From Methylomarinum vadi (GTDB lineage Bacteria; Pseudomonadota; Gammaproteobacteria; Methylococcales; Methylomonadaceae): 64,000 nucleotides of DNA. The notes under the pieces are model-generated. The model was not told the DNA's origin. It did not search any database and saw only the letters and a program-made list of their open reading frames with translations. Location of the stretch: contig NZ_JPON01000001.1 in the NCBI RefSeq assembly GCF_000733935.1, positions 3,794,623 to 3,858,622 of the forward strand, written 5' to 3'. Below, piece by piece: positions 1-64,000 of the stretch (the first letter of the stretch is position 1; each line of letters opens with the position of its first letter). The translations under genes and the position numbers were made by a program.

Positions 1-395
1 CTGTCCCCCACATGAAAGAGATGCGCGGTAGTCGATTTGAAGATGATGGCACTGAACGTGCAGACATAACCCTTATTCTTGTCATAGGGATACAGGCTTT
101 GCCGGGTTTGCGCATAAAGCCAGGAATTGGTTGCCAGCAAAATCCTGTGCGCCGACTTTTTGACCGACCAGGTTTCCGAAGTACAAAAATAATCGGCGAA
201 AAAACCGCTGACGGCGGCTTCGCTGGCGATCTGGCTGACGTCGCTGCTGCTAATACCGTCGGCCAGCGCTACGGCAATTCCTTTCGAACTCAATAGTGGA
301 TCTTCGGGAATATAAATACCGTGAAAATCCTGATTGATTTCCTTGCGGCCCTTGTCGGAATATTGGCCGACGGCGATCGTTAATTGCGTGGGCAT
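1..395 (-). CDS. PP2C-type protein phosphatase/kinase, N-terminal part (runs off the window)
   Basis: A leftward reading frame opens at ATG 395 and stays open to base 1, giving 131 residues that begin MPTQLTIAVGQYSDKGRKEI. It contains NQDF followed by a LADGISSSD stretch, the metal-binding signatures of PP2C-type serine/threonine phosphatases. Proteins of this type next to formate/nitrite or nitrate transporters are often bifunctional kinase/phosphatase proteins with a C-terminal Hanks-type kinase domain. That domain would lie left of the window and is not seen. The gene is downstream of and co-oriented with the FocA/NirC-like channel (88 bp gap), so the two may be co-transcribed. Phosphatase assignment is fairly sure; the kinase half is inference. 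Confidence 0.75.
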   Translation of the reverse strand, partial: MPTQLTIAVGQYSDKGRKEINQDFHGIYIPEDPLLSSKGIAVALADGISSSDVSQIASEAAVSGFFADYFCTSETWSVKKSAHRILLATNSWLYAQTRQSLYPYDKNKGYVCTFSAIIFKSTTAHLFHVGD

Positions 396-482
396 TGGTG
401 GGTTATGATGACGCGGCCTTTTGTCAGGGAACGCAGTCGCGCACCCTGACCTTTAGCGTTTATTTCGCAGGCCTCCGTTGCT

Positions 483-1295
483 TTAGGCTAAAGCGCGTTT
501 CGGAGCCGTTTTGGCGTGGGTTGCGTATAATGTAAGTCCGGTGAAGGCCAGTCCGCCAACCAGGTTGCCGAGAACGGTCGGAATCTCGTTCCAGATCAAA
601 TAATCCATGATCGAGAAGTTGCCCCCCATGATAAGGCCCGACGGAAAGAGGAACATATTGACGACGGAATGTTCGAAGGCCATGCCGAAGAAGAGCATGA
701 TCGGCATCCACATCGCGATGACCTTACCGCTGACCGTGGTGGAAATCATCGCGCCGACCACGCCGGTGGAGACCATCCAGTTACATAGCATACCCCTGAT
801 AAATAGCGTCAGCATGCCGGCCGCGCCGTATTTGGCGTAACCTACTGTACGCCCTTCGCCGATGGTGGCGATTTTCTGACCGACGGCGTTGGGTTCGGTC
901 GAAAAACCATAAGTAAATACGATCGACATCATCACCGCCACCGTCAGCGCGCCCAGGAAATTGCCGACGAAAACCAATCCCCAGTTTCTGAACACGCCGC
1001 CTAGTGTCACACCTGGGCGTCTATCCAGCCAAGCCAGCGGCGTCAGGACAAACACGCCGGTAAGCAGGTCGCAGCCGAGTAGATACAGCATGCAAAAGCC
1101 CACGGGAAACAAAATAGCGCCGATGATCGGATAACCCGTTTGTACGGCGACGGATATCGCAAATACCGCGGCCAAGGCGAGAATCGCGCCGGCCATGTAA
1201 GCCCTGATCACCGTATCGCGGGTCGACATATAAATCTTGGATTCTCCGGCATCTACCATTTTTGTGACGAATTCTGCGGGAACTAGATAAGACAT
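483..1295 (-). CDS. Formate/nitrite transporter family channel (FocA/NirC-like)
   Basis: A 270-residue integral membrane protein with about six hydrophobic segments and the family's long N-terminal cytoplasmic stretch. The FNT fold is a pentameric inner-membrane channel for small monovalent anions (formate, nitrite, hydrosulfide). Internal segments such as FVGNFLGAL, CNWMV, FEHSVVNMF and GNLVGG match the conserved FNT signatures, including the N-[WM]-x-V type pore motif and the central histidine in EHSVVN. The start at ATG 1295 is supported by an AGAGGTG ribosome binding site seven bases upstream. Substrate cannot be told from sequence. The neighbouring PP2C-type gene and a methylotroph lifestyle make nitrite or formate equally plausible. 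Confidence 0.88.
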   Translation of the reverse strand: MSYLVPAEFVTKMVDAGESKIYMSTRDTVIRAYMAGAILALAAVFAISVAVQTGYPIIGAILFPVGFCMLYLLGCDLLTGVFVLTPLAWLDRRPGVTLGGVFRNWGLVFVGNFLGALTVAVMMSIVFTYGFSTEPNAVGQKIATIGEGRTVGYAKYGAAGMLTLFIRGMLCNWMVSTGVVGAMISTTVSGKVIAMWMPIMLFFGMAFEHSVVNMFLFPSGLIMGGNFSIMDYLIWNEIPTVLGNLVGGLAFTGLTLYATHAKTAPKRALA

Positions 1296-1822
1296 GTTTC
1301 ACCTCTTTAGATTGTGTGTTTAATGCGGTTGCCGGATTTGAATACAGTGCCGAGTTACAGGCGTGGCCGGGTTATGAGAAACCATAAGAGGTCGATCCCT
1401 GTTCCGCCACAGAGTGATAGAGGAAATTAAGGCCAGGGTGTAGTCCCCTGAATTTCGTCGGCTGGTTGTATTGAATTCCGGCGCTGGAATTCGAGATTTT
1501 AGGAGAATTCCGACGTTGGAATTCATAAGTTAGTACAGCAGAAACCATGCCAGCCCACAATCGTGAAATAACGGGGTTGTTGGAATGTCATTGAAGCTAT
1601 TCTGCACCGATTTGATTCAATTCGGCTGATTTTTGGTGCGAAACGGATAGATTTTGTAGGGCAATCGGATGGATCGTAATTCGCTTTTGTCACGAAAGAG
1701 ACAGCGGCTTATAGATTGCGATAGAATACAAGTCATTTTACATTTGATTTTCAGACGGGCGGGATAGATTTTGCGCCGTCTGTTTGATGTGTAGCTTTAA
1801 ATTTATTCAAGAGGGAAAGCGT
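1296..1822. other. Divergent intergenic region between FNT gene and fhc operon
   Basis: About 530 bp separate the leftward channel gene from the rightward fhc operon, so promoters for both should lie here. No convincing gene is visible; short frames on the minus strand lack a ribosome binding site. The only clear structure is a pair of related palindromes at 1473-1524, listed separately. The stretch 1690-1790 just upstream of fhcB is AT-richer than the coding DNA around it, as expected for a promoter, but no sigma-factor hexamer pair can be assigned with confidence. Confidence 0.5.
1473..1524. repeat. Two tandem imperfect palindromes, arms GAATTCC / GGAATTC
   Basis: Two 20-bp units lie at 1473-1492 (GAATTCCGGCGCTGGAATTC) and 1505-1524 (GAATTCCGACGTTGGAATTC). 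Each has 7-bp arms GAATTCC...GGAATTC around six variable bases of form RRCGYT after a shared G or C. Their starts are 32 bp apart, close to three helical turns, so the two would be on the same face of the DNA. They could be a paired operator for the fhc or FNT promoter, or a dispersed REP-like repeat. The sequence alone does not decide. Confidence 0.55.
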
Positions 1823-3082
1823 GTGGCAGAAATAACAGAAGTGCCCAGTCCTTTTTGCGGCATCGGCACCGACGACCTGACGGTTCAGGTCGACGGTAAT
1901 GCGGTGAAGGTGACTGAAAATGGTTGCGCCGTCAATACGCCGGCGTTCGAACAGGCCATTACCGATACCCAAGCCAGGGTCGATGGCCGGGAAGTCAGCC
2001 TGAAGCAGGCCGTCGCCAAGGCGGCGGAGATCCTTCGCGGCAGCAATCAACCGCTGATCGGCGGCTGCGCGACCGACGTCAACGGCATGCGTGCATTGCT
2101 GGCTGTTGCTGACCGTAGCGGTGCCGTGGTCGACAAGATGAATTTCAATGCCGCGCGGCGCAACATTCTGGCGATGCAGGATGCCGGCTGGGTGAACACG
2201 ACACTGGCCGAGATTAAGAACCGCTGCGATGTGCTGCTGGTGGTCGGTTGCGATCTGGAAGCCTTCGCGCCGCGCTTCTATGAGCGCTACTTATGGAACA
2301 AGGTGGCGATGCATCTCCCGGACACCAGCGCCCGCGAGGTGATTTATTTGGGCAAGGCGCCTTCGGGTGAAGCTTCGACGTCGCCGGATGGGCGCAAGGC
2401 CAAGGTTCTGACTTGTGACGATCAGGATTTACCCGAAGTCGTCGCGGTGTTGTCGGCGCTAGTCAAAGGCAACAAGATTACGGCAGAAGAAGTGGCCGGC
2501 ATTGCTATAACCGACTTGCAACAAGTCGCCGAGCAAATCAAGGCGGCGCAATACGGCGTCGTGACCTGGGCGGCTGGTGCCTTGAATTTCAGTCAGGCCG
2601 AACTGACCGTGCAAAAGCTTTGCGATCTGGTCAAGGACATCAACGACCAGGGCAGCCGCTGTTCCGGTTTCCCGTTGGGGGGTAAGGAAGGGGGGCAGAC
2701 CGCCAACCAGGTTTGCGGGTGGACCACCGGTTATCCGGCGCGCGTGCGCTTTAGCCGTGGATTTCCCGAATATGACCCATTTTTATTTGAAGCCAATGTC
2801 ATGTTGAACAACGGCGAAGCCGATGCACTAATTTGGGTTCAGGCGTTTAATAGTTCTGCCGTGCCGCCCAAGGCGCATGTGCCAACGGTCGTGATCGGGC
2901 GTTCAGGTATGGTCTTCGAACAGGAACCGGATGTGTTTATTCCCGTCGGTACTCCGGGCATCGATCATGCCGGCCATGCCTACCGGCTCGATAACGTAGT
3001 CGCGATCCGTTTGAAAAAATTACGGGATTCCGGTTTACCCAGCACCGCGGAAGTGTTGAATGCCATTGAACAAGCGTTGTAG
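1823..3082 (+). CDS. fhcB: Formyltransferase/hydrolase complex subunit B (FhcB)
   Basis: 419 residues, related to subunit B of archaeal formylmethanofuran dehydrogenase. In methylotrophic bacteria this protein is part of the Fhc complex that converts formyl-H4MPT to formate through a methanofuran-type carrier. The protein begins with PFCGIGTDDL and contains NQPLIGGCATDVNG, VVGCDLEAFAPRFYERY and the C-terminal PVGTPGIDHAGHAYRLDNVV, all typical of FhcB/FwdB. I chose the GTG at 1823 because GAGGGA (1811-1816) precedes it by six bases and the family starts near MAEITxVPSPFCG; a TTG at 1784 and an ATG at 1787 are in frame but would add an atypical head. First gene of a tight fhcB-A-D-C operon, seven bases before fhcA. 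Confidence 0.93.
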   Translation: MAEITEVPSPFCGIGTDDLTVQVDGNAVKVTENGCAVNTPAFEQAITDTQARVDGREVSLKQAVAKAAEILRGSNQPLIGGCATDVNGMRALLAVADRSGAVVDKMNFNAARRNILAMQDAGWVNTTLAEIKNRCDVLLVVGCDLEAFAPRFYERYLWNKVAMHLPDTSAREVIYLGKAPSGEASTSPDGRKAKVLTCDDQDLPEVVAVLSALVKGNKITAEEVAGIAITDLQQVAEQIKAAQYGVVTWAAGALNFSQAELTVQKLCDLVKDINDQGSRCSGFPLGGKEGGQTANQVCGWTTGYPARVRFSRGFPEYDPFLFEANVMLNNGEADALIWVQAFNSSAVPPKAHVPTVVIGRSGMVFEQEPDVFIPVGTPGIDHAGHAYRLDNVVAIRLKKLRDSGLPSTAEVLNAIEQAL

Positions 3083-3089
3083 GTGAGAC

Positions 3090-4760
3090 ATGCTGATTAA
3101 ACTAACAGGTGGAACTGTCTACGATCCTGCGGGCGGGATCGATGGACAGCAACAGGACATTTATATCCAGGACGGCAAGATTGTCGCCAAACCCGGCGAC
3201 GACGTCAAAATCGACAAAGAATACGATTTAAGCGGCAAGGTCGTGATGGCCGGCGCCATCGATATGCATACCCATATCGGCGGCGGCAAGGGCAACATCG
3301 CCCGGATTTTGCTGCCGGAAGATCATCGCGCCGACCCCGTCGTGCGCAGCCAGCTGACGCGTTCAGGCTGCGGCCATGCGATCCCCAGCACTTACGTGAC
3401 CGGTTACCGTTATGCCGAGATGGGTTACACGACCGCGTTCGAGCCGGCAGTGTTGCCGATCAACGCGCGTCAGGCGCACATGGAAATGGGCGATATCCCG
3501 ATCCTGGACAAGGGAGGGTATGTGATGCTCGGCAGCGACGATTATCTGTTGCGGATGATGACGGCGAAAAAAGACCAGAAGGCGATCAACGATTACGTCG
3601 CCTGGACCCTGCAGGCGACCAAGGCGATCGGCATCAAGGTAGTCAACGCCGGCGGCATCAGCGCCTTCAAATTCAACCAGCGGAAACTGGATCTGGACGA
3701 GAAAAACGCTTATTACAACGTCACGCCGCGCGATATCCTGCAAACGCTGGCCCGGGCGGTCAAGGAGCTGGGTGTGCCGCATCCGCTGCATGTGCACGGC
3801 TGTAATCTCGGCGTGCCGGGTAACGTCGAAACCACGCTGGATACGATTCAGGGTATCGAGGGGTTGCCGATGCACTTGACCCATATCCAGTTCCATAGCT
3901 ACGGCACCGAGGGTGACTTCAAGTTCTCTTCCGGCGCCGCGCAAATCGCCGAGGCGATCAACAAGAACAAGAACATCACCACCGATGTTGGCCAGATTCT
4001 GTTCGGCCAGACCGTGACCGCCTCCGGCGATAACATGCACCAGCATGCCAACCACAAGTTCGCCAGTCCGAACAAATGGGTGTGCATGGACATCGAATGC
4101 GACGCCGGTTGCGGCGTGGTGCCGTTCAAATACCGCGACCAGAACTTCGTCAACGCGTTGCAATGGGCGATCGGCCTGGAGATATTCCTGTTGGTCGACG
4201 ATCCGTGGCGGGTGTTCCTGACCACCGACCATCCGAATGGCGCGCCGTTCACCAGTTATCCGCATTTGATTCGGTTGTTGATGGACCGGAGTTTCCGTAA
4301 CGACATGCTGGCGACGATCCATCCCGAAGCGCAGAAGATGACGACGCTGGCATCGATCGACCGTGAGTACAGCTTGCAGGAAATCGCGATCATGACCCGC
4401 GCCGGGGCGGCCAAACTGGTCGGTCTGCACGACAGGGGCGGCTTGGTGCCCGGCAACTGGGCCGATATCACCGTTTATACCGAGGACGGCGATCGGCAAA
4501 AAATGTTCGAGAAACCGGATTATGTCTTCAAGGACGGCGAGCTGGTCGTGCGCGATGGCCAGATCGTGCATGTGACGTGGGGTACGACCCATGTCGTGCG
4601 GCCGGATTATGACGCTTCCGTGGAAAAAGATCTGCAACCTTATTTCGACCGTTATCTGACCATGAAACTAGGCAACTTTAAAATCAGCGATGACGAAATC
4701 ACCGAAGACGGCCGCGGCAGTCTGACCGTGCATCCGACCGTGGGAGGTGGCGAGTTATGA
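3090..4760 (+). CDS. fhcA: Formyltransferase/hydrolase complex subunit A (FhcA), amidohydrolase fold
   Basis: 556 residues, full length for FhcA/FwdA, the metal-dependent amidohydrolase-like subunit that hydrolyses the formylated carrier to formate in the Fhc complex. The composite metal-binding motif DMHTH is at residues 59-63 (His60 and His62), followed by GGGKGN. Further conserved blocks include PLHVHGCNLG, PMHLTHIQFHSYG and FLTTDHPNGAPF, which supply later metal and catalytic residues. ATG 3090 is preceded by AGGTGAG. It overlaps fhcD by four bases (ATGA, 4757-4760), so translation is probably coupled. Role is well established in methylotrophic bacteria with tetrahydromethanopterin-linked formaldehyde oxidation. 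Confidence 0.95.
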   Translation: MLIKLTGGTVYDPAGGIDGQQQDIYIQDGKIVAKPGDDVKIDKEYDLSGKVVMAGAIDMHTHIGGGKGNIARILLPEDHRADPVVRSQLTRSGCGHAIPSTYVTGYRYAEMGYTTAFEPAVLPINARQAHMEMGDIPILDKGGYVMLGSDDYLLRMMTAKKDQKAINDYVAWTLQATKAIGIKVVNAGGISAFKFNQRKLDLDEKNAYYNVTPRDILQTLARAVKELGVPHPLHVHGCNLGVPGNVETTLDTIQGIEGLPMHLTHIQFHSYGTEGDFKFSSGAAQIAEAINKNKNITTDVGQILFGQTVTASGDNMHQHANHKFASPNKWVCMDIECDAGCGVVPFKYRDQNFVNALQWAIGLEIFLLVDDPWRVFLTTDHPNGAPFTSYPHLIRLLMDRSFRNDMLATIHPEAQKMTTLASIDREYSLQEIAIMTRAGAAKLVGLHDRGGLVPGNWADITVYTEDGDRQKMFEKPDYVFKDGELVVRDGQIVHVTWGTTHVVRPDYDASVEKDLQPYFDRYLTMKLGNFKISDDEITEDGRGSLTVHPTVGGGEL

Positions 4761-5653
4761 TCATCAATGGCGTCACGATAGATAAAACTTTTGCCGAAGC
4801 CTTCCCGATGAAGGCGACTCGGGCGATCATCACCGCCCAGAACGAAAAATGGGCGATGATTTCCGCCCAGGCCATGACCGGTTTCGCGACCTCGGTGATC
4901 GCCTGCGGCTGTGAGGCCGGTATCGAGCGGGTGTTGTCGCCCGACGAAACGCCGGACGGCCGTCCCGGCGTAGCGATCATGATCTTCGCGATGGGCGGCA
5001 AGGGCCTGGCCAAACAATTGGAAACCCGCGCCGGCCAGTGCGTGCTGACGTCTCCTACCTCGGCCCTGTTCGCCGGCATCGACGAAGGCAAGCAAATTCC
5101 GTTGGGCAAGAACCTGCGTTATTTCGGCGACGGCTTCCAAATTTCGAAAAAAATCAACGGCAAGCGTTACTGGCGGGTGCCGGTCATGGACGGCGAGTTC
5201 CTGACCGAGGCTACCACCGGCCAGGTCGAGGCGGTCGGCGGCGGCAACTTCCTGGTGTTGGCTGAATCGCAACCGCAAGCCTTGGCGGCTTGCGAAGCGG
5301 CGATCGAGGAAATGCGCAAGATCCCCAATGTGATCATGCCGTTTCCGGGCGGCGTCGTGCGCTCCGGTTCCAAAGTCGGTTCCAAATATCCGGCGTTGGG
5401 CGCGTCGACCAACGATGCCTTTTGTCCGACCCTGAAAGGGGTGACCAAAACCGACCTGTCGCCGGAAGTCGAATCGGTCATGGAAATCGTCATCGACGGC
5501 CTCAGCAAGGAAGACATCGACAAGGCCATGCGCGTCGGCATCCAGGCGGTCTGCGATCTGGGCTCGGAAAATGGCATTCGCCGTATCAGCGCCGGTAACT
5601 ACGGCGGCAAACTGGGACCGTTCCACTTTCATCTGCAGGAGATCATGGCATGA
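4757..5653 (+). CDS. fhcD: Formylmethanofuran--tetrahydromethanopterin formyltransferase (FhcD/Ftr)
   Basis: 298 residues, the usual length for Ftr/FhcD. The enzyme moves the formyl group from formyl-H4MPT to the methanofuran analogue inside the Fhc complex, in the direction of formaldehyde oxidation in bacteria. Recognisable blocks are IDKTFAEAFPMKATRAIITA at the start, TSPTSALFAGI in the middle, and PFPGGVVRSGSKVGSKYP with GASTNDAFCPTLK in the second half, all characteristic of the two-domain Ftr fold. The start overlaps the end of fhcA and the stop overlaps the start of fhcC, each by four bases, consistent with translational coupling and fixed subunit stoichiometry. Confidence 0.95.
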   Translation: MIINGVTIDKTFAEAFPMKATRAIITAQNEKWAMISAQAMTGFATSVIACGCEAGIERVLSPDETPDGRPGVAIMIFAMGGKGLAKQLETRAGQCVLTSPTSALFAGIDEGKQIPLGKNLRYFGDGFQISKKINGKRYWRVPVMDGEFLTEATTGQVEAVGGGNFLVLAESQPQALAACEAAIEEMRKIPNVIMPFPGGVVRSGSKVGSKYPALGASTNDAFCPTLKGVTKTDLSPEVESVMEIVIDGLSKEDIDKAMRVGIQAVCDLGSENGIRRISAGNYGGKLGPFHFHLQEIMA

Positions 5654-6462
5654 GTGCATTAACATTGACGATGAAACAGCGACTGGATCAGCGCGTCGAT
5701 ATGTCGCCATTGGTCTGCCAGAAACTGGAAGGCATGGAACCGAGCGAGATCGGTGCCATCGAGTTGCAGAACGGCAAGCGCACGATCAGGGTTGACGAGT
5801 TGTTCAAGATCAAAGGCGGCGACCCCCGGAATATCGTCATCGAAGGCAGTTACGGCAAGCTGGACTGTATCGGCAAGGAACTCGATGGCGGCAGCATCAC
5901 CGTGCACGGCGACGCCGGCGCCTATCTGGCCCAGCAGATGAAGTCGGGCACGGTCCATGTGACCGGTAATGCCGGTTTGTATGCCGGCTGCGAAATGAAA
6001 AACGGCCTGCTGCAGATCGACGGCGATGCCGGCGATTTTGTCGGCGCGGCCTTGCCCGGTAACAAGCAAGGCATGAAAGGCGGTACGATCCTGGTCAAGG
6101 GCAATGTCGGCGAACGCGCCGGCGACCACATGCGCCGCGGCATGATTCTGGTCGAAGGCGATGCCGGCGATTATTGCGGCTCGCGCATGGTGGCCGGCAC
6201 GATCGCCGTCATGGGGCGGACCGGACGCTATCTGGGCTATGCGATGCGCCGAGGCACGCTGTTGTTATGGAACCAACCGCAACTGTCTGCGACCTTCAAC
6301 GATTGCGGGTCGCATACCTTGGCTTTTCTGCCGATGTTGTTCGCTTCGTTCAAGCAGTTGAACAGTAAGTTTGCCGATACTTCCGTCGCTTTCAATCGCG
6401 TGCGCCGTTACGGCGGCGACATGGCCGAAACCGGCAAGGGCGAAGTGTTGGTTAAGTTGTAG
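5650..6462 (+). CDS. fhcC: Formyltransferase/hydrolase complex subunit C (FhcC)
   Basis: 270 residues related to FwdC/FhcC. It has the right-handed beta-helix built from GxGxG-type repeats that is shared with the C-terminal domain of glutamate synthase. The repeats are visible as successive turns: GGSITVHGDAGAYLAQQM, SGTVHVTGNAGLYAGCEM, NGLLQIDGDAGDFVGAAL, GGTILVKGNVGERAGDHM, RGMILVEGDAGDYCGSRM and AGTIAVMGRTGRYLGYAM. It is a structural subunit of the Fhc complex and the last gene of the operon. A strong terminator begins about 90 bases after its stop. Confidence 0.94.
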   Translation: MSALTLTMKQRLDQRVDMSPLVCQKLEGMEPSEIGAIELQNGKRTIRVDELFKIKGGDPRNIVIEGSYGKLDCIGKELDGGSITVHGDAGAYLAQQMKSGTVHVTGNAGLYAGCEMKNGLLQIDGDAGDFVGAALPGNKQGMKGGTILVKGNVGERAGDHMRRGMILVEGDAGDYCGSRMVAGTIAVMGRTGRYLGYAMRRGTLLLWNQPQLSATFNDCGSHTLAFLPMLFASFKQLNSKFADTSVAFNRVRRYGGDMAETGKGEVLVKL

Positions 6463-6555
6463 GCATAAGAGCGGCGGTGCAGGCGGTTTCGACCGCCGCC
6501 AAAGGTTTGACTTATAGCGCATTGGCCGTTTTTTGTCGGGTCTGAGAATGTCTCG

Positions 6556-6597
6556 AAAGGCTTTAGCTATACTGTGTATGGCTAAAGCTTTTTTATT
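6556..6597 (+). terminator. Rho-independent terminator of the fhc operon
   Basis: The arms AAAGGCTTTAGCTATAC (6556-6572) and GTATGGCTAAAGCTTTT pair over about 17 positions, including two G-T wobbles, closing on a TGT loop. The descending arm runs into a T-rich tract (6589-6594). This separates fhcBADC from the SulP gene that starts at 6612. Confidence 0.9.
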
Positions 6598-6611
6598 GCG
6601 CATACCCTTTA

Positions 6612-8318
6612 ATGGAAGATAGAACGTTCAAGTTAGCGAATTTGTCCGGCGATTTGTTCGGCGGGTTGACCGCCGGCGTCGTAGCGTTGCCGTTGGCGCT
6701 GGCATTCGGTGTGCAATCCGGGTTGGGCGCTATCGCCGGCCTCTACGGAGCGATCATGCTCGGCTTTATCGCCGCGTTATTCGGCGGAACGCCGACCCAG
6801 ATCAGCGGGCCGACCGGGCCGATGACCGTGGTAGCCTCGACGGTGGTCGCTTCGGCGGTGGAAATCCATAGCGGTTCGTTGGAACAGGCGATGGGAAGCG
6901 TCGTAGCGATTTTCATGTTGGCAGGGTTATTTCAAATTCTACTGGGCATGCTGAAAGTGGGGGAATATATCCGTTATATTCCTTATCCGGTCATTTCGGG
7001 GTTCATGACCGGTATCGGCGTCATCATCATTAGCCTGGAACTTTTTCCCTTGCTGGGCCATGCCTCGCCCAAGCGAATTCCGGATGTGTTCGTTCATTTG
7101 CCGGAAATTATCGATCGAATCAATGTTGCCGCGATCGGTTTGGCTACAGCGACCATCGTGATCATTTATTTGATTCCCCGCCTGTTCAGCAAAATACCGA
7201 GTACATTAGCCGCATTGGTGCTTGGCACGTTGGCGACGGCGCTGCTGGAACTGGATGTACCCTGTATCGGGGAGATCCCGCAAGGGTTGCCCTCGCTGCA
7301 TTTTGCCTCGCTCGCCAAGATTGATTTGGACCTGCCGATCCTGTTCGTCATGCCGGCATTGACGTTGGCCGCGTTAGGAACCCTGGATTCGTTGTTAACC
7401 TCCGTGGTCGCCGACAACATGACCAAGACTCAGCATGACAGCAACCGAGAATTGTTCGGGCAGGGGCTGGGTAATATCGCTTCGGCCTTGATCGGCGGCA
7501 TACCGGGGGCCGGGGCGACCATGCGCACCGTGGTCAACATCAAATCCGGCGGGCGGACTCGGTTTTCCGGCATGGTGCACAGCATCGCCATGGTCTTGGT
7601 CTTGTTGGGGGCTGGCCAATATGCCGCGTTGGTGTCGCAACCGGTGTTGGCTGGCATCTTGATTACCGTGGGTATCGGGATCATCGATTACAAGGGACTC
7701 AAACATATTCGGCACGTGCCCAGAATCGATTCGATTGTCATGTTGACAGTGCTGGCCATTACGGTTTTTGCCGATTTGCTGGTGGCGATCGCCGTCGGCA
7801 TGGTATTGGCTTCGGTATTGTTCATGAAAAAAATGAGCGATATCCTCGAGGCGCATTATATGGTTGGTCCGGTGGGTAGTTTTGCTCGGGAAGAATCCTG
7901 GTCCGATGAGCTGAATGTTTCGGAAAAAGTCAGCGAGCAAGTCTATATTAAACATTTCGGGGGGCCGATTTTCTTCGGTTTCGTCAATAAACTTCAGGCC
8001 ATGACCCGGGCCCTGCCGCAAGTAGGCGTGGTGATCTTTCGTATGAAGAATGTACCTTATATCGATCAGTCGGGGATTTATGCGATCGAGGAAGCCGTGA
8101 TGGCATTGCAGGCGAAAGGCGTGTTAGTGCTGATTACCGGCATTCAGGAACAACCTAGGGATATGCTGATGAGGATCGACCTGATTCCCGACTTGGTGCC
8201 GGAACAGCATATTTTTCAGGATTTCGCCGATTGCATCAAGGCTGTGGATGAAGGGACGGTTTGCCGGGATTCCGAAACCGGTCAATTATTGCGCAAGGAC
8301 ATGGATTTTTGTCAATGA
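6612..8318 (+). CDS. SulP-family anion transporter with STAS domain
   Basis: 568 residues. The first about 420 form the hydrophobic SulP transporter core of the inner membrane, and the last about 130 a cytoplasmic STAS domain. The N-terminus carries the family signature ...LTAGVVALPLALAFGVQSG and the GPTGPMTVV segment. LTSVVADNMTKTQHDSNREL and GGIPGAGATMRT are typical of the SulP core, and DQSGIYAIEEAVMAL matches the STAS loop. SulP proteins carry sulfate, bicarbonate/sodium or other anions; the substrate is not decidable here. The Shine-Dalgarno before ATG 6612 is weak. Directly behind the fhc terminator, so it probably has its own promoter in the short gap or is fed by read-through. Confidence 0.9.
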   Translation: MEDRTFKLANLSGDLFGGLTAGVVALPLALAFGVQSGLGAIAGLYGAIMLGFIAALFGGTPTQISGPTGPMTVVASTVVASAVEIHSGSLEQAMGSVVAIFMLAGLFQILLGMLKVGEYIRYIPYPVISGFMTGIGVIIISLELFPLLGHASPKRIPDVFVHLPEIIDRINVAAIGLATATIVIIYLIPRLFSKIPSTLAALVLGTLATALLELDVPCIGEIPQGLPSLHFASLAKIDLDLPILFVMPALTLAALGTLDSLLTSVVADNMTKTQHDSNRELFGQGLGNIASALIGGIPGAGATMRTVVNIKSGGRTRFSGMVHSIAMVLVLLGAGQYAALVSQPVLAGILITVGIGIIDYKGLKHIRHVPRIDSIVMLTVLAITVFADLLVAIAVGMVLASVLFMKKMSDILEAHYMVGPVGSFAREESWSDELNVSEKVSEQVYIKHFGGPIFFGFVNKLQAMTRALPQVGVVIFRMKNVPYIDQSGIYAIEEAVMALQAKGVLVLITGIQEQPRDMLMRIDLIPDLVPEQHIFQDFADCIKAVDEGTVCRDSETGQLLRKDMDFCQ

Positions 8319-8376
8319 CGTTACTTGAAAATCGCTCCCAAACGCTTGGCGTATGTCAGACAGGATTTAGCTCGAG

Positions 8377-10161
8377 ATGAAAAAACAGGTTATCGCGCAC
8401 TATGAGCATCGGATGACGATCGATGAGATTCTGGAATGGATGTTGGCCGATAAACTGATCGATGAACAGGAACGTGGCGAACTGCATCGTTTTTCGCTGC
8501 ACTGGGAAAACCGCGACAAGCAGCCGATAGAGATCATTTGCGATTACCAGGAGACGGATAATAAACGTTTGCGCAAGCGTTTTACCGAGGAAAAGCTGTC
8601 GCACTGGGTCGCCGCGCGGGTGGGACTGCCATACTTTTTCATCGACCCGCTGAAAATCGATGTCGTCACCGTCACGGCTATATGTTCCCAGCCCTACGCC
8701 GAACGCTTCGGTTTTTTGCCGGTCGCGGTGGATGAACATAGCGTCACGATTGCGACCAGCGAACCCTTTCTTCGCGAGTGGGAGAAGGATCTTGGGCACA
8801 TGCTCAAGAAGCAAATCAAAAGAGTTTACGCCAACGGCAAGGATATAGCCCGTTACACTCAGGAATTGTACGCCTTCTCCAGGTCGGTCAAGGGCGCATC
8901 CAGCCGGCCCGATGCTTTCGGCAGTCAATTGACCAATCTGGAGCAACTGGTCGAGCTGGGTGAAAAAAGCGATCTGGAGGTCAACAATCAACACATCGTC
9001 AACCTGGTCAATTGGTTGTTCGAATATGCTTTCGACCAGCGCGCCAGCGACATCCACTTGGAGCCGCGACGGGACAAAGGCAATGTGCGTTTTCGTATCG
9101 ATGGCGTGCTGCACCATGTCTACGAATTGCCGCCGGCGGTGATGGACGCCGTCACCAGTCGAATCAAAACGCTGGGGCGGATGAATATCGCCGAGAAACG
9201 GCGGCCCCAGGACGGGCGTTTGAAAACATTGAAAAATAGCAGCGAAGTCGAGTTGAGGCTGTCGACGATGCCCACCGCCTTCGGTGAAAAACTGGTTATG
9301 CGGATTTTCGATCCTGAAATTCTGTTGCGTGACTTTTCCGAGCTGGGTTTCAATAAGAAAGAACAACAAATCTGGCGCGAGATGAGCCAGCAGGCCCATG
9401 GAATCATTCTGGTGACCGGGCCGACCGGTTCGGGCAAAACCACGACCTTGTACTCGACTCTGAAGCAATTGGCGACGCCGGAGGTCAACGTTTGTACGGT
9501 CGAGGATCCGATCGAATTGATCGAGCCGACGTTCAATCAGATGCAGGTGCAACACAATATCGGTTTGAATTTCGCCTCCGGCATTCGCACATTGATGCGG
9601 CAAGATCCGGATATCATCATGGTTGGCGAGATTCGCGACTTGGAAACCGCGGAAATGGCGATACAAGCCTCGCTGACCGGGCACTTGGTCTTATCCACGT
9701 TGCATACCAATAATGCGCCTTCGGCCGTGACCCGTTTGCTGGAACTCGGCGTCAAGCCTTATTTGATCAAACTGACCCTGCTCGGCGTGATGGCGCAAAG
9801 GCTGATTAGAACCTTGTGTCCGAAATGCAAACAAAAAACGGCGGTGGATGAATCGGAGTGGCAGGTATTGGTGCGTCCGTTCAAGGTTAAAAAGCCGGAA
9901 ACGATTTTTAGAGCGGTCGGCTGTAACGATTGCCGAAACACCGGTTATGCCGGGCGGATCGGTATTTACGAAGTCTTCAGAAACAGTCCGGCCATTCAAA
10001 AATTGATTGTGGACAATTGCGATGCGATGACGGTCCACAAACAGGCGTTGTTGGAAGGAATGCGGACCTTGCGTTTAAGCGGGGTCGAAAAAGTGTTGGC
10101 TGGCCTGACTTCGATCGAGGAAGTGCTAAGAGTCGCTCCGGAGTCTATGGAAGGAGAGTAA
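8377..10161 (+). CDS. PilB/GspE-type secretion ATPase
   Basis: 594 residues, a hexameric cytoplasmic ATPase of the type IV pilus / type II secretion family. An N-terminal regulatory region (about 1-170) precedes the catalytic core. Walker A GPTGSGKTTT starts near residue 348, the Asp box/Walker B region RQDPDIIMVGEIRD lies near 408-421, and GHLVLSTLHTNNA follows. Four cysteines in two CxxC pairs (about 481/484 and 516/519) form the zinc-binding site typical of extension ATPases (PilB/GspE), which argues against a retraction ATPase such as PilT. No other pilus or secretion gene is adjacent, so this is an isolated gene here. The ribosome binding site is poor. Confidence 0.9.
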   Translation: MKKQVIAHYEHRMTIDEILEWMLADKLIDEQERGELHRFSLHWENRDKQPIEIICDYQETDNKRLRKRFTEEKLSHWVAARVGLPYFFIDPLKIDVVTVTAICSQPYAERFGFLPVAVDEHSVTIATSEPFLREWEKDLGHMLKKQIKRVYANGKDIARYTQELYAFSRSVKGASSRPDAFGSQLTNLEQLVELGEKSDLEVNNQHIVNLVNWLFEYAFDQRASDIHLEPRRDKGNVRFRIDGVLHHVYELPPAVMDAVTSRIKTLGRMNIAEKRRPQDGRLKTLKNSSEVELRLSTMPTAFGEKLVMRIFDPEILLRDFSELGFNKKEQQIWREMSQQAHGIILVTGPTGSGKTTTLYSTLKQLATPEVNVCTVEDPIELIEPTFNQMQVQHNIGLNFASGIRTLMRQDPDIIMVGEIRDLETAEMAIQASLTGHLVLSTLHTNNAPSAVTRLLELGVKPYLIKLTLLGVMAQRLIRTLCPKCKQKTAVDESEWQVLVRPFKVKKPETIFRAVGCNDCRNTGYAGRIGIYEVFRNSPAIQKLIVDNCDAMTVHKQALLEGMRTLRLSGVEKVLAGLTSIEEVLRVAPESMEGE

Positions 10162-10193
10162 GGACTCGCCGTCTCATTATCGATGCATCAGTG

Positions 10194-11792
10194 TCATGCC
10201 GGTTTTACATCGAAGGCAACGCAAACACGCTCCTCGTCGGATTGGAAGGGTAAGGTGCGGTGGAATAAGGAGGAAGGGAACAGCACTAAATCGCCGACCT
10301 CGACATCGACAATTTCCTCAGGAAAATCATCATGCAGCCGGGGATAATCGTCGCCGTCGGTACTGTAGGCAAAACTACCCTCGTGATTGTGGGTTCGCTT
10401 CGGCAGTTTCAGATAAACGCAACCGCTGATCCAGCCTTCCTCATGGATGTGCGACGTCAAATAGCCTCCTTGTTTCATGCGTAAATACCAGGAACTGGTG
10501 AATTCGATTTGCCGAGGAAAATCGCTAATCAAATAATCGTTGTTTTTCGCATAATGTTGCCGATACTGGGCAATCTTTTGTTTGATCAATTTGGCAAGCT
10601 TTTGAAACGAGGGTTCGGATCGCAATAACAGGTTTCCGGCGGATTGAATGCCGTAATATAAGCGCCCTTGTTTTCTTTCGGCGATGGCCAGGTGTTGGAT
10701 GTCGTGCAGCAGTTCTTGCAGCAGCGGACTATCGGGATCGGCCAATTCGTCTATCCGAGTGTGGCGAACATATTCCATCGGCGACGAGCAAAAACGGTAA
10801 GTAATGGGTTGGTGAAAATTGGTGGCATAATGCGTCGCCAGCGTGCCGAGCATGACCGATGTATGCCGCGAGTTGGCTGTCAAGCTATCGAGGCGTTGTT
10901 TGAAAGGTTCAAATTGTTTGCTCTTGTATAGACATTGCAGCGCGCGTTCCCGGCTGTCGGCAAAATCGGAGGAGTCGAAGTAGGCAACGGCTTCGTCGAG
11001 GCGGTCGGCAAGGTACAAATATTCGCCCATGTTGTAACGGGCGCGGCTATGCTTGGGTTGCAGCGTTATTGCTTTTCGATAACAACGGACGGCTTCGTCC
11101 ATTTGCCCTTGGTCGCGGCGGGTTTCTCCCATGGAGTTCCAGGCATCGGCAAACTCCGGATCGAGTTTGATCGCCTCCTGAAAGGCCTCAATGGCCTCTT
11201 GGTGTTGTCCCAAGCCGTACAGCACGGTTCCGAGATTAAAGTAACCTCGGGCATCGGCATTGAGCGCCAGCGCCCTGCGGTAGTATTCTTCCGCCTGTTT
11301 AAGCAAGCCTTGCTGTTGCAGTACCGTTCCCAGGTTGCCCAATGCCTCGAAAAAAGTGGGATTGAGCTCCACCGCTTTGCGGTAATGCCCTGCGGCTTCC
11401 TCCAATAGTCCCTGTGCTTGCAGCAACGCGGCCAGATTATAGTGGGCGGCGGTGAGGTCCGGTTTGAGGCGGAGGGTTTTGCGGTAACTGAAAATCGCTT
11501 CCTTGATGTTATCCATCTCGGTATACAGCAATGCGAGATTGAAATGACCTTCCGCTATCCGAGGGTCGAGTGCGATTAATTTACGAAAACTAGAAAGCGC
11601 TTCCCGGTATTGCCCCTGGCCCTGCTGGCAGAGTCCGATGATGTTGTATAAAACAGGCGCCTTACGATAACGGGACTGTAATGATCGCGCCATCGTTTCC
11701 GCTTGCTGTAAACGACCGGCCTGAAACAGTTGGTGCAGCGACTGTAACTCGGCGGGAGAGGGTTGCTGTAGTTGTTTGCTTTTCGTTTTCAT
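10194..11792 (-). CDS. TPR protein with C-terminal 2-oxoglutarate/Fe(II) oxygenase-like domain
   Basis: 532 residues. About eight tetratricopeptide repeats fill residues 14-300 (for example the blocks beginning APVLYNIIGLC, AEGHFNLALLYTEM, TAAHYNLAALLQAQ, ADAWNSMGETRRDQ). The last about 200 residues match the putative 2OG-Fe(II) oxygenase family often found behind TPRs. TSHIHEEGWISGCVYL carries candidate metal-binding His residues, and FPSSLFHRTLPFQSDEERVCVAFD supplies the distal His and the Arg that would bind 2-oxoglutarate. The substrate is unknown; such TPR-oxygenases are proposed to hydroxylate proteins. Convergent with the PilB-like gene, with only 32 bp between their stops. Confidence 0.8.
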   Translation of the reverse strand: MKTKSKQLQQPSPAELQSLHQLFQAGRLQQAETMARSLQSRYRKAPVLYNIIGLCQQGQGQYREALSSFRKLIALDPRIAEGHFNLALLYTEMDNIKEAIFSYRKTLRLKPDLTAAHYNLAALLQAQGLLEEAAGHYRKAVELNPTFFEALGNLGTVLQQQGLLKQAEEYYRRALALNADARGYFNLGTVLYGLGQHQEAIEAFQEAIKLDPEFADAWNSMGETRRDQGQMDEAVRCYRKAITLQPKHSRARYNMGEYLYLADRLDEAVAYFDSSDFADSRERALQCLYKSKQFEPFKQRLDSLTANSRHTSVMLGTLATHYATNFHQPITYRFCSSPMEYVRHTRIDELADPDSPLLQELLHDIQHLAIAERKQGRLYYGIQSAGNLLLRSEPSFQKLAKLIKQKIAQYRQHYAKNNDYLISDFPRQIEFTSSWYLRMKQGGYLTSHIHEEGWISGCVYLKLPKRTHNHEGSFAYSTDGDDYPRLHDDFPEEIVDVEVGDLVLFPSSLFHRTLPFQSDEERVCVAFDVKPA

Positions 11793-11994
11793 TAAAATAC
11801 GCTCAATGATGGAAGCGAATGCAGTTCTGATAAAAAGATAAGCCGCGCGGGTTACGGCTGTTCACAATGCTTGATGGGAAAGCCATTGACTTTAAAAGAC
11901 TCGTTTTCCTTGTCGAGATATTTTATCTGCTTTTAACAGCATTTAAATAGACATGAACTGAAAGCGGCGCTGATAGCGGTTGATTTTCAAATAA

Positions 11995-12018
11995 AGCCCC
12001 CTTTATACAAAGGGGGCT
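11995..12018 (-). terminator. Terminator after the small gene at 12063-12332
   Basis: A perfect 10-bp stem, AGCCCCCTTT (11995-12004) with AAAGGGGGCT (12009-12018), closes a four-base loop. Read leftward it is followed by TTTATTTG, so it terminates the minus-strand gene that ends at 12063. Confidence 0.85.
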
Positions 12019-12062
12019 ATCGATTGTTTCTAAAAGTTCTTAAGATTGAACCGAGTTTGTGG

Positions 12063-12332
12063 TCAAGAGTGTTTTAGCATTGTTTCCATCGCGTTTCTCT
12101 TGCGAGAGGAAAGGGCCGATCTGATATCGTCGCGAAGAAAACGTTTCAATCCGCGCCCCAGTTTTTTCGCTAAAAGCGGCAATGCTTGTTCTTTATCCAA
12201 AAATGCCATGGGAACGCGCCCTTTGCGGTATTTCGTTAATGCTTTTCTGACGGCGGAACAGAGATAACATTCCGTTCCTGCAGGTAGGGTTGCGTGCAAA
12301 TCTCTCAAAAGATGTGGCGTTATTTTATTCAT
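12063..12332 (-). CDS. Small basic protein of unknown function
   Basis: 89 residues, starting MNKITPHLLRDLHATLPAGTE and rich in Arg and Lys, with two cysteines spaced CYLC near residue 21. It has no membrane segment or signal peptide and I do not recognise a family. It is likely a real gene because an almost perfect Shine-Dalgarno (AAGGAGGGAGG) lies just upstream of ATG 12332 and a clean terminator follows its stop. The stretch RKGRVPMAFLDKEQALPLLAKKLGRGLKRFLRDD could form amphipathic helices and bind nucleic acid, which is only a guess. It stands alone between prfC and the TPR-oxygenase gene. Confidence 0.6.
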   Translation of the reverse strand: MNKITPHLLRDLHATLPAGTECYLCSAVRKALTKYRKGRVPMAFLDKEQALPLLAKKLGRGLKRFLRDDIRSALSSRKRNAMETMLKHS

Positions 12333-12503
12333 AACAACCTCCCTCCTTACGGAGCTTCAAGCTGAACTTCTATCAATCCGGAACGAAGGCCGGTTTCTTT
12401 CGTCCTGTTATTCGATAAATAACATTATAAAAAGTAGCAGAATTGTAAAACAATTGTCAACTGATTGTTTCTCAAACTACTTCTATTCGACCTTGGTCTC
12501 CGC

Positions 12504-14084
12504 TTAGAGTTCTCTAGTCGCTTTAAAGGTGATATCAGGCCAACGTTCTTCGGTCAGTTGCAGGTTGACTCGGCTGTTGGCCAGGTAAACTAAATAACCA
12601 CCGCCGTCTTCGGCCAGGTTGTCAAAGGCCTTTTTCTTGAATTCCTCCAATTTTGCCGGGTTTTCGGCGCTGACCCAGCGAACCGTGTTGATGCCTATTG
12701 CATCGTAGACGCATTCGACATTGTATTCGGTCTTCAAACGGTGAGCGGTGACATCGAATTGCAGTACACCGACCGCGCCCAGGATCAGGTCGTTGTTTTT
12801 TAACGGTCTGAACAATTGAGTAGCGCCTTCTTCGGTTAATTGAGTCAGGCCTTTTTGCAAAGCCTTGGAACGCAAAGGATCTTTCAATACGACTCGCCGG
12901 AACAGTTCCGGAGCAAAGTAGGGGATGCCGCCGAATTTTAGATATTCACCCTGGGTGAAGGTGTCGCCGACCTGAATCGTGCCGTGGTTATGCAGGCCGA
13001 TGATATCGCCAGGGTAGGCTTCTTCGACGTTTTTACGGCTATCGGCCTGAAAAGTGATGGCGTTGCCCACCTGGATGTTTTTGCCAATGCGGACATGATG
13101 TAGTTTCATGCCCCTATCGAATTTGCCGGAACAAATTCGCATGAAAGCGACACGGTCGCGGTGCGCCGGGTCCATGTTCGCCTGGATCTTGAAAACGAAA
13201 CCGCTGAATTTATCCTCGTTGGGAGAAATTTCTCGTTGTTCGGCCTGTCTCGGCATCGGTCCCGGCGCATATTCGGCAAAGGCGTCCAATAACTCGATGA
13301 TGCCGAAATTATTGATGGCCGAACCGAAGAAAACGGGTGTCAAATTTCCTGACAGGTATTCTTCCAGATTGAATTCGTGGCTGGCCCCTTTGACCAATTC
13401 GATTTCATCGCGCAACTCCTCGGCCTGGTATTTCAAGACTTCATCCAGTTTAGGGTTGTCCAGTCCCTTGATTACCTCCGCCTCAACAATTTTGCCTTCG
13501 TGATGCGGACTGAACAGCAATACTTCATCCTTGTACAGGTGATAAACCCCTTTGAAGCGCTTGCCCATGCCGATGGGCCAGGTCATTGGCGCGCAATTGA
13601 TTTTTAGCACGCTTTCCACTTCATCGAGCAACTCGATCGGTTCGCGGCCTTCGCGGTCGAGTTTGTTGATGAAGGTCAGAATCGGCGTGGTGCGCAAACG
13701 GCAGACTTCCATCAATTTAATGGTTCTGTCCTCGACGCCCTTGGCGACATCGATCACCATCAAAGCCGAATCGACGGCCGTCAGCGTGCGGTAGGTATCT
13801 TCCGAGAAATCTTCGTGGCCCGGCGTGTCGAGCAGGTTGAGGATGCAGTTTTTATGCTCGAACTGCATGACCGACGTGGTGACGGAAATGCCCCGTTCCT
13901 TTTCCATTTCCATCCAGTCCGAGGTCGCATGGCGGGCGGCTTTACGTCCCTTGACCGAGCCGGCCAGCTGAATGGCGCCGCCGAACAACAGCAGCTTCTC
14001 GGTGATCGTGGTTTTACCGGCGTCGGGGTGGGAAATAATCGCGAAAGTTCTGCGTCTGTTGATTTCTGAGGACAATGCTGACAT
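12504..14084 (-). CDS. prfC: Peptide chain release factor 3
   Basis: 526 residues, close to the usual 520-530 of RF3, the translational GTPase that removes RF1/RF2 from the ribosome after termination. G1 SHPDAGKTT is near the N-terminus, the G2 region follows at [14 protein letters not shown]3 is [16 protein letters not shown], and G4 is [10 protein letters not shown]. The C-terminal region ends with [21 protein letters not shown], as in E. coli RF3. I take ATG 14084 ([14 protein letters not shown]) as start; a TTG at 14102 would add six residues without family support. Upstream galE is 57 bp away on the same strand. Confidence 0.97.
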
Positions 14085-14140
14085 GCTTTGACGAAGATTC
14101 AAAAAAACATGCCATTATAACGCAAATTACTTTCTACTTC

Positions 14141-15187
14141 TTACTCGTATCCATGCGGGTTGTTTTTCTGCCAGCGCCAGGTGTCGACCATCATATCCTG
14201 TAATGTTTTCTCCGCTTTCCAGTTCAGAACCTGGGCGGCCAAGGCCGGATTGGCGAAACATTCGGCGATGTCTCCGGCGCGTCGCGGCGCGATTCGGTAA
14301 TTGATCTTTTGTTCGGTGGCCTCGCTAAAGGCATGGATCATGTCGAGAACGCTGTAACCATTGCCGGTGCCCAGATTGAACGCCTCGCAAACGCTGGCCG
14401 ATTCCTCTTTGGTCAATAGATATTCCAGCGCCTTGACATGGCCTTGGGCCAGATCGACCACATGAATGTAATCCCTGACCCCGGTGCCGTCCTTGGTCGG
14501 ATAGTCGTCGCCGAAAACCGACAGGACTTCCAATTTGCCGATCGCGACTTGGGACAGATAGGGCATCAGGTTGTTGGGAATGCCGTTCGGGTCTTCGCCA
14601 ATCAATCCGCTTTGGTGTGCGCCGACCGGGTTGAAATAACGCAATATGCCGATTTTCCAGGGAGCGTTCTCTTGGTTCAAACGGTCCGCCGCCGCAATGT
14701 CGCGCAGGATTTCCTCGATAAATAACTTGGTTCGCCCGTAGGGGTTGGTCGCGCTGAGAGGAAAATCCTCCGTGATCGGCACGCTCCGGGGATCGCCGTA
14801 CACCGTTGCGGAAGAACTGAACACTAAGTGCTTGACCCGGTGTTCGGTCATGACTTCGGTCAAGACCAGGGTCGAATTGATATTGTTATCGTAATAGCTG
14901 ACAGGGATTTGGCAGGATTCTCCGACGGCTTTCAGGCCGGCAAAATGGATGACGGCGTCGATGGCATGAGTCTGGAAAATGCTTTTCAGTACGGATTTAT
15001 CCCTAACGTCGGCGCGATAATAAGGAATGTCTTTACCGCTGATCATTTTCAGCCGATTGATCGCTTCCGGTTTGCTGTTGGAAAAATTATCGACAATAAC
15101 GACATTAAAGCCTGCCGCCAGTAATTCAACACAGGCATGGCTGCCAATATAGCCGGCTCCGCCGGTCACTAGTACGGTTTTATCCAT
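14141..15187 (-). CDS. galE: UDP-glucose 4-epimerase
   Basis: 348 residues, an extended short-chain dehydrogenase that interconverts UDP-glucose and UDP-galactose for surface polysaccharides and galactose metabolism. The Rossmann motif VTGGAGYIGSH is at residues 7-17. The catalytic Ser/Tyr/Lys triad is visible as VFSSSATVYGDP and NPYGRTKLFIEEIL, and the substrate-binding block RYFNPVGAHQSGLIGEDP follows. The Shine-Dalgarno before ATG 15187 is weak. It sits between prfC and an exported protein of unknown function, with no other sugar-nucleotide genes nearby. Confidence 0.96.
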   Translation of the reverse strand: MDKTVLVTGGAGYIGSHACVELLAAGFNVVIVDNFSNSKPEAINRLKMISGKDIPYYRADVRDKSVLKSIFQTHAIDAVIHFAGLKAVGESCQIPVSYYDNNINSTLVLTEVMTEHRVKHLVFSSSATVYGDPRSVPITEDFPLSATNPYGRTKLFIEEILRDIAAADRLNQENAPWKIGILRYFNPVGAHQSGLIGEDPNGIPNNLMPYLSQVAIGKLEVLSVFGDDYPTKDGTGVRDYIHVVDLAQGHVKALEYLLTKEESASVCEAFNLGTGNGYSVLDMIHAFSEATEQKINYRIAPRRAGDIAECFANPALAAQVLNWKAEKTLQDMMVDTWRWQKNNPHGYE

Positions 15188-15278
15188 TGTTCAATGCAGA
15201 AAGTGTTTAATCTGGAAGTTAATGAGGATTTTTGCCGGCATTCGGCGTAGGTGTGCGGTTTGTAATCGGTCCATTCAA

Positions 15279-16133
15279 TCATTCAAAACACTGTTCCTTG
15301 ACTTCGGAATACCAGCCGTCCACCCAGGGTTCCCCCAGCTCCGACCACCAAACCATGCCGTCGGCGTATTTTTTCACGAATTGGCATTGCCGGTTGATCA
15401 GTTCGCTGGGTAATATTTCTCGTTCCACCGAGTCCTGCAACATCCCTCTTTGCCAAAGAATGGGGTAGACCGGCTTGTCGAAACTTTTGGCAATGTAGAG
15501 CTGGATGCTCATGGTGTAGAACAAATGTTCCGAGTCGCCGTATTGCACGAAAAAGGTTGGATAGAGGCTGTCGGAAGCCTTGAAAACCGGTGTCAGTCTG
15601 GCCAGGATTTTTTGGTAATCGCGCATGCGAATATTGGGTTTTTGCAGTGCGAACCAGGGAGAGTAGGGCATGCCGAAGAATCCCAAATTCGCGCCAGGCA
15701 ATACTTCCCGTGCCCATTCCAAAACTTGTAGATACCAGTAAATATGGAGTTCGGCCAGTTCGTCCTCTTCGCTGTCGGTAGTGATTTTCCAGCTGTCGAT
15801 CTGGAAAATGATGCGTTTCTTACCCTGGTGTTTCAGCAGCAATTCCTTGATTCTGAATTCGTCCGGCGGTTGGTTGACATTGTCCCCTTCGCCAAGCAGT
15901 TGGTCTTCGTACAGAATAGTGACGGGGTAACCCAGCCAGGGATAAATTTTGCCTTTATATTGACTGCCGTCGAGAACGGTAAAGATCTCGCTAGGGCCCG
16001 CGGCGGAAGGATGTAAGGCGATGTCTTTGTTTATTTTGTCGACAAGATCGTATTTTCCAGGGCCTTTTATGGCAAGCCAAAAGGGTATGCCCATTAAAAT
16101 AATCCCTAAAAGGAAAATACCTTTTTTAATCAT
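15279..16133 (-). CDS. Exported protein of unknown function, possible TIM-barrel glycosidase-like
   Basis: 284 residues with an N-terminal hydrophobic segment (MIKKGIFLLGIILMGIPFWLAI) that could be an uncleaved anchor or a signal peptide. I do not recognise the family securely. Alternating hydrophobic strands such as IIFQIDSW, LGFFGMPYSPW, DSLYPTFFVQYG and PVYPILWQR, with acidic and aromatic residues at their ends, suggest a beta/alpha barrel of glycoside-hydrolase type (hyaluronidase-like barrels look similar). This is inference from pattern only. ATG 16133 is used; a TTG at 16139 is equally close to a weak ribosome binding site. About 210 bp of AT-rich DNA upstream probably holds its promoter. 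Confidence 0.55.
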   Translation of the reverse strand: MIKKGIFLLGIILMGIPFWLAIKGPGKYDLVDKINKDIALHPSAAGPSEIFTVLDGSQYKGKIYPWLGYPVTILYEDQLLGEGDNVNQPPDEFRIKELLLKHQGKKRIIFQIDSWKITTDSEEDELAELHIYWYLQVLEWAREVLPGANLGFFGMPYSPWFALQKPNIRMRDYQKILARLTPVFKASDSLYPTFFVQYGDSEHLFYTMSIQLYIAKSFDKPVYPILWQRGMLQDSVEREILPSELINRQCQFVKKYADGMVWWSELGEPWVDGWYSEVKEQCFE

Positions 16134-16345
16134 GCCCAAACCGTAGGTGGAAAATCATTAGATATGAAAACTACATAAATTCAATGATTTTGTTTGAAGA
16201 ATTAAATTGAAAGATAGATTACTCTAAAAAATATGCAATTTTTATTCTCAAAAATCTATATCATTAATTATTAAAGAAGTTTGATTTTCCGAGCCTAGTG
16301 TCATAAAGGAAATTGTAAAAGAATCTGACAATTATGCCGATGAAT

Positions 16346-17980
16346 TTAGAAGTGGTAACTGAGTTCGACTCGAACGTGGTCGTCCTGCCTCAAAAAATAA
16401 AGGCTGTCATAGGCAGGCGAGCCGGCATAAATGCGCATTTCCGCCTCGATTTTCCAGCTATCGCCGATGCGGCGACTGGCCTCGATATTGTAGAATTTAC
16501 TGTTACTGGTCCGGTCGAACAATACCCCGGCCAGAATTTCGGTGCTTTGCACGTCGTTAAAGCCGAAGCGCAGCGCCGTTAAGAAATCGTCCTGAAAGGG
16601 GGCGTAGAAATTTCTCGAACCGCGGGTATCGTACATATATTCGAGCACAAATCCCAGGTCCAGGCCGGTTTCGTAGAGATCGAACAAGGTATATTCCAGG
16701 CCGCCGACGGCGGCAAAATAAGTCTTACCCATGCCGGAGCGCACCATGGCTTCCAATTTCCATAACCAGCTTTCATGGGTCATTTGCAGGTCCAGGCTGG
16801 TTTGGTTGATCGTTTCATAAAAAGGGCGGAGTTTTACCAGACGGCCCTGGCTGTCAAAGGAAGGGATAAAACGCGGTTCGCGATTCATGCCGTAAAAATG
16901 CGAGATGCCGATGTCCCAATTGCCGATATAGTGCGACCAGCGCGCGGCATAGGACATGTGCTTTTCCAGGCCGTGGCGGTCGAAAAGCGCATCGCCGACG
17001 GCAATTTGGGGGATCAAGCGAAAACGCCCTTCGACGCCGGAAAACGTTCGCTCCCTGAAGCCCGGCATGACGAATAAATCGACGGTACCCCAATCGTTGA
17101 TCAAGGCCAGGTTGATCATCGGTTGCCCCAACTTGTCTTCGGTGTCGGGGTTTTCCACCAGATCGGTTTGATTAATGATGTCGATTAAATGTAGGCCTTC
17201 CGCGACCCCCCAAAACACCTTGCGAAAACCGGTGCGAAGCTCCCATTTTTCCTCGACCATAACCCAGGTTAGTTCGCGAATATCGAAGTGGGTGCGGCGA
17301 TTGTCGTATTGCGAATAACGGTAAAACGGCACAAAAGCGAAGCTTTGCCTGCCGTCATCCCATTGTTTGTAGAAATTTCCTTGAAAGACCCCTGATACGT
17401 AATTCTTATGCTGTTCCGGAGCCAGGCCTTTATGCCAAAAAGTCAGGTTTTCCACGCCGACGTAACCATAGATATCCCAATCCTCGAGGATTTCCGGCAT
17501 GGTGTCTTCCTCCGGTGATTCCATGGCGTCTGTTTGTATCATGCCGCTGTCTGCCACGGTGAGCGGTGCGCTGGATCTCGGCGCGGTGGTCAAAACCACC
17601 GTTAATTTCCGCGAGCCGTCGATTCGTTCGGTGCTGCCGCTATACCCGGCAATGGTCGCCGAATCCTTCAGGTCGACCACCAGCCGGGCGGAATCCTTGC
17701 CTCGTTTTGCGGCACGAATAGCGGCGAGATGAATAATGCTGGAAGAGGGTTGAATTGGTTGCGCGACGATTTTGGCCCGACTGAAATCGACCACCAGGCG
17801 TTGCGGAGAGGGCAGGGTGAACAACGTGTATTGACTGTTCTCCGGTAACTTGAAATGAAAAGCCGTTTGGTTTTTCGCGATAGGCTCAAGCCGAAGCAAT
17901 TCGACTTCTTGTACCTCGGCCATTACCGACAATGGCAGTAAGCACAGTAACTTGAACAGCAGCGCGTTGAGATTTCGCAT
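16346..17980 (-). CDS. AMIN-domain protein fused to an outer-membrane beta-barrel
   Basis: 544 residues. A signal peptide (MRNLNALLFKLLCLLPLSVM, then A) is followed by an AMIN-type domain at about 23-132, with the pattern hydrophobic-strand, LPSPQRLVVDFSRA, RLVVDL, KLTVVL. AMIN domains direct proteins to peptidoglycan or the septum. From about 165 to the end the sequence alternates aromatic beta strands (YVGVENLTFWHKG, SFAFVPFYRYSQYD, WELRTGFRKVFWG, HVRVELSYHF) and ends in Phe, the outer-membrane barrel signature. The start at ATG 17980 fits the signal peptide; a longer frame to 18061 would place 27 non-signal residues in front. Role unknown: perhaps a porin tethered to the cell wall. Confidence 0.7.
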   Translation of the reverse strand: MRNLNALLFKLLCLLPLSVMAEVQEVELLRLEPIAKNQTAFHFKLPENSQYTLFTLPSPQRLVVDFSRAKIVAQPIQPSSSIIHLAAIRAAKRGKDSARLVVDLKDSATIAGYSGSTERIDGSRKLTVVLTTAPRSSAPLTVADSGMIQTDAMESPEEDTMPEILEDWDIYGYVGVENLTFWHKGLAPEQHKNYVSGVFQGNFYKQWDDGRQSFAFVPFYRYSQYDNRRTHFDIRELTWVMVEEKWELRTGFRKVFWGVAEGLHLIDIINQTDLVENPDTEDKLGQPMINLALINDWGTVDLFVMPGFRERTFSGVEGRFRLIPQIAVGDALFDRHGLEKHMSYAARWSHYIGNWDIGISHFYGMNREPRFIPSFDSQGRLVKLRPFYETINQTSLDLQMTHESWLWKLEAMVRSGMGKTYFAAVGGLEYTLFDLYETGLDLGFVLEYMYDTRGSRNFYAPFQDDFLTALRFGFNDVQSTEILAGVLFDRTSNSKFYNIEASRRIGDSWKIEAEMRIYAGSPAYDSLYFLRQDDHVRVELSYHF

Positions 17981-18044
17981 GGTTAGGTTGCAGTCATGTT
18001 TATAGCAATATTGAGTGTAAGTTTGACACATGGCGCCAGAGGTG

Positions 18045-18764
18045 TCAGCAGCCCACTTCATCTCCCAACTTTAAATTCAACACGGTTCGCGCATCGTCCT
18101 GATTGGCGGCAATTTCTATCAAGCCCGAGGAATTCTTATACCAGAATAACTGCCCCTGGCTAACCTCGCAGAAAGTATTGGCCTGTTCGATGCGAAGGCC
18201 CTTGACCTCAATGGTTTTATCCTGCCAATCGGCATGGTAACGTAGCCCCGTCATCGCGTTACCGTAATGGTCGAAATAAATGATCCGCGGCAGATCCTCG
18301 GCCCAACCCGCCAACGGTTTGTCGAGCGGTCGCAGCCGGTCTTCGGCCGTATTGTTCGCCAGTCTGGCGGCGATCGGGGCAAAAATATCCCGGCCGTGAA
18401 AGCTGGCCGAGCAATCCTGCGGACGCCAGATGATTTCGAACCAGGCGCGCTGTCCGGCGTGGGCCGCGACCGTATTCAACAAGCCGTTATCCGGACCGAC
18501 AAACCATTGCTCGTCGGCCTTCAATGCTACGGCGGCGCGTTCACCGCCGACACTGGGGTCGACCACGCAGAGAAAAATCGTTCCTGCTGGAAAACTGTGC
18601 CGCAGTGCCGCCAATAAATAGGCGCTCAACAGCGGATCGGCCGTCGGCGCGTTGCTGACGAGATTGATGACTTTGCAGTTGGGGACGATTTGTTCGATTG
18701 CCGCTTCCATTTGCCCCAGATAGGGGCCTTCCCTGCCGAAATCGGTGAACAGCGCGATCGCCAT
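18045..18764 (-). CDS. SAM hydroxide adenosyltransferase (DUF62 family)
   Basis: 239 residues of the SAM-dependent chlorinase/fluorinase-like family; most bacterial members hydrolyse S-adenosylmethionine to adenosine and methionine. Family motifs are present: ALFTDFGREGPYLGQMEAAI at the start, VVDPSVGGERAAVAL, FVGPDNGLL in the N-terminal domain, and IIYFDHYGNAMTGL opening the C-terminal domain. ATG 18764 is used because it begins with the conserved MAIALFTDFG; it lies two bases after the ttcA stop, so the two are probably co-transcribed. Physiological purpose in this organism is unknown. Confidence 0.85.
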   Translation of the reverse strand: MAIALFTDFGREGPYLGQMEAAIEQIVPNCKVINLVSNAPTADPLLSAYLLAALRHSFPAGTIFLCVVDPSVGGERAAVALKADEQWFVGPDNGLLNTVAAHAGQRAWFEIIWRPQDCSASFHGRDIFAPIAARLANNTAEDRLRPLDKPLAGWAEDLPRIIYFDHYGNAMTGLRYHADWQDKTIEVKGLRIEQANTFCEVSQGQLFWYKNSSGLIEIAANQDDARTVLNLKLGDEVGC

Positions 18765-18766
18765 AA

Positions 18767-19663
18767 TTAGCGTTCCAGGATGTCCAAGCTGTTGTCCTGC
18801 CAATTGAGCAGCTTGGAAACCACGATCTGGTTGCTTTCGTATTCGTAAGGCGGCCGCTCGCCCGATCGGTCGATCTGCAGATTCTTGAAGTCGAACAAGT
18901 CGGTGTCGCCCAGCTGAGAAGGCGCGATATTCTTTAACGCGGTGAAGATCGCTTCGGTGCGGCCGCCGCCTTTTTTATCCCATTCCGTCAGCATGGCCTT
19001 GATATTCTGGCGTTGCAGATTCTCTTGCGAGCCGCACAGGTTGCAAGGGATGATCGGGAATTCCATTAAATCGGAATAGCGTTTGATATCCTTTTCGCGG
19101 CAGTAGGCCAATGGCCGGATGACGATATTCCGCTTGTCGTCGGACAATAATTTCGGCGGCATCGCCGAAATGCGGGAACCGTAGAACATGTTCAGGAACA
19201 AGGTTTCGACGATATCGTCCTTGTGATGGCCCAAGGCGATCTTGGTCGCGCCGATGTCCTCGGCGAACGAATATAACGTGCCGCGGCGCAGGCGGGAACA
19301 CAAGCCGCAGGTGGTCTTGCCTTCCGGAATCTTTTCCTTGACGATCGAGTAGGTGTCGCGGTTGATGATATGGTAATCGATGCCGAGTTTATCCAAATAT
19401 TCCGGCAAGATGTGTTCGGGAAAGCCCGGCTGCTTCTGGTCCAGATTGACCGCCACCAGATCGAAGTCGATCGGGGCGCTTTTTTGCAGACTCATCAGGA
19501 CGCTCAACATGGTGTAGCTGTCCGCGCCGCCGGATAGGCACACCATGACCCGGTCGCCCGCTTCGATCATGTTGTAATCCTTGATCGCCTGGCCGGTTTG
19601 CCGCCGCAAGCGTTTTTGCAACTTGTTGAAGTTGTATTTCGCCGATCCCGTTAACGTTTTCAT
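18767..19663 (-). CDS. ttcA: tRNA 2-thiocytidine(32) synthetase TtcA
   Basis: 298 residues. TtcA thiolates C32 in the anticodon loop of certain tRNAs, using ATP and an iron-sulfur cluster. The PP-loop SGGADS is at residues 44-49. Two CxxC pairs, Cys119/Cys122 in CGLC and Cys207/Cys210 in CNLCG, are the expected cluster ligands. [20 protein letters not shown] is the second ATP-pyrophosphatase signature. Length matches the family (about 300). It precedes the SAM hydroxide adenosyltransferase gene by two bases. Confidence 0.96.
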
Positions 19664-19769
19664 GCAAAAACTGTAATGCCTGTAAAAAAACCGGCCATTA
19701 TGAATGATTTGCTTTTTAAATTAAAGGGTTAAAATTTTTCCGAGGAGGAAGGCAAAAGGGCAGGGCGGG

Positions 19770-20375
19770 TTAAACGGCTTGCGCTTCGGCCCGCAGTTTG
19801 TCTCGATGAATATACAGCCACTGGATCGCGATGATCGGAATGGCCGATTCGATCTTGCCATCCTCCAGCATCCGGTAAACCTCGTCGAACTTGACCGCGC
19901 TGACCTTGATATCTTCGTCCTCGTGATCGAGGCCGTGTATGCCGCCGACGCCGCGGGTATCGACTCGGCCATAAAACAGGCTCAGCCACTCGGAGGCGCC
20001 GCCCGGCGTCGTGTAGAAGGCCTGGATCAACTGCAACTGCTGCACTTCGCAGCCGGCTTCCTCCTTGGCCTCGCGCAGCGCGACTTCCTCAGGGCTTTCG
20101 CCTTCCTCGATCGCGCCGGCGACGATTTCCAGCAGCCAGGCCCGCTGCGGTTGCAGGATCGCGCCGACGCGGAATTGTTCGATCAGAACGACCTCGTCCC
20201 GGACCGGGTCGTACAGCAACACCGCGACGCAATTGCCGCGGCGGAACAGTTCCCGGTCCAGTTCCTGACTCCAGCCGCCCTGGAACAAGGTATGTTTGAG
20301 CCGGTATTTTTCCAGCCGGAAAAAACCGTTGTAAATGGTTTCCTTGTTGACGATTTCGAATCGCTTTTCCGTCAT
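19770..20375 (-). CDS. nudF: ADP-ribose pyrophosphatase, Nudix hydrolase (NudF type)
   Basis: 201 residues. It hydrolyses ADP-ribose-type nucleoside diphosphate sugars to AMP and a sugar phosphate. The Nudix box is complete: GAIEEGE, then REAKEEAGCEV (Gx5Ex7REUxEExGU). The upstream strand ELFRRGNCVAVLLYDPVRDEVVLIEQFR and the SEWLSLFYGRVDT segment after the box match NudF. The start codon ATG 20375 overlaps the stop of the preceding dehydrogenase gene by four bases (ATGA), indicating an operon. Confidence 0.92.
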   Translation of the reverse strand: MTEKRFEIVNKETIYNGFFRLEKYRLKHTLFQGGWSQELDRELFRRGNCVAVLLYDPVRDEVVLIEQFRVGAILQPQRAWLLEIVAGAIEEGESPEEVALREAKEEAGCEVQQLQLIQAFYTTPGGASEWLSLFYGRVDTRGVGGIHGLDHEDEDIKVSAVKFDEVYRMLEDGKIESAIPIIAIQWLYIHRDKLRAEAQAV

Positions 20376-21487
20376 TTTTTGTACTCGACCCGGTAAACCA
20401 CGCCCAAGGTGTCGTCGGCGATCAACAGGCTGCCGTCCGGCATTTGCAGAATATCGGTCGGCCTTCCCAAGACCTCGCCGTCCTCCGTCAGCCAGCCGCT
20501 GATGAAAACCTGTTCCTTATAGGGTTTACCGTCCTTGAAGTTGACCAATGCCACTCGGTAGCCGTGAGGCTTGCTGCGGTTCCAGGAACCGTGTTGGGCG
20601 ACGAACAATTGATTGCGAAAACGTTCCGGAAATTGTTTACCGGTATAAAAGCGTATGCCCAACGGCGCCATGTGCGCCTTGAATTTCCATTCCGGCGCGA
20701 CGAACTCGTCGCAGCGGCGGTTGCCGGCCAATTCCGGATCGGTAATCGTGCCGCCATGGCAAAAAGGGTAACCGAAGTGCTGCCCTTTCTTGATCCAGCG
20801 GTTCAACTCGTCCGGCGGAAAATCGTCGCCCAGGTAATCGCGGCCGTTCTCGGTGAAAAACAAGGCTCCCGTTCCGGGCTGCCAGTCGAAGCCGACCGTA
20901 TTGCGAATGCCATGGGCCAGAATCTCGAAGTCGCTGCCGTTGGTGTTCAAGCGCACCAAGGTGGCGTAGATGTCCTTTTCCGGATTGCAGATGTTGCAGG
21001 GCGCACCGACGGCGGTATACAGCTTGCCGTCCGGACCGAAGCGCAGATATTTCCAGCCATGGTGCTTGTCGCTGGGGAGGCGATCGTCATAAACCACGAC
21101 CGGTTTCGGCGGTTTGGCCAGTCTCTGAGTGATCCGGTTGAAGCGGATGATGCGATTGGTTTCGGCGACGTACAGTTGATTATTGCGATAGGCCACGCCG
21201 TTCGGCATATACAAGTCCTTGGCCAGTTCGTAGCGATGCTCGGCGACACCGTCCTTGTCGGCGTCTTGCAGGGCGTAAACGCTGCCTTGCTGGCGGGTCC
21301 CGACATAAACCACGCCTTTGTCCCCCAATGCCAGGGTTCTGGCGTTCGGCACGTCATCGGCAAACAGCGAAATGCGAAAACCCGGCGGCAACTGCAATTG
21401 CCGAAGCACTTCTTGTTTGTCCTCCCCGGCCGCTATGGCAAGCTGGGTCACGGACAGCAGCGACAATAAATAAGCAAGGATTTTCAT
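20372..21487 (-). CDS. Exported sorbosone/glucose dehydrogenase-like beta-propeller (PQQ-type)
   Basis: 371 residues with a signal peptide (MKILAYLLSLLSVTQLAIAA). The mature part resembles L-sorbosone dehydrogenases and soluble aldose sugar dehydrogenases: QLPPGFRISLFADDVPNAR at the start, then DKHHGWKYLRFGPDGKLY, HGIRNTVGFDWQPGTGALFFTENGRD, and RPTDILQMPDGSLLIADD near the end. These are six-bladed propellers, often binding PQQ, working in the periplasm. PQQ synthesis is expected in a methanotroph because methanol dehydrogenase needs it. Substrate not known. GAGGT lies six bases before ATG 21487. Four-base overlap with nudF. Confidence 0.85.
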   Translation of the reverse strand: MKILAYLLSLLSVTQLAIAAGEDKQEVLRQLQLPPGFRISLFADDVPNARTLALGDKGVVYVGTRQQGSVYALQDADKDGVAEHRYELAKDLYMPNGVAYRNNQLYVAETNRIIRFNRITQRLAKPPKPVVVYDDRLPSDKHHGWKYLRFGPDGKLYTAVGAPCNICNPEKDIYATLVRLNTNGSDFEILAHGIRNTVGFDWQPGTGALFFTENGRDYLGDDFPPDELNRWIKKGQHFGYPFCHGGTITDPELAGNRRCDEFVAPEWKFKAHMAPLGIRFYTGKQFPERFRNQLFVAQHGSWNRSKPHGYRVALVNFKDGKPYKEQVFISGWLTEDGEVLGRPTDILQMPDGSLLIADDTLGVVYRVEYKK

Positions 21488-21597
21488 TTTTTTACCTCGT
21501 GCAATAAACTTTCCCGCATCTTAACACTCTATCGATTGAATTTAATATTTCGCATCCCCATATTTTAAACAACTCAAATAACCAAAGGTTCTACACC

Positions 21598-22473
21598 ATG
21601 ATGAGAATATTGCTTTTCTTGGCGACCAACGCAGCCATCCTGGTTGTCATCAGCGTCATCTTTAACTTGCTGGGGTTGAAAAGCACGCTCGATGCCCAGG
21701 GCGTCAACCTGAATCTGGAGGCCCTGTTGATCATGTCCGCCATTATCGGCATGACCGGTTCCGCCATCTCGTTGGCCATGTCGAAGTGGTCGGCGAAACG
21801 GGCGATGGGCGTGCATGTCATCGAGCGCCCCAGCAATCAAACCGAACAATGGCTGGTCAACATCGTTGCCCAACATGCCAAACATGCCGGCATCGGCATG
21901 CCGGAAGTCGGTGTTTTTCAGGCACCTGAACCGAACGCCTTCGCCACCGGCATGAGCCGGAACAATGCCTTGGTCGCGGTCAGTACCGGATTGTTGCAAA
22001 GCATGAACGCCGATGAAGTCGAAGCGGTGGTCGGCCATGAGATCAGCCACGTCGCCAACGGCGACATGGTGACGATGGCCCTGATGCAAGGGGTCGTCAA
22101 CACCTTCGTCTATTTCTTCGCCACCGTCATCGGCCACGTGGTCGATCGCGTCGTGTTCAAGACCGAACGCGGTTACGGTCCGGCCTATTACATCACCCAA
22201 ATCGTCATGCAGATCGTTTTGTCGATTCTGGCTTCGATGCTGGTCATGTGGTTCTCGCGTTATCGGGAATTCCGTGCCGACGCCGGCGGCGCCAAGTTGG
22301 CGGGGCGGGAGAAGATGATTAGCGCGTTGCGCGCCTTGCAAAGAGCGCACAATCCGGAAGATTTACCCGGCCAACTGGCTGCTTTCGGTATCAACGGCGG
22401 CGGCATGAGCAGGCTGTTCATGAGCCACCCGCCCTTGGAGGAACGCATCGCCGCATTGCAAAACCAACGTTAA
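21598..22473 (+). CDS. htpX: Membrane zinc metalloprotease HtpX
   Basis: 291 residues, full length for HtpX, an inner-membrane M48 protease that degrades misfolded membrane proteins. Two N-terminal membrane segments (about 4-25 and 42-60) are followed by the zinc motif HEISH (His147, Glu148, His151), further membrane segments, and the third-ligand region REFRADAGGAKLAG. It ends RLFMSHPPLEERIAALQ, the family hallmark. AAAGG precedes ATG 21598; a second ATG follows immediately. A perfect terminator begins nine bases after the stop. Confidence 0.97.
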   Translation: MMRILLFLATNAAILVVISVIFNLLGLKSTLDAQGVNLNLEALLIMSAIIGMTGSAISLAMSKWSAKRAMGVHVIERPSNQTEQWLVNIVAQHAKHAGIGMPEVGVFQAPEPNAFATGMSRNNALVAVSTGLLQSMNADEVEAVVGHEISHVANGDMVTMALMQGVVNTFVYFFATVIGHVVDRVVFKTERGYGPAYYITQIVMQIVLSILASMLVMWFSRYREFRADAGGAKLAGREKMISALRALQRAHNPEDLPGQLAAFGINGGGMSRLFMSHPPLEERIAALQNQR

Positions 22474-22481
22474 TCTGTCCC

Positions 22482-22508
22482 AAAACGCCGGCTCAGGCCG
22501 GCGTTTTT
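22482..22508 (+). terminator. Terminator after htpX
   Basis: Arms AAAACGCCGGC (22482-22492) and GCCGGCGTTTT (22497-22507) pair perfectly around the loop TCAG and run into T bases. It ends six bases before the next start codon (22514). Confidence 0.95.
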
Positions 22509-22513
22509 GCGTC

Positions 22514-22738
22514 ATGAACCAAATTATCCGCTTCTACCTGAGCATCAGTTACGACCGTTACTTGAGCGTTTACCAGGGCATTAGTAAAACGGTGCGGGTC
22601 AAGGCCGAAGACGGCCGAATCATCGATTTTCCGGCCGGCAAGATCCAACCCTTTCTGACCAAGGAAGGCATACAGGGGCGTTTTGAAATGGAGCTGTCCC
22701 CGCGGCATAAATTTCTCGGCATCAGGAAAATCGGCTGA
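22514..22738 (+). CDS. DUF2835 family protein
   Basis: 74 residues, MNQIIRFYLSISYDRYLSVYQG at the start, with GRIIDFPAGKIQPFLTKEGIQGRFEM and the C-terminal KFLGIRKIG. This matches the small DUF2835 family of gammaproteobacteria, whose role is unknown. It is soluble, with alternating strands that would fit a PilZ-like or small beta-barrel fold. Unusually, its start lies only six bases after the T-tract of the htpX terminator, so it either depends on read-through or has a promoter inside htpX. It converges with the ABC permease gene (12 bp between stops). Confidence 0.8.
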   Translation: MNQIIRFYLSISYDRYLSVYQGISKTVRVKAEDGRIIDFPAGKIQPFLTKEGIQGRFEMELSPRHKFLGIRKIG

Positions 22739-22749
22739 CCGGCGCCGAG

Positions 22750-23520
22750 CTATATTCTGACGGATGCAAACACCGAAAACAGAAATAACACGACACTGGC
22801 GATGATGATCATCGGCCCGGCCGCTATGCCGGAAAAGGCGTAGACGATGATACCGAGCAAACTGGCCAAGCCTCCGGCAAGGGTGCTGATCAGCGCATAA
22901 CTATTCAGGCTGGCGCTGATATTTTTCGCGGTACACGCCGGAATTGCCAGTAGCGCGGCGGTCATCAAGCCGCCGACGATGCGAACGCCCAGGGCGACGG
23001 TAATCGCGATACAGACCAGGTAAATGACGTTATTGCGCTTCAGGTCGATACCGCTGGTCTTGGCCAGATCGGGGGAAATTCCGGCCAATATCAGTTCCGG
23101 GTAAATGGCTTTGATGGCCAGATAAAGGCCTCCGGAAATGAGGACCGTCACCAACAGAGTAATATAGGAAATGTTTGAAATATCGCCCAACAAGGCGATA
23201 TCGGTTTCCTCCTTGGGTAAGAACAGAAACGCGGTCGCCAGCGAGGCGGAAAAAACCACCGCGGTCAATGCTTCCAAATGCAACGAGGTCTTACGTTCCA
23301 GCACGCCTATCAGCAACACGCCGAAACCGAGGAACAGAATCGCTCCCAGCGAGACATCGAAGTCGTAAAGCAAGGCCAAGGCAACGCCCGGCAAGGTCAA
23401 GTGGCCCAGCGCCCCCCCCATCAGCGTCATGCGTTTGGTCAGCATCAAAGAACCGAGATAGCCGGAAACCGCGCCGACCGCCACGCCCATGATCAGGGCA
23501 AGAACAATTTGTACCACCAT
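22750..23520 (-). CDS. Metal ABC transporter permease (ZnuB/MntB-like)
   Basis: 256 residues with about eight hydrophobic segments, the inner-membrane component of a manganese/zinc/iron-type (ABC-3 family) importer. Typical blocks are LMTKRMTLMGGALGHLTLPGVALALL (conserved S/G-H-x-x-L-P-G-V region) and GVRIVGGLMTAALLAIPACTAKNI near the C-terminal half. It follows its ATPase gene by five bases. No periplasmic solute-binding protein gene is present on either side, so that partner is encoded elsewhere or absent. Metal unknown; the divergent FeoAB operon hints at iron or manganese. Confidence 0.87.
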   Translation of the reverse strand: MVVQIVLALIMGVAVGAVSGYLGSLMLTKRMTLMGGALGHLTLPGVALALLYDFDVSLGAILFLGFGVLLIGVLERKTSLHLEALTAVVFSASLATAFLFLPKEETDIALLGDISNISYITLLVTVLISGGLYLAIKAIYPELILAGISPDLAKTSGIDLKRNNVIYLVCIAITVALGVRIVGGLMTAALLAIPACTAKNISASLNSYALISTLAGGLASLLGIIVYAFSGIAAGPMIIIASVVLFLFSVFASVRI

Positions 23521-23525
23521 GACTG

Positions 23526-24224
23526 TTATCCGTGTTGATGTTTGTAAAATTTGATGCCGGTGCCGTAAAGTTGTTTAAGTTGTTCCGGCGTCAACACCTC
23601 GTCGGGTTTGCCCATGCAGGTTTGTTGCTTGTTCAAGCAAATAACCTGGGTCGCGTATTCCCAAACGACGTTCAGGTCGTGGGTGACCAGCATTATGGTC
23701 AGATTCTGTTTGTGCCAGAAGCGGTACAACAGGCTGTAAATCGTCTCCTCGCCGCCGACGTCGATGCCGGAGGTCGGTTCGTCCAATATCAGTACATCGG
23801 GATTGTCCACTAGCGACCAACCGATCAGCATGCGTTGGAATTGGCCGGTCGACAATTGGCCGAACTGATGGGCCAGCAAGGACTCGTCGAGCCCCACTTC
23901 CTGGAAAATCGACAGAACCGCTTGACGGTCAGTGGTCTTGATGGCAAAGAATTCCTCGATCGTCAGCGGCGGCAGATTTTGCCGTTGCAGAAATTCCTGC
24001 GGCGGCAGGTAACTGATTTTGCGGGCATTCCACTCGACATCGCCTTGATAAGGCAACAAGTCGAGCAAGCCCCTAAGCAGCGTCGTCTTGCCGGCGCCGT
24101 TCGGGCCCAGGAAAATCAAGATATCCCCTTGCGACACGGTAAAGGATAGACCGCTGATTATCGGTTCCGCGCCATAATTTATCCGCAGGTCGCGCACCGT
24201 TAATAGTGTGTTTTTTTCATTCAT
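23526..24224 (-). CDS. Metal ABC transporter ATP-binding protein (ZnuC/MntA-like)
   Basis: 232 residues from ATG 24224, chosen because AGGA lies about nine bases upstream and the protein then starts MNEKNTLLTVRDLRINYG in the normal register. Walker A GPNGAGKTTLLRG, Q-loop region YLPPQEFLQR, signature LSTGQFQRMLIG (a variant of LSGGQ), Walker B LILDEPTSGID and switch histidine MLVTHDLN are all present. It energises the permease encoded just downstream. The pair is divergent from feoAB with 363 bp between the starts. Confidence 0.9.
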   Translation of the reverse strand: MNEKNTLLTVRDLRINYGAEPIISGLSFTVSQGDILIFLGPNGAGKTTLLRGLLDLLPYQGDVEWNARKISYLPPQEFLQRQNLPPLTIEEFFAIKTTDRQAVLSIFQEVGLDESLLAHQFGQLSTGQFQRMLIGWSLVDNPDVLILDEPTSGIDVGGEETIYSLLYRFWHKQNLTIMLVTHDLNVVWEYATQVICLNKQQTCMGKPDEVLTPEQLKQLYGTGIKFYKHQHG

Positions 24225-24587
24225 CGTCTTATTCCTGTGGTGGCAATAATATTCAAGTACGCTATGCCGTAATCGATCGACAGTCGATGCAGAAATCCAA
24301 TAGCGGCGGACCAATATCCTGTTAACCGATTTTAGTTGACTACTAGGCGTATTGCCGACTTGGTTTTATTATTGTACAGCGCCTTCAAACTGAACAGCTT
24401 TATCGCCGAGATTAACAAAATTTCGTCCGTTATCCGAGTTTGCCCGACAACAACGGATAAACTTTGCAAACTCAAGCGAAATTGTTTTAGCATTAATCAT
24501 AAGATAAAGCTAATTTTCTAATTCTTGCGATGATGGTTTGGCGATAGCAGGTCATTATCCAATGGGACCATAAAAGGACAGCTAAAC
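24225..24587. promoter_or_regulatory. Divergent control region of metal ABC and feoAB genes
   Basis: This AT-rich 363-bp stretch lies between the starts of the metal ABC genes and feoAB and must carry promoters for both. A short palindrome TAGTTGACTA at 24333-24342 (arms TAGT/ACTA) is the only symmetric element noticed. It faintly resembles DtxR/MntR-type operators, but the match is weak. No convincing Fur box was found by eye. The AT-rich run 24479-24530 would suit the feoAB promoter. Confidence 0.4.
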
Positions 24588-27119
24588 ATGTTGGTAAGCT
24601 TGCGGGAGATGAAGGTCGGCGAGCGCGGACGCGTTGCCGATTACGACAAAAGCTTTTTGCCTTACCGGCAAAAAATGTTGGCCATGGGGCTGACGATTGG
24701 CGCTGAATTCGAGGTCATCCGCAGCGCCCCACTTGGCGATCCGGTCGAGATCAGGGTGCGCGGCACCGACCTCAGTTTGCGCCGGAACGAAGTGGCCGGC
24801 CTGAAAGTGGAAAAATTGCCGGATGATGCAACGACTAACAAACCCCTTCCTTCCGACCGCCGTTTCACCGTCGCCGTCATCGGCAATCCCAATTGCGGCA
24901 AGACCACCTTATTCAACGGCCTGACCGGCGCCCGCCAGCATGTCGGCAACTGGGCGGGAGTGACGGTGGAACGCAAGAGCGGTTTTTACCGCTACGACGA
25001 CAAGCTGGTCGAAGTGGTCGATTTGCCCGGCATCTATGCCCTGGACGTCAGCGCCATGGCGACCTCGCTGGATGAAAAAATCGCCAGGGACTACATTCTG
25101 TCGCGCCAGGCCGACCTGATTATCAATATCGTCGACACATCCCATCTGGAACACAACCTGTATCTGACCACTCAATTGCTGGAAATGCGTCTGCCGTTGC
25201 TGGTGGTGCTGAATAACATGGACGATGCCAGCGGCCGCGACCTCGTCATCGATAGCGATGAAATCGCCCGCCGCCTGGCTTGTCCGTTGGAGTCGTTGAT
25301 GGCGACCCGCACCGACCAGGTCTGGACCCTGAAGTCGACTATCAACCGTTTGGCCGAACAGGCCCCGTTGTCGCAGGCGCCGTTCGTTTATCCCCCGGTT
25401 GTCGGCGAGGCGCTGGATCAATTACAGCCGCGGGTCGAACGGCAACTCGCGGGGCAACAGGGCGATGCGCGCTGGTTTGCCGCTAAATTGCTGGAACAGG
25501 ACGGTTTCGCCCTCGACCATGCCGATGCCGAGACGGTCGAGCTGGCGGCACGGCTTTGCCGGGAAATCGAGGACAAAACGGGCGAGGAGGCCGATATTCT
25601 GATCGTCGACAGTCGTTACGGCTTTATCGGTAATCTGGTGCGGGAGACGCTTAGACGGAAATCGGCCGCCAACCGGACACTGTCCGATAAGATCGACAAC
25701 ATCATGCTGCACCGGTTTTTGGCGATACCGATCTTCTTCGCCGTAATGTACCTGATGTTCACGTTCACGATCAAACTCGGACGCGCCTTCAAGCCGTTCT
25801 TCAACGATGTCGCCCAAGCGCTGTTTATCGACGGCACGGCGCATGTGCTGGCTTTATTGGACAGTCCGCAATGGTTGATTATGGTATTGTCCGCCGGCGT
25901 CGGAAACGGCATACGCGAAGTGGCCGCGTTCGTGCCGATTCTCGGTTTTTTGTACCTGTTCATTTCCTTGCTGGAGGAGTCGGGCTACATGGCGCGGGCG
26001 ACCTTCGCGATGGACCGCTTCATGCGTGTGCTGGGTCTGCCCGGCAAGGCCTTTGTGCCGATGATTCTGGGCTTCGGCTGTAACGTCCCGGCGATGATGG
26101 CGACCCGCACCCTGGAGCAACCCCGCGACCGCCTGCTGAGCATCCTGCTCAATCCCTTCATGACCTGCGGCGCGCGGCTGGCGGTGTTCACGCTGTTCGC
26201 CGCGGCGTTTTTTCCCGACAACGGCGAAATCGTCGTCTTTACCTTGTATGCGATCGGGGTGGGTTTCGCCGTGTTGACGGCATTATTGTTGAAACACACG
26301 TTTCTGCGCGAGGAGTTCTCGCTGGTGATGATGGAAATTCCCAGTTACCATGTGCCGAAATTGAAAAACGTCTGGCTCAACAGCTGGACCCGGGTCAGGG
26401 CTTTCGTCGTCCGGGTCGGCAAAATCATTATCATGATGGTCGTGATCTTGAACCTGCTCGGATCATTGGGCACCGATGGTTCGTTCAAACCGAACAACAT
26501 CGAACGTTCGGTGCTGAGCGCGGCCGGCCGCGTCGTGACGCCGGCATTGGCGCCTTTGGGGGTCGCCGAGGACAACTGGCCGGCAACCGTGGCCTTGTTC
26601 ACCGGCATCCTGCACAAGGTCGTCGTCATCAGCACCTTGAAAACGATTTATAGCGAGAACGCTCCCGCATCGGGGATGCACAAGCAAGATTACGATCTGG
26701 TCGAGGCTCTGCGGCGGGCCGTGCTGACCATACCGGCCGGGTTGAGCAAGATGTTCGGGTTGTCAGGCACGCCGCAGGCGCCTGGTGCGACGCCGTTTGC
26801 CGTCTCGCTGCAGCAACATTTCCAAGGACAAATCGGCGCCTTCGCCTATCTGCTGTTCGTGCTGTTGTATTTTCCTTGTATCGCCACGACCTCCGCCGCC
26901 TATGGCGAGTCGGGCCGGGCTTGGACAGTATTTATGGTATTGTGGGCGACGGCGCTGGCCTATCTGACCGCAACGGCGTTTTATCAATTGGCGACCTTTA
27001 GCCGACATCCGCTCGCTGCGACGCTCTGGCTGACGGGTATCGCCGTGTTCGTGGTTGCCGTAGTGCTATCATTTCGCTATTGGGGGAGACAGCGGGCTCA
27101 GTCTTCCGACTCCGTTTAA
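24588..27119 (+). CDS. feoB: Ferrous iron transporter, FeoA-FeoB fusion
   Basis: 843 residues. The first about 77 form an SH3-like FeoA domain (MLVSLREMKVGERGRVADYD...KMLAMGLTIGAEFEVIRSAPLGDP) fused to a complete FeoB. The FeoB GTPase G1 motif GNPNCGKTTLFNG begins at residue 99, G2 lies in NWAGVTVERK and G3 in DLPGIYAL. The transport part starts near 370 and includes two Gate motifs with conserved cysteines: LGFGCNVPAM with FMTCGARL, and FPCIATTSA later. It imports Fe(II) across the inner membrane. FeoA is usually separate, so the fusion ties the accessory domain to the channel. It opens an apparent operon with a P-type ATPase (24 bp) and a SufC/SufB-like pair. Confidence 0.95.
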   Translation: MLVSLREMKVGERGRVADYDKSFLPYRQKMLAMGLTIGAEFEVIRSAPLGDPVEIRVRGTDLSLRRNEVAGLKVEKLPDDATTNKPLPSDRRFTVAVIGNPNCGKTTLFNGLTGARQHVGNWAGVTVERKSGFYRYDDKLVEVVDLPGIYALDVSAMATSLDEKIARDYILSRQADLIINIVDTSHLEHNLYLTTQLLEMRLPLLVVLNNMDDASGRDLVIDSDEIARRLACPLESLMATRTDQVWTLKSTINRLAEQAPLSQAPFVYPPVVGEALDQLQPRVERQLAGQQGDARWFAAKLLEQDGFALDHADAETVELAARLCREIEDKTGEEADILIVDSRYGFIGNLVRETLRRKSAANRTLSDKIDNIMLHRFLAIPIFFAVMYLMFTFTIKLGRAFKPFFNDVAQALFIDGTAHVLALLDSPQWLIMVLSAGVGNGIREVAAFVPILGFLYLFISLLEESGYMARATFAMDRFMRVLGLPGKAFVPMILGFGCNVPAMMATRTLEQPRDRLLSILLNPFMTCGARLAVFTLFAAAFFPDNGEIVVFTLYAIGVGFAVLTALLLKHTFLREEFSLVMMEIPSYHVPKLKNVWLNSWTRVRAFVVRVGKIIIMMVVILNLLGSLGTDGSFKPNNIERSVLSAAGRVVTPALAPLGVAEDNWPATVALFTGILHKVVVISTLKTIYSENAPASGMHKQDYDLVEALRRAVLTIPAGLSKMFGLSGTPQAPGATPFAVSLQQHFQGQIGAFAYLLFVLLYFPCIATTSAAYGESGRAWTVFMVLWATALAYLTATAFYQLATFSRHPLAATLWLTGIAVFVVAVVLSFRYWGRQRAQSSDSV

Positions 27120-27143
27120 CATTCGACCAAGGGATTTCATGCC

Positions 27144-29132
27144 ATGTCTTATAAAGCTTATTTCGACAAAATCGATGCCGAACTACTGAAAGTCAGTCCG
27201 CGCGGCGACATCATGTTGCTGCGGGTCATCGCGGCGGTCATCCCGGTCCTGTTTTTCGGCCTGGACGCGCTTTACCGTATCCCCGTACTTTACTGGCTGG
27301 GCATGCCGTTTTATTTGTTTTGTCTGGCCTTGTATCTGGAAGGATTGCTGAAAAGCGTGTTGTTGATGCACAAGGTTTCGGCCGAGCTGCTGATCGTCTT
27401 GGTCATGACCATCACGCTGATCGACGGCGCTCCGTTGAGCGGGGCGATGGTCGCTTGGTTTATCGGTTTCGGCCTGTATATTTCCTTTACGATCATCAGA
27501 AAGAACCGGGAAAAAATCGAAAGCCTGATCGGGGAAGGGAAGAAAACCGCCAAAGTGTTGCAAGGCGCGGAAGTCAAGGAAATACCGATCAAGCAAATCC
27601 GCAAGCACAATATCGTCATCGTGCCCAAGGGGGCGATGATTCCGGTGGACGGCAACATCAGCGACGGCGCCTCGTCGATTGACGAGGCGGTAATCACCGG
27701 CGAACCGTTTCCTGTGTATAAGGAACGCGGCGCCGCCGTGGTTTCCGGTACGCTTAACCTGACCGCGCCGTTGCAAGTACAGGCGACCAAAGACGGCGAC
27801 GAATCGTTTCTGTCCGTCATCAGCCGGGAGATCGAAAACAGCCTGCAGAACAAATCGGAGCTGCAGCGCCGCGCCGATACCACGGTGCAGGTCCTGCTGC
27901 TCTCGGTCACCGCTTACGCCTTTTTGCTGTTGTTCATAACCGGCAGTCTGCATCTGATGGCGACCGCGCTGGCGGTCGTTTGCCCCTGCGCCTGGGCCTT
28001 GGCGACGCCGACCGCCTTCGCCGCCAATATCGGCCGCATGGCGCGTTCGAATATTCTGGCTCGCGGCGGCGAACCGCTGGAAAACATGCAGGACATCAAA
28101 ACCTTGATACTCGACAAGACCGGCACGGTGACGATGGCCGAACCCGAGGTCAGCCAGACCATCACCATCGATATCGCGGAACCGGATTTGTTGCGCCTGG
28201 CCGCGTCGGTCGAAGAACGTTTCGACCATCCGATCGCCCGCTCGATCGTCAATTTCGCCGCTAAACGGCAAATAACCGACTTGTTACCGGTCGAACAGGC
28301 CGAGGACCTGCCGGGCAGAGGCATCAAGGCCCGGATAGAGGGGCAGGAAGTCCTGCTCGGCAGTGCCGAAACCCTGGCCAGCCGCGATATCGAACTGCCC
28401 GCTATCGAATATACCGGCCGGGCCATTTGGGTGGCGGTGGATAACCGCGTCAGAGGCGTGATCGTGATCCGCGACATCATGCAAGCGGAAATGCAGGGAA
28501 TGGCGAACACGATTCGCGCGTGCGGCATCGAAAACGTCGTGTTGGCGACCGGCGACAACGAAGAGCAAGAAGCGAAACGGGTCGCCGATTACATCGGCGC
28601 CGACGAATATTTCTTCAATTGCACGCCGGCGGATAAAACCGCTCTGGTCAAGCGATTTCAGCAACGAGGCCGGGTAGCGATGGTCGGCGACGGCGTAAAC
28701 GACGCGCCGGCCCTGGCGGCGGCCAATGTCGGCATCGCCATCGGCGGGCATAAGAACGTCAATCTGGCGATCACGTCGGCGGACGTCGTCATCCTCGGCC
28801 AGGACGCCCAGGATTTGGTGACTATCCTTAAGCTGAGCCACAAAATGGGCGGCATCATTCGGCAGAATTATTTGTGGGCCGTCGGTTTCAACAGCGTGGG
28901 CCTGGCGCTGGCGACATTCGGCCTGCTCAATCCGATTTTCGCCGCGCTGCTGCATCATGTCAGTTCGGTCTTCGTCGTCGTCAATGCGGGCCGCCTGTAT
29001 TTTTCCGCGATCGAACGCTCCCTCGTCGGCCCCTTGTTCCAGAAAATGGACGATTACACCAACCGCCGGCAATTGTGCCGACTGGAACAAGCGGCAGACA
29101 AACCCGAAACGCTGGCGGAACAAGAGAGTTGA
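27144..29132 (+). CDS. P1B-type metal-translocating ATPase without N-terminal metal-binding domain
   Basis: 662 residues. The phosphorylation motif DKTGT is at 324-328, the actuator TGE at 185-187, and the transmembrane metal-site motif CPC at 280-282 (CPCAWALATPT). The P1B-specific HP motif is in FDHPIARSI, and the hinge is MVGDGVNDAPAL. The N-terminus has no heavy-metal-associated CxxC domain and no His-rich tail. The last membrane helices read NSVGLALATFGLLNP and HHVSSVFVVVNAGRL, which lack the Cu-type YN/MSS and Zn-type signatures I know. They somewhat recall CtpC-type (Mn or Fe/Zn) pumps. Substrate is therefore open; its place between FeoAB and a SufC/SufB-like pair suggests iron or manganese efflux or metal loading. 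Confidence 0.88.
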   Translation: MSYKAYFDKIDAELLKVSPRGDIMLLRVIAAVIPVLFFGLDALYRIPVLYWLGMPFYLFCLALYLEGLLKSVLLMHKVSAELLIVLVMTITLIDGAPLSGAMVAWFIGFGLYISFTIIRKNREKIESLIGEGKKTAKVLQGAEVKEIPIKQIRKHNIVIVPKGAMIPVDGNISDGASSIDEAVITGEPFPVYKERGAAVVSGTLNLTAPLQVQATKDGDESFLSVISREIENSLQNKSELQRRADTTVQVLLLSVTAYAFLLLFITGSLHLMATALAVVCPCAWALATPTAFAANIGRMARSNILARGGEPLENMQDIKTLILDKTGTVTMAEPEVSQTITIDIAEPDLLRLAASVEERFDHPIARSIVNFAAKRQITDLLPVEQAEDLPGRGIKARIEGQEVLLGSAETLASRDIELPAIEYTGRAIWVAVDNRVRGVIVIRDIMQAEMQGMANTIRACGIENVVLATGDNEEQEAKRVADYIGADEYFFNCTPADKTALVKRFQQRGRVAMVGDGVNDAPALAAANVGIAIGGHKNVNLAITSADVVILGQDAQDLVTILKLSHKMGGIIRQNYLWAVGFNSVGLALATFGLLNPIFAALLHHVSSVFVVVNAGRLYFSAIERSLVGPLFQKMDDYTNRRQLCRLEQAADKPETLAEQES

Positions 29133-29136
29133 GGCG

Positions 29137-29859
29137 ATGGCGCTATTAGACATCCGCCATCTGGTTTACACGGCAGGGCAGAAACGGATACTCGATGATT
29201 TGAACCTGGCCATCGATGCCGGTGAAATACACGCCCTGATCGGCACCAACGGCACCGGCAAGAGCACCTTGGCGCGGATGATCATGGGCAGCGAAGGCTA
29301 CCGCCCCGCCGGCGGGCAACTTATTTTCGCCGGACAGGATATCGCTTCCTGGTCGATGCAACGGCGGGCCAAGGCCGGGATTACCCTGGCCTGGCAGGAA
29401 CCGGCCTTGTTCGAGGGCATCACGGTAGGCGATTATCTGAGCCTGGGCCGGAGTCAAGACGTTGCCGCCGCTAGTCTGGAGCTGGTCGGACTCGATCCTG
29501 CCGTATATCTGCACCGCATGTTGGACAAAACGATGAGCGGCGGCGAAAGAAAGCGTATCGAACTGGCTTCGATGTGGGTTCTGCGCGCCAAGCTCTGCAT
29601 TCTGGACGAGCCGGTTTCCGGCATCGATTTGGTCTCGATAAAAAGCATCCTGGCGGTCATCCGGCGGATCAAACAACAGGGGTCGGCGATACTCTTGATC
29701 AGCCACCGCGAGGAAGCCGCCGAAATCGCCGATAAGGCTTCGCTGCTTTGCGGCGGAAAAATCGTTTCGAGCGGACAGCCCGAAACCATTATCGACCAAT
29801 ACAAGGCCCGAAACTGCCTGGTCTGCGACGGAAAGGAGTGTAGCCATGCAAGCCATTGA
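29137..29859 (+). CDS. SufC-like ABC ATPase (SmsC-like)
   Basis: 240 residues from ATG 29137, four bases after the ATPase stop. It has SufC features: GEIHALIGTNGTGKSTLARMIMG (Walker A), ITLAWQEPALFEGITV (Q-loop), the MSGGERKRIELASM signature, LCILDEPVSGID (Walker B) and LLISHREE. Soluble Suf ATPases drive conformational changes of the SufB/SufD scaffold on which Fe-S clusters are built. The C-terminal tail CLVCDGKECSHASH adds three cysteines and a histidine not normal for SufC, a possible metal or cluster site. The next gene starts 14 bases before this stop. Likely works with it as a two-component SmsCB-like scaffold. Confidence 0.85.
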   Translation: MALLDIRHLVYTAGQKRILDDLNLAIDAGEIHALIGTNGTGKSTLARMIMGSEGYRPAGGQLIFAGQDIASWSMQRRAKAGITLAWQEPALFEGITVGDYLSLGRSQDVAAASLELVGLDPAVYLHRMLDKTMSGGERKRIELASMWVLRAKLCILDEPVSGIDLVSIKSILAVIRRIKQQGSAILLISHREEAAEIADKASLLCGGKIVSSGQPETIIDQYKARNCLVCDGKECSHASH

Positions 29860-30781
29860 ACAATATTCGGCTTGGTTAAACAGCGCCGGGGCGGACGGCA
29901 ATGTTCTGAACGATCGCGATACCGCGCATCTGGTCGCCGACGGCCAACGCCTGTTGAGCCGGCAAACCATTCCCGGCGTGACCATGCAGATTGAGCAACA
30001 GGCCGAGTCGACGACGGCCAGGATTTGTATTGCAGAAAATATGCAGGTGCTTAAGCCGATCCATTTATGTTTCGGCCTGCTGCAACGGACAGGCGAGCAG
30101 CATTTCAGCATCGAAATCAAACTGGAGGCCGGCGCCAGGGTTCACTTTATCGCCCATGGTTTGTTCGCCAACGCCGAAATCCTCAGACACAGCATGGACA
30201 AACGAATCGACGTCGGCGCCGGCGCCGACATGCGTTTCACCGACGGCCATATCCACGGCCTTTCCGCCGGCATCGACGTAAAAACGACGGGTCAGGTGAC
30301 GGTCGCACGCAAGGGCAGGTATGCGGCGGATTTTTCCCTGACCAGCGGCTTGGTCGGTCGGCTCGATTTGAACGAAACGGTACAGGCCGAGGAATATGCC
30401 ATGGTCGAACTCAGTTCCCGCGTATTCGGCCACGCCGACGACCTGATCAACATCAATGAAACGGTCAGCCTGAACGGTAAATTTTCCCGCGGCATGATCA
30501 AGAGCCGGGTCGCCTTGGAGGATGACGCGCGGGCGGAAGTTTTCGGCACGACCGAAGGCCGCGCCGAGGGCGCCAGAGGCCACATGGACTGCCTGGAAAT
30601 CATCAAGGATAGGGCAGTCGGGCAATCGACGCCGCTGGTCAAGGTGTGCCACCCCCAGGCCAAAATCACCCATGAAGCGGCCATCGGCACCGTCGACAAG
30701 AAACAAATGGAAACCCTGATCGCCCACGGCCTGTCTCCGGAGCAGGCGACCGACATGATCGTGCTGGGGATGTTGCGCTGA
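29846..30781 (+). CDS. SufB/SufD-like scaffold protein (SmsB-like)
   Basis: 311 residues. The C-terminal half is a beta-helix of SufB/SufD type, closing with GHMDCLEI, PLVKVCHPQAKITHEAAIGTVDK and ETLIAHGLSPEQATDMIVLGMLR. These match the conserved end of SufB, SufD and archaeal SmsB; the Cys in GHMDC and His in THEAAIG are candidate cluster ligands. It is much shorter than E. coli SufB (about 495) or SufD (about 420), resembling the compact archaeal partner of SmsC. No sufA, sufS, sufE or second scaffold gene is next to it, so it is probably an additional pair and not the main Suf system. Last gene of the feoAB operon. Confidence 0.82.
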   Translation: MQAIEQYSAWLNSAGADGNVLNDRDTAHLVADGQRLLSRQTIPGVTMQIEQQAESTTARICIAENMQVLKPIHLCFGLLQRTGEQHFSIEIKLEAGARVHFIAHGLFANAEILRHSMDKRIDVGAGADMRFTDGHIHGLSAGIDVKTTGQVTVARKGRYAADFSLTSGLVGRLDLNETVQAEEYAMVELSSRVFGHADDLININETVSLNGKFSRGMIKSRVALEDDARAEVFGTTEGRAEGARGHMDCLEIIKDRAVGQSTPLVKVCHPQAKITHEAAIGTVDKKQMETLIAHGLSPEQATDMIVLGMLR

Positions 30782-31220
30782 GCGTTCGACGGACGGGAGG
30801 CGAACATCGGACAGTGAACGTATTCAGCTGTAGTAACCGCTTTCATCCCATTCTCTGGGAAGTTTCCTCGAAGGCAGGTAGGAACGCCGCCCTCGGCGCG
30901 ATGCGAGGGCGTTGTCCTTTACTATGAAAGTCGCAAAGCGTACATTAATCTCCCCTCTGGGAGGGTCGGGGAGAGGGAACGATCAGGCGCTTGACACTTC
31001 CATCGGCTGGGGTGGCGCCCAAGCGCCATGATCGTTAGGATATGGAAAAATATTAACCCGATTTCTTCTATCCTCATCGTTTCCATGCTTTAGCGTGGAA
31101 ACGCATCTAGGGGACGCTGCGCGTACCGCGCCGCGAAGCGACGCAGACGGGTCCCCACGCAGCAGGAGCATGGGGTCCAGAAGATAAGTTGGCTAGGAGC
31201 GCCTCCCCGGCGCGATGTTT
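30782..31220. repeat. Intergenic region with dispersed hairpin repeats
   Basis: About 440 bp between two convergent units. The segment 31079-31174 holds an imperfect hairpin, GTTTCCA (31079-31085) with TGGAAAC (31096-31102), followed by GGGGACGCTGCG and a second half ending CCCCACGCAGCAGGAGCATGG. This belongs to the same dispersed family seen at 40297-40365 and 41056-41165. The segment 30871-30920 also shows GC-rich inverted pieces. No gene is seen. Confidence 0.6.
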
Positions 31221-32633
31221 TTAAGGCTGCTGCTTCAGATCCTCGGCGGTCAAATCCGCGAGCGGCACGCCCTTGTATTCACCGGTCAGAGTCTTCAAAA
31301 AGGCGACGATGTTGCCGATTTCATCGCCGGTGAAGGTCTTGCCGAGCTGAACTTCGGCCATGATGCGCACCGCCTCGGGCAGCGTGTCGACCGAACCGTC
31401 GTGGAAATAGGGATAGGTCAGTTCTATGTTACGCAGGACCGGCACCTTGAAGAAATGGCGGTCTTTTTCGTCATGGGTGACGTTGAAACGGCCGTTGTCG
31501 ACCTCGGTCAACGGGCCGCCGCGCAATTCGAAATAGTCTCGCTTCACGCCCATTTTTTCATAAGATCTTCCGCCCAGGGCCGGGCCGAAGTGACAGGAGG
31601 CGCAATTGGATTTGAACAATTGATAGCCCGCCTGTTCGTCGACGCTCAAAACATTCGGTTCGCCGCGTAAATAACGGTCGAAACGCGAGTTGGGCGTGAC
31701 CAACGACTCCTCGAAAACGGCAATCGCATCGGTGACGGTTTCCTTGTTCAAGCCTTGTTCCGGATACAATTCGGCGAAGGCTTGTTGATAGTCGGGGACT
31801 TGTTTCAGTTTTTCGACGACATCGTCCCAGATCGCGCCCATTTCGATCGGGTTGGCGACCGGGCCGGCGGCCTGGGCCTGCAGATCCTTGGCGCGGCCGT
31901 CCCAGAATTGGGCGATGTTGTACATGGCGTTATAAACGGTCGGCGAATTGATCGGCCCCTGTTGGCCACGGATGCCGGTTGCGACCTTCGCCTGGTCGGT
32001 GCCGCCGCGGGTCAGGTCATGGCACGAGGCGCAATTTAGCGTGTCGTCGCCGGACAGCAGACGATCGTGAAACAGCTTGTCGCCCAGGGCCACTTTTTGT
32101 TCGTTCAGTTCCACCGTCAACGGCAAGGGCTGTACCGGTTCGCCCTTGAAAACGTCCGCCGAATCCTTGCTCCAGGCCAGTTTGCTTCGCTCTTCGGAGA
32201 TCCAGGATAAAATCCGGTCTCTTTCATCGGGCGTCAGCTTGCCTTCCCAATGCATCAGCAGATATAGCGGCGGCGGCATGCTGGCGTTGGCGACGACATG
32301 CTCCATGCGAGCTAACAACAGCGGACTAAAGGATTCCTCGCCGCTGTAGAGTTTTTTCGACAGAACCATGCGCGCCGAAGCTTGTTCGATATCCTGCTCC
32401 ATTAACTGTTTGGCGATCGGCAAATCGGCATAAATCGGCATCCGAGTCATGCCGGGCGAATGACAATCGACGCACTTTTCCTGCAAGATACCCGATACTT
32501 CGGCGAAACTGGCGGAGCTGCCCGCAACAGTGGGAATCGGTTCGTTTTTACCCTGCAGCCCGATCAGGTTGGAAATTGGAAAGAATAACAAGACGGCCAC
32601 GAGTATAAGTAATAACCATTGTATTTTTTTCAT
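31221..32633 (-). CDS. Tri-haem cytochrome c peroxidase / MauG-like protein
   Basis: 470 residues with an N-terminal hydrophobic signal or anchor (about 4-20). There are three CxxCH c-haem motifs: Cys54-His58 (CVDCH), Cys201-His205 (CASCH) and Cys343-His347 (CASCH). The last two correspond to the standard di-haem core of bacterial cytochrome c peroxidases/MauG. The first is in an added N-terminal c-type domain, as in three-haem quinol-type or MauG-related enzymes. It would act in the periplasm, reducing hydrogen peroxide or oxidising a protein cofactor. ATG 32633 starts MKKIQWLLLILV. Convergent with the feo operon. Exact substrate is not decidable. Confidence 0.87.
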   Translation of the reverse strand: MKKIQWLLLILVAVLLFFPISNLIGLQGKNEPIPTVAGSSASFAEVSGILQEKCVDCHSPGMTRMPIYADLPIAKQLMEQDIEQASARMVLSKKLYSGEESFSPLLLARMEHVVANASMPPPLYLLMHWEGKLTPDERDRILSWISEERSKLAWSKDSADVFKGEPVQPLPLTVELNEQKVALGDKLFHDRLLSGDDTLNCASCHDLTRGGTDQAKVATGIRGQQGPINSPTVYNAMYNIAQFWDGRAKDLQAQAAGPVANPIEMGAIWDDVVEKLKQVPDYQQAFAELYPEQGLNKETVTDAIAVFEESLVTPNSRFDRYLRGEPNVLSVDEQAGYQLFKSNCASCHFGPALGGRSYEKMGVKRDYFELRGGPLTEVDNGRFNVTHDEKDRHFFKVPVLRNIELTYPYFHDGSVDTLPEAVRIMAEVQLGKTFTGDEIGNIVAFLKTLTGEYKGVPLADLTAEDLKQQP

Positions 32634-32732
32634 TGTTGATTCCCATTAGTTTGAGGGGATTAACGTCCCTAATCGCTTACTCCGTTGGTGCGGCATCAGG
32701 AATGATGAAGGACGGTTCTATCGCAATAGTTT

Positions 32733-33101
32733 CTATGTCCGATGCTGATGTTTGTGCTCGTGCTCATGCGGCTCCAGGGGTTCAGTCTTTAGCGTACCGT
32801 CGAGATAGGCATGGACCGCACTGTCCGGTTCCGTTTCAAGCGTCACCAAGGCCTCGATATTCTTTTCCTGCAACCGGCGCGCCAAACCGCTCCCCATGCC
32901 GCCAGAAATCAAAACCTGTACGTCGTCCAAAGGAGAGGGCGCTAATGGCGAACTTTCATGAAAGGATTGTTCCTTGGGAAATTCGAGCAAGATTTTATCG
33001 GTCACCCTATTGTTTTCGACCGAATAGATCCAGAACTTCCTACAACGTCCGGTGTGTCCGGTGATTTGCTTACGATTTTGGCTGGCAACGGCTATTTTCA
33101 T
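32733..33101 (-). CDS. NifX/NafY-type iron-molybdenum cofactor binding-like protein
   Basis: 122 residues beginning MKIAVASQNRKQITGHTGRCRKFWIY, the signature of the dinitrogenase iron-molybdenum cofactor (NifX/NifB C-terminal) family. VLISGGMGSGLARRLQEKNIEALVT follows in the usual place. The C-terminus is a His/Glu-rich tail (EPHEHEHKHQHRT) likely to bind metal. No nif genes are seen in the window, so a role as a small metal-cluster carrier is as likely as nitrogenase cofactor work. It lies 99 bp upstream of the peroxidase gene on the same strand and could be co-transcribed with it. Confidence 0.82.
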   Translation of the reverse strand: MKIAVASQNRKQITGHTGRCRKFWIYSVENNRVTDKILLEFPKEQSFHESSPLAPSPLDDVQVLISGGMGSGLARRLQEKNIEALVTLETEPDSAVHAYLDGTLKTEPLEPHEHEHKHQHRT

Positions 33102-33257
33102 AAACGAGTCATATCCTCTTTCTCCGTTAAGAATATAAAAATAAAGCTATTTCGAGCGTCTTTGCTTGCCGTCCGCAATGTCAAACGGCTCATTCCCTAA
33201 ACAGTCTGGGCTAAACCGGCGCGGACCGGCTACCCAGTGCATGGCACTATTAAACGG

Positions 33258-33764
33258 TTACTTATAACCCGGCGGTAAAATAGGTTCGATGCCTTCAAAT
33301 TCCGCTTTAGGGTGATGCTTGGTGATCGATTGACTGATTTCCTCTATGCGTTCCTTGGGGATGTCGACCATGACCAAGAATTCTCCCTGTTCGATCGCTT
33401 CTTCATATTGTTTGACTTTGGAGTTGCCTACCTGTAGTCCCGCCAAGCCGCTCATAATCGCGCCGATCGTTGCACCATAAAACAAGATGCCCAATATTGG
33501 CCCACCGGCAATGGCGAAGCCGGCAAAGCGTAAACCAACCAATCCCGCCAATAAGCCGGTGGTTGCGCCCAATGCCGCGCCGCGTTCCACCGCCGGAATA
33601 AAATCGGTTTTTTGAAATTCGTTTGCTTCCGGCAAATCCTCCAGCGGCGTGTCCCTTTTTGCCAGGATATGCATGTGTCTGTCCTCGATGCCTTGCGAGC
33701 GCAGCTCCTCGACCACCTTGCGGGTAATGTCGATGTTCGGCACCAAAAAATATATTCTTCTCAT
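33258..33764 (-). CDS. Small membrane protein, DUF1269/glycine-zipper-like
   Basis: 168 residues from ATG 33764, preceded by AGGAG at seven bases. It starts MRRIYFLVPNIDITRKVVEELRSQGI, then has a central glycine-rich hydrophobic hairpin (GAALGATTGLLAGLVGLRFAGFAIAG and GATIGAIMSGLAGL), and ends with a charged ferredoxin-like stretch (FLVMVDIPKERIEEISQSITKHH). This two-part layout is common in proteins annotated as DUF1269 or as stress-related inner-membrane proteins. Function unknown. A longer frame to 33860 lacks a ribosome binding site. Confidence 0.7.
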   Translation of the reverse strand: MRRIYFLVPNIDITRKVVEELRSQGIEDRHMHILAKRDTPLEDLPEANEFQKTDFIPAVERGAALGATTGLLAGLVGLRFAGFAIAGGPILGILFYGATIGAIMSGLAGLQVGNSKVKQYEEAIEQGEFLVMVDIPKERIEEISQSITKHHPKAEFEGIEPILPPGYK

Positions 33765-33900
33765 TGTAGTCTCCTGTTTGTTGGCTGGACCTATAAAAAC
33801 TACAGGTAATGATAGTGTATAAATCCACCCTATTTCGATTCGGACAGTGCTGCAGAGCAATTAAATGCTAACTCTTTAGGCATGCCTTTATACCTAAGTC

Positions 33901-33995
33901 CGTCATTCCGGCATGGATTGCATGAATCCAGGCGACAGGGATGTTTAAAGAGCACCATCCCTGCAACTGGATACCCGCTTCCAGGCGAGCATGAC
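33901..33995. repeat. Diverged copy of the CATTCCGGCA...ATCCAGG dispersed repeat
   Basis: CGTCATTCCGGCATGGATTG followed by ATCCAGGCGACAGGGATGTT is, in reverse complement, a diverged copy of part of the 232-bp repeat unit at 51.9 kb and 54.3-54.8 kb. It marks the left edge of the accessory region. The rest of 33765-34160 holds no gene that can be supported. Confidence 0.6.
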
Positions 33996-34160
33996 AACAT
34001 TTTTTTATAAAACGATGCTCTTTAGGATGTATAACATAAAGCTAATATACTTGAAAGATCTTCGAACCCTTTTTGAGTTCACTTTCAGTCGAGTTGACGG
34101 AGAAAAGATCAGTTTCCGGTATTACCGAGGAATTTTTTACAGGCTACCCGCCCAAAAAGG

Positions 34161-35902
34161 AGGCTGTCGTAAAAGCCCCCCAACCAGCTACATACGGTAA
34201 AATAACCCTATCCAAACCTATTAGAAATAGATCAATGGCAGCCGAAGTGAACATTAGACCCGTCAGGACATTGTATAGCGCCAAGCAGTATTCGCTATTC
34301 GATGAATGCGAGGTTGAACCGTTACCTGAGTTGATCGCTCAATCGATCTCGAGCGAACCGATGGCCCATTTTGAAGCGCCCGACCCGCGCGGCTTATCGA
34401 TCAACGGTAAACCGCTCGGCGAACATCTGGAGCACGCCGGCTTAACCATCCCGTTGAAATTGCGCCCCTTCCTGCAATCGCTATCCTTCGCCGAGTTCGA
34501 AGCCCGTTATCGGCCCGGCGGGCGTCCGCCGTATGCGCCACGTGCGATGGTGGGGATTATTCTCTACGGCCTGTTACAAGGCATCAGCAGCCTGCGCGAC
34601 TTGGAGCGTTTAGCTCGAGCCGATGTGGGGTGTTGGTGGCTAAGTGGCGGTATCATGCCGGATCACTCAGTCATTGGCCGTTTCGTCCATCAGCATGCCG
34701 AATCATTGACGACCGAATTTTTCGATCAACTGGCGCGCCGTACTTTGAAAGTCACAGGCTCAGGCACGACGACGTTGGCGGGCGACGGTACCGTGATCGA
34801 AGCCATGTCCTCCCGGTTTCGATTGATGAAGGAAGAAGCGCTCAACCAAGCCTTGGCGCAAGCGAAGGAAGCCGCGCAAGCCAACCCAAACGATGCGGCT
34901 GCGACTAAGCGTTTGAACGGTCTGGAACAAGCCCAAGCCGAGCTAAAGTCTCGCCAGCAAAAACAAGCCGCCAAAGGCAAAGATCCGGCCAAGACCCAAG
35001 TACAAAGCAACGAGCCGGAGGCGGTATTACAGCCGCAAAAGAACTCCAAAGACTTTCGCAGCAGTTATAAACCGTCGGTATTGGCGAACGACAATCGAGT
35101 GATCGTGGCTTGCGACGTTCATCCTTCCAGTGAAACCGAGGTGGTGCCAGGTTTACTGGATCGCGCCCAAGCCCTGGGAGGCGTCGAAACAGCTCTGTTC
35201 GATGCTGGCTATTTCAGCAATGGCGTCTTGGATACTGCTGAGCAACACAACATCGAATTGCTTTGTCCGGAAGGCCAAAGTGAAGGAGACGATTGGAACA
35301 AACAATCCAACAAACAAATCCCCAAAAGCCGCTTTATTTATCAGGCCGACGACGACACTTATTGCTGTCCGGGGCAACAACGCTTGACTCGCCGTCACAC
35401 CTGCAAAGGCGGTAAAAGTGGCCATGCTTATACCGTCTACGCCTGCGATGCCTGTTCAGACTGTCCGCTGAAATCCCAATGCACGCGTAGCGAAAGCGGT
35501 CGCACCCTCAAACGCTATGACAGCGATACCCAAAAAGAAGCCCTGCGCCTGAAAATGGCCCAGCCCGAACCTCGGCAACGCTATCGGCAGCGGCAGGCCA
35601 TGGTGGAGCCAGTCTTCAGTCAGCTACGCGGTCGCCAAGGCTTGAATCGCTTTCGCCGTAAAGGTTTGGCGGGCGTCAAAGTGGAATTCGCCTTGCACGC
35701 CATGGCCTACAATCTGAGCCGCGCATTAGTGGCAGCTCTTTTTCGCGCTTTATATCATTGGCTTAGCCGGTTTATGAGCTCGTTTGACCGAAAGTTCGAC
35801 ATTTGTCATGGTTAAACTACTGACTTGCCAGCTTCGCCGGCCGTGGGAAATACGGCCGGTTTCCAGTGGTAAATCAAAGAAATTGGGGTTTTACGACAGC
35901 CT
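34161..35902 (+). mobile_element. IS1182-like insertion sequence, copy 1
   Basis: About 1742 bp with terminal inverted repeats AGGCTGTCGTAAAA at the left and its complement TTTTACGACAGCCT at the right. The match even extends two bases outward on each side (GG / CC). The element carries one transposase gene in the + direction. Comparison with the second copy (57672-59415, opposite orientation) fixes the ends. No direct target duplication is visible at this copy: left flank ends AAAAAGG, right flank begins CCATAGGG. Confidence 0.88.
34235..35815 (+). CDS. IS1182-family transposase
   Basis: 526 residues from ATG 34235, the same start as the second copy. An N-terminal DUF772-type region (residues about 70-150) contains YAPRAMVGIILYGLLQGISSLRDLE and PDHSVIGRF. 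It is followed by the DDE catalytic domain, with LAGDGTVIEAM, ALFDAGYFSNGVLD and the C-terminal MVEPVFSQLRGRQGLNRFRRKGL, where the Glu completes the DDE triad. A Cys cluster (CPGQ... CDACSDCPLKSQC) lies between. It differs from the other copy at only four residues that I can see (V/A, R/K, H/R, I/S), so both copies are recent and probably intact. A frame extending 54 codons upstream crosses the IS end and is not the real start. Confidence 0.93.
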   Translation: MAAEVNIRPVRTLYSAKQYSLFDECEVEPLPELIAQSISSEPMAHFEAPDPRGLSINGKPLGEHLEHAGLTIPLKLRPFLQSLSFAEFEARYRPGGRPPYAPRAMVGIILYGLLQGISSLRDLERLARADVGCWWLSGGIMPDHSVIGRFVHQHAESLTTEFFDQLARRTLKVTGSGTTTLAGDGTVIEAMSSRFRLMKEEALNQALAQAKEAAQANPNDAAATKRLNGLEQAQAELKSRQQKQAAKGKDPAKTQVQSNEPEAVLQPQKNSKDFRSSYKPSVLANDNRVIVACDVHPSSETEVVPGLLDRAQALGGVETALFDAGYFSNGVLDTAEQHNIELLCPEGQSEGDDWNKQSNKQIPKSRFIYQADDDTYCCPGQQRLTRRHTCKGGKSGHAYTVYACDACSDCPLKSQCTRSESGRTLKRYDSDTQKEALRLKMAQPEPRQRYRQRQAMVEPVFSQLRGRQGLNRFRRKGLAGVKVEFALHAMAYNLSRALVAALFRALYHWLSRFMSSFDRKFDICHG

Positions 35903-36001
35903 CCATAGGGAGAAGGAAATAAGGAATGGATATTTGAATGTTTATGCTTGATTTTTGCCCATTATTCGAATGACTTTTTCTAAAGCGCTATTGCTCATAT
36001 C

Positions 36002-37546
36002 ATGAAAAAATTGCCGATTGGTATTCAAACATTCTCTGAACTGATCGACGGTAATTATTATTATGTCGACAAAACCCCGCTGATTGCCGAGCTGATTGCT
36101 TCGGGTAAATATTATTTTCTGGCGCGGCCGCGAAGATTCGGCAAATCGTTGTTGGTTAGCACGCTTAAATCGGTCTTTGCCGGCGAGAAGGCTTTATTTG
36201 ATCGCTTATATTTGCAAGACCAATGGGATTGGTCGGTGAGTTATCCGGTGATACATATCAGTTTCGGAGGGGGTGTCGTCAGTTCGGCGGCTATGTTGGA
36301 CGAGCGTTTTCGGGCAATTTTGGACGAGACGGCGGAGCTTTATCGTGTTGAGTTGCAGCATGACGACCTGGCGAATCGGTTTTCCGAATTGATCAAACGA
36401 TTGGCTGATCGATTTCAGCAGCGGGTCGTCGTGTTGGTCGATGAATACGATAAGCCTATTTTGGATAATATCGAACATGCGGAGCGCGCCGTTTCCATCA
36501 GAGAAGGTCTGCGCAATATTTATTCTGTGATCAAAGACAGGGACGCTTATCTCAAATTCGCGTTACTCACCGGTGTGAGCAAATTCAGCAAAGTCAGCTT
36601 GTTCAGTGGCTTGAACAATTTGCAGGATATCTCTTTGGATTGCCGCTATGCCGCGTTATGCGGTTATACTTTGGCGGAAATTAAATCTGTGTTCAACGAG
36701 CGTTTGCAGGGAGTGGACTTCAGCCAGTTGGCCGAGTGGTATAACGGCTATAACTTTTTGGGCGAGAAGGTCTATAACCCATTCGATGTGTTGCTGTATC
36801 TGGAACAGCGTTTGTTCAAGAATTATTGGTTCGAGAGCGGTAGTCCGGGATTTCTGATTAAGTTGGTTCGAGAGCGACAGTATTCTGTTCCCGATTTGGA
36901 GAATGTGGTTGTCGACGATGCGATGCTGACCGGTTTCGATATCGACGACATCACGCTGGAAAACGTATTATTTCAGACCGGATATTTGACTATCGAGCGT
37001 GTGGAAGAATTGGGCGGCGAGTGTTTTTATCATCTGACCTACCCAAACCGCGAGGTCAAGGCCAGCTTGAACAGCCACTTGCTGCGGGATTTGATGCATG
37101 CTCAAGCGGGTCTCGTGACGCGTCAGCAAATGCGCATTTATAACGCTTTCGAGCAGGCCGACCCGGAACAATTGCGGCAGGCTTTGACCGCGCTGTTCGC
37201 CTCGATTTCGAATGATTGGTATCGGCAAAACCAGTTGGCCCATTATGAAGGTTATTATGCTTCCATCGTGTATTGTTGTTTGGCTGCTTTGGGGCTAACC
37301 GTGACGGCGGAAGATGTCACCAATAAGGGTAGGATTGATTTGACTGTGAAGTTGGCGGAAAAGGTCTTTATTATTGAATTTAAAGTACTGGAAGGAAAGG
37401 GCGAGGCGGGGCGTGCATTGGCGCAGATCAAGGCAAGAAAATATTGGCAAAAATACGCCAGTGGAGAATTTCGGGTTATGTTGATCGGTATCGAGTTTGA
37501 TAAAACCGAACGCAACATCGTCCGTTTCGATTGGGAGGCTGTTTAA
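36002..37546 (+). CDS. AAA-ATPase-like / PD-(D/E)XK nuclease domain protein
   Basis: 514 residues. The N-terminal AAA-ATPase-like domain begins MKKLPIGIQTFSELIDGNYYYVDKT, with a Walker A-like ARPRRFGKSLL near residue 41 and VVLVDEYDKPILD as Walker B. The C-terminal region has the PD-(D/E)XK nuclease-like pattern GRIDLTVKLAEKVFIIEFKV (Asp and Glu-x-Lys near 443-461). This pairing is widespread and expanded in many bacteria, but its biological role is not established; mobile or defence-related roles have been suggested. It starts right after the IS1182-like copy 1 and before the toxin-antitoxin cluster. Confidence 0.85.
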   Translation: MKKLPIGIQTFSELIDGNYYYVDKTPLIAELIASGKYYFLARPRRFGKSLLVSTLKSVFAGEKALFDRLYLQDQWDWSVSYPVIHISFGGGVVSSAAMLDERFRAILDETAELYRVELQHDDLANRFSELIKRLADRFQQRVVVLVDEYDKPILDNIEHAERAVSIREGLRNIYSVIKDRDAYLKFALLTGVSKFSKVSLFSGLNNLQDISLDCRYAALCGYTLAEIKSVFNERLQGVDFSQLAEWYNGYNFLGEKVYNPFDVLLYLEQRLFKNYWFESGSPGFLIKLVRERQYSVPDLENVVVDDAMLTGFDIDDITLENVLFQTGYLTIERVEELGGECFYHLTYPNREVKASLNSHLLRDLMHAQAGLVTRQQMRIYNAFEQADPEQLRQALTALFASISNDWYRQNQLAHYEGYYASIVYCCLAALGLTVTAEDVTNKGRIDLTVKLAEKVFIIEFKVLEGKGEAGRALAQIKARKYWQKYASGEFRVMLIGIEFDKTERNIVRFDWEAV

Positions 37547-37598
37547 CGCGAAATTCGATTGTTACTGTGATGAATGCAATGCTTCTTTCATGCGATTC

Positions 37599-37763
37599 TT
37601 ATAAATTCTTTTCATTCTCTTTGTTGTGCCAAATTCTTAAAATAGAAACTATTTCATTAGCGATAAGGTAGCGTACTGTAGAGTTGTCGATATAAAGATC
37701 ACGGATTGTCTCCGGATCGGATGCTTTCAAGACGGGCAGACCACTAAAATTAACTGGCGGCTA
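37599..37763 (-). pseudogene. RelE/ParE-like toxin fragment (C-terminal part only)
   Basis: Read leftward, this stretch encodes about 50 residues ending GLPVLKASDPETIRDL, YIDNSTVRYLI, then EIVSILRIWHNKENEKNL before a stop at 37601-37599. The closing ILRIWHxKE pattern is the normal end of RelE/ParE-type toxins. No start codon or N-terminal half is present: a stop codon lies in frame at the upstream end. Just above it another frame ends ITPFAFVTEVDLLAAS, possibly the tail of the lost partner gene. It appears to be a toxin-antitoxin module cut by a deletion. Confidence 0.5.
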
Positions 37764-38377
37764 ACAAATCAACTTCTGTGACGAACGCGAATGGCGTAAT
37801 GGAAACAGACAAAGGGATCAATGATTTGTCAAGGGTTTAGTGTGTCGACAGCAGGGCTACCTCATTAAATGAATGAGTGGCACAACAGAAAATTAACAAC
37901 AAATACGCTAGGCAGGATGATGATATGGACTCCTCTCCTTTCCCAGGAGTTGAATAACACGCCCCGCGTACACGGCCAATTTTGCCCCGGAGGCGGTTTT
38001 TTTGGCGGCTTGCTTCGCGAAGCCGCCCTACATCTACGAAGGACATCGCAACCGAATATACGCGAATTTGTGTGGCCCAAGATCCGAATATCTTCGCCGC
38101 CAGGCAATCCGCCTGGATATGTACAACGCCCAATTTGCCCCCGGCGCGAAAAGCAAGTAGCCCACATGTTCGCTATGCGAAATGCAGGTCAACGAGGTTC
38201 TGAACGATTCAACCGTCACTCGAGTAAGTTAAACGTTTGGGACGGGTTAAATAATCCGCCACGCCCAAAGGGATGACGATATTGACCAATGTGTTGATTC
38301 AGGTATTTTTTAATGAGGGAGCCCTGGTGTCGACAGGGATAGTCGTCATTCGGTGAAAGGGACTGCGGCGGTCTTGA
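37764..38377. other. Gene-poor intergenic stretch with degenerate repeats
   Basis: About 600 bp with no gene that can be supported. A frame at 37869-38276 has no ribosome binding site and odd composition. The part 37955-38160 contains repeats of GCCAATTTTGCCCC / CCCAATTTGCCCCC and two inverted GC-rich pieces (GGCGGCTTGCTTCGC with GCGAAGCCGCC near 38002-38031), consistent with dispersed repeat debris. Confidence 0.5.
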
Positions 38378-38869
38378 TTATTTTGAGGAATGCTTCTTTT
38401 TTAAAATAGTCACGACAGATGGCGAAATACGATGGCCCGACTTATTAAGCAATTCGATGAATGACTCGGCGTCGGCAATCAAACCCTTTTTTTCGGCGAC
38501 GAATAATAACGCCGCCGTTCCGACGATGTTTAGTTGTAAACGTAAAGCTTGTTTGCGCGCTAATGCATCATCCATAATCAACAGTACCGATTCGGCTGAT
38601 TGTTGTAATGCGAATTCGATACAAGAAAGTTCGCCTACGCCAAGACTGCGAGACAAAGCGTGTTTAAAGTCCGGCGTATCGATACATCGAAAGCCCTCAG
38701 TCCGAAAAACTTCTTGAATCAAAACGGCATCATGCCCACTGCCTTTTGAGCATTCATCCACGACAGCCTGAGTTGCCAATACTTTGCCGAACAGCGCCGG
38801 CAACAAATCCAACTTTTCAAGCTTGGCCAAGGCAATCAGAGGGCCGGCATCGGCTATGACGACAGCCAT
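38378..38869 (-). CDS. PIN-like toxin, DUF3368 family
   Basis: 163 residues starting MAVVIADAGPLIALAKLEKLDLL, the PIN-domain opening with its first acidic residue (Asp7), then VLATQAVVDE, LGVGELSCIEFAL and LLIMDDALARKQA with further acidic residues. DUF3368 PIN-like proteins are probable RNases and the toxin half of type II toxin-antitoxin modules. It overlaps the 3' end of the upstream antitoxin-like gene by 16 bases. The acidic set expected for nuclease activity appears intact. Confidence 0.85.
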   Translation of the reverse strand: MAVVIADAGPLIALAKLEKLDLLPALFGKVLATQAVVDECSKGSGHDAVLIQEVFRTEGFRCIDTPDFKHALSRSLGVGELSCIEFALQQSAESVLLIMDDALARKQALRLQLNIVGTAALLFVAEKKGLIADAESFIELLNKSGHRISPSVVTILKKKHSSK

Positions 38870-39192
38870 TGATCCAAAGCATCCAACTCATGTTCCGTTT
38901 GTTTATCAGGCTCGACCAAGTCGATATCCAAATCGGTTAAATGTTCGATAAATTCTGACAGGCTTAAACCGCTGACTTGGGCGGCCGCGCCTAAAGACAG
39001 CACTTTTTCTTTGAATAAACTCGCAGCCAAAGCCGGTCTCAATTGTTGGCAGGTCTGTTCAAGCGATTTTTCAAGATGAAGGATGACGGCATTGGGTTGA
39101 TTGCCTTTAAGCACTAGAACAGGTTCCTGTTCCGCATGACGTAGCGCCTCGGACGGGTTGCGTTTTAAATTTCTGACATTCGTGGCATACAT
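38854..39192 (-). CDS. Antitoxin with Phd-like head and UPF0175-like tail
   Basis: 112 residues. Residues 1-45 (MYATNVRNLKRNPSEALRHAEQEPVLVLKGNQPNAVIL) look like a Phd/YefM DNA-binding domain. Residues 55-90 (AASLFKEKVLSLGAAAQVSGLSLSEFIEHL) look like the UPF0175 antitoxin family, which normally partners DUF3368 toxins. The gene precedes and overlaps the PIN-like toxin gene, the usual antitoxin-first order, so the pair is probably self-regulated from a promoter above 39192. Confidence 0.82.
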   Translation of the reverse strand: MYATNVRNLKRNPSEALRHAEQEPVLVLKGNQPNAVILHLEKSLEQTCQQLRPALAASLFKEKVLSLGAAAQVSGLSLSEFIEHLTDLDIDLVEPDKQTEHELDALDQWLSS

Positions 39193-39518
39193 GATTAGGA
39201 CTCGGCATAAAAAACGAAGTGTAGTCCACGCTAAGAGACTACGTCAAGAAGTGGGTGTTTGTGGGAGGATTACAGCGACTTTTCCGGTCGTCCCTAATAT
39301 ATCTTTTGAGTCGCTTTGTGGTTCGGGACGCGGTGCGCTCTGAGTTGGGTTCTAACGCAGAGCGGAGAAACCTTTTATGTAAGTAATGCGGCATGCTGCA
39401 CTCCTCAGGTACCGCAGCATGACGGGATTTGCAATCCGGTCATGAACGATTTTTTAACGACAGACAAGCTAAGGAAAACGTTCGTTGCGGGTTGAATAAC
39501 CCATCCCGCTTAATGTAC

Positions 39519-39590
39519 TTGCCGCCCGGAACCAACCGGTTACGGCCAAATCCGCATATACCCGTTTCTGTTATGGCCCATACCTTGTTA
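39519..39590 (-). pseudogene. Remnant of the 3' end of a phosphorothioation-type methyltransferase gene
   Basis: About 70 bases here align, at roughly 70-75 percent by eye, with the 3' end of the methyltransferase gene at 41378-43906 (its bases about 41407-41470). They share CTTGCCGCCC, CCAAATCC.CATAT and TTTCTGTT.TGG.CCATA. Both are flanked on the left by the same repeat, GCGGGTTGAATAACCC followed by CCCGCTTAA. The reading frame is broken, so only a gene tail survives. Confidence 0.55.
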
Positions 39591-39621
39591 ATCGGGAAGT
39601 GATAGAGTAGTATCACTTTTT

Positions 39622-39879
39622 ATGAAAGTTGAACTTGTAACCACTTTGAAACGCCAGGCTACTAAAATTCTGGCGGACTTGCATGAGACAAAAGAGCCCG
39701 TGCTAATTACCGAACATGGGCAACCATCTGCTTATTTAGTGGATGTAGACGATTACGAACTGATGCAAAATCGATTAGCTGTGCTTGAAGGGATTGCCAG
39801 AGGGGAAATGGCTGTTATGGAAAATCGCACATTCAGCCAGCAAGAAGCGATCGATAAAATGAGTAAATGGCTCAAATAG
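39622..39879 (+). CDS. Phd/YefM-type antitoxin
   Basis: 85 residues, MKVELVTTLKRQATKILADLHETKEPVLITEHGQPSAYLVDVDDYE, a standard Phd/YefM head, with a C-terminal helix (RTFSQQEAIDKMSKWLK) likely to cap the toxin. It is followed by a ParE-type toxin gene overlapping it by 13 bases. Autoregulation by binding its own promoter is the family rule. A promoter with TTGTTAATCGG...GATAGAGTAGTATCAC is likely just upstream. Confidence 0.9.
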   Translation: MKVELVTTLKRQATKILADLHETKEPVLITEHGQPSAYLVDVDDYELMQNRLAVLEGIARGEMAVMENRTFSQQEAIDKMSKWLK

Positions 39880-40190
39880 TTTGGACCGAGCCTGCTGTAG
39901 CTAATCTGAATGATATTGCCGAATATATTGCGTTGGATAATTTCACGGCTGCGCGGAGTCTGGTGCAAAGAGTCTTTTCCGTTGTTGAACGGCTTGAGCA
40001 ATTTCCTGAGTCGGGCAGAATACCGCCTGAATTAACCGATTCAAGATATAGAGAAGTTATCGTTGGTCCTTGTCGGGTTTTCTATCGTTACCAAGTCGAA
40101 CAGGAAAAAGTCTTGATTTTGTACGTAATGAGAGCGGAAAGGATGCTCCGAAATTATTTGATTGAGGAAAAGGCAAAGCTGAATAAATAA
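39867..40190 (+). CDS. ParE/RelE-type toxin
   Basis: 107 residues, MAQIVWTEPAVANLNDIAEYIALDNFTAARSLVQRVF at the start, then RLEQFPESGRIPPEL and YREVIVGPCRVFYRYQ with the C-terminal ILYVMRAERML. This is the common RelE/ParE superfamily arrangement. Members either cut mRNA on the ribosome or poison gyrase; this subgroup is closer to ParE by eye. It starts within the antitoxin's last codons. Confidence 0.9.
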   Translation: MAQIVWTEPAVANLNDIAEYIALDNFTAARSLVQRVFSVVERLEQFPESGRIPPELTDSRYREVIVGPCRVFYRYQVEQEKVLILYVMRAERMLRNYLIEEKAKLNK

Positions 40191-40296
40191 CATTGCTTGA
40201 CGCCAATAGGGTACAAAAAATATGAAGGTTCAAGTACCACTGTTCACCAAATTCTAATCCGATGCTATTCGTATCAAGCTAAATAACTTCCCGATA

Positions 40297-40422
40297 GTTA
40301 CCATGCTCTGCGTGGCAACTCAAACTGGGGACGCTCACGAGTGTAACGCGGAGCGTAGTAACCATTCATGCTGTTTCCTAAGCTCTTGCTTGGGAAACGG
40401 GTGCGGGAAGCTCCAGCTTCCC
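40297..40422. repeat. REP-type palindromes upstream of the RAYT gene
   Basis: Three hairpins are stacked here. GTTACCA / TGGCAAC lies at 40297-40319. GTTTCCTAAGC / GCTTGGGAAAC lies at 40373-40398 with loop TCTT. A perfect palindrome GGGAAGCTCCAGCTTCCC lies at 40405-40422. The last two reappear downstream of the transposase gene in mirror order, as expected for REP sequences mobilised by a RAYT. Confidence 0.85.
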
Positions 40423-40445
40423 ATCTAAATCTATCGGAGCATAAA

Positions 40446-40979
40446 ATGTCCAGAAGCAGTTACCGAGTTCTCATTAATAACTGTCCGCATTTTATGACGG
40501 CGACGATCAATTACTGGTTGCCGCTGTTCACGCGCCCGCAAACGGTCGGCATTGTGCTGGACTCCTGGCGCTTTCTTCAGCAAACGGCCGGTTTTCGATT
40601 ATACGGTTATGTCATCCTGGAAAATCATCTGCATTTGATCGCCGCTTCGGAAGATTTGAATCACGACATGCAGCGTTTCAAGTCTTATACAGCGAAACAA
40701 ATCATTGCGTATTTGGAGAGACAGCGGTCTGGCAAGTTGTTGCATATGCTGGCGTTTTTCAAACGCGCTTACAAGCAGGAAAGCCGCTATCAGGTTTGGG
40801 AGGAAGGCAGTCATCCGCAACTGATCGAGTCCGAGTCAGTGATGCGGCAGAAGTTGGACTATATCCATCAAAACCCAGTGAAACGCGGCTATGTCGATCG
40901 GCCGGAGCATTGGCGCTATTCCAGTGCGCGTAATTATCTGGGTCAGGAGGGTTTGATCAATGTTATCCGAGAGTGGTGA
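40446..40979 (+). CDS. REP-associated tyrosine transposase (RAYT)
   Basis: 177 residues from ATG 40446 (MSRSSYRVLINNCPHFMTAT). The HUH nuclease motif appears as ENHLHLI and the catalytic tyrosine as MQRFKSYTAKQI, with the family's ending HQNPVKRGYVDRPEHWRYSSARNYL. RAYTs are single-copy HUH enzymes of the Y1/IS200 type that bind and cut REP palindromes. The gene is bracketed by such palindromes within 25 bases of both ends. An upstream extension of 26 codons would read through the REP and is not credible. Confidence 0.93.
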   Translation: MSRSSYRVLINNCPHFMTATINYWLPLFTRPQTVGIVLDSWRFLQQTAGFRLYGYVILENHLHLIAASEDLNHDMQRFKSYTAKQIIAYLERQRSGKLLHMLAFFKRAYKQESRYQVWEEGSHPQLIESESVMRQKLDYIHQNPVKRGYVDRPEHWRYSSARNYLGQEGLINVIREW

Positions 40980-40985
40980 GGTTTC

Positions 40986-41165
40986 GGGAAGCTGGAGCTT
41001 CCCTTTCGGGGTGGCTTTCCCAAGCTGGAGCTTGGGAAACAGCGAACAAATAATTTCCCTGTCTAAGTTACCATGCTCTGCGTGGTAACTTAGACAGGGA
41101 TGCTCCGGAGCCCCGAACCGCAGAGCGGTTTAGACTGCGTTCCCACGCAGAGCGTGGGAACGAGT
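40986..41165. repeat. REP-type palindromes and long hairpins downstream of the RAYT gene
   Basis: GGGAAGCTGGAGCTTCCC is at 40986-41003. A second palindrome with arms TTTCCCAAGCT / AGCTTGGGAAA is at 41016-41039. A perfect 18-bp stem (41056-41073 with 41083-41100, loop TGCTCTGCG) follows, and then CGTTCCCACGC / GCGTGGGAACG at 41138-41162. The first two mirror those before the RAYT gene. The last two belong to the GTTCCCACGCAGAGCGTGGG type of dispersed repeat. The remaining 41166-41377 shows only the GCGGGTTGAATAACCC repeat. Confidence 0.88.
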
Positions 41166-41377
41166 GTAGGAAAATTATTTCCTACTTCATCCTAAGTTAA
41201 GCCGTCTTGTCGTCATGCCCTAAAAGGCACAAGGATAATGCCGACATCCAGATTACATGGATATATTCAATGTCAGCCATACTTGGCTTCAACTTAATGG
41301 CGGTGACGCAAAGCGTAGAAACCATTTAAGCTAAGAAACGTTAGGAGCGGGTTGAATAACCCGCCCCGCTTAAATTG

Positions 41378-43906
41378 CTAATGAGTTATGCGTCGTTTCT
41401 TGGGAACTTGCCGCCCCGAATCGGTCATCACCAAATCCACATATTCTCTTTTCTGTTCTGGTCCATAACTGACATGTATGGGCCGGTCATCGCCGTAAAA
41501 GTACAATCGATCGAATGGGGTGTTTTCGGCGATCCAGTCGGCGACTTCGCGCATGTCTTCGTCTTCGACGATGAAGTCGACGGCGGCGCCCAGGCGCGGG
41601 CAAATGAGATTCTTGCGCGTATTGAGTTCGTGCACGGCATGTTGATCGAGTTTTGGCGCAACCCGTTTTTTAATCAATCTGCCTAATTCGTGTGAACAGA
41701 AGCCGTAAGTTAGCCGAATCATGCCGAAATAGTCGATGACCGGATCAAGTATGTGGGTGGCTAATTCGTAAAGCGCGGTGTAGCTGTCGGCTTGTTTGGG
41801 TAGATTGGGCAAGCCGCTGCTGTGCTGGGTTTCGCCGCATTCGATCAGTTGGCGATAGGTGAGATAATTGCCGCACGGATTGTCGAGGCTGGGCAGGCTG
41901 CGGCAGCGAATCAGTTCGAAATCGTTGATTTCCCAGCGGTGTTGTTCCAAGGTTTGTTGAAACTCTTCGGGTTTTGGGCCGTATCCGCTTAAATCGAACA
42001 AATTCAAAGCTTGCAGCTGTTCGTCGAAGTTAAGTTGTTCTGCGTAATGCGAGAATTCCTCGTTTATGTAGCGAGACTTCAGATAGAGATACGTCGGTTC
42101 GTATTCGTCGCCGTATTGATACAAGTCGAACGTTTGGGCGCGCAGATTGATTTTGACGCGTTCGAGCAGGCGAGGTAACGGTTGATTTTCAAAATCGTCG
42201 TAACGCATCAAGCTGAGTTTGCCGGATTGGCTATGGATCTTGATTAAATCGGTTTGTTCGATATCGCCGTAAAGAATGGTTGCGCAACCGATATAGATTC
42301 TTAACACAGCGGGCAGTTGCTGTACGACGCTGGTGTGTAGATGCAGGGCATTTTCGTCGTCGAGATAGCCTAAGCCTTGTTCGGTGGCCTGTTGGCAATT
42401 GGTTTCAATGAGTTCCGCATTGCCGATTTGAAATAGTACGGTTTGAGCTTGGGCAAGCGCCTCTTTGTAATCGCCGAAGAAGGCCTTGATGTCTTTTTGC
42501 AGGGTTGCATCCAAATGTTTGTAGGCTTTTCGTTTGGAAAAGGTTTGCAAGGCGAAGTAGGTGAGCAAGTCATCGATGCGGCTTAGGCGGGCCTGTTCTA
42601 GCATGTCTTCATCAAACTGATTCAGCATGAAGCGCAGGGCTTTGTTGGCAGTGCCGAAGGCTGCTGTGAGTTCGACCAAGGAATCGATTTCAGTCTTTTC
42701 CGGCAGGCGTCCTAGTTCCAGAGTTTGTTGCCACAGCGGATCGAGCAAATGCCGGTAGGCCCGGTATTTTTCCTCGTTGCGCGATAGTTTTGGTTCGGCG
42801 GGCGACGATGGGCGTTGTGTCAGGCGCAGGAGATTGCGACGGCTGCGTTGGCGATCGAGCAAGAAGCGTTGTTCGGCGTCTTTGTCCTTGAAAACAAAGA
42901 AGATTCCGGGGGCGACCGGAATCGCGTCGGTGTCTAAGGTTTCGCTGAGGAATTCCTTGAGTTCGGTCTGGGTGAAATATTTCTGAAAGGTATTGCGCTG
43001 CGTGATGACGCCATCGTTGAAAGCTTGCCCTTTCAAGGCGTTCTGGTTAAACAGCATGGCCGAAACGACTAAGACTTGTTGGGTTAATTCGTAGGCACCT
43101 AATAAGGCTTCCAGGCGTTCCTGGATATTCTCGATAACGTTGATGACAAAGCCTAGGTTGACGATATCGGCTCTTTGCTTGGGTTGGTCGGGGGCATAAT
43201 GCGGGTCCCAACCGGATACCTGAATGTCGTTGGCGCTGAGATTGCGAATATCGTCGCCCTTGCCGCAGCCGTAATCGAACACGGATAAATTACCGTCTAA
43301 AAACCCATGTCGGGCCAGACATTGCATCGGAGCGGATAGATTGCTGCGCGAGAGTGCGGTCAAGTGGCGTGAGATTTGGTTGGTTTGGACGGCTTCATTG
43401 GGTTGTTCAATATCGCTTTCCAGATTGCCGATTGGCATGAATTCGCCATCGATCAACCGAAAGCCTTTTTCGGCAATCAGGTTCTCCCAGGCTTGTTTAA
43501 AACCAATTGCGACCGGATTATCGAACAGGCCGAGTTGTTCGGCGGTAGCGGTGAGTTCCTTGTAGTCTGAAACGCGCGGATGCTGTTCGCTCAGCAACAG
43601 TTCCTTGCGATGCAGGATAGGCGGGTTCAACGAGGTGTCATAATTGCGTTTTTCGACGCGATGTTGGTCCAGGTCGATACGGTAACTTTTGTTCAATACC
43701 GGAAACGGGGTATCGAAAAAGTCCAAATAATAGAGCAAGGACAGTCTTTGGCTGTTGAGATCGCATTTGACGACGTTGTAATCGACATCCGCTCGAACCT
43801 GAGCCAAGCGTTCCGCCTCTGCTATTTTCGCCTGAATTTTAGACGCTTGCTCGGGCGTTAAGCTGGTATGCCAATAAACGTTGTTGACGACTTTTTTACC
43901 TAACAT
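41378..43906 (-). CDS. DNA phosphorothioation-associated methyltransferase-like protein
   Basis: 842 residues. The N-terminal 200 residues open MLGKKVVNNVYWHTSLTPEQ and precede a class I methyltransferase core. Motif I, FDYGCGKGDD, is at residues 210-219, followed by VSGWDPHYAP and LGFVINVIEN. The long C-terminal half is of unknown fold. This architecture matches the family annotated as DNA phosphorothioation-associated putative methyltransferase. Those genes normally accompany dnd clusters, but dndB, C, D and E are not in this window. A DndA/IscS-type desulfurase gene lies just upstream (234 bp gap filled with repeats). Substrate unproven. The tail of a second copy survives at 39519-39590. 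Confidence 0.8.
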   Translation of the reverse strand: MLGKKVVNNVYWHTSLTPEQASKIQAKIAEAERLAQVRADVDYNVVKCDLNSQRLSLLYYLDFFDTPFPVLNKSYRIDLDQHRVEKRNYDTSLNPPILHRKELLLSEQHPRVSDYKELTATAEQLGLFDNPVAIGFKQAWENLIAEKGFRLIDGEFMPIGNLESDIEQPNEAVQTNQISRHLTALSRSNLSAPMQCLARHGFLDGNLSVFDYGCGKGDDIRNLSANDIQVSGWDPHYAPDQPKQRADIVNLGFVINVIENIQERLEALLGAYELTQQVLVVSAMLFNQNALKGQAFNDGVITQRNTFQKYFTQTELKEFLSETLDTDAIPVAPGIFFVFKDKDAEQRFLLDRQRSRRNLLRLTQRPSSPAEPKLSRNEEKYRAYRHLLDPLWQQTLELGRLPEKTEIDSLVELTAAFGTANKALRFMLNQFDEDMLEQARLSRIDDLLTYFALQTFSKRKAYKHLDATLQKDIKAFFGDYKEALAQAQTVLFQIGNAELIETNCQQATEQGLGYLDDENALHLHTSVVQQLPAVLRIYIGCATILYGDIEQTDLIKIHSQSGKLSLMRYDDFENQPLPRLLERVKINLRAQTFDLYQYGDEYEPTYLYLKSRYINEEFSHYAEQLNFDEQLQALNLFDLSGYGPKPEEFQQTLEQHRWEINDFELIRCRSLPSLDNPCGNYLTYRQLIECGETQHSSGLPNLPKQADSYTALYELATHILDPVIDYFGMIRLTYGFCSHELGRLIKKRVAPKLDQHAVHELNTRKNLICPRLGAAVDFIVEDEDMREVADWIAENTPFDRLYFYGDDRPIHVSYGPEQKREYVDLVMTDSGRQVPKKRRITH

Positions 43907-43949
43907 GACTCTACTCTATGCGAATCGACCACGGTGCCGGGGGAGCTAA

Positions 43950-44120
43950 GTAGCCAGGATGGAGCTTGCGGAATCCGGGGCTCCGTTTTCCCGTATTTCG
44001 CTTACGCTGCATACGGGCTACACATTTAACATCGATAACCGGTTACATTAGTTAAGTAGCCCGGATGGAGCCTGCGGAATCCGGGATGGTGCCGCAATTT
44101 CCCCGCTGCATACGGGCTAC
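43950..44120. repeat. Two copies of the GTAGCC(C)GGATGGAGC...CATACGGGCTAC repeat
   Basis: Units at 43950-44021 and 44056-44120 each begin GTAGCC, contain GCGGAATCCGGG, and end TGCATACGGGCTAC, so they can fold back on themselves through GTAGCC / GGGCTAC. They are related to the start of the 232-bp units at 51.8 and 54.3-54.9 kb. They fill the space between the methyltransferase and desulfurase genes. Confidence 0.8.
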
Positions 44121-44139
44121 GCAACATCGATATGACCGA

Positions 44140-45303
44140 TTAAATCTGAGCGAGCTCTCTTAAGCGGGCGACTTCCTCGATAATGATTTGTCCGGCTTGT
44201 CGGATTTCTTTTTCGGTCGTGTAACGACCCAAGCTTATCCGGATGGCGCCGTAGAGTCTATCGCCTTCGATTCCCATTGCACGCAAAACATGCGAGGCTT
44301 CGATCGCGCCGCTGTTACAGGCCGAACCCGAGGAAATGGCGAGTCGATCCCGTAATGCGATAATGAGTGAGTCGGAACCGACCTGGTCGAAACTGACGTT
44401 GATGATATTCGGCAATATGTGGTCCTGGTCGCCGTTAAGGGCGACCCCGTCGATTTGTTGCAAAATTTCTAATAACGTTTGCTTCAAACGCTTGCAATGC
44501 GTGAAGTCTTGGGCAATCTGTTTATGAGCAAGCTTAAAAGCGGCCGCCATCGCATTTATTTGATGGGTGGGCAAAGTGCCGGGGCGCAGGCCCTGTTCTT
44601 GACCGCCGCCATGCAATAACGGCGTCAATCCGGTTTGCTTACGATTGCGAATATACAGGCAGCCGATGCCTTTGGGGCCGTAAAATTTATGCGCCGACAT
44701 CGATAGTAGATCGATAGGCGTAGCCGATAGGTCGATTGCTAATTTTCCCGCGCTTTGGGCGGCATCGACATGGAGAAATAGGTCTTTATCGGCAAGCGCC
44801 TCGGCGAATTCCTCGATCGGTTGTATCACGCCGGTTTCGTTATTGACGTGCATGATCGACACCAGAATCGTCTCGTCCGTGATGGCGTTTAAAAGGTCAT
44901 TCAAGTCTATGCGGCCATCGCTGTTAGGGCGCAAATAGGTGATTGAGAAGCCTTGAGTTTCCAGAGTTTTGCAGGTGTCTAAAACCGATTTATGCTCTAT
45001 GGCCGAGGTAATGAGGTGTTTGCCTCGGTCTTGATAAGTTTGCGCGATACCTTTAATGGCAAGATTGTTGGATTCGGTGGCGCCTGATGTAAATACAAAA
45101 TCCCTGGCTTTAGCGCGCAATAATTCGGCGATTTCATTACGCGCCTGTTCGACAACCGCTTCCGCGGTTTCGCCAAAACAGTGTTGAATGGCTGAAGCAT
45201 TAGCGAATGTACCTTTTTTTGTTAAATAAGGAAGCATTGCCTCTACGGCTTCGGGCGCCATTGGCGTGGTAGCGGCGTAATCGAGATATATAGGTGTATC
45301 CAA
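44140..45303 (-). CDS. Cysteine desulfurase (DndA/IscS type)
   Basis: 387 residues, class I IscS/NifS/DndA group. The PLP lysine is Lys206 in SAHKFYGP, and the PLP aspartate and histidine lie in LHVDAAQSAG and SAIEHKS. The persulfide-forming Cys329 is in the exposed loop SSGSACNSG. It would take sulfur from L-cysteine for Fe-S clusters, tRNA thiolation or DNA phosphorothioation. The start is a TTG at 45303 with no clear ribosome binding site; no ATG gives the expected MxxPIYLDYAATTP beginning, so the TTG is preferred. No iscU, iscR or hscAB is adjacent. The neighbouring phosphorothioation-type methyltransferase favours a DndA-like role, which is inference. Confidence 0.88.
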   Translation of the reverse strand: MDTPIYLDYAATTPMAPEAVEAMLPYLTKKGTFANASAIQHCFGETAEAVVEQARNEIAELLRAKARDFVFTSGATESNNLAIKGIAQTYQDRGKHLITSAIEHKSVLDTCKTLETQGFSITYLRPNSDGRIDLNDLLNAITDETILVSIMHVNNETGVIQPIEEFAEALADKDLFLHVDAAQSAGKLAIDLSATPIDLLSMSAHKFYGPKGIGCLYIRNRKQTGLTPLLHGGGQEQGLRPGTLPTHQINAMAAAFKLAHKQIAQDFTHCKRLKQTLLEILQQIDGVALNGDQDHILPNIINVSFDQVGSDSLIIALRDRLAISSGSACNSGAIEASHVLRAMGIEGDRLYGAIRISLGRYTTEKEIRQAGQIIIEEVARLRELAQI

Positions 45304-45438
45304 GGTTAGATATTTAGGTTGCTAAAGTAACAGAAAGCATTCTAACAAAATTAACAAAAAGGTATGTTGCGTAAGAAATTCGAGTCTACATGAAACGATG
45401 CGAGTGTTCTTAATTCGTGAGAAGTAAACTTATGATCA

Positions 45439-46488
45439 TCAATATTGCTTAACCGCGTTTCTCAATGTTTCGGCAATATCATCGCGCAAAGTTTTTGGCC
45501 CCAACACTTCAATTCTGTCTCCCTCGCCGAGAATCCACCAGCGCAGTTGCCAGGTATTCGGCAATTCCGCTTGAAGGATCTTGTAGCCCGGATTGTCGTC
45601 TTCGGTGATCGATTGCGAGGCATGCAAAGGCGTTTCTTGAAGGGTATCGGAGAGATTGTTAACGATTCTGGCTTTAAATAGAATCGATTCGCCCGACCCG
45701 AAGTGACCTCGTTTTTGTGCGTAATGATTCAGGTTGAAACCGCTTTTTTGTCGACTGCCGTCTTCCAGTGAGTTGGCCGATAGGATGCGGTGCAGCGCAT
45801 AAATATAGGCGTCTTCATAATCGTTGGCCATCGCCACCAAATAGGTGACCGGCCCTCGCTGGATCAGGCCCAATGGATGCAAACGATAGGTTTTTTCCTT
45901 GGCTGATTCACGATGAATCGACTGATAGGTGACTTCAAGTTGTTTTTCTTTGATCAAGGCTTCGTGTACCGTCGCCGATATGGCGGAATCGATATCGGGC
46001 GGTAACAGCGTTTGCGCCGGTTGTATCACGCTGATTTTATCCGGCCAATGGGTGACTTGGCTTTTCTTGTGCAAGTCCAGAGTCTGCTGGGCTTTTTCAA
46101 ATAAATCGTTTAGCGATTGGGTGAGCAATACCGGTAACGATTGGCCCAGATAACGTTCGACCATCACCAATGACAAAGCCTCCGGCAACGTCAAGCCGGT
46201 GCTTGGCTCGACATCGGTTCCGACCCAGCGGTAACCGAAGGGTAAACCGTTGACGGGGCCTTCGTCGCCTTTGCTGTTGTCGTTGACTTCCAACTGCGGA
46301 TGCAGCGGCAACAAGGCTTTTAAATCTCGCCGAATATGGTGGGCGGCTACGTCGTATCCCTGTGCCGTTAAATCCCGGACAATTTCGCTTCCCGTCACCC
46401 AACGTAGACTTTTACCGCTAAGGCGGCGAATGCTTTCCAGAACCAGACTGCGTCGTTGTTGCGTTGCTTGGGATTTCTGCTTACTCAT
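45439..46488 (-). CDS. WYL-domain transcriptional regulator
   Basis: 349 residues. An N-terminal winged-helix region (about 8-75, RRSLVLESIRRLSGKSLRWVTGSEIVRDL then HHIRRDLKAL) is followed by a WYL domain at about 165-245. There KQLEVTYQSIHRESAKEKTYRLHPLGLIQRGPVTYLVA has the R..H..GL..R...YL pattern used to sense ligands or nucleic acid. A C-terminal WCX-like extension follows (LRWWILGEGDRIEVLGP). Regulators of this type often control phage-defence or stress genes. It is divergent from the HNH-like gene at 46635 and co-oriented with the desulfurase gene (135 bp upstream), so either could be its target. Confidence 0.88.
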   Translation of the reverse strand: MSKQKSQATQQRRSLVLESIRRLSGKSLRWVTGSEIVRDLTAQGYDVAAHHIRRDLKALLPLHPQLEVNDNSKGDEGPVNGLPFGYRWVGTDVEPSTGLTLPEALSLVMVERYLGQSLPVLLTQSLNDLFEKAQQTLDLHKKSQVTHWPDKISVIQPAQTLLPPDIDSAISATVHEALIKEKQLEVTYQSIHRESAKEKTYRLHPLGLIQRGPVTYLVAMANDYEDAYIYALHRILSANSLEDGSRQKSGFNLNHYAQKRGHFGSGESILFKARIVNNLSDTLQETPLHASQSITEDDNPGYKILQAELPNTWQLRWWILGEGDRIEVLGPKTLRDDIAETLRNAVKQY

Positions 46489-46634
46489 GTCGTTGCTTCC
46501 CTGTATGAATGAATTGATCGAAGGCGTAGGAATTTCAAAAACGGTTTAACCCTGACGCAAAATGTTAGGGCTGGATTGTATGCTGAATGTCGAGTTCGAT
46601 GCGAATAACCATGTTTGATTATCAGGAGCGCGCT

Positions 46635-47471
46635 ATGTACAGTTTAGCCTTTGAATTGGGTTTCGATCATTATCGGTTTCAATTACCGCTGGATATTTCC
46701 CGTTTTGCCGATCGGCACCGGGAAGAAATACGCAATGGTTATGCGGCCGCCAAATACCAGCAGGTCAGTCGAAAAATGCCGGACATGTTCGAGAAAAAAC
46801 TGCTAAGCATTCGCGACAGAGCGTTGGTTAAGGAGCTGGACGTGACGATTACCGCCAGGGATTTAATGCGCGAATACGAAAAAACCAAAGGCGTCTGTCC
46901 CGTCACCGATGTGCCTTTTACCTTTGCGGAAAATGCCGACACCGATTGGTCGGTCGATCGAATCGATAACGATCGCGGTTATTGTCCGGATAACATCGTC
47001 ATCGTATCGGTCATCGTCAATCGCTCGAAATCGGATTTAGACCTTTCCGGATTGATCAAGGGCGCGTTAGACGACCATAGCCAGGATGAAGAGGGGTTGT
47101 CCGGCCGGGAATGGTTTCGCATGGCGAAGTTTTATTTTAAAAAAATGCCGCAAACGAAACCGCTGAATTTCTGCCAACTATTGTCCAATACGCAGCGTTT
47201 GTTCGATCAATTGGTGTTCTTGCAACTGTTCCACCATACCGATCCCAATTCCAGGCGATTTTTAAAACAGCTCGGGCGCTATTGCAACAAAGTGTCGATC
47301 AAAAAAGCGGAAAAGTTGGCCAGTAAACGCGTTTATCACCGGGCGGACATTGCGCCCGAGGTGTTGTACGACAGCCCAAAACTGTATGCGCAGGTTCAGT
47401 TTTTCATCCAGGTCATTCGCCGACACAGCCAGGAATTCGACGGCTTATTGCTGAATTGTTTGTTGGCTTAA
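46635..47471 (+). CDS. HNH-endonuclease-like protein
   Basis: 278 residues from ATG 46635, chosen because AGGAG sits six bases before it; in-frame ATGs from 46587 have no such site. The middle (near residue 75-125) reads GVCPVTDVPFTFA, then WSVDRIDNDRGYCPDNIVIVSVIVNRSKSDL. That arrangement (CP..., D-R-I-D, G-Y...N-I, V...N..K) is a typical HNH-nuclease-like core with the catalytic His position replaced by Asp in VDRID. The C-terminal half is helical, with paired Cys and many Lys. Specific function unknown. It stands between the WYL regulator and sbcD and may form part of a DNA-processing set. Confidence 0.6.
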   Translation: MYSLAFELGFDHYRFQLPLDISRFADRHREEIRNGYAAAKYQQVSRKMPDMFEKKLLSIRDRALVKELDVTITARDLMREYEKTKGVCPVTDVPFTFAENADTDWSVDRIDNDRGYCPDNIVIVSVIVNRSKSDLDLSGLIKGALDDHSQDEEGLSGREWFRMAKFYFKKMPQTKPLNFCQLLSNTQRLFDQLVFLQLFHHTDPNSRRFLKQLGRYCNKVSIKKAEKLASKRVYHRADIAPEVLYDSPKLYAQVQFFIQVIRRHSQEFDGLLLNCLLA

Positions 47472-47520
47472 AATATCGTTCGCAACGCTGCATGATCCCG
47501 ATTAGGTTTACAATATATCC

Positions 47521-48654
47521 ATGAAATTCATCCATACCTCCGACTGGCATCTCGGGCGCCAGTTTCACAATGTTTCCTTGCTTGAAGACCAGCGCCATGT
47601 GTTGGCGCAGTTGATCGGCCATATCGAACGCGAAGCGGTCGATGCGGTGATCGTTTCCGGCGATATTTACGACCGCTCGGTGCCGCCGGCGCTGGCGGTC
47701 GAGCTGCTCGACGACGTGTTGCATACCATTTGCAGCGAACTGGGCGTGCCGGTGCTGATTATTCCCGGCAATCATGACGGCGCCGAACGGTTGCGCTTCG
47801 CTTCGCGGCAACTCAGTAAAGCCGGCCTGCATATTCTCGGCGATCTCGGCCGGATCACCGAGCCGGTGGTGCTTTGCGATGTCGCTTTTTACGGCATTCC
47901 GTACAACGATCCCGAATCCGTCCGCAACCGCTTCGGCGTCGAGGTGACCGGCCACGACGAAGCGCACGGCTATCTCGTCGAACAAATAAAGGCGGCGAAA
48001 GCGGGCAACAGGCCGGCCGTGCTGCTGAGCCATTGTTTCATCGACGGCGCGACCGAGTCCGAATCCGAGCGCCCCTTATCGATCGGCGGCGCGGACCGGG
48101 TCGACGCCGAACCGTTCGCGGATTTCGATTATGTCGCGCTCGGTCATCTGCACAGCCCGCAATGGAAAGGTTGCGAGCACATCCGTTATTCCGGCTCGAT
48201 TCTGAAATACAGTTTCTCCGAACAGCATCATAACAAGGGCGTGACCCTGGTCGAGCTGGACGGCAATGGTTTCAAATCCGCCACCCACTTATCGCTGCAG
48301 CCGCTGCGCGACATGCGCGTTCTGGAAGGCGAACTGGCGACACTGATCGAACAAGGCAAAACCGATCCCAACAACGAAGATTATCTGTTGATCAGGCTGG
48401 CCGACAAGCATGCGATCCTCGATCCGATGGGGAAATTGCGCGAGGTCTATCCCAATGTATTGCACTTGGAAAAGCCGGGCATGATGGAGACCGGCGAACA
48501 ACGTGCCGACCGGGAAAAGTTGAAACGCGGCGAACTGGAGATGTTTCGGGACTTTTTCCAACAGGTCGCGGGACAGGAATTGACGCCGGAGCAGGACGAG
48601 GCCGTCAGACGGACCATCGCCACGCTGCATAAAGGCGAAGGAGAGCGTGTATGA
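47521..48654 (+). CDS. sbcD: Nuclease SbcCD subunit D
   Basis: 377 residues, the Mre11-type metallophosphoesterase of the SbcCD complex that cleaves hairpins and protein-blocked DNA ends. Metal-binding motifs are in order: HTSDWHLGR at residues 4-12, VVSGDIYDRSVPP, IIPGNHDGAERL, and later ALGHLHSPQW. The stop overlaps the sbcC start (ATGA). The ribosome binding site before ATG 47521 is weak. Confidence 0.95.
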   Translation: MKFIHTSDWHLGRQFHNVSLLEDQRHVLAQLIGHIEREAVDAVIVSGDIYDRSVPPALAVELLDDVLHTICSELGVPVLIIPGNHDGAERLRFASRQLSKAGLHILGDLGRITEPVVLCDVAFYGIPYNDPESVRNRFGVEVTGHDEAHGYLVEQIKAAKAGNRPAVLLSHCFIDGATESESERPLSIGGADRVDAEPFADFDYVALGHLHSPQWKGCEHIRYSGSILKYSFSEQHHNKGVTLVELDGNGFKSATHLSLQPLRDMRVLEGELATLIEQGKTDPNNEDYLLIRLADKHAILDPMGKLREVYPNVLHLEKPGMMETGEQRADREKLKRGELEMFRDFFQQVAGQELTPEQDEAVRRTIATLHKGEGERV

Positions 48655-51600
48655 AACCCTTGCAACTGACGCTGCAGGCCTTCGGGCCTTTTGCCGGCAC
48701 GGAAACGATAGACTTCGAAGCCTTGGGCGACAATCCGTTGTTTTTGATCAACGGTCCGACCGGCGCCGGCAAGAGTTCGATCCTGGATGCAATTTGTTTC
48801 GCTTTATACGGACAAACGACCGGCGCCGAACGGGAGGCGGCGCAGATGCGTTGCGATTTTGCCGAGGCCGATGTGCTGACCGAGGCGAGGTTGGACTTCA
48901 CGCTGGGCGACAAAACCTATCGCATTCGACGTATCCCCGTTCAGGAACGACCCAAAAGCCGGGGGGAAGGAACCACCACCCAGCAAGCCGAGGCCCAGCT
49001 ATGGCAGCTCGACGGTTCCGCGGACGGCAGGCTGATGGTCGCCAAAAGCGTCACCGATGCCACCGAGAGCATCCGCACCCTGATCGGTTTGGATGTCGAT
49101 CAGTTTCGCCAGGTCATGGTGCTGCCGCAGGGCAAATTCCGCGAATTGTTGCTGGCCGATTCGAGAGAGCGGGAAAAGATCTTCGGCCAATTGTTCCAGA
49201 CCCATATCTACAAGCGCATCGAGGAGCAATTGAAAGCGCAGGCGGCCGGCATCCGCCAGGAAGTGGAGCAGCACCGCAACCAGATCAAAGGTATTCTGCA
49301 AAGCGTCGAACTGGGCAGCGAAGCGGAGGTCGACGAGACATTGGCCGCGCTGCAGCCGGAACTGTCCGCTGCGCTTAAGCAAAAGGAGCAGGCATTAACA
49401 CGGCAGCAACAGGCCGCGCGCGATAAAGAACAGGCCATGATGTTGCAAGGACGTTTCGACAAACTCGCGGAGAAAGAGCGAGCGTTGGCTGCTAAGCGGG
49501 CATTGGAACCCGAGGTGAAAGCTCAAAAGAAGCGGCTGCTGCAGGCGCAACAAGCCGATAAAATTCGCCCTATGTTCGACAACTTCCGGGCCAAGGCGGA
49601 TGAGCTGAAAACATTGGATCAGCAATTGTCCGGCAGCGAGAACGCTATTCGCATCGCGGGAACCGAAGAACAAACCACCAACCGTCAATTGCAGGAAGCC
49701 AGGCAGTCCTTTGCCGAAGTCGATGAGCTGAAAAAACGGCAAGTTGAATTGCAACAACATGAAGCTCGTATCGTCGAGCTGGCGACGGCGCGAGCGGCGC
49801 TACGGCAAGCCGAAAAAACGCTGGTGATCGGCAAAGAGGCCTTGCATGCACAGAAAAATGAAGTGCAAGCATTAAAAGAAGAGCAAGCCGAGAAAGAGGC
49901 GCGAGTGGCGGATATCGCCGTCGAGCTGGAAGCGTTGGCCGACCAACAGATCGAACAGGAAGCCTTGCGGCAGAAGCTCGAGCAACGCAAGCAGTTGGAA
50001 GAATGTCGGCGCCAGCAAACGCAGCTGATCGACAACGAAAATGAATGTGGGGCCAGGTTCGAGTCTAAAAGAAACGAATTCGAGACACTGCAGAAACAGG
50101 CACGGCAAACCGAACTGGCCTGGCATTCGGGGCAGGCGGCTTTATTGGCCAGCCAACTTAAGACCGGCGAGGCGTGTCCGGTCTGCGGCAGCAAGGAGCA
50201 TCCGGCGCCCGCCACGGCGGCTAAGGACGAGTCTTTAGTCACCAAACAGCAGGTCGACGAGGCGCGGGCCATGGAAAATCGCGCCGCCGAAGTCATGCAG
50301 CAAGCCAAGGAGGCATGGGATGCCGCCCATCACGAAGCCGGCAGCAAGGCCAAGGAAATCGCGCAACTGGAAACGCAATTGGCGCAACTCGCCGAACAAC
50401 CGCTGGAGAAAATGACGGAGGCGTACAATCAGGCGGCAGCCGAGGTGCAAAGATTGCTCAAACGGCAACAAGAACAGAAAGCGCTCGATAGTCGGCTAGC
50501 GGAGATCAAACGATCACTGAAGGCGATGGAAACCACGTTGGCCGAGTTGGAAGCCAAGGTCGATGCCGATAATGAGCAGTTCATCGGTGCCCGTTCCAAA
50601 GCCGAGCAACTGGAACAACTGTTGCCGGAAGCCTACCGCGAACCCAAGGTCCTGGCCGATGCTTCGGCATCGTTGCAAGCGCGTATCACAACGTTAACAG
50701 ACGCCGTTGAAGCGGCCGAGCAGATCCATGCCGAGAAACGCTCCAATCTGGACAAGGCCATTTCCAGAAACGAGGCCTTGAAAGAACGCCATGCGGAGTT
50801 GTCGACGCAACAAACGGAAGTCCGACAGCGTTGGCATGACGCGTTGGAAAACAGCGACTTTGCCGATGAAGAGGCTTTCCAGCGGGCTTTGTTGCCGGAA
50901 GCAGAGCAGCAACAGTTGAAAATCGCCATCGAACAATTCCACACCCAGTTGACCGAGCTGAAAAGTGCCGTCTCCGACCTGCAAGCGGAACTGTCGGAAC
51001 AAACAGCGCCCGATATGGCGGCTCTCGATCATCAAATTACCGAAAAAACCGCTTTGTTCAAGCAAGCCGACGAGGCCTGGCGTAAATTGGAAGCGCGGCA
51101 TAACCAATTGCAGGATGTTAAGGTCAAGCTGGGCAAAGCCCATCAAAAACATCAAGCCCTGGAAGCGCAATATGCCGTTTACGGCACGCTCAGCGAGGTG
51201 GCCAACGGCCAGACCGGCAATAAGATCAGCCTGCAGCGCTTCGTGTTGAGCGTGCTGCTCGACGACGTGCTGATCCAGGCTTCGGCGCGCCTGAACCAGA
51301 TGAGCAAGGGCCGTTATCGCTTGGTGCGCAAGGAAGACCGTGCCAAGGGCAATAAAGCGTCCGGCCTGGAGCTGGAAGTGGAGGACGGTTATAGCGGCAA
51401 AACCCGGCCCGTGGCGACGCTGTCCGGCGGCGAATCGTTCATGGCGGCCTTGTCGCTGGCGCTGGGTTTGTCCGATGTCGTGCAGTCCTATGCCGGCGGC
51501 ATCAAGCTCGATACCCTGTTTATCGACGAAGGGTTCGGCAGCCTCGATCCCGAATCGCTGGATTTGGCGATCAGAACGCTGATCGACCTGCAAGCCAGCG

Positions 51601-51716
51601 GTCGTATGATCGGCATCATTTCCCATGTCAGCGAATTGAAGGAACAGATGGCGCTGCGGCTCGATGTCGTCAGTTCGCGCCATGGCAGCACCGTTCGCAC
51701 GGTCGGGTTTTCATAA
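48651..51716 (+). CDS. sbcC: Nuclease SbcCD subunit C
   Basis: 1021 residues, a Rad50/SMC-type ATPase that works with SbcD. Walker A GPTGAGKSS is at 35-43. Two long coiled-coil arms follow, joined by the zinc-hook CPVC (Cys509 and Cys512). Near the C-terminus are the ABC signature LSGGESFMAALSLALGLSDV and Walker B LDTLFIDEGFGSLD. Length matches the family (about 1050). Four-base overlap with sbcD implies coupled translation. Together they would remove palindromic structures such as the many hairpin repeats in this region. Confidence 0.96.
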   Translation: MKPLQLTLQAFGPFAGTETIDFEALGDNPLFLINGPTGAGKSSILDAICFALYGQTTGAEREAAQMRCDFAEADVLTEARLDFTLGDKTYRIRRIPVQERPKSRGEGTTTQQAEAQLWQLDGSADGRLMVAKSVTDATESIRTLIGLDVDQFRQVMVLPQGKFRELLLADSREREKIFGQLFQTHIYKRIEEQLKAQAAGIRQEVEQHRNQIKGILQSVELGSEAEVDETLAALQPELSAALKQKEQALTRQQQAARDKEQAMMLQGRFDKLAEKERALAAKRALEPEVKAQKKRLLQAQQADKIRPMFDNFRAKADELKTLDQQLSGSENAIRIAGTEEQTTNRQLQEARQSFAEVDELKKRQVELQQHEARIVELATARAALRQAEKTLVIGKEALHAQKNEVQALKEEQAEKEARVADIAVELEALADQQIEQEALRQKLEQRKQLEECRRQQTQLIDNENECGARFESKRNEFETLQKQARQTELAWHSGQAALLASQLKTGEACPVCGSKEHPAPATAAKDESLVTKQQVDEARAMENRAAEVMQQAKEAWDAAHHEAGSKAKEIAQLETQLAQLAEQPLEKMTEAYNQAAAEVQRLLKRQQEQKALDSRLAEIKRSLKAMETTLAELEAKVDADNEQFIGARSKAEQLEQLLPEAYREPKVLADASASLQARITTLTDAVEAAEQIHAEKRSNLDKAISRNEALKERHAELSTQQTEVRQRWHDALENSDFADEEAFQRALLPEAEQQQLKIAIEQFHTQLTELKSAVSDLQAELSEQTAPDMAALDHQITEKTALFKQADEAWRKLEARHNQLQDVKVKLGKAHQKHQALEAQYAVYGTLSEVANGQTGNKISLQRFVLSVLLDDVLIQASARLNQMSKGRYRLVRKEDRAKGNKASGLELEVEDGYSGKTRPVATLSGGESFMAALSLALGLSDVVQSYAGGIKLDTLFIDEGFGSLDPESLDLAIRTLIDLQASGRMIGIISHVSELKEQMALRLDVVSSRHGSTVRTVGFS

Positions 51717-51782
51717 GTCCGTAGATGCGCCGAACCACGGCGAAGTTTTGGGGGAATCGCGGTGTGACTGGCATGGTAGTTC

Positions 51783-52096
51783 GTAGCCTGGATGCAACGT
51801 AGCGGAATCCGGGAATGGCGTGTTTCCGCGGTCCCGCATTCCGCGATGCTTCACGCGGGCTACGAGCTATTCCAGCAACAGTTGCCTGTTGACGGGTCAA
51901 TAGGCAAAAAACGAACAAATAATGAGTTCGTTTACCAGGGAGGGTGCGCTCAAAACATTCCTGTCGCCTGGATTCCGGCAATCCCTGCCGGAATGACCGA
52001 CTTATATAAAATTTGTAGCCTGGATGCAGCGAAGCGGAATCCGGGATGGCGTGGTTCCGAGTTCCCGCATTCCGCGATGCTTCACGCGGGCTACGG
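51783..52096. repeat. Repeat array 1: one full 232-bp unit plus a partial unit
   Basis: Units begin at GTAGCCTGGATGCA at 51783 and 52015, 232 bp apart. Each contains GCGGAATCCGGG, CCCGCATTCCGCGATGCTTC and a GGGCTACGAG end, so the head of each unit is self-complementary. A linker follows with ACAGTTGCCTGTTGACGGGT, AAACGAACAAATAATGAGTT and CCTGCCGGAATGACCGACTT. No real gene is seen; the short frames that recur in it are repeat-borne. The rest of 51717-52352 holds no gene either. Confidence 0.9.
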
Positions 52097-52352
52097 GTCT
52101 ATTTTTTCCGATAGTTGAATTGGATGAATTTGTTGTAAGAGACAGGAGGAATATCTCGAGCACTCAATCTGGATACGTGGTTTGCCGACAAGAAGAGCCC
52201 ATTGAGGGCGTAACTCAATAAACCTTCGGCGATACCGGAGGTAACTTAATTCCCTCGGTCGCTTATAATGACAGACCAAATTGCGAAATCCGAAAAAGAG
52301 CGGATGACAATACTCTTTTGATATTTATTATGGTGAACCATAACCCCGACCA

Positions 52353-53330
52353 ATGACCGAGGATATCCAACAAATCATTCTTAACGCCACCCAAGCCGAA
52401 ACCATGCACGAAATCGGCGTCATTCAAAGCCTTTGGAGCGGTTACGGCAGTATCGTCCGTTACGGATTGACTGGCGGTGCGGCGGACAGCGTGATCGTCA
52501 AGCATGTTCAACTTGCCGCTCAGGGGAATCATCCGCGCGGCTGGAATACCGATATATCGCACCAACGGAAAATGCATTCCTACCAAGTCGAAACGGCTTG
52601 GTATCATCACTGGAGCAAGCATTGCGACGAATCTTGCCGGGTGCCCGCTTGTTTGGCGTTTATCGAACGCAACGACGAACTGTTGATCGTGCTGGAAGAT
52701 CTCGATGCCGCCGGTTTCGCCGAACGCCGCTCGCAGGTAAACGAGGTTGAAATGCAAACCTGTTTGAGTTGGTTGGCGAATTTTCATGCCACTTTCCTGG
52801 GCGAACGACCGGAGGGGCTTTGGCCGACCGGCACCTATTGGCATCTACAAACCCGGCCCGACGAATTGGCGGCCTTGGACGATAGCGCGTTGAAAAATGC
52901 CGCCGAGGCCATCGATCGAAAACTGCGCAGCAGTCCATTCCAAACCTTCGTTCACGGCGACGCCAAACTGGCCAATTTTTGCTTTTCCCGCGACGGCCGA
53001 AATGTCGCGGCCGTCGATTTTCAATATGTCGGCGGCGGTTGCGGCATCAAGGACGTGGCTTATTTCATCGGCAGTTGCTTGGACGAAGACGAATGCCAGC
53101 AGCATGAGGAACGATTACTGGACAGTTACTTTCAAGTCCTCAAGAGCGCCTTGCCGGCCAAAGGCAAAGCAATCGATGCGGAAGCCATCGAAAAAGACTG
53201 GCGGGCTTTGTATCCGGTCGCGTGGACCGATTTCCATCGTTTCTTGAAAGGTTGGAGTCCGGGTCATTGGAAAATCCACAGTTACAGCGAACGTCTGGCC
53301 CGCGAAGTCGTCGCGCAATTGAACGGTTAA
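52353..53330 (+). CDS. Aminoglycoside/ecdysteroid kinase-like phosphotransferase
   Basis: 325 residues of the small-molecule kinase superfamily (EcKinase/choline-kinase-like). The N-lobe begins [21 protein letters not shown] and has VIVKHVQL with the ATP-site lysine. The catalytic block is [14 protein letters not shown] (Brenner-type HGDxxxxN), followed by [23 protein letters not shown], in which DFQ replaces DFE. Substrate unknown. The IMPase-like gene begins 14 bases after its stop, suggesting a functional kinase/phosphatase pair. The two genes are flanked by related repeat arrays. Confidence 0.85.
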
Positions 53331-53344
53331 TGGGGGAGAAGGGG

Positions 53345-54259
53345 ATGCGGTTGTCCGCGGATAATTTGTTTTTACTCAGTCAATGCGCGGTTGCGGCGGC
53401 TTATCAGGCCGGGCAAGTCATCGCCAACCATTCGTCACGCGAGGTTGCCGTGCAAACCAAGCAAGGCGGAACCAGTCTGGCGGCGCAAGTGGTGACGGAA
53501 GTCGATCATTTAAGCCAGGAGGTCATTTTGCAGAACCTACTGCCGACCTGCGCGATGTTCGATTTGGCGCTGTTGACGGAAGAAAGTCCCGACGACCGGG
53601 AGCGGCTGAATAAGGACTTTTTCTGGTGCATCGATCCGCTGGACGGTACCTTACCGTTTATCGAACAGGTGCCGGGCTATTCGGTGTCGATCGCCTTGGT
53701 CGGCCGCGACGGAACGCCGCAAATCGGAGTGGTCTACGATCCCGTTGCCAGAACCCTTTATCGGGCGGTTAAAGGGCGGGGTCTTTCGCGTAGCGGCCAA
53801 AACATCGAAGCGGCAGCCGTTTCACCACCTTCGAGCGGCCGGAAGGCCACCTTTATCACCGACAAGAGCTTCGCCAGGGACCCGCTATATCAAACCGTGT
53901 CGGGCGAATTGGAACGTCTCGCCAAGGATTTAGGTTACGCGGGTTCGGAATTGGTCCTGCAAGGCGGGGCCGCGATGAACGCCTGCCGGGTACTGGACAA
54001 AGCGCCGGCCTGCTATTTCAAATTCCCTAAACCTCAACAAGGAGGCGGCAGCATTTGGGACTATGCGGCGACGGCTTGCCTCTTTAATGAGGCAGGATTA
54101 CCGGTCAGCGACAGCAGAGGTAGGCCTTTCGAGCTGAATCCTAGCGGTTCGACGTTTATGAATCATTGCGGTGTCTTGTTTGCCAGCGATTCGGATTTGG
54201 CCGGGCGCATGGTTGATTTACATAACCGGTTGATGTCTAAGGGTGGAGTAAGCAGCTAG
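53345..54259 (+). CDS. Inositol monophosphatase family protein
   Basis: 304 residues from ATG 53345 (MRLSADNLFLLSQCAVAAAYQAG), chosen because GGGAGAAGGGG lies directly before it; frames from 53222 and 53330 overlap or abut the kinase gene. Motifs of the lithium-sensitive Mg phosphatases are present: LLTEESPDD (first metal Glu), WCIDPLDGTLPFIEQVPGYSVSIALV (DPLDGT), and IWDYAATACLFNEAG (WDxAA) near the C-terminus. Members hydrolyse inositol phosphates, PAP or sugar phosphates. The substrate probably relates to the upstream kinase. Confidence 0.88.
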   Translation: MRLSADNLFLLSQCAVAAAYQAGQVIANHSSREVAVQTKQGGTSLAAQVVTEVDHLSQEVILQNLLPTCAMFDLALLTEESPDDRERLNKDFFWCIDPLDGTLPFIEQVPGYSVSIALVGRDGTPQIGVVYDPVARTLYRAVKGRGLSRSGQNIEAAAVSPPSSGRKATFITDKSFARDPLYQTVSGELERLAKDLGYAGSELVLQGGAAMNACRVLDKAPACYFKFPKPQQGGGSIWDYAATACLFNEAGLPVSDSRGRPFELNPSGSTFMNHCGVLFASDSDLAGRMVDLHNRLMSKGGVSS

Positions 54260-54271
54260 TACCGCAAAATT

Positions 54272-54893
54272 TGCCAGCGAGGGGCGCTCAAAACATCCCT
54301 GTTGCTTGGATTCTGGCAATCCCTGCCGGAATGACCGACTCATATAAAATTTGTAGCCTGGATGCAGCGTAGCGGAATCCGGGAATCGCGTGTTTCCGAG
54401 GTCCCGCATTCCGCGATGCTTCATGAGGGTTACGAGCTATTACAGTAACAGTTGCCTGTTGACGGGTCAATAGGCAAAAAACGAACAAATAATGAGTTCG
54501 TTTGCCAGGGAGGAGCGCTCAAAACATTCCTGTCGCCTGAATTTCGGCAATCCCTGCCGGAATGACCGACTTATATAAAATTTGTAGCCTGGATGCAGCG
54601 TAGCGGAATCCGGGAATGGCGTGGTTCCGAGGTCCCGCATTCCGCGATGCTTCATGCGGGTTACGAGCTATTCCAGCAACAGTTGCCTGTTGACGGGGCA
54701 ATAGGCAAAAAACGAACAAATAATGAGTTCGTTTGCCAGGGAGGGTGCGCTCAAAACATCCCTGTTGCTTGGATTCCGGCAATCCCTGCCGGAATGACCG
54801 ACTCATATAAAATTTGTAGCCTGGATGCAGCGTAGCGGAATCCGGGAATGGCGTGGTTCCAAGGTCCCGCATTCCGCGATGCTTCATGCGGGC
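54272..54893. repeat. Repeat array 2: tandem 232-bp units
   Basis: GTAGCCTGGATGCAGCG recurs at 54353, 54584 and 54816, giving periods of 231 and 232 bp. The array starts inside a unit (GCGCTCAAAACATCCCTGTT near 54286) and ends inside another at GATGCTTCATGCGGGCT. The units match array 1 closely, with scattered substitutions. Frames found in it (for example on the minus strand at 54519-54887) repeat with the unit and are not genes. The following 54894-55117 is AT-rich with no gene, and probably carries the promoter of the amidohydrolase gene. Confidence 0.92.
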
Positions 54894-55187
54894 TGACCAT
54901 CGTAGGCAACTTGCCCTCCCTCGAAGAAAATACGTTTCTCATAAGAATTACTACGTTTGGCATAAAAACGCATAACTCCCGCCCGGTAAAATGATCTTGG
55001 TTTGAGACGATAGATTTCAACCAATTGATTTACTTTATAAAACAAATGAAATGCAGATCATAATAGATCGACACCATTTCATTATGAAAATAATAATTAA
55101 TGCCTACGAGGACTTTTATGCGACATACCAATCGACTATTCAATGTAAAAACGTTGGCCTTCACGATTCTGGCTTGCCAGGGATTAA

Positions 55188-55629
55188 CCCGAATATTTCA
55201 TGATAGAGGCAGGCAAGTTTGTTGATATTTGATAAAATTCAGTTACTTAGATTGAATTTAACCAACAACTTGCCCATGACAAATTGTACTCCAGCTCAGA
55301 TAGAATTTCCTCCCTTAAAACGCCGTAAAATAGACGCCCAATTCAGTGGTGGAGCGATCACCAGTGATGGCGGTGTGCTGTTGTTACGAGCGGTTGACCA
55401 GCAGTTAGCCCGAATATTTCATGATAGAGGCAGGCAAGTTTGTTGATATTTGATAAAATTCAGTTACTTAGATTGAATTTAACCAACAACTTGCCCATGA
55501 CAAATTGTACTCCAGCTCAGATAGAATTTCCTCCCTTAAAACGCCGTAAAATAGACGCCCAATTCAGTGGTGGAGCGATCACCAGTGATGGCGGTGTGCT
55601 GTTGTTACGAGCGGTTGACCAGCAGTTAG
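55188..55629 (+). repeat. 221-bp tandem duplication of the IS1380-like left end
   Basis: The segment from the terminal repeat through the first about 50 codons of the transposase gene is present twice in a row with a period of 221 bp (for example TGATAGAGGCAGGCAAG at 55201 and 55422). The copies appear identical by eye. The first carries a truncated transposase frame (55276-55446) that ends in GCCCGAATATTTC of the second copy. Confidence 0.92.
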
Positions 55630-56810
55630 GGTTAACCGAACGGATAGCGGCGCAGATTCCTGACGCCAGAGCCCCTGACCGCGTGCAACACTCTGTGATC
55701 AACCTGCTCCGTCAACGGGTTTATGGCTTGGCGTGTGGGTATGAGGATTTGAATGATCATGACACGCTCAGAAATGATATCGCCTTGCAGACGGCGGTGG
55801 AAAAGGATCAGACATTGGGCAGCCGATCCACCTTGTGCCGGTTTGAGCAGCAGGCGGATCGCGCCTTGATGTGGCGAGTTCATGAGGAGTTGCTGGCACA
55901 GTTTATCGCTTCGTATGAGACACCGCCGAAATCGTTGATCCTGGATTTCGACGCCACCGACGATCCGGTTCATGGCGAACAGGACGGACGTTTTTTTCAT
56001 GGCTACTATCGGCACTATTGTTTCCTGCCGTTGTATGTCTTTTGCGGCCATCACTGCTTGGTCAGTTATCTACGTCCCAGCAATATTGATGGCGCCAAGC
56101 ACAGCTGGGCGATTCTGGCTTTGCTGGTTCGGCGCTTGCGTCAGGCTTGGCCGGACGTTGACATCACGTTTCGCGGCGATGGCGGTTTTTGTCGCCATAA
56201 GATGCTGAGTTGGTGCGAGCGGCATCGCGTTCACTATATTGTCGGGTTGGCCAAAAATAAACGCTTAACGCGCTTAAGCCAACCCTGGATTGAACAAGCC
56301 CGGCAACAGTTCCAAAGCGAACAGCAGAAACAGCGTCTCTTTACCGATTTCCACTATAAAGCCGGCACCTGGAAACGCCGACGCCGTGTCATTCTTAAGG
56401 CCGAACACATGAGCCAAGGGAGTAATCCCCGCTATGTCGTAACCAATCTGGACGGCGATGCACAAACACTCTATGAAACCGTTTACTGTGCGCGAGGCGA
56501 CATGGAAAACCGGATTAAAGAACAACAATTGGATCTGTTTGCCGACCGCACCAGTTGCAGCCTGTGGTGGCCGAATCAGTTTCGTTTGCTGTTATCGACA
56601 CTGGCCTATACGTTGATCCATGCGATTCGCCGAATCGCCCTCAAAAATACCGAACTAGCGACAGCCACTTGCGCCACCATTCGCCTGAAATTGTTTAAAA
56701 TCGGTGCCGTCATCATTCGTAACACCCGTCGTATTCGACTGCTGTTCAGCAGTCAGTATCCGTTTCAATCCCTGTTTAAATCCGTTTGTCAGCGCCTGTG
56801 CCCTGATTAG
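55497..56810 (+). CDS. IS1380-family transposase
   Basis: 437 residues from ATG 55497 (MTNCTPAQIEFPPLKRRKID). Typical IS1380 features: FSGGAITSDGGVLLLRAVDQQLGLTER, LACGYEDLNDHDTLRNDI, LILDFDATDDPVHGEQ (first catalytic Asp), ITFRGDGGFCR (second Asp), and the C-terminal YCARGDMENRIKEQQLDLFADRTS (Glu of the DDE triad). It ends LRLLFSSQYPFQSLF, as in the family. It appears intact and may still move the element. Confidence 0.94.
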   Translation: MTNCTPAQIEFPPLKRRKIDAQFSGGAITSDGGVLLLRAVDQQLGLTERIAAQIPDARAPDRVQHSVINLLRQRVYGLACGYEDLNDHDTLRNDIALQTAVEKDQTLGSRSTLCRFEQQADRALMWRVHEELLAQFIASYETPPKSLILDFDATDDPVHGEQDGRFFHGYYRHYCFLPLYVFCGHHCLVSYLRPSNIDGAKHSWAILALLVRRLRQAWPDVDITFRGDGGFCRHKMLSWCERHRVHYIVGLAKNKRLTRLSQPWIEQARQQFQSEQQKQRLFTDFHYKAGTWKRRRRVILKAEHMSQGSNPRYVVTNLDGDAQTLYETVYCARGDMENRIKEQQLDLFADRTSCSLWWPNQFRLLLSTLAYTLIHAIRRIALKNTELATATCATIRLKLFKIGAVIIRNTRRIRLLFSSQYPFQSLFKSVCQRLCPD

Positions 56811-57671
56811 TACAAACAAAGTGCTGTGCCCGGCACGCTGATAAACAATGGGGTAAGGGGAAGTTGCGCCTGAAAAACGAAAATCAACGCTTAATTCCCT
56901 TTTTGACCGCTCAATTTCTCCTTACGATCGCATGTTTTAAAACAAATGAGGGTTTCGATAGGGTTTCAAGGGACTGATGAAATATCCGGGTTAATTTCCA
57001 ATGCGGCAACCGCGGCTCCAAACCCCGATGCTTGCAAATTGTTGACTGCGGATCGTTTGTTCGATGGCTATAACGTTCAATTTAACAAAAGTGTGCTGGT
57101 ATTGGCCGACAAAGTTGCGGCGGTTGGAGATTATGCTGAACTGAGCTCGCAATGTGCCAGGCAGTATGACTTGGGCGACGCCACCATTATGCCGGGTTTT
57201 ATCGAATCGCATGCGCATATCAGTTTTCAAAATGTCAGACACGACAAAGTCTTGGAGCATGGGATCACCACGGCCCAAGACACCGGCGGCGGCCCCTTGC
57301 AATCGCCACAAGGAGGCGATGGCTCGTTGCGTTTGTTGACTACCGGTCCGATTCTTCAAGCCCAAGGCGGTTATCCGCTGAACATCTTTACTCCCGATGA
57401 CCAAGTCGGCGGGTATGACAAAGTGGGACTGGCCATTGCACCAAATGCCACGGAAAACGAAGTCAGAGCAATTGTCCAAAATTTGGTGGCGGGCGGTGCC
57501 TCCGCGATCAAGATTGCGTTGGAAGTGGGCGGGGAAGCCGGAGCGCCCTGGATGATGGATCATGGTCATGGAGCCGTGCCCGAAGCCCCCTGGCCGGTTT
57601 TGTCGGAAGAGCAGGTCGAATGGATTGTCAACGAAGCCCATGCCTTAGGCAAAAAAGTCCTTGCCCATGTG

Positions 57672-59415
57672 AGGCTGTCGTAAAACCCCAATTTCTTTGA
57701 TTTACCACTGGAAACCGGCCGTATTTCCCACGGCCGGCGAAGCTGGCAAGTCAGTAGTTTAACCATGACAACTGTCGAACTTTCGGTCAAACGAGCTCAT
57801 AAACCGGCTAAGCCAATGATATAAAGCGCGAAAAAGAGCTGCCACTAATGCGCGGCTCAGATTGTAGGCCATGGCGTGCAAGGCGAATTCCACTTTGACG
57901 CCCGCCAAACCTTTACGGCGAAAGCGATTCAAGCCTTGGCGACCGCGTAGCTGACTGAAGACTGGCTCCACCATGGCCTGCCGCTGCCGATAGCGTTGCC
58001 GAGGTTCGGGCTGGGCCATTTTCAGGCGCAGGGCTTCTTTTTGGGTATCGCTGTCATAGCGTTTGAGGGTGCGACCGCTTTCGCTACGCGTGCATTGGGA
58101 TTTCAGCGGACAGTCTGAACAGGCATCGCAGGCGTAGACGGTATAAGCATGGCCACTTTTACCGCCTTTGCAGGTGTGACGGCGAGTCAAGCGTTGTTGC
58201 CCCGGACAGCAATAAGTGTCGTCGTCGGCCTGATAAATAAAGCGGCTTTTGGGGATTTGTTTGTTGGATTGTTTGTTCCAATCGTCTCCTTCACTTTGGC
58301 CTTCCGGACAAAGCAATTCGATGTTGTGTTGCTCAGCAGTATCCAAGACGCCATTGCTGAAATAGCCAGCATCGAACAGAGCTGTTTCGACGCCTCCCAG
58401 GGCTTGGGCGCGATCCAGTAAACCTGGCACCACCTCGGTTTCACTGGAAGGATGAACGTCGCAAGCCACGATCACTCGATTGTCGTTCGCCAATACCGAC
58501 GGTTTATAACTGCTGCGAAAGTCTTTGGAGTTCTTTTGCGGCTGTAATACCGCCTCCGGCTCGTTGCTTTGTACTTGGGTCTTGGCCGGATCTTTGCCTT
58601 TGGCGGCTTGTTTTTGCTGGCGAGACTTTAGCTCGGCTTGGGCTTGTTCCAGACCGTTCAAACGCTTAGTCGCAGCCGCATCGTTTGGGTTGGCTTGCGC
58701 GGCTTCCTTCGCTTGCGCCAAGGCTTGGTTGAGCGCTTCTTCCTTCATCAATCGAAACCGGGAGGACATGGCTTCGATCACGGTACCGTCGCCCGCCAAC
58801 GTCGTCGTGCCTGAGCCTGTGACTTTCAAAGTACGGCGCGCCAGTTGATCGAAAAATTCGGTCGTCAATGATTCGGCATGCTGATGGACGAAACGGCCAA
58901 TGACTGAGTGATCCGGCATGATACCGCCACTTAGCCACCAACACCCCACATCGGCTCGAGCTAAACGCTCCAAGTCGCGCAGGCTGCTGATGCCTTGTAA
59001 CAGGCCGTAGAGAATAATCCCCACCATCGCACGTGGCGCATACGGCGGACGCCCGCCGGGCCGATAACGGGCTTCGAACTCGGCGAAGGATAGCGATTGC
59101 AGGAAGGGGCGCAATTTCAACGGGATGGTTAAGCCGGCGTGCTCCAGATGTTCGCCGAGCGGTTTACCGTTGATCGATAAGCCGCGCGGGTCGGGCGCTT
59201 CAAAACGGGCCATCGGTTCGCTTGAGATCGATTGAGCGATCAACTCAGGTAACGGTTCAACCTCGCATTCATCGAATAGCGAATATTGCTTGGCGCTATA
59301 CAATGTCTTGACGGGTCTAATGTTCGCTTCGGCTGCCATTGATCTATTTCTAATAGGTTTGGATAGGGGTATTTTACCGTATGTGTAGCTGGTTGGGGGG
59401 CTTTTACGACACCCT
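57672..59415 (-). mobile_element. IS1182-like insertion sequence, copy 2
   Basis: 1744 bp, inverted relative to copy 1. Ends AGGCTGTCGTAAAA (left) and TTTTACGACACCCT (right), inverted with one mismatch. A 6-bp duplication CATGTG (57666-57671 and 59416-59421) flanks it, and removing one copy plus the element restores the amidohydrolase reading frame. Confidence 0.92.
57759..59339 (-). CDS. IS1182-family transposase (copy 2)
   Basis: 526 residues, MAAEANIRPVKTLYSAKQYS at the start. Same domains and motifs as copy 1, with four residue differences seen (Ala for Val at 5, Lys for Arg at 11, Arg for His, Ser for Ile near the C-terminus). The frame is intact. The element's transposase is transcribed leftward, against the interrupted amidohydrolase gene. 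Confidence 0.93.
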   Translation of the reverse strand: MAAEANIRPVKTLYSAKQYSLFDECEVEPLPELIAQSISSEPMARFEAPDPRGLSINGKPLGEHLEHAGLTIPLKLRPFLQSLSFAEFEARYRPGGRPPYAPRAMVGIILYGLLQGISSLRDLERLARADVGCWWLSGGIMPDHSVIGRFVHQHAESLTTEFFDQLARRTLKVTGSGTTTLAGDGTVIEAMSSRFRLMKEEALNQALAQAKEAAQANPNDAAATKRLNGLEQAQAELKSRQQKQAAKGKDPAKTQVQSNEPEAVLQPQKNSKDFRSSYKPSVLANDNRVIVACDVHPSSETEVVPGLLDRAQALGGVETALFDAGYFSNGVLDTAEQHNIELLCPEGQSEGDDWNKQSNKQIPKSRFIYQADDDTYCCPGQQRLTRRHTCKGGKSGHAYTVYACDACSDCPLKSQCTRSESGRTLKRYDSDTQKEALRLKMAQPEPRQRYRQRQAMVEPVFSQLRGRQGLNRFRRKGLAGVKVEFALHAMAYNLSRALVAALFRALYHWLSRFMSSFDRKFDSCHG

Positions 59416-60075
59416 CATGTGGGGGAGAACGAAGGTTTTCAGATTGCGGTCAATGCCGGCTTGGATACGATGGCGCATATACCCTGTGCCGCGATCGATG
59501 GTGAACTGCTGCATCAAGCGATTCACCATGGCATGAAATTTATTACGACCATCGACACGCTGGCGTCATGCGGAGACGGACTTTATGCGAATGCGCACCA
59601 TATTGGCCATATCTATCAGGAATTCGCCCAATACGGTCTTGAATTTCCAATGATTTACGGTTCTGAGATCGCACACGACAACGTGCCCTGGGGGATCAAC
59701 GGCGAAGAAATGCATTTGATGTTGCATTTGGGCAGCGGCGAAGCGATAGACTTTCCCGATGTGATGAATGTCCTTAAATCGGCAACCTCCGCGGCTGCCG
59801 AGCATTTGGACACCGGTATTGAGGGCTTGGGCACCCTGACGCCCAATGCACCGGCAGACCTGATCGCGATCAAAGGCAATGCGCTTGAACGGTTCAAGTT
59901 GATGGAATATCCGGACCTCGTCATGTCAGGAGGTAAACTGGTGGTCAATAATTTTTCGAAGCACCGAATAAATTATCATCGCAAACCGCGAACAGTTCCG
60001 CAGTTCGCCGATTAGTGCGGCCGCAGGCGGTGAGGGAAATGAAATTTTCCTTGCCGTGCCGCTGGCCGATTTTCT

Positions 60076-60492
60076 TTAGCTCGAACCGGCTGATCGATCG
60101 TAGTAACGCGCTTCGATTAAATTCGCTTCCGGATCGCGGAAATAAAAGGAAGTGCCGCTGCCTTGGGCGCCCCAACGAATCACCGGCCCTTCTTCAATCG
60201 GAACGGAATTGGCTTCAAGCCTTTCCAGGAGGGCTTGCCAGTCGTCTTTGTCCAGGGTAAGACAAAAATGGTTTAAGTTCGCTTGGCCTTTTTGTTGCCC
60301 GCCTTCCCACAAGGCTTTAGGGAAAAGATCGATCACCGTCACCGGGTTAAGCCTGACGGACGGAAAAGGGACGTCGCCGGCAAAGTATTCGTCGATCCGT
60401 TCCGGCTCCAGCATCAGCACCTGCGAATAAAAAGCCAGCATTTTGGCATCGTCCTCGATGTTCAGTACGATATGATCGAATTGGCATTGCAT
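60076..60492 (-). CDS. VOC (glyoxalase/dioxygenase) superfamily protein
   Basis: 138 residues, MQCQFDHIVLNIEDDAKMLAFYSQVLMLEPERIDEY at the start, with LNHFCLTLDKDDWQALLERLEA in the second module and the ending GTSFYFRDPEANLIEARYY. This is the paired beta-alpha-beta-beta-beta VOC fold. The potential metal ligands are His7, His in NHFCL, and Glu in IEARY. Substrate unknown; glyoxalase-, fosfomycin- or dioxygenase-type activities all occur in the family. Leftward, 64 bp upstream of the cupin gene's stop, and convergent with the amidohydrolase. Confidence 0.88.
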   Translation of the reverse strand: MQCQFDHIVLNIEDDAKMLAFYSQVLMLEPERIDEYFAGDVPFPSVRLNPVTVIDLFPKALWEGGQQKGQANLNHFCLTLDKDDWQALLERLEANSVPIEEGPVIRWGAQGSGTSFYFRDPEANLIEARYYDRSAGSS

Positions 60493-60556
60493 GTGATGGC
60501 CTCCGTTTTTGTTTGTTTAACGCCTATTAAATCAAAATATTCCGGCATGCCGCGGG

Positions 60557-60937
60557 TTATGCGATTCCATCCGATTGCGCGCGATTGGGAAACGAGATTT
60601 CCAAAACGACGCAACCGATATCGGTTTTGAACGGCCCGTGAAGTTCGCCGGGCGGACGGCTGGCGTAATGGCCGGTTTCCAGCCAACGGTCGAATGCCTG
60701 GTCGTATAGACGGCCGCTCACGATGAACACTTCCTCCGGATAATCATGCGCCTTGGCACCGAACAGCGACGTGTCCGCCTGCGGAAGAAACCGTGTCAAG
60801 CGGGTATATTCGCCGCTGACCGGATCGATGCTGAGGGTTAATTCCTCGGCCATGCCTTCCAGTCCCTCGACCGGCGTCCAGCGTGTCCGGTTTTCGGGAC
60901 TGAGGGTATTCCAATAAGTTGCGGTAGACTTCGCCAC
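60557..60937 (-). CDS. Cupin-domain protein (ChrR-like)
   Basis: 126 residues from GTG 60937, chosen because CAGGAG lies six bases upstream and it gives MAKSTATYWNTLSPENRTRWTPVEGL; a longer frame to 61021 lacks a ribosome binding site. The cupin core has LTRFLPQADTSLFGAKAHDYPEEVFIVSGRLYDQ (His and Glu ligands) and SRPPGELHGPFKTDIGCVVLEI (second His). It resembles the single-cupin ChrR/anti-ECF C-terminal type. Enzymatic activity unknown. Upstream of and co-oriented with the VOC gene, so perhaps an operon. Confidence 0.8.
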   Translation of the reverse strand: MAKSTATYWNTLSPENRTRWTPVEGLEGMAEELTLSIDPVSGEYTRLTRFLPQADTSLFGAKAHDYPEEVFIVSGRLYDQAFDRWLETGHYASRPPGELHGPFKTDIGCVVLEISFPNRAQSDGIA

Positions 60938-61089
60938 GGCTGACTCCTGAATGATTTTTTTAGGGCGATAGGCATTGTCCGCCGGATGATCGATATCCGG
61001 ACGGAACACGTAGAACGGCAATGCTAAAAATGAAAGATAGCATGATATGCTTGTTTTCTTGACGATAAAGTGTCGGAGTCAGAAATAAC

Positions 61090-62643
61090 ATGCATAACAA
61101 AGGCGTGGCGGCGGCGGGGCATGAGCAAACCGCGAAAGCGGCGGCATTCATTCTTGCGGAAGGAGGCAATGCCTTCGATGCGGTAATCGCGGCGCATTTG
61201 GCCGCCTGTGTGGTCGAGCCGGTGCTCTCTTCATTGGCCGGAGGCGGTTTTTTGCTGGCGCGGACCGCTACCGGCGACAATACGTTGTATGATTTTTTCG
61301 TACAAACGCCGCAGTTCAAGCGCGCCGTCGCCGAAACCGATTTTTTCCCGATTTCCGCCGACTTCGGCACCGTACAGCAGGAATTCCATATCGGCGTGGG
61401 CTCGATCGCGACACCGGGCACCGTCAAGGGACTGTTCGAGGTTCACCGCGAATTAGGCTCCTTGCCGATGACGGTGCTGGCACAACCGGCGATCGAACTC
61501 GCGCGCGCCGGCGTGGCGATGAATGCTTTTCAGGCCTATATCTTCGATATCGTCAAGACCATCTACCTCAAGTATCCCGAGACGCAGAAAATCTTCACGA
61601 GTAAAGTCCGGCCAGGTTGTTTGCTGCAGCAAGGGGAAATGTTGTATCAGCCAGAGTTGGCGGATTGCCTGGAGGTGTTGGCTAAGGAAGGGGACGCGTT
61701 TTTTTATCGGGGCGAGATTGCTGGCGCCGTGACGAGATTGTGCGCCGAACGGGGCGGCCATCTTGACAGCAAAGATTTTGAACAATATCGACTGGTCAAG
61801 CGAACGCCGTTGTCCATCGCTTATCGCGAGGCAAACGTTTTGACCAATCCCGCTCCTAGCTCGGGAGGCACGTTGATCGCCTTCGCCTTGCAATTGCTGC
61901 AATCGTTCGACCTGTCTGGTTATCGCTATGGTTCGGCCCCCTATCTCGATTTGTTGGCGAATGTTCAGGACATGACCAACAAGGCGCGTATCGACGCCTA
62001 CCTGAACGAGAATTCGCCTCATCCGGCGGAACATGTTCTGGACCCGGAAGTCCTCGAAACCTATCGCAGCCAAATCAAAACCGCGGCGATGTGTTCCCGC
62101 GGCACCACGCAAATCAGCGTGATCGACGGGCGGGGTAATATCGCCAGCCTGACCACCAGTAATGGCGAGGGGTGCGGGTTGTTTATTCCCGGTACGGGCA
62201 TCATGCTCAATAACATGCTGGGCGAAGAAGACCTGAACCCGAAAGGTTTTCATCATTGGCCGACCGATCAGCGGATGACTTCGATGATGGCGCCTAGCAT
62301 CGTAACGCTTCCGGATAAGCGCCAGATTGCGCTGGGGTCGGGAGGCTCCAACCGGCTGCGCACGGCCATCCTGCAAGTTTTGCTCAACGTGATCGATTTT
62401 AAAATGCCGCTGGACCAGGCGGTTACCAGTCCCAGGTTGCACCATGAAGGCGGATTGCTCAGCGTGGAAGGCGGTTTTGCCGACGACGCGATCGCGCAAC
62501 TCCTTAAAAACCATCCGAACTATCAGGTCTGGCCCGGTCTCAATTTATTCTTTGGCGGAACGCATTCGGTCAGCCGTTCGGCGGACGGTTTTTTCGGCAT
62601 CGGCGATCCGCGACGTGGCGGAGTTGCCATGGAGGTTTCCTAA
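61090..62643 (+). CDS. Gamma-glutamyltransferase-like protein
   Basis: 517 residues of the N-terminal-nucleophile Ggt family, which cleaves glutathione and other gamma-glutamyl compounds after self-processing. GVAAAGHEQTAKAAAFILAEGGNAFDAVIAAH is the family start. The processing/nucleophile threonine is Thr339 in RGTTQISVID (family TTHxSV, here with Gln for His). LTTSNGEGCG and LGSGGSNRLRTAILQVLLNVIDF mark the substrate loop. There is no visible signal peptide, unlike classical periplasmic Ggt, so it may be cytoplasmic. Divergent from the cupin gene. Confidence 0.87.
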   Translation: MHNKGVAAAGHEQTAKAAAFILAEGGNAFDAVIAAHLAACVVEPVLSSLAGGGFLLARTATGDNTLYDFFVQTPQFKRAVAETDFFPISADFGTVQQEFHIGVGSIATPGTVKGLFEVHRELGSLPMTVLAQPAIELARAGVAMNAFQAYIFDIVKTIYLKYPETQKIFTSKVRPGCLLQQGEMLYQPELADCLEVLAKEGDAFFYRGEIAGAVTRLCAERGGHLDSKDFEQYRLVKRTPLSIAYREANVLTNPAPSSGGTLIAFALQLLQSFDLSGYRYGSAPYLDLLANVQDMTNKARIDAYLNENSPHPAEHVLDPEVLETYRSQIKTAAMCSRGTTQISVIDGRGNIASLTTSNGEGCGLFIPGTGIMLNNMLGEEDLNPKGFHHWPTDQRMTSMMAPSIVTLPDKRQIALGSGGSNRLRTAILQVLLNVIDFKMPLDQAVTSPRLHHEGGLLSVEGGFADDAIAQLLKNHPNYQVWPGLNLFFGGTHSVSRSADGFFGIGDPRRGGVAMEVS

Positions 62644-62809
62644 CGCATGCCGGTTTAGGCCTCGGTAAAAAAATTCCCGAAACGCCCAACGAAATCGTAC
62701 CCATACTCCGGGGCGTATACGCATCTGGAGGGCACTCTGCGTCTCGTGCCGCAAGGGTGTTTCTATGCAGGAACATGGGTGCCATGAGGGAAATCATTAG
62801 CGACCAGGC

Positions 62810-63391
62810 CTAAGGAATGCAAGGGTCCTGTTCTGGAATGACGTTATCGATAAGCGCTTGGCGGAGTGCATTAGCGGCGGCATCCCACAGCCGAATAGAG
62901 CGCTGTTCGCCCTCGGCCACCAAAACCGTCGCCGGACGTGCAGCCGCTCGTAGCGCGGAGAGCAGATCGGCCCGCCGGACCCAGACCCATTGGTCCCGTT
63001 CGACGGTCCGACAAACAGGTGACTGCGTGATACGTGATAGCGGCAGGTATTCGACTTTCATATGGTAAGTCGAGAAATTGCCGCTTCGTGAAGGGCCGGT
63101 GAGTCGCAATAAGCGCGGACGATCGAGGTTGAAACTGCAGTTGGATTCCTCGTAAAACTCCCGTAACGCGGTGGCGAGCAGCGGTTCATTTTCTTCATGC
63201 GTGCCGCCCAGATGTCCCCAGCCAATGCGATGAACATCGCGTTCGCGCGCTAGCAGGTAGAAAGCGGAATCGTTTTTACAGGCGACGGCAATAATGCCCG
63301 CGCCGACCGGGGCGGGGCGTTCGCCATGGAGCGAACAAGCGTTTAGTAGAAACAGAGAGAGGGCGAGCGCTAGGGCGTGTAAGGAATTCAT
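62810..63391 (-). CDS. Nudix-domain lipoprotein
   Basis: 193 residues with a lipoprotein-type signal (MNSLHALALALSLFLLNAC, Cys19 lipidation candidate, Asn at -2). The Nudix domain follows from about residue 28. The Nudix box is at 63-85, GTHEENE then REFYEES, with Asn84 where Gly is usual. GWGHLGGTHEENEPLLATAL precedes it. A membrane-attached, exported Nudix enzyme is unusual because nucleotide substrates are mostly cytoplasmic. The substrate is unknown and catalysis may be altered by the missing glycine. It is 46 bp after the UmuC-type gene on the same strand. Confidence 0.8.
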   Translation of the reverse strand: MNSLHALALALSLFLLNACSLHGERPAPVGAGIIAVACKNDSAFYLLARERDVHRIGWGHLGGTHEENEPLLATALREFYEESNCSFNLDRPRLLRLTGPSRSGNFSTYHMKVEYLPLSRITQSPVCRTVERDQWVWVRRADLLSALRAAARPATVLVAEGEQRSIRLWDAAANALRQALIDNVIPEQDPCIP

Positions 63392-63436
63392 TCCCTTTTT
63401 CCAGGATTATGCTGTCGCCATAATGCCTGTTTATTG

Positions 63437-64000
63437 TCAGCGGCACAAGACGCGCGCCAACCCTTGCCAGTCGGTCGTATAGCGGGGCGATAAATACTCG
63501 ACCGGCGTTTGCCAGTGATTGCCGATATTGCCGGCGCTGACGGCAATGCCTTTGGGAAAACGGCGGTTGATGTTGTCGACGGTAGCCATTAATTGCCGGC
63601 TCATGGCGGCGGATTCCGAACCGCCGGTGTCCAGGAACCGAAACAAATCCTGTTGCAAGGGCGGCTGGGCGGGTTGGATATGACCCAGCAGGACGCCGCA
63701 TTTCTGATAACGGTAGCCCGCTTTGAAGATGCCGTGCAGCAGTTGCTTGGCGGTCGTGACGATCACGCGGGTGTCCTGCGTCGCCTGCGCCAGGGCTTTG
63801 TAGGCCGAACGCTGGTATTGCGGTTCCTCGGGATTAAAGGGGTTGGTGCGGATGAAGACGGTGACCGATCCGGTTACCGAGTGTTGCTGGCGTAATTTTT
63901 CGGCGGCCCGCGCGCAGAAACTGGTCAAGGCTTCGGCCAGTTCCGATAGTTCGCCCAAACGCCGCTTGAAACTGCGCGAACAGACGATTTGCTGTTTCGG
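63437..64000 (-). CDS. umuC: DNA polymerase V UmuC-type subunit, C-terminal part (continues beyond the window)
   Basis: The leftward frame is open from base 64000 to a stop at 63437, about 188 residues of the C-terminus. QQIVCSRSFKRRLGELSELAEALTSFCARAAEKL is the little-finger region of UmuC, followed by VTVFIRTNPFNP. The ending FRFLDTGGSESAAMSRQLMATVDNINRRFPKGI with SPRYTTDWQGL is the DUF4113 tail that follows the little-finger in UmuC-type polymerases. The catalytic half and start lie to the right of the window. A partner umuD would also be outside. SOS (LexA) control is expected for the family, but the promoter is not visible. Confidence 0.93.
   Translation of the reverse strand, partial: PKQQIVCSRSFKRRLGELSELAEALTSFCARAAEKLRQQHSVTGSVTVFIRTNPFNPEEPQYQRSAYKALAQATQDTRVIVTTAKQLLHGIFKAGYRYQKCGVLLGHIQPAQPPLQQDLFRFLDTGGSESAAMSRQLMATVDNINRRFPKGIAVSAGNIGNHWQTPVEYLSPRYTTDWQGLARVLCR

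What the first reader, a model, noticed from the sequence alone, without database searches (positions are those of the whole stretch)
24225..30781. FeoAB fusion, P1B ATPase and a compact SufC/SufB-like pair in one operon
The four genes have gaps of 24 and 4 bp and a 14-bp overlap, so they look like one transcription unit: ferrous iron import (FeoA fused to FeoB), a P1B-type pump without a metal-binding domain, and a two-gene SufC plus short SufB-like pair resembling the archaeal minimal SmsCB system. No other suf gene is adjacent, so this is probably an additional scaffold dedicated to the iron brought in by this operon, or a metal-loading device. I do not know of a described module with this exact order.
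Basis: partly seen in the sequence, partly recalled or inferred. Interest (0 to 1): 0.75.

Follow-up and report, generated by a model that had tools for sequence, protein, structure and literature searches.

The report
Archaeal-type iron-sulfur assembler in methanotrophs
A methane-oxidising bacterium that already has a normal iron-sulfur cluster factory also carries, in the same gene row as a ferrous-iron importer, a tiny two-protein factory of the kind known mainly from oxygen-hating archaea, which raises the testable question of how and why such an old machine is used by an oxygen-using cell.

Summary
In detail: FeoAB fusion, P1B ATPase without a metal-binding domain, SufC-like and short SufB-like genes lie head to tail (gaps 24 and 4 bp, overlap 14 bp). 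The last two are an SMS system (SmsCB): their best solved relatives are M. jannaschii SmsC and SmsB, well ahead of SUF proteins, and 16 of 16 SmsC rows keep the [4Fe-4S]-binding cysteines (C205, C227, C230, plus C235), which the host's own SufC lacks. The genome has a separate SUF operon, so SmsCB is additional. SmsB occurs in 14 of 311 genomes of the order; the four genes are whole and contiguous in five. In four genomes (two of the 14 and two others) only smsCB remnants follow FeoAB-P1B. P1B and SmsB co-occur (12 of 14 versus 22 of 297, uncorrected for kinship). The 'feo-type' SmsB has glycine where a second group and M. jannaschii have a cysteine that a published mapping equates with the SUF persulfide acceptor, which fits direct sulfide use. 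Best reading: an accessory, patchily spread Fe-S assembly cassette fed by ferrous iron and free sulfide. Function is inferred; in one methanogen deleting its SufBC systems had no effect. The pump's metal is unknown.

The parts
24588..27119 (+). feoAB: FeoA domain (residues 3-75) fused to FeoB, ferrous iron importer
   Evidence: FeoA 65 bits, FeoB_N 188.4 bits, Gate, FeoB_C over Pfam cut-offs; NCBIfam FeoB 777.3 bits over cut-off 683
27144..29132 (+). P1B-type metal ATPase, no N-terminal metal-binding domain; motifs CPCAWALATPT, FNxxGL, LNP, HHxSSV
   Evidence: TIGR01525 465.6 bits over cut-off 346.25; no HMA domain; motifs invariant in 32 aligned rows
29137..29859 (+). smsC: ABC ATPase of an SMS Fe-S assembly system
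   Evidence: MJ0035 SmsC 218.6 bits versus 113.4 and 100.6 for SufC of PDB 2d2e and of E. coli
29749..29751 (+). codon of SmsC C205, aligns with [4Fe-4S] ligand C218 of M. jannaschii SmsC
   Evidence: ligand from PMC12192291
29815..29826 (+). codons of SmsC C227-x-x-C230, correspond to the CXXC ligands C239 and C242 of M. jannaschii SmsC
   Evidence: conserved in 16 of 16 rows
29839..29841 (+). codon of SmsC C235, a fourth C-terminal cysteine invariant in 16 of 16 rows
   Evidence: role unknown
29846..30781 (+). smsB: short SufB/D-like partner (311 aa); starts inside smsC (14-nt overlap)
   Evidence: MJ0034 SmsB 194 bits over residues 29-310; the only other distinct protein hit has 57.1 bits
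30158..30160 (+). codon of SmsB G105, at the place of the putative persulfide-acceptor cysteine
   Evidence: Gly in 10 of 10 feo-type rows, Cys in 6 of 6 other rows
30888..30911 (+). possible intrinsic terminator about 107 bp after smsB
   Evidence: 8-pair stem, weak T-run; consensus scan only, with 22 such sites against 12.2 expected in the 10-kb region
22750..24233 (-). znuB/znuC-like metal ABC transporter genes, divergent from feoAB; similar genes recur at several relatives' loci
31221..33860 (-). di-haem cytochrome c peroxidase/MauG-like, NifX/NifB-like small protein and YflT-like protein; similar genes recur beside FeoAB-P1B in several relatives

Best explanation
SmsCB is a complete SMS-type [4Fe-4S] scaffold present as an accessory cassette. 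SmsC forms an SmsC2B2 complex with SmsB; Fe(II) brought in by the co-encoded FeoAB and free sulfide (made by the cell's persulfide-reducing enzymes, or diffusing in from sulfidic surroundings) are assembled on C205/C227/C230 of SmsC; ATP binding by SmsC resets the complex after transfer to client proteins. It runs beside the SUF operon, most usefully when Fe(II) and sulfide are at hand and oxygen is low. The P1B pump is an export valve that keeps Fe(II) or a competing metal in bounds while FeoAB is open. Shown here: identity, ligand residues, gene order, recurrence, a separate SUF. Inferred: complex formation, sulfide use, iron channelling, pump substrate and direction, conditions of use.
For: Closest solved relatives are MJ0035/MJ0034. 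SMS cluster ligands conserved in 16 of 16 SmsC rows and absent from the host's SufC, whose only cysteine is C167; published mutants show such cysteines hold the cluster (PMC12192291; PMC12584684 passages). Host has a SUF operon. FeoAB-P1B-SmsC-SmsB whole and contiguous in 5 of the 14 SmsB carriers among 311 genomes. P1B in 12 of 14 SmsB carriers versus 22 of 297 others (not corrected for kinship); an SmsC of the second group also follows P1B in another family of the order (G091, L072, contig end). Position 105 is Gly in feo-type SmsB only. A pyridine-nucleotide-disulfide reductase with a rhodanese domain, resembling CoA-disulfide/persulfide reductases, lies directly upstream of FeoAB in four genomes of one genus (smsCB is a remnant in three of them) and directly downstream of smsB in G082; related enzymes reduce persulfides and polysulfides (PMC7969121 abstract). 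dN/dS 0.08-0.26.
Against: In Methanosarcina acetivorans deletion of both sufCB clusters affected neither growth nor total Fe-S content (PMC10500019 abstract), so an SMS is not always a working main scaffold. M. jannaschii SMS rescued E. coli only without air (PMC12192291), whereas this host is a methane oxidiser (AMO/PmoA family gene). The reductase-rhodanese gene is below the CoA-disulfide reductase cut-offs (446.7 of 578.8, 361.4 of 458, 327.5 of 394) and in the window genome its homologues lie at 2.37 and 2.44 Mb, far from smsCB. FeoAB-P1B lives without whole smsCB in 14 of 19 genomes and smsCB lives without FeoAB in others. No Fur-like site above the shuffled level upstream of FeoAB in the window. 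The metal carried by P1B is unknown: the general copper and cadmium models both score.
Confidence: 0.57

Rival explanations
1. Metal and metalloid stress kit: SmsCB repairs or replaces Fe-S clusters destroyed by toxic metals or arsenic, and the linked P1B, ZIP, CDF or RND transporters move the offending metal; iron import is incidental.
For: SmsCB of the second group sits near arsenic-type genes in G120 (ACR3 and ArsH over cut-off, ArsR-type regulator), G082 (ACR3-like, low-molecular-weight phosphatase fold) and G529 (ACR3-like, ArsP-type permease), and on the Sulfuricella plasmid beside RND efflux and CDF genes; a ZIP gene follows smsB directly in L025, L026 and L029; one P1B locus without smsCB (G052, L089) has an ACR3-like gene about 5 kb away.
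Against: No ACR3 or ArsH hit (the only two arsenic queries used) in the fetched stretches of the feo-type smsCB loci; there the most frequent partners are FeoAB and P1B.
Confidence: 0.25
2. Dedicated maturation factor for a client in the same island, such as the radical SAM protein or the NifX-like protein, not a general Fe-S system.
For: A radical SAM gene lies just upstream of smsC in G118, upstream of feoAB in G202 and G002, and beyond P1B in G040; NifX-like genes recur. Methanococcal SufBC co-purified with the radical SAM protein MmpX (PMC12584684 passages).
Against: The 64-kb window has no such radical SAM gene, and the gene also stands in a P1B locus of a genome without an SmsB match (G039, L092) and in one with only an smsC remnant (G231, L078).
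Confidence: 0.12
3. A dispensable passenger on its way out, with little present function.
For: Remnants of smsCB with different breakpoints behind P1B in G239/G240 (shared junction), G241, and G231 (near a contig end, so misassembly is possible); in the MAG G126 feoAB, P1B and smsC are broken while smsB is nearly whole. Deletion of sufCB in M. acetivorans had no effect on growth or Fe-S content.
Against: smsC and smsB are both whole in 11 of the 14 carriers of the order, ligands conserved, dN/dS 0.08-0.26.
Confidence: 0.1
4. The P1B pump loads an iron-storage membrane compartment (ferrosome-like, FezB-like) and SmsCB works with it.
For: Ferrosomes need the transporter FezB (PMC12574912 passages), a putative ferrous iron transporter (PMC10979944 passages); that FezB is a P1B ATPase is recalled. 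FeoAB lies directly upstream of P1B in 19 of 34 P1B genomes (upstream DNA was cut short in some of the other 15).
Against: I had no FezB sequence to compare; no FezC-like DUF4405 domain came up among the neighbours scanned, a weak negative from partial scans.
Confidence: 0.05

Closest known systems
SMS (SmsC2B2) of Methanocaldococcus jannaschii, MJ0035/MJ0034
   Same: smsC and smsB as a two-gene unit; short SmsB; SmsC with Walker A, ABC signature and the three cluster cysteines
   Different: Bacterial, methane-oxidising host with its own SUF; in a feoAB-P1B gene row; SmsB has Gly105 where M. jannaschii has Cys; fourth cysteine C235
Methanococcal minimal SufB2C2 (PMC12584684, passages)
   Same: CXnCXXC ligand motif in the ATPase subunit; conserved Cys and His-Glu in SufB
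   Different: There the only SUF components of an obligate anaerobe; here beside a SUF operon
sufCB of Methanosarcina acetivorans (PMC10500019, abstract)
   Same: Minimal SufBC that is not the cell's only Fe-S system; precedent for a dispensable one
   Different: Anaerobic archaeon; sequences and neighbourhood not compared here
SUF (SufBC2D) as in E. coli and in this genome at 4.23 Mb
   Same: ABC ATPase plus SUFBD-core partner
   Different: No SufD, SufS or SufE/SufU in the unit; host SufC has no C-terminal cysteines; SmsB 311 aa versus SufB about 483 aa
SMS of bacteria named in PMC12192291 (Clostridium tetani, C. novyi, Dehalobacter, Syntrophus)
   Same: Cysteines in the C-terminal region of SmsC
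   Different: Those hosts are anaerobes (recalled); gene neighbourhoods not compared here
FezB, the ferrosome transporter
   Same: Transporter linked to iron
   Different: No sequence comparison was possible; no other Fez gene identified

Membership tests
SMS (SmsCB) | Closest to SmsC/SmsB rather than SufC/SufB/SufD | tested here: met
   218.6 versus 113.4/100.6 bits for C; 194 versus 57.1 bits for B; host SufC is a very distant outgroup. Archaeal SmsC were not in the tree
SMS (SmsCB) | Two adjacent genes, no SufD/SufS/SufE/SufU in the unit | tested here: met
SMS (SmsCB) | C-terminal cluster ligands (C218, C239, C242 in M. jannaschii) | tested here: met
   C205, C227, C230 in 16 of 16 SmsC rows; five remnants without a C-terminus left out
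SMS (SmsCB) | Intact ABC ATPase motifs | tested here: met
   GTNGTGKST, MSGGERKR, CILDEP invariant in six rows
SMS (SmsCB) | NCBIfam SmsB model NF052511 over cut-off | tested here: not met
   64.8 bits versus 650. The model is 445 positions long and of type 'exception', so I take it to describe a longer SmsB form and not as defining for the short one; that is my judgement
SMS (SmsCB) | SmsC2B2 complex, one [4Fe-4S] cluster, transfer to apo-protein, sulfide-dependent rescue of an isc suf strain | not testable with these tools
   needs biochemistry
SUF | sufC/sufB/sufD family cut-offs | tested here: not met
   sufC 164 of 212.8; sufD 50 of 222; sufB 38 of 346.4
P1B ATPase (heavy-metal) | TIGR01525 cut-off and CPC motif in the membrane | tested here: met
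   465.6 of 346.25 bits; CPC in all 32 rows
P1B ATPase, copper branch (TIGR01511) | family cut-off | tested here: not met
   358.8 of 397 bits; yet the best solved relatives are copper exporters, 276.5 bits
P1B ATPase, cadmium branch (TIGR01512) | family cut-off | tested here: met
   373.7 of 313.5 bits; does not fix the metal
Ferrosome FezB | sequence clade and fez gene partners | not testable with these tools
   defining papers not held; no reference sequence at hand
FeoAB | FeoA and FeoB domains over cut-off in one chain | tested here: met

The most novel reading that the evidence does not exclude
A sulfide-fed Fe-S scaffold of archaeal type, tied in the literature to anoxic cells, has been re-deployed by lateral transfer as an iron-gated accessory module in oxygen-using methanotrophs. 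In this group SmsB has given up the persulfide-acceptor cysteine, making the device independent of cysteine desulfurase and coupled to ferrous iron import and local sulfide production.
Probability: 0.38. Interest if true: 0.77.

Novelty: new variant of a known kind. Interest (0 to 1): 0.6.

Why it matters
The papers seen on SMS leave its sulfur source in aerobes, its oxygen limits and its partners open, and report both an SMS that can replace ISC and SUF in E. coli (M. jannaschii) and one that can be deleted without effect (M. acetivorans). This cassette stands in methane oxidisers that also have SUF, next to iron import and, in some relatives, next to possible persulfide reductases, and it comes in two groups that differ at one telling cysteine. 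At least one carrier record, Methylomonas sp. WSC-6, is not labelled a MAG, so deletion and complementation tests in a background that should survive them look possible.

Tried and rejected
Promoter scan: 4 sites in 10 kb against 5.2 expected, so no claim. Fur-box match upstream of FeoAB in 19 loci: best 9-14 of 19 positions, the window 12; 500 shuffles of the window's stretch gave 10-15 (8 of 500 reached 14, the score of one locus, L081), so no Fur claim. P1B as an ordinary copper pump: TIGR01511 cut-off not reached although the best solved relatives are copper exporters; CopA residues used for comparison are recalled; left open. FezB identity: defining papers not held, secondary passages only. 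'Only SufBC of the organism' rejected. NifU_N search for an ISC-type scaffold: one hit, inside the suf operon. Co-occurrence of the reductase-rhodanese gene with SmsB (11 of 14 versus 38 of 297; higher-scoring subset 8 of 14 versus 18 of 297) is uncorrected for kinship and genome size, the subset was chosen after seeing the list, and it is kept as a lead only. The SmsC tree sets apart seven rows (98/99) but leaves the other nine unresolved, so I call those 'feo-type' a group and not a clade. Not in print, as far as seen: searches, of which I saw titles and abstract openings of the rows listed (20 of 160, 2 of 3, 20 of 40, 6 of 6, 5 of 4,273); no row listed was about SmsCB with FeoB and a P1B ATPase or about SmsCB in methanotrophs; passages of PMC9164220, one of the two rows listed, treat the three families separately; the other row was not opened. 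The founding SMS paper (10.1038/s41559-022-01857-1) is not held, so its distribution tables were not seen. No structure prediction was run.
Full report
What is there. Four + strand genes, feoAB (24588-27119), a P1B ATPase gene (27144-29132), a SufC-like ABC ATPase gene (29137-29859) and a short SufB-like gene (29846-30781), follow each other with gaps of 24 and 4 bp and a 14-nt overlap. In the window an AGGAG ribosome-site-like stretch precedes smsB inside smsC, and the 14-nt overlap is the same in the seven feo-type loci measured. The genome is one contig of 4.34 Mb with an AMO/PmoA-family gene, which with its kin makes it a methanotroph; by equal contig lengths its relatives include Methylomonas sp. 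WSC-6, a Methylobacter MAG, Methylomicrobium sp. wino1 and Methylotuvimicrobium alcaliphilum 20Z.

The pair is an SMS system. Against all solved structures the ATPase matches M. jannaschii SmsC (MJ0035) with 218.6 bits; next come eukaryotic ABC transporters at 119.2, and true SufC proteins give 113.4 and 100.6. The partner matches SmsB (MJ0034) with 194 bits over residues 29-310, and the only other protein hit has 57.1 bits. Neither reaches the SUF family cut-offs, nor does the partner reach the NCBIfam SmsB cut-off (64.8 of 650), a model of 445 positions. Of PMC12192291 I read the introduction, conclusions, section 12 and the first two of three parts of the results and passages; it shows by cryo-EM and mutants that C218, C239 and C242 of SmsC hold a [4Fe-4S] cluster. 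Passages of PMC12584684 show the same for C218, C237, C240 of a methanococcal SufC and say the motif is present in only some bacterial SufC. In the window protein these are C205, C227 and C230. They and a fourth, C235, are invariant in 16 of 16 SmsC rows; five remnants without a C-terminus were left out. The genome's own SufC has a single cysteine, C167.

It is additional. The same genome has sufB, sufC, sufD, a class V aminotransferase (SufS-like) and a NifU_N protein behind an Rrf2-type regulator gene at 4.23-4.24 Mb. It also has two other strong FeoB_N hits, at 0.95 and 1.27 Mb.

How conserved. A profile of six SmsB rows finds 14 of 311 genomes of the order, 2 of 398 sampled from the phylum (one is the window's) and 3 of 369 sampled from the class (one is the window's) at E <= 1e-25, and a tblastn search finds one plasmid record, pSCD of Sulfuricella denitrificans. 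Of the 14, five have all four genes whole and contiguous: the window, G002, G202 (WSC-6), G242 and G243. In G126 (a MAG) the order is there but feoAB, P1B and smsC are broken and smsB is nearly whole. G239 (20Z) and G240 (wino1) have FeoAB and P1B followed by one shared smsC-smsB deletion remnant. G040, G118, G268 and G222 have smsCB in the same region as P1B in other arrangements (20 kb apart in G222); G120 and G082 have smsCB of a second group near arsenic-type genes. That is 5+1+2+4+2. Outside the 14, G241 has a different remnant (and a FeoAB match that stops at residue 615), G231 has 39 residues of smsC near a contig end, and G091 has a second-group smsC directly after P1B at a contig end. 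P1B itself is in 34 of 311 genomes, with this type of FeoAB directly upstream in 19; upstream DNA was cut short in some of the other 15. P1B is in 12 of the 14 SmsB carriers and 22 of 297 others, Fisher p 3e-11, not corrected for kinship. Where smsCB is lacking, a ZIP transporter gene often follows P1B directly, for instance on the conjugative plasmid MEALZ_p of 20Z, so smsCB looks like a cassette set between P1B and ZIP. Pairwise dN/dS of 0.08-0.26 for both genes suggests that whole copies are kept by selection.

Two groups. The SmsC tree sets apart, with support 98/99, seven rows (G120, G082, G091, G529, G786, G903, Sulfuricella); the other nine, the feo-type, are unresolved among themselves. 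All 16 SmsB rows keep C75, C249, H276 and E277, but position 105 is Gly in 10 of 10 feo-type rows and Cys in 6 of 6 others; M. jannaschii has Cys there in the alignment. PMC12584684 equates methanococcal C175 with E. coli SufB C254, which PMC5571166 (abstract and passages) shows to be the acceptor of persulfide from SufE. I placed C175 on position 105 by its 30-residue spacing from C145, so this step is inference. It suggests that feo-type SmsCB does not take sulfur from a SufSE/SufU-type desulfurase through that residue. [quoted passage not shown] it also weakens any claim that the residue matters in SMS.

Sulfur and iron supply. A pyridine-nucleotide-disulfide reductase with a rhodanese domain, resembling but scoring below the CoA-disulfide reductase models, lies directly upstream of feoAB in G239, G240, G241 and G243 (one genus; smsCB is a remnant in three of these) and directly after smsB in G082; on pSCD and in G529 smsCB stands with thioredoxin, OsmC, FmdE and CDF genes, and with TauE or rhodanese genes. 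[quoted passage not shown] In the window genome the homologous genes are elsewhere. M. jannaschii SMS works in E. coli with Na2S and only without air (PMC12192291). Sulfide supply remains a lead. Against a vital role in general: in Methanosarcina acetivorans deletion of both sufCB clusters changed neither growth nor total Fe-S content (PMC10500019, abstract).

The pump. The P1B family here is uniform: in 32 aligned rows CPCAWALATPT, FN, GL, LNP and HHxSSV are invariant. Residues of this kind set metal choice in P1B pumps, and the histidine in place of a CopA-type methionine could mean a divalent metal (both recalled); adjacency to FeoAB points to iron, while the best solved relatives are copper exporters. 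None of this is proof.

Judgement. The identification as SMS is strong (about 0.9). The full working model, an accessory sulfide-fed scaffold served by the operon's iron, I put at 0.57; rivals are a metal or arsenic stress role (0.25), a private maturation factor (0.12), a decaying passenger (0.10) and a ferrosome-like device (0.05). These overlap, so they need not sum to one. I call it a new variant of a known kind.

Noticed in passing
window 32733-33101, 31221-32633, 33258-33860; loci L025, L040, L074, L076 and others: A recurring set of NifX/NifB-like protein, di-haem cytochrome c peroxidase (MauG-like) and YflT-like protein, with DUF2202 and ZnuBC-like genes at some loci, stands near FeoAB-P1B in Methylococcales, also on the conjugative plasmid MEALZ_p.
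   Followed up: partly
L025:3609-4559, L027:3493-4437, L033:7626-8570: A radical SAM protein gene of about 315 aa lies beside smsCB or feoAB in several relatives; possible client of SmsCB.
   Followed up: partly
L036, L037 between P1B and the genes beyond smsB; L073; L078: Deletion remnants of smsCB behind P1B; G239 and G240 share one junction, G241 and G231 have others.
   Followed up: yes
L031 (same contig as L008): In the MAG G126 feoAB, P1B and smsC are broken with internal deletions while smsB is nearly whole; decay or an assembly fault.
   Followed up: no
L034, L035, L038, L039: Second-group smsCB sits near arsenic-type genes in L034, L035 and L038; an FmdE-domain gene lies within a few genes upstream of smsC in L035, L038 and L039, while the gene next upstream in L034 is a universal-stress-protein type.
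   Followed up: partly
L089: An ACR3-like gene (split in two frames) lies about 5 kb from a P1B gene in a genome without an SmsB match.
   Followed up: no
window 34073-35815 and 36002-37546: A DDE transposase gene and an AAA-ATPase/PDDEXK gene stand downstream of the island.
   Followed up: no
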